44,155 bases of DNA, taken from NCBI GenBank assembly GCA_018699395.1, contig JABIQN010000050.1, positions 1-44,155 on the forward strand, written 5' to 3'. Source of the DNA: Gammaproteobacteria bacterium. GTDB lineage: Bacteria; Pseudomonadota; Gammaproteobacteria; Steroidobacterales; Woeseiaceae. The notes under the pieces are model-generated. The model did not search any database, was not told where the DNA came from, and worked only from the letters and a program-made list of their open reading frames with translations. The position numbers and the translations under genes are program-made. Of the stretch, positions 1-44,155 are shown piece by piece (the first letter of the stretch is position 1; each line of letters begins with the position of its first letter).

Positions 1-1895
1 ATACTGCTGATCTCAGCCTCAACCTCTTTGCCGGCAATAAAGAAATTCAATCGGTCACCGATTGTGAGCCCCGCATTCTTTGCGGCGTCGACCTCGATCG
101 AAACCAGCGGTGGTCCGGCGTAGTCTGCTGGCCACCATTCACCTTCGACTATCTCGTTGCTCGCGCTCAGTCCGGAGGTCCATGAAAGGTTCGCCTCTCG
201 GTTGACAAGCCATGTGCCATCTTCGTTGGGATACTCCCGATCCTTTACCGACTCATCATTTATCGTCGTCATCCGCGCACGAACCATTGGCGTAAATATG
301 GGTATGGCAGCGTTATTCGCTTCGAATATTGTCGCTACAGACTCAATTTCATGCGGCTGTATATTAATTAGGAAGTGATTGGGGGCATCATCACCCAAGG
401 TTTGACGCCAACCCTCCAGCAAATCGGTTCGAACAAGCGTCAAGAGGAGTAAGGCCGTTATACCAAGACCAAACGCGACCACCTGTATTGCGCTATCGCG
501 GCCCCGTCTCGCAACATTCGCAAGACCATAACGCCAGGCAACCCCAACGCCCGAGCGGGCTCGGCCAAGTAATGCGACCATGCCTCTTCCAACGAGGTAA
601 AGCAGGGCGGCGATTACTATTATTCCTCCAATCACTATTGCCAACATGCGCACGTCACCAACACTGCGATACAAAAGTGCGGCAACGGCTGCAAGAGCGA
701 GGCCTGCAACGAGAATTCTAGACGGAGCTGGCGGCATAGCGTCGTGACGAAGAACTCGCAGAGGCGGTGTATTGCGAAGCTGAATCAGCGACGGTAGCGC
801 AAATCCGAGTATGAGCACCATGGCACTCATACTCGCAAGAATTACTGGTCGTATTCCGGCCCTAGGTAGCTCGGCTTGTTGCATAAGATCGAGTAAAATT
901 CGCGACAGCATCTCCTCCGCGGCGAGACCCACCACACTGCCGACAAGGATGCCCAGCACGCCGAGCAGGACCAGCTGTATGAGAGCGACCGATATGACGA
1001 AACTTTGTGTGGCACCCAGGCTCTTCATCAGCGCGACAGAGTCCATCCGCTTGTGAGCGAAACGCCGAGCGGACATAGCCACCGCGACAGCGCTTAATAA
1101 CAAACTAATAATGGCGGTTAGTGATAAAAAGCGTTGTGCTCTGTCGGCTGCATTGTACGCACGCTCGTTGCTTTCTTCCTGATCTCGAACACGGACAGAT
1201 TTGGGCAGCTTGTCCTGAATGGCTTCATTAAAATTGAAAACTTGCCGCTCATTTCCAGCGACGAGCAAAGCGTACGCCACTCGACTTCCTTCGCCGATCA
1301 ATCCACTACTGGAAATATCGGCCATATTAAGCAAGACGGTTGGCGCAAGAGATGCAAAACCAATCGACTGATCCGGGCGGTACGTCAGTATGGCTGAAAT
1401 CCGTAGATTGAGTTCACCGATGACCAGAGAATCGCCAACCTCGGCGCCAACTCGTGCGAGTAATACTCCATCAGCCCAGACTTCTCCTCTGGCGGGAATC
1501 CCCTCGACAGCTCGTTGCTCGCCAAAAAACTCATCGGATACTCGTACCTTGCCGCGCAAGGGATAAAGGTCACTGACGACTTTAATCGTGGCAAGCGTAT
1601 TCTCATCACCATTGAATACAACCGATGGAAATGACATTGTTTCAGCCGTCTCAAGATCATAGTCATGGGCGAGCTCACTCCACTCCTCTGGCACTGGTTC
1701 TTGTGAACGAAGCCTGAGATCAGCGGCTAGTACTTCGTTGGCCTGGCGAGCGACCGCCTTGCCGATGCGGTCAGTCAGAAACCCTACGGCAGTCAGCGCG
1801 CTAACGGCGAGCGCGACGGCCGTGAGAAGAACCAGAACTTCGCCCGATCGCAGCTCTCGACCGAAGCCTCGCAATGCGAACACCAGCGCTTTCAT
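1..1895 (-). CDS. ABC transporter permease, FtsX/YbbP-like, C-terminus truncated by window edge
   Basis: Reverse strand is open from ATG at 1895 (MKALVFALRGFGRELRSGEVLVLLTAVALAVSALTAVGFLTDRIGKAVARQANEVLAADLRLRSQ...) to the left edge with no stop found. The ORF track misses it because it has no stop in the window. ATGA overlap with the upstream ATPase gene. Confidence 0.88.
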   Translation of the reverse strand, partial: MKALVFALRGFGRELRSGEVLVLLTAVALAVSALTAVGFLTDRIGKAVARQANEVLAADLRLRSQEPVPEEWSELAHDYDLETAETMSFPSVVFNGDENTLATIKVVSDLYPLRGKVRVSDEFFGEQRAVEGIPARGEVWADGVLLARVGAEVGDSLVIGELNLRISAILTYRPDQSIGFASLAPTVLLNMADISSSGLIGEGSRVAYALLVAGNERQVFNFNEAIQDKLPKSVRVRDQEESNERAYNAADRAQRFLSLTAIISLLLSAVAVAMSARRFAHKRMDSVALMKSLGATQSFVISVALIQLVLLGVLGILVGSVVGLAAEEMLSRILLDLMQQAELPRAGIRPVILASMSAMVLILGFALPSLIQLRNTPPLRVLRHDAMPPAPSRILVAGLALAAVAALLYRSVGDVRMLAIVIGGIIVIAALLYLVGRGMVALLGRARSGVGVAWRYGLANVARRGRDSAIQVVAFGLGITALLLLTLVRTDLLEGWRQTLGDDAPNHFLINIQPHEIESVATIFEANNAAIPIFTPMVRARMTTINDESVKDREYPNEDGTWLVNREANLSWTSGLSASNEIVEGEWWPADYAGPPLVSIEVDAAKNAGLTIGDRLNFFIAGKEVEAEISS

Positions 1896-2599
1896 CCGGC
1901 CACACTTTGATTACTAATGAGCTTGCCGACATCCAGCGATATAATTCGGTCGCAGCGCTCAGCGAGACTTTGATCGTGCGTCACTAGCACCAGCGTTGTG
2001 GATGAGTTGCGGTTGAGCTCAAACATCAACTCCATGATGTTAGCGCCGGTACGGCTATCGAGATTACCAGTCGGCTCATCAGCGAATAGAACCGCTGGTT
2101 CGGTTGCAAACGCTCGCGCGATAGCGACTCGCTGCTTCTCACCGCCTGATAACTGCGCCGGATAGTGGCTCCAGCGTTCACTCAGACCGACCTTCTGTAT
2201 TATCTCTCGCGCCAATTTACGCGCGTCACTGTGGCCAGCCAATTCAAGTGGCAGCATCACATTTTCGAGCGCATTCAAGGACGGCATAAGGTGGAAGGAT
2301 TGAAACACGAATCCCACGTTTTCAGCCCGTAATTGCGCTCGGCCATCTTCATCCAGATCGGAAAGATTTGCGGCATTCAATACAACATGCCCAGTCGTTG
2401 GCAGATCCAGTCCGGCCAGTAGAGCCAGCAACGTGGACTTTCCAGCACCAGATGGCCCGACCACCGCAACGGATTCGCCCCGACAAATCTCGAAACTCAC
2501 CTCCGAAAGAATGGTCAGAGTCCCTTCGGGGCTGCTAACCTGCTTACCTAGTTCATGAGCTTCGAGAACATTAACTCTGTTTGGTGATTGATCAGACAT
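1892..2599 (-). CDS. ybbA: ABC transporter ATP-binding protein, YbbA/LolD-like
   Basis: Walker A GPSGAGKST, signature LSGGEKQRVAIARA, Walker B VLFADEPTGNLDS. Start placed at MSDQSPNRV (2599) rather than the longer track ORF. Confidence 0.9.
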   Translation of the reverse strand: MSDQSPNRVNVLEAHELGKQVSSPEGTLTILSEVSFEICRGESVAVVGPSGAGKSTLLALLAGLDLPTTGHVVLNAANLSDLDEDGRAQLRAENVGFVFQSFHLMPSLNALENVMLPLELAGHSDARKLAREIIQKVGLSERWSHYPAQLSGGEKQRVAIARAFATEPAVLFADEPTGNLDSRTGANIMELMFELNRNSSTTLVLVTHDQSLAERCDRIISLDVGKLISNQSVAG

Positions 2600-3209
2600 G
2601 CGAATAATTTTATTCCTAACGATTTTACTGGTGACCGCAAGCACGGCGGGAGCTGAAGAACCAACTATTGTCATTTTCGGTGATAGCCTAAGCGCTGGCT
2701 ATGGCATTGAAGTTGACCAATCTTGGGGTAGTTTGTTGCAAGCTCGACTTAAAGAGCAAGGGTACGAACATCGGGTCGTGAACGCCAGTATTAGCGGCGA
2801 AACAACTGAAGGCGGTGTCACTCGCATAGATTCGGCGTTGTCCGACTTTTCACCGGATCTCGTTATTCTCGAGTTGGGCGGAAACGACGGGCTGCGTGGG
2901 TTTCCCCCTACCAGGATCGAGAAAAATCTCGAAAAATTAATCGTTCAAGCACAGTCCTCAGGTGCTGCTGTCATTTTACTCGGCATTCGCATCCCAACCA
3001 ATTATGGATCGCGATACTCAGCTGAATTTGAGGCAGTCTTCCGCAATGTGTCCGAGCGTCTTGATGTACAGTGGGTCGAGTTCTTTATGGAAGGCATTGC
3101 ATTGAACGACGATCTTCTGCAGGAAGACCGAATTCACCCTAATGCTAACGCACAGCCCATGTTGCTTGATAACGCTTGGTCTATTATTAGTACTACACTT
3201 CAAAATTAA
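2598..3209 (+). CDS. tesA: Arylesterase / acyl-CoA thioesterase I (SGNH hydrolase)
   Basis: Signal peptide, GDSLSAGYG block, GGNDGLRG, DRIHPNANAQ; divergent from ybbA as in enterics. Confidence 0.93.
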   Translation: MRIILFLTILLVTASTAGAEEPTIVIFGDSLSAGYGIEVDQSWGSLLQARLKEQGYEHRVVNASISGETTEGGVTRIDSALSDFSPDLVILELGGNDGLRGFPPTRIEKNLEKLIVQAQSSGAAVILLGIRIPTNYGSRYSAEFEAVFRNVSERLDVQWVEFFMEGIALNDDLLQEDRIHPNANAQPMLLDNAWSIISTTLQN

Positions 3210-3243
3210 CCGAAATATAGCGAGAGAAATTAAGGGGGTCGTT

Positions 3244-4901
3244 TTGGAAAAAATATGGCTGAAATCCTACCCTTCTGGCATGCCGGAGGAAGTACCTGCT
3301 CCACCGTTTAAATCGGTGCTAGATATTTTTGAACAAGCATTCGAAAAATACCCGGCAAATGCTGCATATACCAATATGGTAAAACTCTCAATTATGCAGA
3401 GCTCGATCATTTATCCATGCAGTTCGCTAGCTACCTGCAAAATACGCTCGGACTCACGCGTGGTGAGCGCGTTGCTATCATGTTGCCGAATATCCTTCAG
3501 TACCCGGTAGTCATGTGCGGTATTTTTCGCGCAGGTCTCGTTGTCGTGAATGTAAACCCTCTATATACGGCGAGAGAACTCGAGCATCAACTGAAGGATT
3601 CCTCTACCAGATGCGTCATCATTCTGGAAAATTTCGCGCACATCCTGGCCAGCGTGATCGAAAAAACTGATGTCGTGCATGTCGTTACTACCGGTGTCGG
3701 GGACTTACTTGGCTGGCCAAAAAGCGTACTGACTAACTTTGTTCTGCGATATGTAAAGCGGTCTGTGCCCTCCTACAAGTTCGAACGCAGCGTTACTTTT
3801 CGACAAGCGCTCAGGTCGGGAGATGGAGTAGCGCTCAATACGGTGGATATCGGATACGCGGATATTGCGTATCTGCAGTACACCGGTGGTACAACCGGCG
3901 TATCGAAGGGCGCAATGCTGAGCCATCGCAATATGGTCTACAACGTGCAACAAACCATTATCTGGCAAGCAGACGCATATGTCGGCGACGAGCCCATTGT
4001 CGCCATCACCGCATTACCGCTGTATCACATATTTTCCCTAGAAGGGAACTGCCTGACTGTGATGGCACAAGGTGGCGAGAACGTTCTGATAACCAATCCG
4101 AGAGATTTTGAGGGCTTCGCCAAAGAAATCGCCAAGTTCGATTTCAACTTATTCACCGGAGTTAACACGATGTTTGCGGCACTCATGGATACGCCGAGTT
4201 TTTCAGATATCGATTTCAGTTACCTTCGTGTATGCATTGGTGGTGGCATGGCCGTACAGCCAGCAATTGCAAAAGAGTGGAAACAAAAAACTGGAATGGC
4301 AATTCTGCAAGGTTATGGGTTAACGGAAACGTCCCCCGCTGCTGTCATCTGCCCCATGAGCAGTGAATTTACGGGCACAATTGGACTGCCGTTGCCGTCT
4401 ACTGAGATCATGATTGCCGATGATGATGGTAACCCTCTGCCAATTGGCAATGTTGGAGAAATATGCATCCGTGGCCCACAGGTTATGGAGGGCTACTGGC
4501 AACGACCTGTAGAAACGGCAGAAGCCATATCACCTGATGGATGGTTTCGCAGCGGCGATATTGGATACTTTGATGAAGATGGCTACGTCTACATCGAGGA
4601 TCGAAAGAAGGACATGATTATAGTATCTGGCTTCAACGTTTATCCCAACGAGATTGAAAATGTAGTTGTCGAACTTGATGGCGTACTGGAAGCCGCAGCG
4701 ATTGGATTACCTGACGAACGCTCCGGTGAGATCGTCAAGATTTTCGTAGTACGTAAGACTGAAAGCATCACCGAGCAGGACATTATTGATCACTGCAAAG
4801 CTAATCTTACAGGCTATAAGCGCCCGCGAATCATTGAGTTTCGTGATGATCTACCAAAAACAAACGTTGGTAAGATCTTAAGAAGAGAATTGCGTGACTA
4901 G
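3244..4901 (+). pseudogene. fadD: Long-chain fatty-acid--CoA ligase with an apparent 1-nt deletion near 3378-3380
   Basis: N-terminus LEKIWLKSYPSGMPEEVPAPPFKSVLDIFEQAFEKYPANAAYTNM in frame 1 from a TTG start with AAGGGGG upstream, continuing in frame 3 as QFASYLQNTLGLTRGERVAIMLPN... with YTGGTTGVSKGAMLSHRN. Adding one G restores NMGKTLNYAELDHLSMQFASYLQ. Confidence 0.88.
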
Positions 4902-5265
4902 TCAAAAAATATTGTCAGTTGTTCCGCTATTGCTGCTGGCCACAATCGTCGCTGCTGCCGTTCCCATACCACTCGATCCGATCAAGATTGCGCCGCATAT
5001 TTACGAACTCAAATTTGAGAACGACCGTGTTCGAGTTATCGAGCAGATTCTTCGTCGTGGCGACACTCAGCCGCTACACGCGCATCCCGATCGCTTACTG
5101 GTTTACCTGCAAACCTGCGCCTGGATTGAAGACGATGGTCACGGTGGTAAACGTATGCAGAAATTCAAGTACGGTGACGTTGCCTGGGCTGCCGCTGAAA
5201 CGCATGGCGGAAGTAACCCGGAGGTTGTCCAGGAATGCAGAATCCTAGAAATAGAGCTGTCCTAA
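4894..5265 (+). CDS. Small exported cupin-like protein
   Basis: Hydrophobic N-terminal signal, HAHPDRLLVYL and YGDVAW cupin-like motifs; GTG start overlapping the fadD stop by 8 nt. Confidence 0.65.
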   Translation: MTSQKILSVVPLLLLATIVAAAVPIPLDPIKIAPHIYELKFENDRVRVIEQILRRGDTQPLHAHPDRLLVYLQTCAWIEDDGHGGKRMQKFKYGDVAWAAAETHGGSNPEVVQECRILEIELS

Positions 5266-5272
5266 ATTCGTA

Positions 5273-6337
5273 TTATGGATGGAACTCTGGGCTCAGGTCG
5301 TGAACCGCATCAACAAGTACACCAAGGTGATCGGGGTCAACGTCCGGCGTGATGCCGTGGCCAAGATTAAATATGTGGCCCGGACCGTCGCCGTAACTCG
5401 CCAAAGTGTCGGCAACCCCCTGGCGAATCTTCTCGGGGCTTTCGAGAAGCGTCCCTGGGTTCAAGTTCGCTTGCAAAGCAACCTTGTCGCCGACATAACG
5501 TCGGGCAGTCGCAAGATCAGTTGTCCAGTCAACACCCAGCGCATCGCAGCCTGTTTCAGCCAAATCAGCCAGTAGTGGGCCAGCGCCTTTGGTAAACAAG
5601 ATGACCGGTATTTTCCGGCCGTCTTTCTCACGCGTTAGGCCATCGATGATTTTTTGCATGCTCGCCATTGAGAACCGGCGGAAGTCATTTCCATCCAGCA
5701 CCGCACCCCAGGTATCAAATATCTGCACTGCTTGAGCACCAGCATCAATCTGGCCATTCAGATATTCAATCGTTGTTTCAGCAATTATATTCATCAAATT
5801 ATCAAGAGCGTCGGGTGCCTCTTTCGCGAGTGCCTTAATGGTTGGAAACTCTCGGCTGGAGCCGCCTTCAACCATGTACGTGCCAACGGTAAACGGACTT
5901 CCAGCGAAGCCTATTAATGGCACATCACCATTGAGTTCGCGACGTATCGTGCGAACCGCGTCAAAAACATATCTCAGATCTTTTTCAACATTTGGAACAC
6001 TGAGGTTTTGAATAGCACCCACGGATCGCACGGGTCGCTTAAACTTCGGCCCCTCGCCAGACTCGAAATAAAGACCCAAACCCATCGCATTCGGCACTGT
6101 CAAAATATCAGAAAACAGTATTGCTGCATCTAGCTTGAAGCGCCTAAGTGGCTGCATTGTAACCTCACAGGCCAGCTCGGGATTCTTGCAGAGATTCAGA
6201 AAATCGCCGGCTTGTGCTCGCACCTCACGGTACTCAGGCAGATAACGACCCGCCTGACGCATAATCCAAACAGGAGTTCGAGATATAGGCTGACGCATCA
6301 AGGCCCGCAGGAATAAATCATTTTTGAGTTCTGTCAT
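5273..6337 (-). CDS. hemE: Uroporphyrinogen decarboxylase
   Basis: [50 protein letters not shown]. Confidence 0.97.
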
Positions 6338-7053
6338 CAGGGGTTCATCTGCGATTCTATGGATGCTTGCATGGCTTCAGCGACCGCGCGTGGACTTTCC
6401 GCATCGCGAATGGGTCGGCCAACCACAATGTAGTCGGCACCATTAGAGAATGCCGTTTCCACAGTAACCACTCGCTTCTGGTCACTCATGGGCTTGTTAT
6501 CTACGGGACGAATGCCGGGCGAAATCACTAGCAACTTGTTATCTAGGTGCTCACGTAACTTCGGTACTTCAAGACCCGACGAAATGACACCATCGCATCC
6601 GGCATCGAGCGCTTGTCGTGCCCGTGATAAAACCAGAGCTTCGAGATCGCAGTCGAACCCAAGATTATCAAGATCACCGCGATCCAGACTGGTCAGTGTC
6701 GTAACACCGAGCACCTTTAGCGTATCACCCTTATTTTCTGCGGCGGCCTCCATCATTGAATGATTGCCATGCACCGTCACAAATGAAGCGCCGCGATCTT
6801 TCAACTGACGCACCGCCGAACCAACGGTTGCCGGGATATCGAAAAACTTGAGATCACAGAAAACCTTTTTATCTCGCGCGAGCATCCAATCGAGCAACTC
6901 GAAATATTCGCCGCTCATCATTAGTTCCAGTCCGATCTTATAAAATGTTACAGAATCGCCGAGTTCGTCCGTGAGTGATCGAGCCCGGTCGCAATCCGCT
7001 ACGTCCATGGCAAAGATCAGTCGGTCTTTGTTGGAAATAGATTTGTGCTTCAC
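6337..7053 (-). CDS. pyrF: Orotidine 5'-phosphate decarboxylase
   Basis: [41 protein letters not shown]. Confidence 0.96.
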
Positions 7054-7085
7054 TGCGGTCCTCCGTGAGATCGCGCCGAATTCTA

Positions 7086-8213
7086 TCAGGCCGTGAGAGC
7101 TTCGTGTGCAGCGATCGCGTAACGGTCCGTCATCCCCGCGATGAAATCTGCGACGACGCGGGCTCTACCGATGCCCTCTGCTTTCCTCGCGGCACGAGCG
7201 AATTGTGCTGGCATTTTTGTTTCGTCGGCCATATAGGTGGTGAACAGCTCATTAATCATAGCTTGGACTGTGCGTGTCATTTCCAGTTTCTGTTCATGAC
7301 TGTAGAGGTGTGTACGCAGAAAGCGCTTCAGTGACATATGCTGCTCATACATTGAGTCCGACATCGAGATCAAAGGTTGTGCTGCATTTCTCACGTCTTC
7401 AATCGAGGCTGGCGCGGCTGCATCGATGCGCCGACGCGACTCCTCTATCAAATCACTGACCACCGCGCCGATCATGTGACGAATAATCTCGTAAATCAGT
7501 CTGCGGTCATCGAGCTCCGGGTAGCGCTCGTGAACCACATCGAAATGTGTCGCGAATAATGACTGAGTTCGAAGTTTCGAAAGACTCAAAAGCCCGGCAC
7601 GAAAACCGTCATCGACGTCGTGATTGTTGTACGCGATCGCGTCGGCAATATTCGAAACCTGCGCTTCCAGACTCGGTTGCATGCGCTTGAGAAAGCGCTC
7701 ACCAACATCTCCGAGCTCATGGGCGTTTCGAGCCGAGCAATGTTTCAGGATCCCCTCGCGCGTCTCGAACATTAGATTCAGGCCAGCAAAATCTGCATAC
7801 TTGGCTTCCAGCACATCGACGACCCGCAGTGACTGCAAATTGTGCTCAAAACCACCGAAATCACGCATGCACATATTCAATGTATCCTGACCAGCGTGCC
7901 CAAACGGCGTGTGACCAATATCGTGTGCGAGGCAAATGGCTTCAGTCAGTGCCTCGTTAAGCTGTAGGGCAACCGCTATGGTCCGGCCTATTTGAGAGAC
8001 CTCCAGTGAGTGAGTCAGGCGGGTTCTATACAGATCGCCTTCGTGATTGATGAAGACCTGAGTCTTATAAACGAGACGCCGAAACCCTGTGGAGTGAATG
8101 ATTCTGTCCCGGTCTCGCTGGTACTCTCCGCGATACTTCGAGCTGGGCTCATCGTACTTTCTACCGCGGCTATTTGACTCAATTGCAGCATACGGTGCGA
8201 GTGCTGCGGCCAT
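7086..8213 (-). CDS. dgt: dGTP triphosphohydrolase-like HD protein
   Basis: RDRIIHSTGFRRLVYKTQVF, RTRLTHSLEVSQIGR, AHDIGHTPFGHAG (HD domain). Confidence 0.92.
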   Translation of the reverse strand: MAAALAPYAAIESNSRGRKYDEPSSKYRGEYQRDRDRIIHSTGFRRLVYKTQVFINHEGDLYRTRLTHSLEVSQIGRTIAVALQLNEALTEAICLAHDIGHTPFGHAGQDTLNMCMRDFGGFEHNLQSLRVVDVLEAKYADFAGLNLMFETREGILKHCSARNAHELGDVGERFLKRMQPSLEAQVSNIADAIAYNNHDVDDGFRAGLLSLSKLRTQSLFATHFDVVHERYPELDDRRLIYEIIRHMIGAVVSDLIEESRRRIDAAAPASIEDVRNAAQPLISMSDSMYEQHMSLKRFLRTHLYSHEQKLEMTRTVQAMINELFTTYMADETKMPAQFARAARKAEGIGRARVVADFIAGMTDRYAIAAHEALTA

Positions 8214-9283
8214 CAGCCAACCACACCGAGAACGCCATGCAAGCGGCTTTCATCGAAGGACGATGTAACATGCGAATCGCCCAATGCTTTGAGCAATACA
8301 AAGCGTAATCGCTTCTGCTGCACTTTTTTGTCCATGCCCATAGCGCTGAGCCAGTCTTCAGGCTCGATTTGTGGCGCATCAATGGGCAGCCCAGCTGCTG
8401 CGATCAGGCTCTGTAGCCGAGCTATATCGGCGGAATCAATGTCGCTCAGCTGTGCGGCCATGATCATGCCCACGGCAACAGCCTCGCCATGCAACCACCG
8501 ACCATAGCCGAGACAATGCTCTATCGCATGACCAAACGTATGACCAAAATTCAAGATTGCTCGTCGTCCGGCTTCACGCTCGTCTTCGGCAACTACCGCG
8601 GCTTTGATTTCACACGACCTTCTGATGGCATATGCCAGCGCCTCAGAATCTTTGTCGAGTAAAAACTGCATATTCTCTTCAAGCCACATGAAGTATGCCA
8701 TGTCGCATATCGCAGCATGTTTAATCACCTCAGCAAGTCCAGCTCTAAGTTCCCGATCAGGAAGCGTACTCAGCGTGTCGGTATCAATCATCACGATCTG
8801 AGGCTGGTGAAATGCCCCTATGAGATTTTTTCCCTCCGGATGATTTACGCCAGTCTTGCCGCCGACTGATGAATCGACCTGCGAGAGCAGCGTTGTCGGC
8901 ACTTGTATGAACGACACACCGCGCATATAACACGCCGCGGCAAACCCCGTGATGTCGCCAACAACACCGCCGCCTAGCGCAATGACTGTCGTGTCGCGAT
9001 TAGCACCTGACGCAACCAATTGATCTAAAATTTTCTGCATATTAGCGATGGACTTATGGGACTCGCCGTCCGGCAATTCGATTATCTCGATACTCTTGCC
9101 CACAAGGTTGGGCAATAAGCGTTCAACATATAGTGGTGCTACGGTCACGTTACTGACAACCAAGCAATCAGAACCGAAAACGAAGCCCGTCAGGTCAAAG
9201 CCGCCGTTCAGAAGCTTGTTACCAATGACGATTGGATAACTGCGATCGCCAAGATTAACGGTAATTTTATGGTGGGGTATCAT
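8213..9283 (-). CDS. aroB: 3-dehydroquinate synthase
   Basis: GGGVVGDITGFAAACYMRG, PTTLLSQVDSSVGGKTGVNHPEGKNLIGAFHQP. Confidence 0.97.
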   Translation of the reverse strand: MIPHHKITVNLGDRSYPIVIGNKLLNGGFDLTGFVFGSDCLVVSNVTVAPLYVERLLPNLVGKSIEIIELPDGESHKSIANMQKILDQLVASGANRDTTVIALGGGVVGDITGFAAACYMRGVSFIQVPTTLLSQVDSSVGGKTGVNHPEGKNLIGAFHQPQIVMIDTDTLSTLPDRELRAGLAEVIKHAAICDMAYFMWLEENMQFLLDKDSEALAYAIRRSCEIKAAVVAEDEREAGRRAILNFGHTFGHAIEHCLGYGRWLHGEAVAVGMIMAAQLSDIDSADIARLQSLIAAAGLPIDAPQIEPEDWLSAMGMDKKVQQKRLRFVLLKALGDSHVTSSFDESRLHGVLGVVG

Positions 9284-9292
9284 TTGCCTAGG

Positions 9293-9805
9293 TTACATGA
9301 CCTGTTCGATGATCTCACTGGCAACAGACTTAACCTTCCTACCATCAGTCTCAACAACGATATCGGCGATTTCACGATACAGTGGGTCGCGCAACAGCAA
9401 TAGCTGCTCGAGCGTCGTCCTTGGGTCGGCGTTCTCGAGCAGTGGCCGCTCGCGACCTTTCAGAGTACGTGTGACCTGTTGATCTACTGTTGTATAGAGA
9501 TACACGACAAAACCTCGTGCACCCAAGCAGCTGCGGCTCTCAGGCTCCAATATCGCCCCACCACCGGTCGCAAGAACGACATCGTCCATTTTACTCAAGT
9601 CGTCGATCACAGCGGCTTCGCGCTTGCGAAACCCCATCTCTCCCTCTTTCTCAAAGATGAATGGGATATCAACGCCCGTGCGTGACTCAATCTCGTCATC
9701 GCTATCGACGAACGACAGATGCAAGGATCGTGCGAGATAACGCCCGACCACTGATTTGCCGGCCCCCATAGGCCCGATGAGAAAAATATTTTTTGGATGC
9801 TTCAT
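9293..9805 (-). CDS. aroK: Shikimate kinase
   Basis: LIGPMGAGKSVVGRYLA, FVDSDDEIE, GGGAILEPESR, RERPLL. Confidence 0.95.
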   Translation of the reverse strand: MKHPKNIFLIGPMGAGKSVVGRYLARSLHLSFVDSDDEIESRTGVDIPFIFEKEGEMGFRKREAAVIDDLSKMDDVVLATGGGAILEPESRSCLGARGFVVYLYTTVDQQVTRTLKGRERPLLENADPRTTLEQLLLLRDPLYREIADIVVETDGRKVKSVASEIIEQVM

Positions 9806-9875
9806 AAGCGATAGTGTTGCATAAAAGAAAGCTAATCCGAAGGTTGGCTTTCCAAATCAATGATGGTTTGACAAC

Positions 9876-10202
9876 TTAATAAATGCTGGAGCCTTCCTCA
9901 AGAATGCATGGCGTAACAAAGATCAGTAATTCTACCTTGCTATCAGTACGTTCCTTGTTACAGAACAGGGTACCCAGTACTTGAATATCACCCAGGAATG
10001 GAGTCTTTTTGGCCGTCTCGCGACGCTCAGTTCCTTAGATTCCGCCCAGTACAACCGTTTGACTATCCACAATGAGGACCTGCGTATCGACTGAGCGAGT
10101 GTCAATACTCGGCACCGCTCCGCCAATAACATCAATTAAGATAATTTCACCAACGTTATCTTTGCTGACGCGCAGATCTATGATGATGTTGTTATTATGC
10201 AT
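9876..10202 (-). pseudogene. pilQ: Relic of the 3' end of pilQ (type IV pilus secretin), with internal TAA
   Basis: Reverse-strand reading NNNIIIDLRVSKDNVGEIILIDVIGGAVPSIDTRSVDTQVLIVDSQTVVLGGI*GTERRETAKKTPFLGDIQVLGTLFCNKERTDSKVELLIFVTPCILEEGSSIY*; secretin C-terminal motifs PSIDTR, TVVLGGI, PFLGDIxVLGxLF, ELLIFVTP. In-frame TAA at 10035-10037. No 5' part of pilQ, no pilMNOP. Sits next to aroK, the usual pilQ neighbour. Confidence 0.9.
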
Positions 10203-12800
10203 AATCCAATGAATAAAAAAGCTAGACCACGCCACATAAGACAACTTAGATTCGCAAGATCGCTGGTTCTGGTGTTTGCGCTGGGCACAATTGGCACTTT
10301 AGCCGCCACTGCTGGAATAATTGGCGCCTATTACTATGTACAGCCCAGCCTGCAGTCCGCAGAAACGATTCGTGATATCCGTCTGGAGGTACCGTTGCGC
10401 ATTTTTAGCCGCGACGGGTACCTGATCAGTGAAATCGGCGAGCGGCGGCGTATTCCTATTACCTATGAAGACTTGCCAGCGCACGTCGTGCAGGCCTTTA
10501 TTGCGGCGGAAGACCGGCGCTTTTTCGAGCACTCAGGCATCGATTACCGCGGCGTCCTCCGGGCGGTCTTGCGCATGGCACGAACCGGTAACGCCTCTGG
10601 CGGCGGTGGCAGTACACTGACGCAGCAACTCGCACGTGATTACTTCCTTACGCGCGAACAGACGGTAAGCCGAAAACTCAAAGAGGCGTTTCTCGCCTTC
10701 AAGATTGAACAGGAGTTTACCAAGGAGCAGATCATGGCGCTGTTCCTGAACAAGATGTTTTTTGGTCAACGCGCGCATGGCGTCGCTGCAGCATCCAAGG
10801 TTTTCTTTAATAAAAATCTAGGTGACATCAACATAGCTGAAGCGGCTACGCTGGCTGGGGTATTACCCGCACCATCACGATATAACCCAGTTTCGAGCGC
10901 ACAAAACGCTGAAGTGCGCAGAGGTTACGTTCTCAGTCGAATGCTCATGCTCGGCTTTATAGACGATGCTGCATATCAGGAGTCCATGGACTTTCCATTG
11001 GAGTCTCAATTACACGGTGCTTCTATAGAGCTTAACGCTCCGTTTGTAGCAGAAATGGTGCGCAGCGAAATGTTGAAGCGTTACGGCGAGGATGCCTATA
11101 CAGCCGGCTATCAGGTGGTAACGTCGCTGGATTCGCGCATGCAAAAAGCCGCCAACTATGCATTACGTAACGGGCTACTCGAGTTCACTCGCAGACGCGG
11201 ATATCGTGGGCCGCTCTCCCAGATTGAACTTAGCGAAGATGTGTTGTCCCTTCCGCGCGATATATGGCCGGTTGAAATACTCGAGCCCCTTAATCGCTAT
11301 GCACCGGGTGGATTATCATTAGCTCTCGTAACCGCGGTGTCCGAGAACAACAGTGCGACGATAGTCTTCCGCGATACTAGCGAGGCAACTCTACCGTGGT
11401 CCGGTATTCGTTGGGCGAACGCGTTCATCGATCGCGAAAATTATGGCCCGGCTCCTGAGACTGCCGCCGAAGTTTTAAGCATCGGCGATGTTATCTACGT
11501 AATGCCGACCACGAATGATAGCTGGGCCCTCGCGCAAGTGCCCGATGTACAGGCAGCTCTTGTTTCGGTAGACCCTTATGACGGCGGCATCGCGGCACTA
11601 ACCGGTGGGTTCGACTACACCACCAGCAAATTTAACCGAGCGAGGCAAGCGTATCGTCAGCCTGGGTCCGCCTTTAAGCCGTTCATTTATTCTGCAGCAC
11701 TTGAACATGGCAATACTGCAGCGACGGTTGTTCTGGACGCACCAGTCGTAATTAGTTCGTCTGAGCTTGAGGCGATCTGGCGACCAATTAACTACAGCGG
11801 ACGCTTTTATGGCCCGACACGAATGCGTGAGGCCTTGGTTCGATCTATGAATCTGGTGTCGGTCCGCTTACTGTTGTTCGAGACTGGCATTGGAAATGCG
11901 GTACGGCATATCGCGAAGTTCGGCTTCAGTGACACAACGCTCATTAGAAATGGGTCGCTTGCGTTGGGTGGTGGCGATGCCTCTGTGCTGGACATGGCAC
12001 AGGGTTACGCGATGATTGCCAATGGCGGTCATGCCGTGGCACCCTACGTTATAGATTCGATATTTGGTCCCAGTGGCGAACCACTGTATCGAGTCGAGCC
12101 TGCTATCGTTTGCGATGAATGTTTCGTAGAAGAGCTGGGCCAGCCAATCATTATCGAGAAGTTGGCCGAAGGATCAATCGAAGACGAGGCTCTTGATCGA
12201 GAGTTGATGCTCGAGGAAATGGCAGGCGTTATCGATTCGTATCGGCCAACGGCAACTGACGCTCCAGAGTTATTCGAGCATTTCAATGCCGCTCCTCAAG
12301 CCATTACTCCACAAAACGCATATCTGGTGCAGGACATGATGCGCGATGTAATTCAGCGCGGCACTGGCGTACGCGCACGCAGAGAATTGGGACGTTCAGA
12401 CCTGTCTGGAAAGACAGGCACATCGAACGACAGGCGAGACGCCTGGTTCGGCGGCTTCAATGCCGACCTTGCCGCCGTTATCTGGGTTGGTTATGACGAT
12501 TCGCAACCTTTAGGTCCACGCGAAGAAGGCTCACGTACCGCGCTACCTATATGGATTGAGTTTGCCCGCATAGCGCTAAAAGATGTCCCGGAACATCAGA
12601 TGCCCATGCCAGAGGGTATCGTGTCTGTTCGAATTGATAGAGAAACCGGTTGCCCTGCCCGAGCTGGCCAATCTAATGTTACTTTTGAAGTGTTTCGTGA
12701 AGGTCACGTCCCAGACTGCGAACGATTTGAAGAGATCACAGATCCATTCAATAATGCCGCCGGGATCAATCCAGAAGAAGAAGATGAGGCGCTTTTTTAG
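10197..12800 (+). CDS. mrcA: Penicillin-binding protein 1A (bifunctional transglycosylase/transpeptidase)
   Basis: AAEDRRFFEHSGIDYRG, GGGGSTLTQQLARDYFL, RQPGSAFKPFIYSAAL, SGKTGTSNDRRDAWF. True start may be the second ATG (10209). Confidence 0.96.
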   Translation: MHNPMNKKARPRHIRQLRFARSLVLVFALGTIGTLAATAGIIGAYYYVQPSLQSAETIRDIRLEVPLRIFSRDGYLISEIGERRRIPITYEDLPAHVVQAFIAAEDRRFFEHSGIDYRGVLRAVLRMARTGNASGGGGSTLTQQLARDYFLTREQTVSRKLKEAFLAFKIEQEFTKEQIMALFLNKMFFGQRAHGVAAASKVFFNKNLGDINIAEAATLAGVLPAPSRYNPVSSAQNAEVRRGYVLSRMLMLGFIDDAAYQESMDFPLESQLHGASIELNAPFVAEMVRSEMLKRYGEDAYTAGYQVVTSLDSRMQKAANYALRNGLLEFTRRRGYRGPLSQIELSEDVLSLPRDIWPVEILEPLNRYAPGGLSLALVTAVSENNSATIVFRDTSEATLPWSGIRWANAFIDRENYGPAPETAAEVLSIGDVIYVMPTTNDSWALAQVPDVQAALVSVDPYDGGIAALTGGFDYTTSKFNRARQAYRQPGSAFKPFIYSAALEHGNTAATVVLDAPVVISSSELEAIWRPINYSGRFYGPTRMREALVRSMNLVSVRLLLFETGIGNAVRHIAKFGFSDTTLIRNGSLALGGGDASVLDMAQGYAMIANGGHAVAPYVIDSIFGPSGEPLYRVEPAIVCDECFVEELGQPIIIEKLAEGSIEDEALDRELMLEEMAGVIDSYRPTATDAPELFEHFNAAPQAITPQNAYLVQDMMRDVIQRGTGVRARRELGRSDLSGKTGTSNDRRDAWFGGFNADLAAVIWVGYDDSQPLGPREEGSRTALPIWIEFARIALKDVPEHQMPMPEGIVSVRIDRETGCPARAGQSNVTFEVFREGHVPDCERFEEITDPFNNAAGINPEEEDEALF

Positions 12801-12817
12801 CTAGCAAGTCGAAATTT

Positions 12818-13429
12818 ATGGGAAGAAAACCGGATAGTGATTCAGGGCGAGCGCGACAAGTCGTCGCGCAAGAAGCTGCTCGCATGATTGTTGACCATGG
12901 CATTCGTGACTATCGTCTCGCAAAACAAAAGGCCGCCGATCGACTTGGCATGGGCGCACGTGGCTCGCTACCCGGCAACGAAGAGATCGAAGAAGCCGTC
13001 GCAGAACAACGGCAGATATTCGGTGGCGAATCCCATGAGCAACTCCTACGATTGATGCGAACCGCGGCACTTTCAGCAATGACACTGCTAAAAGCTTATT
13101 CGCCGCGCCTCGTGGGGCCCGTACTTGCCGGAACGGCGGACGAGAACTCGAGCGTCAACTTACATGTCTTCGCTGATAGCCCCGAGGTAATAGCCATGGA
13201 AATTGGCGATATGGGTATTCAGTTCAAATCATATGAGCGTCGACTAAAAACTCGTCGCGGACAAGTTGAAATGTATGCCGGATTCGAATTCAGTCACTGT
13301 AATGAAGTAATCCAGGCGACCGCCTTTCCATTCGATGGTTTACGCCAAGCACCACTTTCACCTATCAACGGCAAACCGATGAAACGGGTAGACACTAATG
13401 CCGTGCAGGAGTTACTTAAGCACGTATAA
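12818..13429 (+). CDS. Conserved hypothetical protein, possibly nucleotidyltransferase-like
   Basis: 203-aa ORF 17 nt after mrcA; familiar proteobacterial conserved family (RLAKQKAADRLG, VNLHVFADSPEVIAMEIGDMGI) but no function recognised with confidence. Confidence 0.75.
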   Translation: MGRKPDSDSGRARQVVAQEAARMIVDHGIRDYRLAKQKAADRLGMGARGSLPGNEEIEEAVAEQRQIFGGESHEQLLRLMRTAALSAMTLLKAYSPRLVGPVLAGTADENSSVNLHVFADSPEVIAMEIGDMGIQFKSYERRLKTRRGQVEMYAGFEFSHCNEVIQATAFPFDGLRQAPLSPINGKPMKRVDTNAVQELLKHV

Positions 13430-13451
13430 GATCGGCATTCAGCCTTAGCGG

Positions 13452-14744
13452 TTAGCGATCACCGACGAGCGTGTAGTCTCTTGCTACCGGTCCTGTGTAA
13501 AGCTGGCGCGGTCGTGCAATCTTGCCTTTCGGATCGGCAATCATTTCTCGCCAATGTGCGGTCCAGCCGACTGAGCGGCCGAGTGCGAACATAACGGTAA
13601 ACATCGAGGTTGGAATTCCAAGCGCGCGATAGATGATGCCCGAGTAGAAGTCGACGTTCGGATACAAGTTTTTCTCTTTGAAATAATCGTCGTTAAGAGC
13701 AACTTGTTCGAGTTCCTGCGCAAGATCGAAGAGAGGTGTATCTTTTCGGTCCAGTTTTTGCAAAACCTTGTAGCACATTTCCCGAATGATCGTGGCACGC
13801 GGATCGAAGTTCTTATAGACCCGGTGACCGAAGCCCATCAAACGGAAAGGATCGTTCTTATCCTTAGCTTTTTCGACGTACTTGCCGATCTGGCTAACGT
13901 CACCGATCTCTTCGAGCATGTTAAGGACAGCTTCATTTGCGCCGCCATGTGCGGGGCCCCAGAGCGCCGAAATGCCAGCGGCGATAGCAGAGTAAGGGTT
14001 GGCGCCAGAACTGCCAGCCATGCGTACCGTCGACGTCGAACAGTTTTGCTCATGATCGGCATGCAGAATAAATAACAAGTCCAATGCTTCCGCTGCAACA
14101 GGATCAATCTCGTAGGGCTCAGCAGGAACCGCGAACAACATATGCAACAGGTTCTCGCAGTAGCTCAGATCATTACGCGGATAAATGAATGGCTGACCAC
14201 TGTTTAATTTATAAGCCGCTGCCGCGATAGTCGGCAATTTCGCCAAGATACGGTGTGAAAAGATATCCCGATGCTCTTTGTTCGAGGCATCCATCTCTTC
14301 GTGATAATACGCGGACATTGATCCGACGACGGCCGACAACATCGCCATCGGATGTGCGTCATAGCGGAATCCCTTGAAAAAACTCAACATGCCTTCGTTC
14401 AACATGGTGTGACGGCGAATGGTTGTGTCGAACTCGTCGAGTTCTTTTGCGGTCGGCAACTCGCCGTTCAACAACAGGTAAGAGACTTCGATAAAGCTGG
14501 AATTTTTGGCAAGCTGTTCGACCGGGTAACCTCGATACATCAGAATGCCTTTCTCGCCATCGATGAACGTAATATCCGATTCGCAGCTACCGGTCGATAC
14601 GAATCCGGGGTCGTAAGTAAATACGCCCTGCTTACGATACAACTTGGCTATGTCGATTACATCGGGTCCGATCGTACCGCTTCGAACTGGTAAATCTATT
14701 TCCAAGCCATCCGGGCTCTTCAGACGATATGCATCCTCGCTCAT
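13452..14744 (-). CDS. gltA: Citrate synthase
   Basis: [66 protein letters not shown]. Confidence 0.98.
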
Positions 14745-14839
14745 CTCTTTCCTCTTATTCCTTTAATTTAGAACTTATTGAGCATAGCAGAGCTCCCGGT
14801 GCGCCGGGATCGTGAAAAGTCATTATATAAAGACACCAG

Positions 14840-14857
14840 ACGGCCGCAAAGGGCCGT
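14840..14857 (-). terminator. Candidate intrinsic terminator downstream of rpmE
   Basis: Stem ACGGCC/GGCCGT with 6-nt loop starting 6 nt past the rpmE stop; reverse strand continues into CTGGTGTCTTTATATAATG. Confidence 0.5.
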
Positions 14858-14862
14858 ATGTC

Positions 14863-15066
14863 TTAACCCATACCGTACTTCTTGCGGAACTTGTCTACGC
14901 GGCCGCCAGTATCGACTTTCTTCTGCTTGCCAGTGTAAAACGGGTGGCACAAGGAGCACACCTCGATACGGAGAGCCTCGCCGAGGGTCGAGCGAGTGGT
15001 GAACTCGTTGCCACAACTACAGGTGACCTGAATATCGTTGTAATTGGGATGTATGTCGGCTTTCAT
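14863..15066 (-). CDS. rpmE: 50S ribosomal protein L31 (zinc-binding, four-Cys type)
   Basis: [65 protein letters not shown]. Confidence 0.96.
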
Positions 15067-15147
15067 TTTCAGGCTCTCCCGAGCACGCTACTACATAAAA
15101 AGGTCGCGTAGGATATAAGGAAGCAAGGATCTCCGCAAGCCCCGTTT

Positions 15148-15170
15148 TTATCCACAGAACCTGTGGACAA
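15148..15170. promoter_or_regulatory. Inverted pair of DnaA-box-like 9-mers
   Basis: TTATCCACA (15148-15156, +) and TGTGGACAA (15162-15170, i.e. TTGTCCACA on -), 5 nt apart. First is an exact match to the TTATNCACA consensus. Confidence 0.5.
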
Positions 15171-15351
15171 GACTGTGTATGAAAATTGAGTGAATGCTCT
15201 AAGCTACGGTTTTTCATAGATCGTTGTCAGAATGACTAATTTTTGTCCAATTTCTATTGGCAATACAAAACAACAACTTACGAGACTTTTGCAACACAGA
15301 TGGTGAGCAGAGAGCCCTCTTGCACTGAAAACAAAGGCATACGTACGGACT

Positions 15352-15360
15352 TGTGCATAA
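15352..15360 (-). promoter_or_regulatory. Further DnaA-box-like 9-mer
   Basis: TGTGCATAA on + = TTATGCACA on -, matching TTATNCACA, in the same intergenic region. Confidence 0.4.
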
Positions 15361-15443
15361 GCGAATAACTCGACCAACGGTAGACAAATCAAACAAATCG
15401 TATCTGGCCAGCAAGAAACTGCGCAATTTAGACTACAAATTCA

Positions 15444-16604
15444 TTAAGATTCGACATCATCAATGATGAAGCCAGACTGCAAATCATTCAAAAAACGGCG
15501 CCCAAGCCTCGTCGGTATCCAGAATTGATTATCATCGCGCTCGATAAGGCCCTTCTTTCTCACATCCACCGCTGCATCCACTAGATCGGATGTCGTTAGT
15601 CCCGTCCGTGCGGCGAATAGTTTTTCCGCAAAGCCCTCATTAAGGCGCAGCGCATTGAGCATGAACTCAAACATCAAATCGGCCTCACCCAAGGGCCTCA
15701 GGCCCGCCTCGGGCTCGTTTGATTCCTGCATGATCATGTATTGCATTGGGTTTGCCGGCCTCTGGTAACGGAAAATGCCTGAAGCGTTCGTAATCTTGCC
15801 ATGGGCACCCGCGCCAATCGCAAGATAGTCCCCGAAGGACCAATAATTGAGATTGTGCTGGCAGCGTCGTCCTTCTCTTGCATATGCGGAAACCTCGTAT
15901 TGCTCATATCCATGGCGCTTAAGGAGCTCTTGACCCCGATCCTGAATTTCAAAGGCGAGATCGTCGTCTGGAAGATTAGCGGGCGGGCGGGCGTAAAACA
16001 CGGTGTTGGGCTCTAGGGTCAGTTGGTACCAGGAAATATGGGTGGGATCGAGGTCTATCGCAGCAGACAAGTCGGCCATTGCCATTTCTACAGTCTGGTT
16101 CGGCAGGTCGTGCATCAAATCTATGTTGATGTTGTCAAAACCAGCGTCCTTGGCATCCAGTACAGCGCATGAGATATCAGCGCTACTATGAATACGGCCA
16201 AGCAGCCCCAAAGTAGCGTCATCAAAGCTCTGCGCGCCGACAGACAAGCGTGTAACGCCAGCGTCTCGATAGCCGGCCGGCGATCCGCATTCCACTGTCC
16301 CGGGATTCGCTTCCATCGTCACCTCAGCGTTTTGTGCGATGGAGAAGTGCTGCTTCGCGCCATCAAGCAGCCGACCAATCTCATTCGGTGTAAAAAGACT
16401 GGGTGTGCCGCCGCCCAAGAAAACCGTCTGAATCTCTCTCCCATCGCCTCTGTGCGCCTGCTGCTCCATATCGTGCAGCAAAGCCAAGATATAACGGTCT
16501 TTAGGTGCGTTGTCGCCGGCATGGTGAGAATTAAAATCACAATAGGGGCACTTTCTTACACACCATGGCAGGTGCACATACAAAGACAGGGGCGGCTCAA
16601 TCAC
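15444..16604 (-). CDS. hemW: Radical SAM heme chaperone HemW (HemN-like)
   Basis: LYVHLPWCVRKCPYCDFNSH (CxxxCxxC), FLGGGTPSLF, SVGAQSFDD; GTG start overlapping the ancestral rdgB stop (GTGA). Confidence 0.94.
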   Translation of the reverse strand: MIEPPLSLYVHLPWCVRKCPYCDFNSHHAGDNAPKDRYILALLHDMEQQAHRGDGREIQTVFLGGGTPSLFTPNEIGRLLDGAKQHFSIAQNAEVTMEANPGTVECGSPAGYRDAGVTRLSVGAQSFDDATLGLLGRIHSSADISCAVLDAKDAGFDNINIDLMHDLPNQTVEMAMADLSAAIDLDPTHISWYQLTLEPNTVFYARPPANLPDDDLAFEIQDRGQELLKRHGYEQYEVSAYAREGRRCQHNLNYWSFGDYLAIGAGAHGKITNASGIFRYQRPANPMQYMIMQESNEPEAGLRPLGEADLMFEFMLNALRLNEGFAEKLFAARTGLTTSDLVDAAVDVRKKGLIERDDNQFWIPTRLGRRFLNDLQSGFIIDDVES

Positions 16605-17200
16605 GCGTAGGTCTGTTTGATCAATTCAACCAATCGGCGCAAAGCCTGGCCGCGATGGCTCAGAGCGTTTTTCCTCTATGAGCTTAGCTCTGCTGAGCTG
16701 CAGCCGCAATCCAGAACAAAAAATAGAGGGTCATAGCCAAAGCCGCCCTCACCGTGTTGCCGATGCAATATTTCACCAAGCCACAACCCCTCTGCAACCA
16801 GCGGTTCGCGATCTGCGTTAACAAAAGTGGCCACGCAATGAAATGCGGCGGCTCTATCATCGACGCCCTCGAGCACTTGCAACAGCTTGGCATTGTTGGC
16901 CATGTCGTCACCATGTTCGCCGGCGAACCGTGCCGAATATACACCCGGTGCGCCGTCAAGAGCCTTGACCGACAGGCCGGAATCATCAGCAATAGCCGGC
17001 AAGCCTGTCAATCTCGCGGCATGTTGTGCTTTGATTAGCGAATTTTCCCTGAAACTCTGCCCACTTTCATCGGCATCAGCCACGCCGTAATCGGACTGCG
17101 CAACAACTTCGACGCCGAGACCTTCCAACAGTCGGGATATTTCCCGGATCTTGCCAACATTGCTGCTGGCTATAACAACTTTCTTAAGTGAGGTGTTCAC
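16601..17200 (-). pseudogene. rdgB: XTP/dITP pyrophosphatase (RdgB/HAM1) with in-frame TAG at 16676-16678
   Basis: VVIASSNVGKIREI, ADDSGLSVKALDGAPGVYSARFAG, GGFGYDPLFFV...SAELSS*RKNALSHRGQALRRLVELIKQTYA*. The conserved SHRGQAL tail continues in the same frame after the amber codon to a TGA at 16601-16603. Confidence 0.9.
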
Positions 17201-17922
17201 TACAATGCCGTCGCAATCGCCTCGTTTTGTGCCATGATTATTTCGCTGATACCTGTACGAGCGAGACCCAGCATCGCGGTAAACTCGGCGTCATTAAACG
17301 CGTGACCTTCCGCGGTTCCCTGAACCTCAATAAAGTTACCGGCGCCGTTCATCACGATATTCATGTCTGTTTCAGCCTGAGAGTCCTCAGCGTAGTCAAG
17401 ATCAAGAACTGGCACGCCATTGTAGATACCCACTGACACAGCAGCGACCTGCCCATGCAGCGGGTTTTTCTTCAATTTGCCACTGGCCGTTAGGCGTTCC
17501 ATTGCAATGGCTAGCGCAACATAAGCTCCACTAATGGATGCGGTTCGGGTTCCACCGTCAGCCTGCAAAACGTCACAGTCGAGCATTATCGAGCGCTCAC
17601 CCAGTGCTTTCATATCCGTAATCGCTCGCAGCGACCGGCCGATCAAACGCTGGATTTCAAGTGTCCGCCCGCCCTGCTTGCCGCGTGTAGCTTCACGGCC
17701 GGACCGCGTATGTGTCGCACGAGGCAGCATGCCGTACTCACCGGTTACCCAGCCACTGCCTTTACCGCGCATCCAACCAGGCACTCGCTCATCAATGCTG
17801 GCCGTGCACAGCACCTGCGTGTCCCCGAAGGAGGCCAAAACACTGCCCTCTGCGTGCTTTGTAAAATCTGTAACGAAGCGAACTTCGCGCATAGTTGCGG
17901 GATCGCGGCCACTTGGACGCAT
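17200..17922 (-). CDS. rph: Ribonuclease PH
   Basis: [84 protein letters not shown]. Confidence 0.97.
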
Positions 17923-18186
17923 GATAATTCTCCAGTACGTAACTTTATGTTTTGAGTTAGCTGCTTGGTGCCAGCTCAGTCAGATGCCGAGCCACTTTAA
18001 CGCGGTACCCGTCGTATTGTCACTTTGGGGAGCATTGATTTCGAGGGCTTTGACACTCAGCGCTTTTTGTGGCGATTGAATGCCTTAGTTGTTGGACCGC
18101 TGTGCGGCCACAGCTTAGAATGTCGTCCCATTTAAAAACGTGAGCCACGCAGCACTATTGCTGCACATCTTTGGAGACCAACGCTG

Positions 18187-19053
18187 ATGCTACACAGTAT
18201 GACAGGCTTTGCGCGCGAGTCCGTTGAAACGGCTCTCGGTACGTTAACCTGGGAAATACGCGCGGTGAACCATCGCTACCTCGACGTGCAATTCAAATTG
18301 CCGGAGGATCTGCGCCCAAAAGAACAGGATTTTCGGCAACAAGCCAGTGCCATTCTCGGACGCGGCAAGGTTGAGTGCAGTCTGTATTTTCGACGAGCTA
18401 TGGACCAGCAAACCGAGATGCAAATTGACACGACCCTCGTCGAGCTTCTCGGCGCTCGGATTGCTGAGCTATCTGCAACATTACCCGCAACTGCAGCGGT
18501 AAATCCTATCGAAATACTGCGCTGGCCCGGCGTCATGAAGTCACCCGAGATTGATGCCGAGCCGCTCTTCGAGTATGCAGGCACATTGCTCGATACTGCA
18601 CTGCAGAGCATCGCAGGTATGCGCCTTAGCGAAGGTAGCCGTATTGCGGAAATGCTCAAATCGAGGGTTACCGAAATAGAGGTAATCGCAAAGTCAGTAA
18701 GAAAACGCATGCCGGAGGTGTTAACTGCATCGCGAGTCAAGCAACAAGAACGCCTCAATAAACTTGATGTTGAAGCCGATCCGGTGCGCCTTGAAGTCGA
18801 GCTCGCCTTGATCGCGCAAAAAATTGATGTTGATGAAGAGCTCGATCGACTGGAGAGTCACCTGGTTGAGATTCGCGACGCATTAATCGACGAGAAGGCG
18901 GTAGGCAGAAGACTCGACTTCCTGATGCAGGAGCTCAATCGGGAAGCAAACACACTTGGTTCAAAATCAGCTGATACTGAGACAACCAAGGCCGCGGTGG
19001 ACCTGAAAGTCCTGATCGAACAAATGCGCGAGCAGATTCAGAATGTCGAGTGA
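18187..19053 (+). CDS. yicC: YicC/YloC family endoribonuclease
   Basis: MLHSMTGFARES, EIRAVNHRYLDVQFKLPE, GRRLDFLMQELNREANTLGSKS. Confidence 0.95.
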   Translation: MLHSMTGFARESVETALGTLTWEIRAVNHRYLDVQFKLPEDLRPKEQDFRQQASAILGRGKVECSLYFRRAMDQQTEMQIDTTLVELLGARIAELSATLPATAAVNPIEILRWPGVMKSPEIDAEPLFEYAGTLLDTALQSIAGMRLSEGSRIAEMLKSRVTEIEVIAKSVRKRMPEVLTASRVKQQERLNKLDVEADPVRLEVELALIAQKIDVDEELDRLESHLVEIRDALIDEKAVGRRLDFLMQELNREANTLGSKSADTETTKAAVDLKVLIEQMREQIQNVE

Positions 19054-19678
19054 CAAAATAGCCAAGGCGGCAAAACTATTTGTGTTCGCAGCGCCATCCG
19101 GTGCTGGCAAGACAACGCTCGTGCATGCTGTGGTCACTAAGCATCAGGATGACTTGCGGTTTTCTATTTCATACACAACCCGCAAACCACGCTCCAATGA
19201 GGCAAATGGAGTTGATTATGTGTTTGTCGATGTCGATGAGTTTATGCGCTTGCGCGACGCGGGCGAAATGCTCGAGCACGCGCAGGTTTTCGACAACTAC
19301 TATGCGACAAGTCGGAGTCAAGTCGAGAGTCACCTTGCGGAAGATCGCAGCGTGGTCCTTGAGATTGACTGGCAGGGTGCACAGCAAGTTCGTGAGTCGA
19401 TGCCAGACTGCGTTACGATTTTTATTCTGCCCCCGTCCATCGCCGAGCTTGAGCAGCGCCTGCGCGGTCGTCGCACCGACAATCCTGAGGTTATAGAGCG
19501 CCGATTGCGGGATGCAAAGAGCGATATGGCGCATTGGGATGAGTTTGACCACGTCATTATTAATAACGACTTGGATGAGGCCATTGTTGCTCTTGAGGCC
19601 GTCTTGATGGGTACGGGAGAAGCATCGTCGTCAAGTAATGGTGAATTGCGTGCAACAATTCAGCGGATTATCGACTAA
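19043..19678 (+). CDS. gmk: Guanylate kinase
   Basis: APSGAGKTTLVHAV, SISYTTRKPRSNEANGVDYVFV, LEIDWQGAQQVR. Confidence 0.97.
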   Translation: MSSDKIAKAAKLFVFAAPSGAGKTTLVHAVVTKHQDDLRFSISYTTRKPRSNEANGVDYVFVDVDEFMRLRDAGEMLEHAQVFDNYYATSRSQVESHLAEDRSVVLEIDWQGAQQVRESMPDCVTIFILPPSIAELEQRLRGRRTDNPEVIERRLRDAKSDMAHWDEFDHVIINNDLDEAIVALEAVLMGTGEASSSSNGELRATIQRIID

Positions 19679-19780
19679 GCGCTTAGAATATCTGGTTATA
19701 TATGCTCGTGTTCAACCTTTGTTCTAACTAGACTCCCCAGCCTCACATAAGGGGCTCACCCCAATTAAGGACTCTGCAAG

Positions 19781-20062
19781 ATGGCTAGAATTACGGTTGA
19801 AGATTGCCTCGACCACATCCCAAACATTTTTGAGATGGTATTAGTTGCCGCCAAACGTGCTCGACGCGTTGCTCATGGCGCTGACCCGATGATCGAGCTT
19901 AAAAATGACAAACCTACCGTTATCGCCCTGCGCGAAATTGCAGATGGCCTAGTCGATCCCTCAATACTCGAAGAAATCGATGCGCCGGCAACCGAAGACT
20001 TGCTGCAAGCCGAATTGTCCGAAGACGTTTTACCTGTTCGCGGGATCTCTGACGGAAAATAG
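19781..20062 (+). CDS. rpoZ: RNA polymerase omega subunit
   Basis: [48 protein letters not shown]; between gmk and spoT. Confidence 0.95.
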
Positions 20063-20140
20063 TACGTCCTGAGCGGTCAGGGAATGGGTTAGCCAAATAC
20101 GACAGCGACACAATCACTGCTCCACGGGTATGATCGGGGC

Positions 20141-22297
20141 ATGGATTACACTGCAGCAATCTTGGCCAAACTACCGGGCGCGAATAAGCGCGACCACGGT
20201 GTGCAGCACCTTGTCGAAACACTGCAGTCCTATCTACCGGAAGACCAACTCAAGACCATAACGGCCGCTTATGAATTTGGCGCGAAGGCGCATGCCGGAC
20301 AATCTCGTAAGACAGGTGAGGCATATATCACTCACCCTGTAGCTGTCGCACAGGAGCTCGCCGAAATGCGGCTCGATGTCCAGGCGATAACCGCTGCTAT
20401 TTTGCACGATACGATTGAGGACACTACTGCATCGCTCGACGACATCTCAGAGAAGTTCGGTAGCGAAGTCGCGCTGCTCGTCGATGGTGTCAGCAAGCTG
20501 GATCAAATTCAATTTCGCAGTCAGGCAGAGGCTCAATCCGAAAGCTTTCGGAAAATGATGCTCGCGATGATCGAAGACATTCGCGTCATCCTCGTCAAGC
20601 TCGCCGACCGTCTGCACAACATGCAAACACTTGGCGCGATGCCCACTAACAAGAAGAAGCGTATCGCCAGAGAAACACTCGACATCTATGCACCGATCGC
20701 CAACCGCCTCGGTATCAATCGACTCAAAGTGCAACTGGAAGATCTCGGCTTTAAACACCTCCATCCATTTCGATATCGAGTGCTCGCAGCTGCTCTTAAG
20801 AAAAGCCAGGGCAGTCAAAAACAGATCGTAAAGAAGATCATCGAAGAGTTTGGCACAGCAATGGCTGACGAAGGCGTCGAAGGTGGGGTCGCCGGTCGAC
20901 AGAAACATCTTTATAGCATCTACAACAAGATGGCGACGAAGAAGCGCCAGTTATCCGACGTTGTCGATGTATACGGTTTTCGAATTATTTGCCCTGACGT
21001 GGGTTCCTGCTACCAGGTGGTCGGCATCGTGCACGGACTCTACAAGCCGATGCCGGGACGATTCAAAGACTACATCGCCATTCCTCGGATCAATGGCTAC
21101 CAGTCGTTGCACACCACGCTGTTCGGTCCGAAAGGCTTACCGCTAGAAGTACAAATTCGAACGCGTGATATGGACCGTTTGGCGGAGTCCGGCGTTGCAT
21201 CTCACTGGATCTACAAGGCCGACGAAAAGTCGGATGCAAGCCCACAGCGTCGAACACGTGAGTGGCTATCAAATCTTGACGAGCTGCAACAGTCAGGCAC
21301 GTCGGAAGAATTTCTCGAGAGCGTCAAGGTCGATCTGTTTCCAGATAAAGTATATGTCTTTACACCCAAGGGTGACATCATGCCACTACCCAAGGGCTCG
21401 ACAACAGTGGACTTTGCATACGCGGTACACACTGATGTTGGCGACCGCTGTGTAGCTGCGAAGGTCAATCGCAGCCTAGTGCCACTGCGTACAGAATTAC
21501 ACAACAGCCAGACTATCGAGATCATTACCGCCCGAGGCGCGAAACCAAACCCCAACTGGCTGACGTTTGTAAGCACAGCAAAAGCTCGAATGGCCATCCG
21601 ACACCACATGAAAAACCTTCGCTCGTCTGAGTCGGTCGATCTCGGAAAGCGCTTACTCGACCGGTCACTCAAAGACATCGGATCGTCGTTGCGCAAAGTT
21701 GGTAAAGTACGTATCACCGATACACTAGAAGAGCTTGGACTTAATAATAATACCGAGCTATTTGAGCAGATCGGTTTGGGCGAACGGCTCGCTCCATTGA
21801 CGGCTCGTTTTCTAGCAGGAGTAAACGACGAAGATGAGGGCTGCGAAAACACGGCGAATATGACTATTTCTGGCACCGAGGGAATGGTGATCAGCTATGG
21901 AAAATGCTGCTACCCAATTCCAGGCGACGACGTAATGGGGTACCTGACCGCTGGCCGAGGCGTCGTTATCCATCGTAACCAATGTGGCAACTTGTTGAGC
22001 TTTCGAAAGCAGCCGGAGAAATGGATCTCTGTGAACTGGGAAAAGAATATTGAGCGCGATTTTCTTTGTCAGATACAGACAGACACAAAGAACAAACCAG
22101 GCGTTCTCGCGGAGGTAGCGTCAACCATCGGTGATTGCGGTTCTAATATCGAGCAAGTCGAGGTGCTTGGGCGTCACGAAGATTGTTCGGTGCTTTCGTT
22201 CTTACTGCTGGTGAAAGATCGCGTGCACCTAGCAAGCGTTATGCGCAGCGTCCGCAAAATGAAGAATGTCATTCGTATTTCACGCGACTGCGCATAA
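20141..22297 (+). CDS. spoT: Bifunctional (p)ppGpp synthetase/hydrolase (SpoT/RelA)
   Basis: HD motif ILHDTIEDT, synthetase YSIYNKMATKK and YGFRIICPDV, GRFKDYIAIPRINGYQSLHTTLFG, TGS domain and C-terminal ACT-like region. Confidence 0.97.
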   Translation: MDYTAAILAKLPGANKRDHGVQHLVETLQSYLPEDQLKTITAAYEFGAKAHAGQSRKTGEAYITHPVAVAQELAEMRLDVQAITAAILHDTIEDTTASLDDISEKFGSEVALLVDGVSKLDQIQFRSQAEAQSESFRKMMLAMIEDIRVILVKLADRLHNMQTLGAMPTNKKKRIARETLDIYAPIANRLGINRLKVQLEDLGFKHLHPFRYRVLAAALKKSQGSQKQIVKKIIEEFGTAMADEGVEGGVAGRQKHLYSIYNKMATKKRQLSDVVDVYGFRIICPDVGSCYQVVGIVHGLYKPMPGRFKDYIAIPRINGYQSLHTTLFGPKGLPLEVQIRTRDMDRLAESGVASHWIYKADEKSDASPQRRTREWLSNLDELQQSGTSEEFLESVKVDLFPDKVYVFTPKGDIMPLPKGSTTVDFAYAVHTDVGDRCVAAKVNRSLVPLRTELHNSQTIEIITARGAKPNPNWLTFVSTAKARMAIRHHMKNLRSSESVDLGKRLLDRSLKDIGSSLRKVGKVRITDTLEELGLNNNTELFEQIGLGERLAPLTARFLAGVNDEDEGCENTANMTISGTEGMVISYGKCCYPIPGDDVMGYLTAGRGVVIHRNQCGNLLSFRKQPEKWISVNWEKNIERDFLCQIQTDTKNKPGVLAEVASTIGDCGSNIEQVEVLGRHEDCSVLSFLLLVKDRVHLASVMRSVRKMKNVIRISRDCA

Positions 22298-22315
22298 CAA
22301 TTAGGAAAACTAAGT

Positions 22316-22696
22316 ATGAGCAAAAAAGCTATTCACACTGACAACGCACCCGCCGCTATTGGAACGTATTCGCAAGCGATCGAAGCCGCTGGGCTTGTTT
22401 TCTTATCTGGGCAAATTCCACTCGTTCCAGCCACGATGGAGATTGTAGATGGAGACTTCGAGGTACGCGCAAGGCAGGTTTTCGAAAATTTGCAGGCCGT
22501 TGCTGAAGCCGCCGGTAGCAACCTGAACAACGCGGTCAAAATTACTGTGTTTCTAACAGACCTCACTAACTTTGCAATGGTGAACTCCGTGATGGAAGAC
22601 TTTTTCGAGCGGCCGCTTCCAGCACGCGCCGCTGTGGGCGTAGCATCCCTTCCAAAGGGCGTGGATATCGAGGCAGACGCAATCCTTGCAATCTGA
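22316..22696 (+). CDS. ridA: RidA/YjgF family enamine deaminase
   Basis: AIGTYSQAIEAAGLVFLSGQIPL, VFENLQAVAEAAG, PARAAVGVASLPKG. Confidence 0.95.
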   Translation: MSKKAIHTDNAPAAIGTYSQAIEAAGLVFLSGQIPLVPATMEIVDGDFEVRARQVFENLQAVAEAAGSNLNNAVKITVFLTDLTNFAMVNSVMEDFFERPLPARAAVGVASLPKGVDIEADAILAI

Positions 22697-24758
22697 TTCG
22701 CCGCTAACTGCTCTGAAAGGCGTCGGTCCGGCGCTCGCAAAAAAACTTGGGAAGCTCAATCTCAATCGAGTTGATGATCTGCTATTTCTTTTACCGCTGC
22801 GGTATGAGGATCGTACGCAACTCATAGAAGTCGGTGCGCTGGAAGTCGGTGCTCGCTGTCTAGTCTCTGGCGAAATTCTGCTTGCCGAAACTGTCTTTCG
22901 CGGGCGACGAAATCTGTTGGTTCGAATCGGCGACAGTAGCAGTCAATTGACATTGCGCTTTTTCCATTTTTCTCGACAGCAGCAAGCACAGTTTCAACCC
23001 GGCTCTCACGCGACCTGTTTCGGAGAGGTTCGTAGAGGACAGTCCGGTTTCGAGATGATTCATCCTGAGTACCGTATCACGCAGGAGGGGCAGGATGCCG
23101 CGACGACGGACTCACTAACGCCAATCTATCCGGCGACTGAGGGTGTACAACAAGGTCGCTTGCGAAGCTTAACTGATCAGGCCCTGCGATTGATGCAAGC
23201 CGCACCACCCGAGGAGTTGTTGCCCAGAGCGATCACTGAAAAACTCGGAATGCCTTCGCTCGCAGATGCGATTAATTATCTACATCGCCCACCGCCCGAC
23301 GCTGATATACAGCAGATGCTCTCCGGTACCCATCCATGTCAGCAGCGCCTCGCGTTCGAAGAGTTATTAGCGCATTACCTGAGTTTACGGAATCTACGCG
23401 CGCTCACTGCGACCGAAGATGCGATAGCGCTAACGGATGGCAATGAGGATGTTAGCGGTTTCGTGAGCGAATTACCGTTCAAGCTAACGGGCGCTCAGAA
23501 TCGCGTAGTTAGCGACATATTATCGGATCTCGCGGAGCCTCATCCAATGATGCGATTGATCCAAGGCGACGTCGGCTCCGGCAAGACAGTCGTCGCGGCT
23601 GTGGCTTGTTTAAAGGCTATTACCTGCGGCGTACAAACAGCGATCATGGCGCCGACGGAAATTCTCGCAGAACAACACTTGCGCAGTTTCTCGGACTGGT
23701 TTCGACCGCTGGGGATTACACCCGTCTGGTTGAGTGGTAGCCAACGAGCAGCGCTAAGACGTGAGTCTCTTCAATCTATAGCGGGTGGTAGCGCACAGTT
23801 AATTATCGGCACACATGCTTTGTTTCAGGAAGGCGTTGATTTTCATCGCCTTGGTCTGGTCATCATCGATGAGCAACATCGTTTTGGTGTCCACCAGCGA
23901 ATGGCGCTGCGGGACAAAGGCAGCTCTAAAAACGGTCGCCCGCATCAGCTGGTCATGACTGCGACACCTATTCCAAGAACATTAGCAATGGCGGCTTACG
24001 CTGACCTCGATACCTCGGTTATTAATGAATTGCCGCCCGGGCGTCAGCCAGTTTCGACTGTTGCTGTACCGGAAACTCGACGCAGCCAGGTTGTGGAGCG
24101 AGTCCGGTCTGCCTGCGCTACTGGACAACAGGCCTATTGGGTGTGTCCTCTGATAGAAGAGTCTGAAGTACTCGACTATCAGGCGGCCGCAGCAAGCTAT
24201 CAAATGCTGACTGAAGCCCTACCTAAACTACGAGTTGGTCTCATACACGGTCGTATGCGGCCTGTGGAGAAGGAGCGCGGTATGAGGGCCTTTAAAGAAG
24301 GCCTAATCCAGCTGCTAGTCGCGACGACTGTGATCGAGGTCGGGGTCGACGTACCAAATGCGAGCCTGATGATTATCGAAAATGCCGAGCGTATGGGACT
24401 GTCGCAACTGCACCAACTTCGCGGTCGCGTTGGTCGTGGTGCGGCTCAAAGTCATTGTGTATTGCTGTATAAGTCACCGTTAGGTCAGATTGCTAAGGAG
24501 CGGCTTGCTGTCCTGCGGGATACGAATGATGGCTTCATCGTCGCACAGCGCGATCTCGAGTTACGTGGGCCTGGTGAATTACTGGGCACCAAGCAAACTG
24601 GACTGCCGGATTACCGAATTGCGGACCTTGCTAGGGATGCTGATTTGATGCCACAAGTACAAATCAGTGCGGAAGCTATTCGTAAAAAATCTGAAAGTCG
24701 TGCGGCGGCCATCGTGCGCCGATGGCTCGGTGACGCCAGCCGATATGGGAAAGTGTAA
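22686..24758 (+). CDS. recG: ATP-dependent DNA helicase RecG
   Basis: LKGVGPALAKKL, RLIQGDVGSGKTVVA, IIDEQHRFGVHQR, VMTATPIPRTLAM, QLRGRVGRG. Confidence 0.97.
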   Translation: MQSDSPLTALKGVGPALAKKLGKLNLNRVDDLLFLLPLRYEDRTQLIEVGALEVGARCLVSGEILLAETVFRGRRNLLVRIGDSSSQLTLRFFHFSRQQQAQFQPGSHATCFGEVRRGQSGFEMIHPEYRITQEGQDAATTDSLTPIYPATEGVQQGRLRSLTDQALRLMQAAPPEELLPRAITEKLGMPSLADAINYLHRPPPDADIQQMLSGTHPCQQRLAFEELLAHYLSLRNLRALTATEDAIALTDGNEDVSGFVSELPFKLTGAQNRVVSDILSDLAEPHPMMRLIQGDVGSGKTVVAAVACLKAITCGVQTAIMAPTEILAEQHLRSFSDWFRPLGITPVWLSGSQRAALRRESLQSIAGGSAQLIIGTHALFQEGVDFHRLGLVIIDEQHRFGVHQRMALRDKGSSKNGRPHQLVMTATPIPRTLAMAAYADLDTSVINELPPGRQPVSTVAVPETRRSQVVERVRSACATGQQAYWVCPLIEESEVLDYQAAAASYQMLTEALPKLRVGLIHGRMRPVEKERGMRAFKEGLIQLLVATTVIEVGVDVPNASLMIIENAERMGLSQLHQLRGRVGRGAAQSHCVLLYKSPLGQIAKERLAVLRDTNDGFIVAQRDLELRGPGELLGTKQTGLPDYRIADLARDADLMPQVQISAEAIRKKSESRAAAIVRRWLGDASRYGKV

Positions 24759-24768
24759 ACTTCACGTC

Positions 24769-25662
24769 ATGAAACAGATTCTCGCGCCGGAACTAGTCCG
24801 CCAGCTCCGCAATTACGGCAAGCTCATGCGTATCGACAAGCCGATTGGAATCTGGCTGTTGTTGTGGCCCACGCTTTGGGCACTTTGGCTTGCGAGTAAG
24901 GGCGCGCCGGATCAGGGTCTGTTTCTCATATTTGTACTGGGTGTTATCACCATGCGTTCCGCAGGTTGCGTGTTGAACGACTATGTCGACCGTAAAATTG
25001 ATCCCTACATAGAGCGCACTCGCGGGCGGCCCATTGCTTCTGGCGCGGTGGCGCCTCTGGAGGCATTAATTTTGTTTACCGCTTTAAGCCTTATCGCTAT
25101 TGGTCTAGCAGCGATGCTGAACGGACAGGCTAAATTACTCGCTGTTGTCGCGGGCGGCCTGACTGTCGCGTATCCATTCGTGAAGCGTTACCTCTCTATT
25201 CCACAATTTATATTAGGCGTCGCCTTCGGTTGGGCTGTGCCGATGGCATTTGCCGCGGAGACTGGGGGTATACCGGAGCTTGCCTGGCTCGTGTTCGGAA
25301 CGGCTGTGATCTGGGCCGTAATTTACGACACATTTTACGCCATGATTGATCGCGAAGATGATCTGAAGATTGGTATAAAGTCGACTGCCATTTTGTTTGG
25401 CGATGTCGACCTCTTTGTCATTGCAGGACTACAAGGCCTGATGCTCTTGGCGCTTTTCATGATTGGCTATCGTGCCGAGCTTAGTGTCTGGTATTACGCT
25501 TCCGTTTTCGTTGCCGCTGGACTCATGGCCTATCATCTCTGGCTCGCTCGTGACCGACAGCCGGAAGGCTGCCTCGCTGCCTTTCTGCACAATCACGTTA
25601 TTGGTCTGGTCATATTTGTTGGTTTGCTGCTGCACTACACTTTCAATCCGAGTATTGCCTAA
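24769..25662 (+). CDS. ubiA: 4-hydroxybenzoate octaprenyltransferase
   Basis: LMRIDKPIGIWLLLWPTLWALWLA, AGCVLNDYVDRKIDPYIERTRGRPIASG, YDTFYAMIDREDDLKIGIKSTAILFG. Internal ATG chosen over the longer track ORF. Confidence 0.96.
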   Translation: MKQILAPELVRQLRNYGKLMRIDKPIGIWLLLWPTLWALWLASKGAPDQGLFLIFVLGVITMRSAGCVLNDYVDRKIDPYIERTRGRPIASGAVAPLEALILFTALSLIAIGLAAMLNGQAKLLAVVAGGLTVAYPFVKRYLSIPQFILGVAFGWAVPMAFAAETGGIPELAWLVFGTAVIWAVIYDTFYAMIDREDDLKIGIKSTAILFGDVDLFVIAGLQGLMLLALFMIGYRAELSVWYYASVFVAAGLMAYHLWLARDRQPEGCLAAFLHNHVIGLVIFVGLLLHYTFNPSIA

Positions 25663-25862
25663 TATTGAGCGTGAAGAAATTTATTCATGGGACTCAGCAC
25701 ACGGTCGTGAATATATCTCCAAGCTCTACAGACGAAAAAATACACAACTTTGGGGTAGAAAAAGATCGAGAATCCACATCGCCTTGGAATGAACGCGTTG
25801 CACGTAATTCACTCGATGCAATTCCGGGCTATATTTTATAAAAGCGTGCTACCTTTTCGCCA

Positions 25863-26708
25863 ATGCTAAACCGCAAACATATCCGCCGCCGATTCGAGCA
25901 GGTCGCGAGTCGATTTGATAGCGCAGATTTTGTGCATGCCACGACACGCGAAGGCCTTCTTAGCCGACTTGAACCCGTCCTAATCGAGGCCAAGACAGTC
26001 ATCGATCTCGGCGCTGCAACGGGCTCCACGAGCCGGGCCCTCGAAAAGCGTTTTAAGAAGGCCAATGTCATCTCAGTAGACATTGCTCATAGCATGTTGT
26101 GCGAGGCCAGAAAGAAGAAGTCGTGGTTGTCCAGAGCCTCTTATGCTCAAGCAGATGCAGTGGCTTTACCGTTTCGAAACGCTTGCGTTGACCTGGTGTT
26201 CGCGAACATGCTGCTGCCCTGGCTCGACGACCCAACACCGGTCTTCACAGAGGTCGCGCGAGTCTTGCGCAAGAACGGTGTTTTCGCTTTCACCACTCTC
26301 GGCCCAGACAGCCTTCGGGAGATTGCCCGAGCCTGGGGTCAGGTCGATGCCGAAGCGCACGTGAATCGATTTTCCGACATGCATAATCTGGGCGATGGCT
26401 TGGTGAATGCAGGACTCCGTGATCCAGTAGTGGATGTTGACCGCTTGTCCATCAACTACAAGAACAGCGAAAGACTATTTGCTGATCTGACGAACAGTGG
26501 CGCCCGCAATACATTAATAGCGCGAAGTCCAACCCTGACAGGAAAAGGGCCATTTGACGCCATGATTGCCGCTTTGACTGATGCTGACAGAGGTGACATC
26601 ACGCTAAATCTCGAGTTGATATACGGCCATTGTTGGGGTTCCGGCCCTAAAATGGACCCGGAAAATTACCGTATTGACGCTACTCAAATACCGCTACGAC
26701 GCTCCTAA
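25863..26708 (+). CDS. bioC: SAM-dependent methyltransferase, BioC-like
   Basis: IDLGAATGSTSRAL, LVFANMLLPWLDDPTPVFTEVARVLRKNGVFAFTTLGPDSLREI. BioC versus a paralogue is not certain without other bio genes. Confidence 0.78.
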   Translation: MLNRKHIRRRFEQVASRFDSADFVHATTREGLLSRLEPVLIEAKTVIDLGAATGSTSRALEKRFKKANVISVDIAHSMLCEARKKKSWLSRASYAQADAVALPFRNACVDLVFANMLLPWLDDPTPVFTEVARVLRKNGVFAFTTLGPDSLREIARAWGQVDAEAHVNRFSDMHNLGDGLVNAGLRDPVVDVDRLSINYKNSERLFADLTNSGARNTLIARSPTLTGKGPFDAMIAALTDADRGDITLNLELIYGHCWGSGPKMDPENYRIDATQIPLRRS

Positions 26709-26926
26709 TTAAAACCAAAATGCGGTCGATCTCGAAAGCTCTTGAAAATAAGAGATTCACTCTAAGCATAGCCCCTAAACCATATTGCATGGCCGACTCG
26801 ATTTGAGTACACTTCGCGAGCTTTTTGGGCGGGCAGCCCAACCAAACCGGCCGATAGACGAATTCTCGGTATTCCCGGATCATTAAAGAACCCACCGGCA
26901 CGAAGTCGTCATGCCCGGAAAATATT

Positions 26927-27091
26927 TTAGGGCGCGGCTAGAAACAGAATCAGGGTTGTAGATAATGCCACCCTGATTTGCAGAGTCTTCAGAACCTTTT
27001 TAGAATCAGACTCATCGCGCGACAGGTGAAAAAGGGCTGTGCTGAGACTGATAACTATCGCTGCCAATAGAACGAATACGATGATTTTCAT
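26927..27091 (-). CDS. DUF2909-like twin-transmembrane small protein (54 aa), below the ORF-track length cutoff
   Basis: Hand-translated: MKIIVFVLLAAIVISLSTALFHLSRDESDSKKVLKTLQIRVALSTTLILFLAAP*. Two TM segments around a K-rich loop, adjacent to SURF1, where this family is commonly found. Confidence 0.7.
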   Translation of the reverse strand: MKIIVFVLLAAIVISLSTALFHLSRDESDSKKVLKTLQIRVALSTTLILFLAAP

Positions 27092-27105
27092 TTGGAGAGT
27101 ATAGT

Positions 27106-27807
27106 TTGAACGACCAGATCAAAAAGCTGTTGCCAGCATGGCTCCCTCTGGTCGTCGGTGCATTTCTCGTCCTGCAGTTTGCCGGCCTTAGCGCATGGCA
27201 AATTTCCCGCGGCCTCGAAAAGCGAGCGACGCAACAGACGTTTCAGGCCGAGCCGGTCTTCACCACTTGGTATAACGGCATGGAAGTTCGCTCTTTTCAA
27301 AACCTGAGCGTGAAGGGCCACTACGACAGTGAACATCAGGTCGTGCTCGACAACATCATTATCAACAATCGTTATGGTCATTACGTCCTTTCGCCTCTCG
27401 ATGTGGGCGCCGACGCGCCTCTTCTATTAGTCAATCGTGGCTGGATAGAAAAAGGGAGCAGCGGTTTTGACTACAATCGTCTGGACTTAGTCGATGGTGA
27501 GGTGGGCATACGTGGTCGCGCCGGATCACTGCCCAAGGCAGGGCGCAAAATAGGTGAAGCATTCGTGGGCGCGAGCACCTGGCCGAAGCACGCGGTATAC
27601 CCCACGGCGGCGGAAATCGCTATCGCGCTAGGTCGCGAAGTTCAGCCATTTGTATTGTTGCTGGACCACAATGAGCAAAACGGCTTTCTCCGATATTGGG
27701 TGCCCTCTGAGTTTGGCCCCGGAAAGCATTTCATCTACGCACTACAATGGTTCGTGATGGGCGCGGCTCTAGCTGGACTGCTAGTCTGGAACTACCGCAA
27801 GAAGTAA
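27106..27807 (+). CDS. SURF1 family cytochrome oxidase biogenesis protein
   Basis: AWQISRGLEKRA, VLDNIIINNRYGHYVLSPL, LLLVNRGWIEKG, HFIYALQWFVMGAALAGLLVWNYRKK; TTG start. Confidence 0.9.
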   Translation: MNDQIKKLLPAWLPLVVGAFLVLQFAGLSAWQISRGLEKRATQQTFQAEPVFTTWYNGMEVRSFQNLSVKGHYDSEHQVVLDNIIINNRYGHYVLSPLDVGADAPLLLVNRGWIEKGSSGFDYNRLDLVDGEVGIRGRAGSLPKAGRKIGEAFVGASTWPKHAVYPTAAEIAIALGREVQPFVLLLDHNEQNGFLRYWVPSEFGPGKHFIYALQWFVMGAALAGLLVWNYRKK

Positions 27808-27815
27808 TTCGATAC

Positions 27816-28388
27816 GTGAGTAAAAAGAAAACTACCTGGGCACACGTGCAGATGCTATTGATCGCCTCTGTATTCTTCGGGCCTCTCGTCATAGCGACGT
27901 GGATGTACTATGGCGGGCACCTTCAGCCGGACGGGCAAGTCAATCATGGCGCCTTATTGGAGCCAATCGTCAACATTGTTGACAAGCTTCCGGACGCAGA
28001 GATTATCGAAAGTGGAGGCGGATTCTGGGTGCTACTTTACCTGAATGAATCCGAGTGTTTGGAGGACTGTCGAACAGCACTCCATACGATACGACAATCT
28101 CACAAAATGATTGGCAAGGAAATGGGTCGCCTCGTGCGAGTCTTCTTGCACGGCGAATCACTGCCAGATACAGTGTTTCTCGCCGATGAATATGCAGGGA
28201 TTATAACAATGCGAGATTTCGCTCTCTCAGCATTACTCGGTAACAACAAACCTGCTGCACTGTCAGTGGGTGGATACTTCCTGATGGACCCTCTGAGCAA
28301 TCTCATCATGTATTTTGAGCCCGAAATAGATCCCAGCGACATGGCCGAAGACATAAAGCATCTTCTAAAGCTGTCTCGCATAGGCTGA
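27816..28388 (+). CDS. Hypothetical membrane-anchored, thioredoxin-like cytochrome oxidase assembly protein
   Basis: N-terminal TM, WVLLYLNESECLEDCRTALHTIRQSHKMIGKEMGRLVRVFL, GGYFLMDPLSNLIMYF; between SURF1 and cyoE; GTG start. Confidence 0.72.
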   Translation: MSKKKTTWAHVQMLLIASVFFGPLVIATWMYYGGHLQPDGQVNHGALLEPIVNIVDKLPDAEIIESGGGFWVLLYLNESECLEDCRTALHTIRQSHKMIGKEMGRLVRVFLHGESLPDTVFLADEYAGIITMRDFALSALLGNNKPAALSVGGYFLMDPLSNLIMYFEPEIDPSDMAEDIKHLLKLSRIG

Positions 28389-28399
28389 GTGAAAAATAC

Positions 28400-29299
28400 G
28401 TGAACACAATCGTTGAGAAAGGTGTCAACTGGCGCGACTACTATGAACTAACAAAGCCGCGGGTCGTCATACTTATTGTCTTTACTGCCGTGGTGGGCAT
28501 GTTCCTCGCAGTGCCGGGCTTACCGGATGTCACGCGACTTATTTTCGGCACCATTGGTATTGCAATGGCGGCGTCATCGGCTGCCGTTTTCAATCATGTT
28601 CTGGACGCCCGAATCGATATCCTGATGATGCGAACTCGAGGCCGGCCGCTGCCCCAGGGCAGGCTCACGGAGAAGTCCGCGCTGATTTTCGCGTCTATTC
28701 TTTGTGTCTTGTCGATGATCGTCCTCTGGTTTCTCGTCAATCCGCTCACTGCCGTCCTGACATTTCTCTCATTAATTGGTTATGCCGTCATTTATACGGC
28801 CTGGCTGAAGCGTGCGACACCGCAGAATATTGTCATCGGTGGAGCGGCTGGTGCGGCGCCACCGATTCTCGGTTGGACGGCTATAACAAACGAAGTGACC
28901 AGCGAGCCATTACTGCTATTCCTGATCATATTTGTCTGGACTCCACCACATTTTTGGGCGCTGGCGATTGCTCGACTTGAAGAATACCGAAAGGTTGAGA
29001 TTCCGATGTTGCCGGTAACGCATGGCGTTCCGTATACAAGGCTGAACATCCTTCTTTATTCAATTCTACTATTACTTGTCACCATCATGCCGTACCTGAT
29101 CAGCATGAGTGGCCTGATCTATCTCGTTGCGGCCATCGGGCTTGGCTTGTATTTTCTTTACTACGCCATTCGAATGTATCGGGAGCATGACAACGAAGAA
29201 TTACCAATGCAGATGTTTTGGTACTCCATTAGCTATCTGGGCTATTTGTTCATGGCACTGCTGATCGATCACTACTTCATTTTCAGGCTTGCATTTTAG
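28400..29299 (+). CDS. cyoE: Protoheme IX farnesyltransferase (heme O synthase)
   Basis: YYELTKPRVVILIVFTAVVGM, NHVLDARIDILMMRTRGRPLPQGR, VWTPPHFWALAIARLEEYRKVEIPMLPVTHG. Confidence 0.96.
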   Translation: MNTIVEKGVNWRDYYELTKPRVVILIVFTAVVGMFLAVPGLPDVTRLIFGTIGIAMAASSAAVFNHVLDARIDILMMRTRGRPLPQGRLTEKSALIFASILCVLSMIVLWFLVNPLTAVLTFLSLIGYAVIYTAWLKRATPQNIVIGGAAGAAPPILGWTAITNEVTSEPLLLFLIIFVWTPPHFWALAIARLEEYRKVEIPMLPVTHGVPYTRLNILLYSILLLLVTIMPYLISMSGLIYLVAAIGLGLYFLYYAIRMYREHDNEELPMQMFWYSISYLGYLFMALLIDHYFIFRLAF

Positions 29300-29515
29300 T
29301 AATCGATGCCAGGCCTGTACTGCGACCTTCCGGTGACTCTTTGTCATAGTCGATTATTTCTGCGGTAAATCTTAAACGACTGCAGAGACGTTCGAATTGA
29401 GCAGCGCGCATTTACAGTGCCTTGCTTGATCGCTAGAATTCCCTACTTAGGAGTGCGTTAGGAGCAATAGTCTCTGCTACACTTTCGCGCTTTCGTAAGT
29501 TCGATAGCTCTCCCA

Positions 29516-31687
29516 ATGGATGTCACCCCCATACTCGACAGTCTAAATGACGTACAACGTCAGGCTGTTACTGCGCCGTCCGAACCAGCCCTGATAATAG
29601 CGGGCGCTGGCAGCGGAAAAACGCGCGTGCTGGTGCATCGGGCTGCATGGCTGATCGAAGTCGAGGATGTTGCGCCGCAAGGACTGCTCGCTGTAACCTT
29701 TACCAATAAGGCTGCGGCCGAGATGCGTAACCGTATCGAGGCACTCCTCAAGCTACCGGTGCAACATCTCTGGATCGGCACGTTCCACGGTTTGGCGCAC
29801 AGAATGTTGCGGCGTCACTGGCGAGAGGCTGGCCTGCCGCAAAACTTTCAGATTATCGACTCAGATGATCAGTTACGCCTGATAAAGCGCTTGCTAAAGA
29901 GCCTAGAGGTCGATGACAGTCGCTGGATTCCAAAAGAAATTCAATGGTTTATCAATGGCCAGAAGGATGAGGGGCTCCGGCCCAAACACATCGATGATGA
30001 AGGCGACCCGAATCGGCGGCAGCAGATTTCCCTTTATCAGTCCTACGAGGACATCTGCCAACGCGGTGGTCTGGTCGACTTTGCTGAGTTATTGTTGCGT
30101 ACTCACGAGACACTACGGGACAACGCAGAGCTTCTCAAGCACTATCGTCGACGCTTCCAGCATCTTCTAGTCGATGAGTTCCAGGATACCAATGCCATTC
30201 AATATGCCTGGCTTAGGTTGCTCGCGGGCGATAAGGGCGTGCCCTTTGTTGTGGGCGATGACGACCAATCCATATATCGTTGGAGAGGCGCACGCGTCGA
30301 ACATATCCACCGCTTCCAGAAGGACTTTCCTGGTACCCGGGTCATAAAGCTAGAGCAAAACTACCGCTCGACGGAAACCATACTGAATGCCGCAAATGCT
30401 GTTATCGCCAATAACAACTCGCGCATGGGCAAGAATCTTTGGACGGAAGGTGCGGCGGGCGAAGCTATCAAAGTTTACTCCGCCTACAACGAGCGCGATG
30501 AAGCGGATTTCATTATTGGTCGATTGAACGACTGGATAGCCCAGGGCAACATGAGAGCGGACTCGGCGATATTGTATCGGTCCAACGCACAATCGCGCGT
30601 CTTGGAAGAGGGGCTCATCAATGCGCGCATTCCATACCGCGTTTATGGTGGCCTGCGCTTCTTCGAGCGCGCCGAAATTAAAGACGCACTTGCCTATCTT
30701 CGCCTGACCTCAAACCGAGACGACGATAGCTCATTCGAGCGGGTTGTGAATAAGCCGACTCGTGGTATCGGTGCTCGCACAGTCGAAATGATGCGCGCTT
30801 ATGCACGCGCGAATGCGTGTTCAATGTGGTGCGCAGCTGGAGCCATTGCAAGAGATGACCTTAATGGCCGCGCTGCAAATGCGGTGAACGCGTTTATGTC
30901 GCTCATTGAACGTATGGCGCGTGAAACGAACAGTCTGGAGCTGCATGATAAGGTCGACCACGTCATTCACGTAAGTACGCTCATTGAGTTCTTCAAAAAA
31001 GATAAAGGCGAGAAAGGCGAGACACGCATTGAAAACCTCGCAGAACTGGTCAGTGCTGCTAAGAGTTTTGAGCCCGACCCCGCTGAGGAAATGTCCCCGC
31101 TCGATGAATTTCTATCGCACGCTGCACTCGAGGCTGGTGAAGGCCAGGCTGATGCATGGGAAGACTGTGTTCAGCTGATGACAATGCACTCGGCAAAAGG
31201 TCTCGAGTTTCCATTAGTGTTCATGTGCGGCATGGAAGACGGCTTGTTTCCGCATCAAAGATCCGTCGCTGATCCGAATGGTCTCGAGGAAGAACGCAGA
31301 CTTTGCTATGTCGGCATCACTCGAGCGATGCAATCGCTTTACATAACACACGCGGAGCAACGGCGCTTACACGGGATGGATAACTTCTCTCAACCATCGC
31401 GGTTTATTTCAGAGATACCAGACGAATATATAGAAGAAGTTCGACCGCGCGTCCAGGTTGCACGGCCCATGCGATCAAGCTCACCAACACAACGAAGAAC
31501 GCCCATTGGAGGTGCTGGAAGCGAGCTCGGCATTCGACTCGGCCAGCGCGTTCATCACAAGAAATTTGGCGATGGAGTCATACTGAATTGCGAGGGTCAG
31601 GGCGCTCATGCGCGTGTCGAAGTTAATTTCGAGGCGGCCGGCACAAAATGGCTCGTTCTGAGCTATGCGAATCTCGATCTGATGTAG
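29516..31687 (+). CDS. uvrD: DNA helicase II
   Basis: LNDVQRQAVTAP, IAGAGSGKTRVLVHR, GDDDQSIYRWRGARVEHI, MTMHSAKGLEFPLVFMCGMEDGLFPHQ, RLCYVGITRAM. Confidence 0.97.
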   Translation: MDVTPILDSLNDVQRQAVTAPSEPALIIAGAGSGKTRVLVHRAAWLIEVEDVAPQGLLAVTFTNKAAAEMRNRIEALLKLPVQHLWIGTFHGLAHRMLRRHWREAGLPQNFQIIDSDDQLRLIKRLLKSLEVDDSRWIPKEIQWFINGQKDEGLRPKHIDDEGDPNRRQQISLYQSYEDICQRGGLVDFAELLLRTHETLRDNAELLKHYRRRFQHLLVDEFQDTNAIQYAWLRLLAGDKGVPFVVGDDDQSIYRWRGARVEHIHRFQKDFPGTRVIKLEQNYRSTETILNAANAVIANNNSRMGKNLWTEGAAGEAIKVYSAYNERDEADFIIGRLNDWIAQGNMRADSAILYRSNAQSRVLEEGLINARIPYRVYGGLRFFERAEIKDALAYLRLTSNRDDDSSFERVVNKPTRGIGARTVEMMRAYARANACSMWCAAGAIARDDLNGRAANAVNAFMSLIERMARETNSLELHDKVDHVIHVSTLIEFFKKDKGEKGETRIENLAELVSAAKSFEPDPAEEMSPLDEFLSHAALEAGEGQADAWEDCVQLMTMHSAKGLEFPLVFMCGMEDGLFPHQRSVADPNGLEEERRLCYVGITRAMQSLYITHAEQRRLHGMDNFSQPSRFISEIPDEYIEEVRPRVQVARPMRSSSPTQRRTPIGGAGSELGIRLGQRVHHKKFGDGVILNCEGQGAHARVEVNFEAAGTKWLVLSYANLDLM

Positions 31688-31697
31688 ACTATAGAAG

Positions 31698-33074
31698 ATG
31701 AAGATACTCATTCTCGGCGCAGGTCAGGTTGGTTCATCCGCGGCATATCATTTGTCGCGTGAGGAGGCCAATGAAGTCACTGTTGTCGACATGCGATCAG
31801 ACGTATTGCGTGAGCTGCAAGATCGGCTCGATATTCGCACCGTAGTTGGTCACGCCGCTTACCCAGATGTTCTCGAAAGGGCTGGTGCCGGTGATGCAGA
31901 AATCGTCGTTGCGCTAACGGACACCGACGAAACCAACATGATCGCGTGCCAGACCGCGTACACCAAATTTCGCACACCAACCAAGATTGCTCGGGTACGT
32001 TCTGCCGAATACATGAACGCGAATGAGTTATTCACACAGGACGCTATCCCGATCGATGTCCGTATCAGTCCGGAACAGCTGGTGTGCTCGCATATTGAGC
32101 AACTCATACTTTACCCGGGCACATCTCAGGTCCTGGATTTTGCCGATGGCCGAGTTCGACTGGTCGGTGCAAAAGCTGATCGCGGCGGTCTCTTGGTCGG
32201 ACAGAAAATCGCCACGCTGAAAGAGCACATCCCGAACACGGAAGGTCGCATTGCGGCGATATATCGTGACGGAAAAGCTATGCTACCTAAGGGTGATACG
32301 GTTATCCAGGAAGGTGATGAAGTCTTCTTCATAACAGACCGTAAAGACATTCGTGTTTTCATGAGCGAGATGCGTCGCCTCGAAGAACCAGTGCGCCGTG
32401 TGGTTATTGCTGGTGGCGGTAATATCGGTGTGCGTCTCGCGCTCGCGCTAGAGCAGACCAATCAAGTCAAGATTATCGAGCGTGATCCAGTACGGGCACG
32501 ACAGATATCAGAACAACTTAATAAAGCCATTGTTCTTGTTGGCGACGCCGCGGACGAAGAGTTATTACTCGAAGAGAATATTGACAACGTCGACGTCTTT
32601 TGTGGCCTGACCAACTCTGAGGAAGCTAATATCCTCAGCTGCATGCTGGCCAAGCGTCTGGGCGCGCACAAGGTAATGGCGCTGATAAACCGGGCGTCCT
32701 ATGTCGACTTAGTCGAATCAGGAAGCATCGACATCGCCATCTCGCCGCAGCAAATTACGATCGGATCACTACTTGCCCATGTGCGTCGAGGCGATGTCGT
32801 CAAAGTACACTCTTTGCGACGAGGCGCGGCCGAAGCAATGGAGGCGATTGCGCATGGCGATGCAGATAGCTCCAAGGTCGTCGGACGCAAGATCGAGGAC
32901 ATCGATCTGCCGAAGGGTACTGCGATCGTTGCCATTGTGCGCGGCGATCAAGTCATCATCGCGCATCACGATACCTTAGTTGAGACTGATGATCACGTCA
33001 TCTTATTTATGACTGATCGTCGTAAGATTGAACACCTGGAAAGTCTATTCCAGGTTGGTGTTGCATTCATCTAA
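31698..33074 (+). CDS. trkA: Trk potassium uptake regulatory protein
   Basis: MKILILGAGQVGSSAAYHLSRE, two Rossmann/RCK halves (VVIAGGGNIGVRLALALEQ). Confidence 0.96.
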   Translation: MKILILGAGQVGSSAAYHLSREEANEVTVVDMRSDVLRELQDRLDIRTVVGHAAYPDVLERAGAGDAEIVVALTDTDETNMIACQTAYTKFRTPTKIARVRSAEYMNANELFTQDAIPIDVRISPEQLVCSHIEQLILYPGTSQVLDFADGRVRLVGAKADRGGLLVGQKIATLKEHIPNTEGRIAAIYRDGKAMLPKGDTVIQEGDEVFFITDRKDIRVFMSEMRRLEEPVRRVVIAGGGNIGVRLALALEQTNQVKIIERDPVRARQISEQLNKAIVLVGDAADEELLLEENIDNVDVFCGLTNSEEANILSCMLAKRLGAHKVMALINRASYVDLVESGSIDIAISPQQITIGSLLAHVRRGDVVKVHSLRRGAAEAMEAIAHGDADSSKVVGRKIEDIDLPKGTAIVAIVRGDQVIIAHHDTLVETDDHVILFMTDRRKIEHLESLFQVGVAFI

Positions 33075-34526
33075 ATGAACTGGACTGCTGTACAGCGGAT
33101 ACTTGGGCTCCTGCTGATGATGTTCAGCTTGACGATGTTGCCGCCTATCGCATTCAGTCTTTACTACGACGATCATTCCTGGCTGCCGTTTGTTCAAGGC
33201 TTCGGACTAACCCTGCTCGTAGGCATTCTGATCTGGCTGCCAGTACATCGCTCGCGTAAAGACCTCAGGCTACGCGATGGCTTCCTTGTCGTTGCTGCAT
33301 TCTGGACCGTCCTAGGCACTTTCGGTGCTGCACCCTTGTATTTCGCTGATGGGCTGTCGCTGTCGATTACCGACGCCGTGTTTGAATCTATGTCGGGATT
33401 GACGACCACTGGCGCAACCATACTTACCGGTCTCGATGAGCTACCGATTTCTATTCTTTACTACCGCCAGCAACTGCAATGGCTTGGTGGTATGGGAATC
33501 ATTGTCTTGGCAGTTGCCGTACTCCCCATGCTGGGCGTTGGTGGTATGCAGCTTTACCGAGCTGAAGCACCGGGGCCTGTAAAGGACACGAAACTCACAC
33601 CTCGAATTACCGAGACTGCTAAAGCGCTATGGTATGTCTATCTGGCCTTCACAATCGCGTGCATGGCCTCCTATCGACTAGCGGGTATGGGTTGGTTTGA
33701 CGCGCTATGCCATGCATTTTCGACCGTCGCCATCGGTGGGTTTTCAACGCATGATGCAAGTATCGGGTATTTTAACAGTGGTGCTATAGACATGGTTGCT
33801 ATTGTTTTTATGTTCATCGCAGGTATCAATTTTTCGCTGCATTTTTTCGCCTGGCGTTACGTTTCCATCAAACACTATATGAAGGACCCCGAATTCAAGG
33901 CTTATAGTTTTGTCTTGATCGTTGTGTCCACTCTCGTGGTCTTCGGGCTGTTTCAATATCGCGGTATTGAGAATCCGGAACAAACGTTAATCAGTGGTAT
34001 TTTTCAGGCTGTTTCGATAGCAACGACGACAGGTTTTACGACCGAGAATTTTGCCCTTTGGCCCACGGCAATACCCGTTCTATTGATTCTTGCGAGCTTC
34101 ATCGGAGGTTCGGCCGGCTCAACGGCTGGCGGGATAAAAGTTGTTCGCTGGTTGCTCATCTATAAGCAGGGTGTACGCGAAGTTGCTCGCCTCGTACACC
34201 CCAATGCCGAGATCCCGGTCAAGCTAGGAATGACAGCAGTGCAACCTCGAGTTGTAGATTCCGTCTGGGGCTTCTTTTCCGTTTATATTGTTGTCTTTGG
34301 TTTGATGCTGCTTGCAATGATGGCAACCGGCCTTGATCAGGTCACGGCATTCTCTGCGGTCGCGGCAACGCTCAATAATCTCGGACCGGGCCTCGGCGAT
34401 GTAACGTCCAGCTTCATGTCTCTTAGCGACACGGCCAAATGGATTTCCATCGTTGGAATGCTACTCGGACGACTTGAGATATTCACGCTGCTTGTTCTCA
34501 TAACACCTACTTTTTGGCGCCACTAG
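33075..34526 (+). CDS. trkH: Trk potassium transporter membrane subunit
   Basis: FESMSGLTTTGATIL, QWLGGMGIIVLAVAVLPMLGVGGMQLYRAEAPGP, SIATTTGFTTENF, GGSAGSTAGGIKVVR. Confidence 0.96.
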   Translation: MNWTAVQRILGLLLMMFSLTMLPPIAFSLYYDDHSWLPFVQGFGLTLLVGILIWLPVHRSRKDLRLRDGFLVVAAFWTVLGTFGAAPLYFADGLSLSITDAVFESMSGLTTTGATILTGLDELPISILYYRQQLQWLGGMGIIVLAVAVLPMLGVGGMQLYRAEAPGPVKDTKLTPRITETAKALWYVYLAFTIACMASYRLAGMGWFDALCHAFSTVAIGGFSTHDASIGYFNSGAIDMVAIVFMFIAGINFSLHFFAWRYVSIKHYMKDPEFKAYSFVLIVVSTLVVFGLFQYRGIENPEQTLISGIFQAVSIATTTGFTTENFALWPTAIPVLLILASFIGGSAGSTAGGIKVVRWLLIYKQGVREVARLVHPNAEIPVKLGMTAVQPRVVDSVWGFFSVYIVVFGLMLLAMMATGLDQVTAFSAVAATLNNLGPGLGDVTSSFMSLSDTAKWISIVGMLLGRLEIFTLLVLITPTFWRH

Positions 34527-34527
34527 A

Positions 34528-35013
34528 ATGCTCGGTCGCTTCAGTACGCTGCTAGGTAAGGTGTCCGCTTGGCTGACTCTGTTTATGGTGATCATGACGT
34601 TTGTCGTGGTTGTCATGCGCTATGTATTCGATGTGGGTTTAATTTGGCTACAAGAATCGGTGGTTTGGATGCATGCCGTTGTTTTCATGGTCGGTGCGGC
34701 TTACACGCTGCAGCGTGAAGAGCATGTCCGAGTTGATATTTTCTATCGGCAGATGAGCCCGCAACGTCAAGCGTGGGTCAACCTCATTGGTGTTCTTGTC
34801 TTCCTCTTGCCCCTTTGTGTTTTTCTGGGGTGGAAGGCGTTCGATTTCGTGGCCGTCTCGTGGCGACTGCAAGAAGCGTCCCGTGAGTCCGGCGGTTTGC
34901 CGTATCCGATGATCCCACTTCTTAAGAGTATTCTCATTGTTATGCCTGTAACGGTTGCCTTACAGGGCGTTGTGATTCTATCGCGCTGCGTTCGAACAAT
35001 AAGGGGTAGCTAA
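34528..35013 (+). CDS. dctQ: TRAP transporter small permease (DctQ)
   Basis: VVVMRYVFDVGLIWLQESVVWMHAVVFMVGAAYTLQREEHVRVDIFY. Confidence 0.92.
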   Translation: MLGRFSTLLGKVSAWLTLFMVIMTFVVVVMRYVFDVGLIWLQESVVWMHAVVFMVGAAYTLQREEHVRVDIFYRQMSPQRQAWVNLIGVLVFLLPLCVFLGWKAFDFVAVSWRLQEASRESGGLPYPMIPLLKSILIVMPVTVALQGVVILSRCVRTIRGS

Positions 35014-35014
35014 G

Positions 35015-36388
35015 ATGGAGTGGGTTGCTGCCTTACTGTTCGTTACCGTCATTGTCGTATTACTCGCCGGTTTTCCCGTCGCCTTCACACTTGGTGGGAC
35101 CGCGTTAATTTTCGCCGGACTTGGTGTAATCGGTGGTGGCTTTAACGAAGCACTACTATCCAGCCTCCCCAATCGTATCTTCGGTATCATGACTAATCAG
35201 ACGCTGGTCGCCGTTCCACTGTTTGTATTCATGGGCGTTACACTTGAACGGGCGCGCATAGCAGAGGAATTGCTCGAAACGCTGAGTTCTCTTTTTGGGT
35301 CATTACGCGGTGGACTGGGTATCTCGGTGACACTCGTCGGCATGCTGCTAGCGGCAAGCACCGGAATTGTTGGGGCCACAGTCGTGACGATGGGCCTACT
35401 GTCTTTACCAACCATGTTGAAGCGAGGTTACTCTCCCGAAATTTCGGCTGGGACCATCTGCGCGTCAGGAACGCTGGGACAAATCATTCCACCGTCAATC
35501 ATTTTGGTGATGCTGGGTGACGTTATGTCGACGGCATATCAGCAAGCGCAGCTCGATATGGGCATCTTCTCACCAAAGACGGTTTCCGTTGGCGATCTGT
35601 TCGCGGGCGCATTGATACCGGGCCTACTACTCGTCTGTCTGTATATCCTCTACATACTTATTGTCGCCTATTTCAAATCAGACACGATGCCCGCCCATCA
35701 CCGGAAACCTGACGAAGTTGCCTCGGCCGGACAAATAATTCGCGCTCTGCTGCCACCATTATTCTTAATCTTCGCTGTGCTGGGCTCGATTCTCGGTGGA
35801 TATGCAACGCCAACCGAAGCGGCTGGTGTTGGCGGTATGGGCGCATTATTGATGGCGATTGCCCGCCGTCAGCTCAATCTCGAGCGTTTACAAGACATCA
35901 TGGGGCGTACGCTGCGCATCAGCAGCATGGTTTTTCTGATACTGATCGGTGCATCAATATTCTCTTTAGTATTTCGTGGCTACGGCGGTGATGACGGCGT
36001 ACGTGCCTTACTTGAATCGATTCCCGGCGGCGTGATTGGTGCTGTCGTCGCTGTAATGCTGATCATGTTCCTGCTGGGCTTTGTTCTCGACTTCATCGAA
36101 ATTACGTTTGTTGTTGTCCCTATCGTTGGCCCCGTTTTACTAGCGATGGGCCTTGACCCGGTCTGGCTCGGCATTATGATTGCTATCAACCTGCAGACTT
36201 CATTCCTGACACCACCGTTCGGCTTTGCGCTGTTTTATCTTCGCGGTGTCGCGCCCTCATCAATCACCACTACTCAGATTTATCGTGGCGTGATTCCATT
36301 TGTGGCAATTCAGCTTCTCGCTTTACTTCTCATCGCAATATTCCCGGAACTCGTCACTTGGCTGCCAGGGAAAATTTACGGTAGCTAA
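35015..36388 (+). CDS. dctM: TRAP transporter large permease (DctM)
   Basis: FPVAFTLGGTALIFAGLG, VPLFVFMGVTLERA, GTLGQIIPPSIILVMLGD, LQTSFLTPPFGFALFYLRG. Confidence 0.95.
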   Translation: MEWVAALLFVTVIVVLLAGFPVAFTLGGTALIFAGLGVIGGGFNEALLSSLPNRIFGIMTNQTLVAVPLFVFMGVTLERARIAEELLETLSSLFGSLRGGLGISVTLVGMLLAASTGIVGATVVTMGLLSLPTMLKRGYSPEISAGTICASGTLGQIIPPSIILVMLGDVMSTAYQQAQLDMGIFSPKTVSVGDLFAGALIPGLLLVCLYILYILIVAYFKSDTMPAHHRKPDEVASAGQIIRALLPPLFLIFAVLGSILGGYATPTEAAGVGGMGALLMAIARRQLNLERLQDIMGRTLRISSMVFLILIGASIFSLVFRGYGGDDGVRALLESIPGGVIGAVVAVMLIMFLLGFVLDFIEITFVVVPIVGPVLLAMGLDPVWLGIMIAINLQTSFLTPPFGFALFYLRGVAPSSITTTQIYRGVIPFVAIQLLALLLIAIFPELVTWLPGKIYGS

Positions 36389-36489
36389 TCTAGATTAGTG
36401 CGAATACCTCTGCCACTGATTGAGTCAATAGCTCGACGAGTTTTTCCACGCAAAGTATTTTAGTAATCAGTAAGTTGAGAAAATCTGAT

Positions 36490-36651
36490 TTAGATGATTA
36501 AGCCGTCGCTCAAAATAACCAGAAGCACAAGGTCGGCGATGCCGCCAAACCCAATTTCAGTCAACGCCTGCAGCACCGATGCGCCGGAAATCGCAATCTC
36601 AAGAACGAGAAATTCCAGCTCCGTCTTCGAGTGATCAGCCGTAATGACCAT
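36490..36651 (-). CDS. Possible 53-aa hydrophobic protein downstream of dctP
   Basis: MVITADHSKTELEFLVLEIAISGASVLQALTEIGFGGIADLVLLVILSDGLII*; ATG 12 nt after the dctP stop, same strand; no clear Shine-Dalgarno or homologue recognised. Confidence 0.35.
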   Translation of the reverse strand: MVITADHSKTELEFLVLEIAISGASVLQALTEIGFGGIADLVLLVILSDGLII

Positions 36652-36663
36652 ACCGAGACTGCA

Positions 36664-37758
36664 TTATTTTTCACGCGTATTAAGGAACGCCCGCTCGGAA
36701 ATGTTCGAGTTAGCTGCTACCTTGGCAAGATACTCATAAAACGCCTTTCCAATTTTTTTAGAGGCAGGATCTGCTGCCATTATTTCAGCGACAACCTCAG
36801 CGGTTATTGCTTTCAGGTGTTGTAGCACCTTATCCGGAAACGGCCGTAATTCGATATTCGGGTCTGCCAGGATTTGCTGCAGGGAGTTCGCATTACCGTT
36901 GGTGTACTCGGCGGCCATGTCGGTGGTAATCGACTGACAGGTTATTTCTACGATTGCCTGCAAATCGGCGGGTAGGGAATTCCACGCATCCTTGTTAATT
37001 ATGCACTCGAGGCCAGGACCTGGCTCCTGCCAGCCCGGGTAATAGTAATACCTCGCAGCTTTGTGCAAACCAAATGACACATCATTGTATGGGCCAACCC
37101 ACTCGGTCGCATCGATCGCACCGGTTTGTAGGGAGGTGAAGATCTCTGACGCGGGCAGAGAAATCGGTTGGCCGCCGGCGCGGCGCAACACCTCACCGCC
37201 AAAACCTGGAATTCGCATCTTCAAACCCTTGAAGTCATCAATGTCATTAATTTCCTTGTTGAACCAACCACCCATCTGAACGGCGGTGTTGCCACATAAG
37301 AACGGCACAAGGTTGAACGGCTCATAAAGCTCGCGCCACAGCTCGAGCCCACCGCCATAGTGAACCCAGGCGTTGAGCTCCATAGAATTCAAACCGAAAG
37401 GAATCGCTGTAAAAAACTGGGCCGCGTCTACTTTACCCTTGTGGTAATAGGACGCATCATGGCCCATCTCCACGACGCCGCGGCTGACGGCATCAAAAAC
37501 CTCAAATGGGGGAACCAATTCACCACCACCGTAAACCTTTATCTTCAGGCGGCCGGCCGATGCTTGCTCGACGCGTTCTGCCAGATTTTCGACCGCCATT
37601 CCGAGACCAGGAAATTTGGGCGGCCAAGACGTAACGCAATCCCACTCGAACGTCTCGGTGGAGATGCCGCCCCCTACGCTACAGTCATTCTCGGGTTTCG
37701 CACAGCCAGCCAATCCTGCTGCTACAGCAATACCGCCAACAAACTCTCTTCTTTTCAT
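36664..37758 (-). CDS. dctP: TRAP transporter substrate-binding protein (DctP/TakP-like), predicted Tat-exported lipoprotein
   Basis: MKRREFVGGIAVAAGLAGCAK (RRxF plus lipobox LAGC), FEVFDAVSRGVVEMGHDASYYHKGK, GLKMRIPGFGGEVLRRAGGQPISLPASEIFTSLQTGAIDATEWVGPYND. Confidence 0.93.
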   Translation of the reverse strand: MKRREFVGGIAVAAGLAGCAKPENDCSVGGGISTETFEWDCVTSWPPKFPGLGMAVENLAERVEQASAGRLKIKVYGGGELVPPFEVFDAVSRGVVEMGHDASYYHKGKVDAAQFFTAIPFGLNSMELNAWVHYGGGLELWRELYEPFNLVPFLCGNTAVQMGGWFNKEINDIDDFKGLKMRIPGFGGEVLRRAGGQPISLPASEIFTSLQTGAIDATEWVGPYNDVSFGLHKAARYYYYPGWQEPGPGLECIINKDAWNSLPADLQAIVEITCQSITTDMAAEYTNGNANSLQQILADPNIELRPFPDKVLQHLKAITAEVVAEIMAADPASKKIGKAFYEYLAKVAANSNISERAFLNTREK

Positions 37759-37997
37759 TTCGATTCCAGCCCCTGAGATTGAGCGCTATTCTATGCGTAC
37801 CTGAAGTGGTACTCAATGGCCATAAAGGAATGCGCCGAATGTTATTGGTGGGAAAATTATACTATTAAAAATCCCACTATTATTATATTTAAGGAAATAA
37901 TTTGGTAAAATTTTCCACTAATAGGTCAAAAATATCCCTTATAAGTCATCATAGCCCTTTCTCAAGACTCCAGATGATCGGCTTCATCCTGATTTAA

Positions 37998-38019
37998 AAC
38001 CCCTGGCCTTCAAGGGGTT
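37998..38019. terminator. Candidate bidirectional intrinsic terminator
   Basis: AACCCCT...AGGGGTT stem; T-rich on + (cattttc) and TTTTAAAT on -. Confidence 0.4.
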
Positions 38020-38151
38020 CATTTTCGAGCCCACCCACCCACCAGCAGTCCATTAAGTCTCGCAGAAGCTGTATTCGGGGTGGCTATTCGTTTGTGCTTG
38101 ATGCATTAATAAAGGTCACAAGAAACCCAAAAACGACCGCCCGGGGCAAAA

Positions 38152-38589
38152 ATGATTGGACTTTTACAACGTGTCACCCAAGCCAGCGTCAGCATAAATG
38201 ACGAACTTATTGGACAGATCGGTCGAGGCTTACTCGTTTTGTTAGCAGTTCATCGCGATGACGAGGAACGCGACATCGCCCGCATGGCCGAGAGAATCTT
38301 GTCCTACCGGGTATTCCCGGACGCTGAGGAACGCATGAATCTTAGCGTTAGCGACATTTCGGGCGAGTTATTGCTCGTACCACAGTTCACCCTTACTGCG
38401 GATACCCAAAAGGGTACCCGCGCGAGCTTTACCAAGGGTGCTCCCCCCGACAGAGCGTCGAGGTACTTCGATAGACTACTCGAGGAGTGCCAACAGAGCC
38501 TCAAAGTGGTGGAAAGCGGTCGTTTTGCGGCTGATATGCAGGTCAGCCTCGTTAATGACGGTCCGGTAACATTTTGGCTCGAAACCTAG
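38152..38589 (+). CDS. dtd: D-aminoacyl-tRNA deacylase
   Basis: MIGLLQRVTQASVSINDELIGQIGRGLLVLLAV, ISGELLLVPQFTLTADTQKGTRASF, NDGPVTFWLE. Confidence 0.97.
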   Translation: MIGLLQRVTQASVSINDELIGQIGRGLLVLLAVHRDDEERDIARMAERILSYRVFPDAEERMNLSVSDISGELLLVPQFTLTADTQKGTRASFTKGAPPDRASRYFDRLLEECQQSLKVVESGRFAADMQVSLVNDGPVTFWLET

Positions 38590-38708
38590 GTTTCAGCTGA
38601 TGTCGATACGGTTTTGTTGCAACCCGAGGCGTATCATGAACATAATTCGTACTCGGCATTTGCCGGCGTCATTTATGAGAACAGGGGCCGTGCCCCAGGA
38701 GTAATACA

Positions 38709-38942
38709 ATGTTTGCCAACATCGGTCCGTGGCAGTTATTGATCATTTTGCTTATCGTGTTGGCTATATTCGGCACCAAGAAGCTCAGCACACTGGGTTC
38801 CGACCTTGGTAAGTCCGTTAAGGGCTTCCGCAGCGCCATGAGTGAAGCCGAAGAGACCGCCGAACAGCTCGGCGAAACCTCGGACGCCGACTTCGACAAC
38901 ACGCCGGCGGAAGAAGAAGCCCACGAACGCAAAGACGTCTAA
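38709..38942 (+). CDS. tatA: Sec-independent translocase TatA
   Basis: [40 protein letters not shown]; tatABC order. Confidence 0.95.
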
Positions 38943-38956
38943 AGTCCTCTCTCACC

Positions 38957-39268
38957 ATGTCTGGAATCGGTGGTTCGGAGTTTTTCCTTCTATGCTTAAT
39001 CGCGCTCCTTATACTGGGGCCCGAGCGGCTTCCGCGTGTCGCTCGCCAACTCGGTGGATGGATGGGAAAAGCTCGCCAAATGACGCGCTCACTGCAACGC
39101 CAGCTTGAGCAGGAAGTCGACGTGAAGAAGAACTTTGGCTTCGACCCAAAAGACCTCAATCCCAACGAAATACTCAAGCAACACGAAGAAAATACTTTCT
39201 CGCCGCCGCATGAAGAAAAGGACAAAAGCGAAGCCGAGAAAACTGACGAGGACAAGCCAGCCTCATGA
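38957..39268 (+). CDS. tatB: Sec-independent translocase TatB
   Basis: GGSEFFLLCLIALLILGPERLPRVARQLGGWMGKARQM. Confidence 0.93.
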   Translation: MSGIGGSEFFLLCLIALLILGPERLPRVARQLGGWMGKARQMTRSLQRQLEQEVDVKKNFGFDPKDLNPNEILKQHEENTFSPPHEEKDKSEAEKTDEDKPAS

Positions 39269-40011
39269 CAGATAAGGTAAAGAACAACGAAGACCTCGCA
39301 GAGGGCTCGTTGATGTCACATCTCTTCGAGCTCAGAAACCGACTGTTCATCGTTGTCGGCAGCGTGTTTGGCGTGTTTCTTTGTCTCATTCCGTTCTCGC
39401 AACAACTACTAACGTTCGCAGCGGAGCCATTGACACAATTTGTCGCAAGTGAACAGCTCCAAGCTATTAAGCCAATATCACCACTGACTGCTCAAATCTC
39501 TTTGGCGTTCTATATCGCTTTGTTTATTGCGATGCCAATCGTTCTCTATCAGGTCTGGGCGTTCGTGGCGCCGGGTCTTTACCGGAAGGAAAAGCGCTTC
39601 GCGTCGCCACTGTTCATTTCGAGCATCTTGTTGTTCTATGCCGGCTTAGCCTTTGCCTACTTTGTAGTGCTGCCCTTAATCTTCGGCTTTATCGCCTCCT
39701 TCGCGGCGGAGATTATCGACTGGAAACCTGATATCGCTGAGTACATCAGTTTTGTCATGATGATCATCTTGGTTTTTGGTGTTGCATTTGAGACTCCGGT
39801 CGCAACTGTTCTGACCGTCTGGACTGGTCTCACCACACCCGAAAAGCTTGGCAAAGCACGGCCATATGTTTTTCTTGGAGCATTTGTCATCGGCATGCTG
39901 CTTACGCCACCCGACGTCATTAGCCAGACGATTCTCGCGATACCGGTTTATCTCCTTTTTGAACTTGGCATCATAATGTCGAAATTCTTAAAGTCAGGAC
40001 GCATCAAGTAG
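39265..40011 (+). CDS. tatC: Sec-independent translocase TatC
   Basis: LMSHLFELRNRLFIVVGSV, YQVWAFVAPGLYRKEKRFA, FGVAFETPVATVLTVWTGL, LLTPPDVISQTILAIPVYLLFELGI. Confidence 0.97.
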   Translation: MTDKVKNNEDLAEGSLMSHLFELRNRLFIVVGSVFGVFLCLIPFSQQLLTFAAEPLTQFVASEQLQAIKPISPLTAQISLAFYIALFIAMPIVLYQVWAFVAPGLYRKEKRFASPLFISSILLFYAGLAFAYFVVLPLIFGFIASFAAEIIDWKPDIAEYISFVMMIILVFGVAFETPVATVLTVWTGLTTPEKLGKARPYVFLGAFVIGMLLTPPDVISQTILAIPVYLLFELGIIMSKFLKSGRIK

Positions 40012-40261
40012 TGCATGTGGGCCGTAAGTAGTTTTTCTTGATAGGTTCTACTTAGCACAGAAATGCAAGAGCGTCGGCTTACTGATTGCACCCAGCCAGA
40101 TCACTGGCGCAGCGCTGATAACGGGAGCGAGTATTGCGATTCTACTTATAACTAACTTCAGCCTCGCGCTATCTTTAGCGTTGCTGGGGCTTGCTTGCTG
40201 CCGACAATGACTAACGCAGAGTAGTCGATGAAACCCACGGTGGCGTGAAACTTGGCATCAC

Positions 40262-41125
40262 TCAGCGGCCAATACAGGTTCCCGCATATGCTTTTTGCAC
40301 GCCAGCATTCTCGATTTGGCAGCTGTTGTCATAGGTTTCGCCATCCACACCACAAACCGGCAAGAAATCGTTCGAACAATTTTCGCCCAGACTTTCGCAA
40401 ACACCTGCGTATTCTATAGTGATACCGCGGCGCTCAGCGAAACAAGCGTTACCGTAGGTCATCGCATCTTCGCCACACACCGGCACGAACAAGCGTGGGC
40501 ATGAGCGTACGTTACAAAGCCCTTCTGTGAAGTTAGTTACACCGGCTTTTTCCCCAAAGCAGGCATTGTCATAGGTAACGCCATCTTCACCGCACACCGG
40601 TGCGAATACCTGCGGACAATTATTGACATCGCAAACACCCTCACGCTGTACCAGAATTCGATCAGCTTCAGCCTCGCAACGATTCATGAATGTTCGACCG
40701 CTCATACCACAAACGGGGTTATCATAACTCGGGCATCCGTTTACTGTGCAGGCGCCAAGACCAGCAATTTCAGCCCCTGATTTACCGGCAAAACACTCAT
40801 TAATATAAGTGTTGCCATCGGCTCCACAAACGGGATTGAATGTCTCAGGACAACCGTCAGGCTCTACGCCAACACACATACCCACTGTCGCGATTTCAAC
40901 CCCAGCGATCCCAGCCACACAATTGTTACTGTATGTATTTCCATCTACGCCGCACACCGGATCGTATTGCATAGTGCATGCAATCTCATCGCTCTCCGCT
41001 AAAACCAGTGTCGACGCGGTTGAGGGAAATATTCTCTGCAGATCCACATCGCCAGCTGCTGCCGACATCATCGAACACATGAAAAGAGCGGTCGCACAAA
41101 GGCTAATATTGAATTTATGTTTCAT
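40262..41125 (-). CDS. Secreted protein with six tandem Kazal-like serine protease inhibitor domains
   Basis: Signal peptide MKHKFNISLCATALFMCSMMSAAAG, then six repeats of C-x7-C-x10-C-x14-C with PVCGxDGxTYxNxC-type core; 24 Cys in the mature protein, all in the pattern. Confidence 0.93.
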   Translation of the reverse strand: MKHKFNISLCATALFMCSMMSAAAGDVDLQRIFPSTASTLVLAESDEIACTMQYDPVCGVDGNTYSNNCVAGIAGVEIATVGMCVGVEPDGCPETFNPVCGADGNTYINECFAGKSGAEIAGLGACTVNGCPSYDNPVCGMSGRTFMNRCEAEADRILVQREGVCDVNNCPQVFAPVCGEDGVTYDNACFGEKAGVTNFTEGLCNVRSCPRLFVPVCGEDAMTYGNACFAERRGITIEYAGVCESLGENCSNDFLPVCGVDGETYDNSCQIENAGVQKAYAGTCIGR

Positions 41126-41133
41126 TATTCTCT

Positions 41134-41940
41134 TTAGAGTGCCAATAGGTGTTGTAGTTCAACACTTTTTTGCGATGCCTCAGTTTTATAACTCATTGTG
41201 GCGTTGGCGTCTCGCAACAGCTCGCTAATGGTGACCAATTCAAAACCTTCTGCTTCGAGCTTGGGTAATTCTCGCTCAAGCAAGTCGAGGGTGCTTGAAT
41301 ATGGATGGCCAATCACAATGACAGAGCCTCGCTTGACAGCCAATTGCTTCATGCGCTCGAATTCACGTACGACAGTTTCAGGATGCTGATCCGGGTCGAG
41401 AAAAACATCGCGTTTGCGTGCGTCGACGCCTGTTTCGTCAGCGATCTTGATAGCGATACTTTCGTGCGTTGTAAAGCTATCGACGAAGAACAGATTATCT
41501 CGCGCCTGTATCTCTTCCATCAGCCATCGCATATGACCGGGATGGCGAGTCAATAAGCTGCCGCGGTGGCCGTTCACACCAATGGCGTGTGGCACAGATG
41601 TCAACGCAGCCGCAAATGTATCGTTGAACTCGCTGCGAGTCATGTCAAGACGAATACCGAGTGGCTCTTCATTTCGGTCGCTTATAACTGCTTGCAGCGG
41701 CAAGTGCAGCAGCACTTCTTTGCCACGCTCAAAAGCGCGTACAGCTAGTGACCGGGCGCCTGGTGTTCCCGGCAGCACAGCAAAGGAAATTGGGCCTGGC
41801 AGTTCAATTGCCCGTCGCCCCGCATCAAGCCGGTAACCTAAATCATCAATAATAATCGCTATTCGTGGCGGACTGTTAGCGGCACCTCCCGATGCCAGCA
41901 ACACAAGTAGCGCGAGTAAACAAACTCTTACAGTCGTCAT
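41134..41940 (-). CDS. yibQ: Divergent polysaccharide deacetylase family protein (YibQ-like)
   Basis: RIAIIIDDLGYRLDAGRRAIELPGPISFAVLPGTPGA, EVLLHLPLQ, GVNGHRGSLLT, FFVDSFTT, VIVIGHPY. Confidence 0.9.
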   Translation of the reverse strand: MTTVRVCLLALLVLLASGGAANSPPRIAIIIDDLGYRLDAGRRAIELPGPISFAVLPGTPGARSLAVRAFERGKEVLLHLPLQAVISDRNEEPLGIRLDMTRSEFNDTFAAALTSVPHAIGVNGHRGSLLTRHPGHMRWLMEEIQARDNLFFVDSFTTHESIAIKIADETGVDARKRDVFLDPDQHPETVVREFERMKQLAVKRGSVIVIGHPYSSTLDLLERELPKLEAEGFELVTISELLRDANATMSYKTEASQKSVELQHLLAL

Positions 41941-43157
41941 TGCGCCTGACTGTGCATCACAGAGCGAGGCTTGAGTTGCAGTATCGCTTCCGCCAACTGT
42001 TGGTCGGCCTCGCTATCAAGGATTCCAGCTAAGCTGAGATCCGGAAAACCGGGCGCGTCATCGATATGAACATCGGGCATGATGCCAATCTCGTGGATAG
42101 AGTTACCCGATGGCGTGTGATATCGCGATGTTGTAATTTTGATCGCGCGGCCCTTCGACAATGGCATGACGGTCTGTACCAGTCCTTTGCCAAATGTCGG
42201 TGTGCCAACAATGGTTGCCCGGTTATGATCCTGCAGTGCTCCGGCCACGATCTCAGCTGCGGACGCCGAGCCACTATTGACAAGCACCGCCATCGTAGCG
42301 CCGTCGAGAATGTCCCCCCGGTGCGCTGAGCGTGTAAAGCGCGCTTCCACGGTACGGCCATCTGCCGATACGATTACTCCGGAGTCCAGAAATAAATCCG
42401 ATACATCCACTGCTGAATCGAGCACACCGCCAGGATTATTGCGAAGGTCCAACACCAGCCCCTCGAGCATACCGTGATTGGCCTCTTGCAAGTCATCAAT
42501 GGCATGACTCAATTCACGTGCCGTGTTATCGCTAAACTGATTGACGCGTACGTAGCCATAGGACGGACGCAGAAATTCTTTATGCACACTGGCAACGCGG
42601 ATAATTTGCCGTTGCATGCCATGATCTATTATGACACCGTCTCGCAGTACAGATAAGGTCACCTTTGAGCCGATCTGGCCCCTCAGCCGCCCCATTGTGT
42701 CGCTCAATCTATCGTATACAATAGCCAGTCCGTCAACGGCAACCAACTCATCACCGCCCCGAATTCCCGCGCGCGCGGCTGGCGATCCGGCGATGGGCGA
42801 GATAATTCGAATTGCATTATCGATTTGCCCGATCTCAATACCGACTCCGGTGTAGCTTCCCGACGTACTGATGCGAATATCACGATATTCACTTGCGGTC
42901 AGATATTCGGAGTGCGGATCCAGATTGTCCACCATGCCGCGCATAGCACTTTCAAGCAAAATAACGTCATCTACAGGCTCGACATACTCGCGCTTGACTC
43001 GCTCAATGACCTCAGCAAAAAGCTGCGCCTGCTCCCAGGCCAGCTCCTGCTTAATAACCGGTCTTCCAGATCCAAGCAAGCTACCGCCGATGGACAGGCT
43101 CAAACCCATGATTACACCGATGACGACAACGAGAATTACTCTTGTTTTCAAAGACAT
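41937..43157 (-). CDS. ctpA: S41 family carboxyl-terminal processing protease
   Basis: PDZ GVGIEIGQIDNAIRIISPIAGSPAARAGIRGGDELVAVDG, LVLDLRNNPGGVLDSAVDVSDLFLD, VLVNSGSASAAEIVAGALQDHNRATIVGTPTFGKGLVQTV. Start placed at MSLKTRVIL. Confidence 0.95.
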   Translation of the reverse strand: MSLKTRVILVVVIGVIMGLSLSIGGSLLGSGRPVIKQELAWEQAQLFAEVIERVKREYVEPVDDVILLESAMRGMVDNLDPHSEYLTASEYRDIRISTSGSYTGVGIEIGQIDNAIRIISPIAGSPAARAGIRGGDELVAVDGLAIVYDRLSDTMGRLRGQIGSKVTLSVLRDGVIIDHGMQRQIIRVASVHKEFLRPSYGYVRVNQFSDNTARELSHAIDDLQEANHGMLEGLVLDLRNNPGGVLDSAVDVSDLFLDSGVIVSADGRTVEARFTRSAHRGDILDGATMAVLVNSGSASAAEIVAGALQDHNRATIVGTPTFGKGLVQTVMPLSKGRAIKITTSRYHTPSGNSIHEIGIMPDVHIDDAPGFPDLSLAGILDSEADQQLAEAILQLKPRSVMHSQAQ

Positions 43158-43229
43158 ATGCTGTTCCAGGCGCCCCGGCCTTTGGCTCTTATGGCACAAT
43201 CTTCGCACCTTAGCACAGAATACCGGCCT

Positions 43230-44155
43230 CTAGTCTCCGGGGCGCGGCGTCATCCAGTCCCTTGGATTCACCGGCTTGATGCCCTTACGAAGCTCGAAAT
43301 ACAGGCTGGATTGTTGTTGCCCACCGCTATCGCCAACCGTCGCTATAACATCCCCCGGCGCCACCCAGTCACCAACGTTCTTGAGGATCATCTCGCTATA
43401 ACCATATAGCGTCATATAACCCTCGCCATGATCAACAATTACGAGCAACCCCATACCCGCCAGCCAGTCAGCGAAAGCAATGCGGCCATGATAGACCGCG
43501 CGCACCTCGCGACCACGAGGTGCCGCAAGTATGACGCCATTCCACTTGATGTTACCGCCAACACGTGGCTGACCGAAATCGTGAACGAGTGTTCCGGTGA
43601 CGGGCCAGATGAGGCGAGCCTTATGCTCTATAAAGGGCTCCTCTGAGCTAATGGAGTAGTCTGACAAGATGCTCGTGAGCTCAGCAATCAATCTACTTAG
43701 ATCCTGTTCCTGGATTGCAAGGCGGCCAACCTCTTGCTCTTCATCAGCGATTCTCTTACGCAAATTAACCAGCAACTCCCGACGCTCTTCGAGCGAGCCG
43801 TTCAGCTCACCAAGCTCCTGATATCGAGCTTTAGACAAACCTGCCAAGCGCGCCTCCTCAGCAGCGATTTTGCTACGTAGCTCATCGAGTTTTCGAATCT
43901 CATCCATCACGGCGGAAATGTTCTCAGCGCGATAGTTATTAAGGTATCGGTAATACGTCATCAGACGCCCGAGCGTTGCCGGCTCACGCTGATTCAGGAG
44001 TAATTTGATTTTTTCCTGGCTGCCACTCATGTAAGCCGTCCGCACCTGTTCCACCAGCTTGTCAGATTCTTTGTCTAAATGAGCCTCGCGAATGACCAAG
44101 TCAGCATCAAGAGTTCGCTTTTTCTTTTCAGTAACCCGCTGCTGGCGCTTAATAC
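43230..44155 (-). CDS. envC: Murein hydrolase activator EnvC-like (coiled coil plus degenerate LytM/M23 domain), N-terminus beyond the window
   Basis: Coiled coil then LIWPVTGTLVHDFGQPRVGGNIKWNGVILAAPRGREVRAVYHGRIAFADWLAGMGLLVIVDHGEGYMTLYGYSE...LYFELRKGIKPVNPRDW. Reading frame stays open to the right edge (...IKRQQRVTEKKKRTLDADLVIREA). Confidence 0.9.
   Translation of the reverse strand, partial: IKRQQRVTEKKKRTLDADLVIREAHLDKESDKLVEQVRTAYMSGSQEKIKLLLNQREPATLGRLMTYYRYLNNYRAENISAVMDEIRKLDELRSKIAAEEARLAGLSKARYQELGELNGSLEERRELLVNLRKRIADEEQEVGRLAIQEQDLSRLIAELTSILSDYSISSEEPFIEHKARLIWPVTGTLVHDFGQPRVGGNIKWNGVILAAPRGREVRAVYHGRIAFADWLAGMGLLVIVDHGEGYMTLYGYSEMILKNVGDWVAPGDVIATVGDSGGQQQSSLYFELRKGIKPVNPRDWMTPRPGD

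Follow-up and report, generated by a model that had tools for sequence, protein, structure and literature searches.

What does a chain of six Kazal domains do in a Gammaproteobacterium of the family Woeseiaceae, and under what control is it made? The question is raised by a gene at positions 40262–41125 (minus strand), here called kazal, of a 44,155-nucleotide stretch of DNA, the whole of which we refer to as the window. Woeseiaceae (order Woeseiales in the NCBI taxonomy) rank with the most abundant bacteria in marine sediments, and feed there partly on protein. An earlier note, made from the window's sequence, had described the cysteine repeats of the product and proposed a reduced Kazal fold, but missed the gene's invariant operon position, its conservation throughout the genus and a sigma-E-type promoter in front of it. 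The fixation of kazal in the genus, its place in an operon and a promoter with RpoE geometry are what is new here, and the literature search yielded no paper on a Kazal protein from Woeseiaceae.

The kazal product is built of six Kazal domains lacking one cysteine pair

The open reading frame translates into 287 residues, in which a signal peptide is followed by six Kazal domains. The signal peptide (residues 1–24; 41054–41125, minus strand) was read from the sequence, with likely cleavage at SAAA/GDVD; the AlphaFold2 model has a helix at residues 6–23, and the N-termini are alike in all relatives. As the earlier note had stated, all 24 named cysteines of the mature chain are present and form six units, every one of them exactly C-x7-C-x10-C-x14-C, while the only cysteines outside the repeats, C10 and C17, both lie within the signal peptide. 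Shuffling the mature chain 20,000 times gave at most two complete units per shuffle. The units are joined by linkers of 7, 4, 4, 4 and 6 residues, and the acidic, soluble chain has a computed mass of 27.5 kDa and a pI of 4.05.

All six domains lie on the minus strand and were delimited by Pfam, the AlphaFold2 model and the cysteine pattern. They are domain 1 (40874–40978; Cys 50/58/69/84; predicted P1 Met52), domain 2 (40748–40852; Cys 92/100/111/126; Glu94), domain 3 (40631–40735; Cys 131/139/150/165; Ser133), domain 4 (40514–40618; Cys 170/178/189/204; Gln172), domain 5 (40397–40501; Cys 209/217/228/243; Arg211) and domain 6 (40274–40378; Cys 250/258/269/284; Asn252). In the two-bridge domain 1 of the horseshoe crab inhibitor CrSPI-1, the first cysteine occupies P3, and P1 comes two residues later (PMC3082530).

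Two checks proposed in the earlier note, a profile search and structure prediction, both returned six Kazal domains. By profile, the product belongs to the Kazal family (Pfam PF00050, MEROPS I1): Kazal_1 (PF00050) matched six stretches with an E-value of 6.3e-44 and 148 bits against a cut-off of 21, and Kazal_2 likewise matched six stretches (E-value 1.8e-34), far over its curated cut-off. NCBIfam holds no naming model for the protein; its sole match, an OAT transporter that contains a Kazal-like stretch, was rejected with a score far under its cut-off. AlphaFold2, run on an alignment of 50 relatives, predicted the strand-helix-strand pattern of the Kazal fold, a short antiparallel sheet with one central helix, in each of the six domains, with a mean pLDDT of 83.5 and values of about 90 or more across most of domains 2–6; the relative placement of the domains is uncertain in the model (pTM 0.61). 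Foldseek matched the domains to known inhibitors (4hgu, 3pis and 1an1). A single domain superposed on the silk protease inhibitor GmSPI-2 (4hgu) at 0.8 Å over 36 residues with 53% identity and on CrSPI-1 domain 1 (3pis) at 0.5 Å over 30 residues with 60% identity, and leech tryptase inhibitor was also among the matches of single domains.

Classical Kazal domains have six cysteines paired 1-5, 2-4 and 3-6, whereas C1 and C5 are missing from all six domains of the kazal product. The spacing of the remaining cysteines (x7, x10, x14) is in every domain identical to that of GmSPI-2, whose crystallographically known bridges C5-C24 and C13-C39 correspond to C2-C4 and C3-C6 in C-x7-C-x10-C-x14-C (PMC4169406). 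It is therefore well founded to infer that the six domains keep these two bridges and have dispensed with C1-C5, as had been suggested for this locus. In one relative (L026, the same gene as L127), C2 and C4 of domain 3 are both gone, as would be expected of bonded partners. Another relative, L049, lacks only C4 of domain 3, which leaves one free cysteine; in some species, such as these two, domain 3 seems to be decaying. The proposal of a reduced two-disulfide Kazal domain was thus borne out as to its form, but this form is not peculiar to the present protein: it is already known from animals (GmSPI-2, CrSPI-1 domain 1) and from other bacteria, namely in alphaproteobacterial proteins.

The six-domain protein is fixed in one genus of Woeseiaceae

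The gene was found in 35 of 36 sampled genus mates, with 59–96% identity over long matches, and was absent from all 23 genomes sampled from the order's other families. The one exception within the genus, G029, was rejected as a clean loss of kazal: yibQ and a close ctpA are also missing, the whole locus being absent from the assembly. The window genome contains kazal as a single locus, with no second copy. Kazal matches occurred in about 4% of the genomes in two samples, one of 369 Gammaproteobacteria and one of 398 Pseudomonadota. Other gammaproteobacterial Kazal proteins mostly have single classical six-cysteine domains and are often apparent lipoproteins; those from the wider Pseudomonadota mostly have four cysteines, lack C1-C5 and reach up to three tandem copies. 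Within these samples, all from Pseudomonadota, six-domain proteins occurred only in the window's genus. As to the origin of the gene, a phage source was rejected with 0 matches among 50,697 phage records, as was a recent gain from a plasmid, since the megaplasmids of Sinorhizobium and Shinella hold only distant Kazal proteins with 31–35% identity.

The 24 cysteines in six units are retained in nearly all of the 57 named relatives, and a strict count gives six domains in 54 of 58 loci. Two relatives, L133 and L134, have seven Kazal domains. When domains were compared one by one, the best match was the domain at the same position in other species in 51–53 of 53 cases, which marks the array as old and stable. 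The predicted P1 residue is fairly constant in domains 1–3 (mostly Met, Glu and Ser, respectively) and drifts in domains 4 (Lys/Gln/Arg), 5 (Arg/Asn) and 6 (Arg/Asn/Asp). The framework of the reactive loop (P2 Pro/Thr, P2' Tyr/Phe, P-V-C) is preserved in most domains, and domain 5 carries, after C4 and outside the reactive loop, an invariant ERRG stretch.

kazal is the last gene of an envelope operon

In the window, kazal ends the series envC-ctpA-yibQ-kazal, all on the minus strand. It is preceded at a distance of 8 nt by yibQ (41134–41940; Pfam), which encodes a divergent polysaccharide deacetylase (PF04748); upstream of this lie ctpA/prc (41937–43208; Pfam, NCBIfam), for a C-terminal processing peptidase of family S41 with a PDZ domain, and a gene for an EnvC-like murein hydrolase activator of family M23 (43230–44099; Pfam, NCBIfam). 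The order ctpA-yibQ-kazal on one strand was found in all 53 named loci that have the three genes, and other families of the order retain yibQ without kazal. No intrinsic terminator was found downstream of kazal. In roughly one relative out of three, the gap between yibQ and kazal widens to about 650 nt. These long gaps hold a methyltransferase-like open reading frame (for example L038, 6862–7479, minus strand), which is missing elsewhere, including from the window.

A putative sigma-E-type promoter precedes kazal

A pattern scan located a sigma-E-type promoter, GAACT-N16-CTCTAA, at 41134–41160 (minus strand; −35 box 41160–41156, −10 box 41139–41134), overlapping the stop codon of yibQ. The corresponding pattern GAAC[CT]-N17-TCTAA, and with it the boxes and fixed spacing of the RpoE regulon (GAACTT-like −35, TCTAA-like −10), was found upstream of kazal in 47 of 58 loci (those of the relatives lying within L081–L137). 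When the spacing was varied from 12 to 24, no other value gave the same two boxes upstream of kazal, and the pattern preceded neither yibQ (0/53 loci), ctpA (0/52) nor envC (0/49). The invariance of the boxes themselves follows from how the sites were picked, that is, by pattern. The columns of the spacer carry 0.04–0.47 bit except beside the boxes; 32 loci have unrelated spacers (less than 60% alike), so the two boxes are not accounted for by shared descent alone. The distance from the element to the start codon also differs among loci. In the 1.5 Mb window genome, exact matches to GAACY-N16-CTCTAA were confined to the kazal site.

A sigma-70 promoter was rejected, as a simple scan found none at the kazal start and the invariant bases fit the boxes of ECF factors, not TTGACA/TATAAT. 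A wider regulon defined by the strict pattern was also rejected: beyond kazal and rpoH, counts were no higher than those of the reversed control pattern. We infer from the motif that the promoter probably belongs to the RpoE (sigma-E) class, because the same geometry precedes rpoE and rpoH in genus mates and recurs in the RpoE promoters of Shewanella, including those of rpoE, whose start was mapped by primer extension, and rpoH (PMC4336711). In the genus mates, rpoE is preceded by GAACT-N17-TCTAT (the geometry GAAC-N18-TCTA) in 8 of 8 genomes. Three genomes have GAAC[CT]-N17-TCTAA before rpoH, and a fourth has a matching site there that bears a CIRCE element; rpoH of the window genome has GGAACTT with a spacer one base longer, plus a CIRCE element. 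The sigma-E-like promoter of rpoH overlaps CIRCE (TTAGCACTC-N9-GAGTGCTAA; L205, 1257–1305, in the window genome, and L176, L192, L196 and L187), an arrangement which suggests that RpoE and HrcA both control this heat-shock sigma factor.

RpoE is encoded in 8 of 8 full-size relatives, but was not detected in the window genome (G000) or its close sister (G004), both of about 1.5 Mb and about 90% complete. In the window genome, only two genes of the sigma-70 family were seen, one RpoD-like and one RpoH-like. Relatives with genomes of 2.5–4.4 Mb carry RpoE and often other ECF factors too. Either rpoE lies in the missing tenth of both assemblies or it was lost in this streamlined lineage; in the latter case the promoter would be a relic there and kazal would be read from yibQ. 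Sigma-E control of kazal in the window organism itself is thus doubtful.

An inhibitor of serine proteases in the periplasm?

With a probability of roughly 0.55, we consider the kazal product to be an exported, most likely periplasmic, multi-headed inhibitor of serine proteases that acts by the standard mechanism through six two-disulfide Kazal domains, much as ecotin does with another fold, and is induced by envelope stress. Each domain would present a protease of the chymotrypsin or subtilisin type with a rigid loop, C2-P2-P1-P1'-[YF]-x-P-V-C, and the six different P1 residues (M, E, S, Q, R, N) could give a single chain several specificities. Across most Woeseiaceae, an RpoE promoter of its own would drive kazal, with read-through from envC-ctpA-yibQ as a possible addition, so that envelope damage would raise the amount of inhibitor when outside proteases or the cell's own secreted S8 and S1 enzymes could reach the periplasm. 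The related two-bridge domains have proven targets: GmSPI-2 inhibits subtilisin and proteinase K (PMC4169406), and CrSPI-1 inhibits subtilisin (PMC3082530). Proteases of families S1 and S8 are encoded in Woeseiales genomes, and W. oceani in culture has trypsin- and chymotrypsin-like activities; the paper on these peptidases reports no inhibitors (PMC7082342). Candidate targets of the cell's own in the window genome are one S8 subtilase with Fn3-type domains and one DegP-like S1 protease. Against inhibition speak several P1 residues (Glu, Ser, Asn, Gln) that are poor for many serine proteases, and P1 positions that do not show the strong hypervariability expected from an arms race.

P1 residues that are unremarkable in several domains agree with the main rival explanation, which we regard as rather unlikely: a protein that binds rather than inhibits, its Kazal modules holding an envelope protein or a cell-wall component, perhaps in the peptidoglycan pathway of EnvC and CtpA. 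Kazal modules serve for recognition in follistatin or agrin, and these two were the best whole-chain Foldseek and PDB sequence matches by E-value. Slow evolution of the domains, the company of murein and envelope genes in every genome and the invariant ERRG stretch of domain 5, outside the reactive loop, are also what such a scaffold might show. Single domains, however, fit GmSPI-2 and CrSPI-1 at 0.5–0.8 Å, as opposed to about 15 Å for the chain on follistatin, and the framework of the reactive loop, preserved in most domains, also speaks against this reading. Slow evolution might also reflect a fixed target, and with the constant neighbourhood of ctpA-yibQ, the sigma-E-type promoter and the survival of one DegP-like S1 and one S8 protease in so small a genome, it is conceivable, though improbable, that the protein restrains an enzyme of its own cell (the DegP-like protease, CtpA or the secreted subtilase), thereby tuning the envelope stress response. 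CtpA works with a Ser-Lys dyad and DegP has a caged active site, and neither is a usual Kazal target; moreover, other families of the order manage with yibQ and no kazal. Finally, a Sec-type signal peptide and an acidic, soluble chain would suit an inhibitor released to block the proteases of neighbours, predators or hosts, or to protect shared exoenzymes, in keeping with life in sediments by protein degradation (PMC7082342). We consider this quite improbable, as the only secretion signal seen was of the Sec type, the sigma-E-type promoter argues for the envelope and P1 is not hypervariable.

We suggest tentatively, and at somewhat less than even odds, that a lineage-specific, disulfide-rich Kazal array was recruited into the sigma-E envelope-stress response, either as a broad shield against serine proteases or as a brake on envelope proteases. 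Such a role is undescribed for any Kazal protein in the literature we found. If true, a fixed six-headed Kazal protein behind a predicted envelope-stress promoter would connect envelope defence with the inhibition of proteases in a bacterial group that is dominant and mostly uncultured. The array also supplies small Kazal domains of two bridges each, whose six different reactive sites can be tested individually.

Comparison with known systems

The most likely functional model is ecotin, an exported, broad serine-protease inhibitor of Gram-negative bacteria that is thought to guard E. coli from outside proteases (PMC9904509). It is not a relative: ecotin is a dimer of unrelated fold without disulfide-rich repeats, its family profile did not match the kazal product, and Pfam gave only Kazal-type families for the latter. 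By structure, a close system is GmSPI-2 (Galleria silk protease inhibitor 2; PDB 4HGU, 2M5X; non-classical Kazal group 1), which shares the cysteine spacing and has only two bridges, but is a single-domain insect silk protein with proven inhibitory activity. Domain 1 of CrSPI-1 (PDB 3PIS, 3QTL) also has two bridges, lacks C1-C5 and is part of a tandem, nanomolar inhibitor of subtilisin, yet this animal protein has two domains only, the second with three bridges. The multi-Kazal proteins LEKTI and EPI1 likewise include atypical two-bridge domains, in which, however, the missing pair is C3-C6 (PMC1236909). Among bacteria, the single and tandem Kazal proteins of Alphaproteobacteria are similar in being exported four-cysteine forms without C1-C5 in up to three copies; they differ from the kazal product in that most are apparent lipoproteins or have an extra cysteine-rich N-terminal part, in their genomic context and in having fewer domains.
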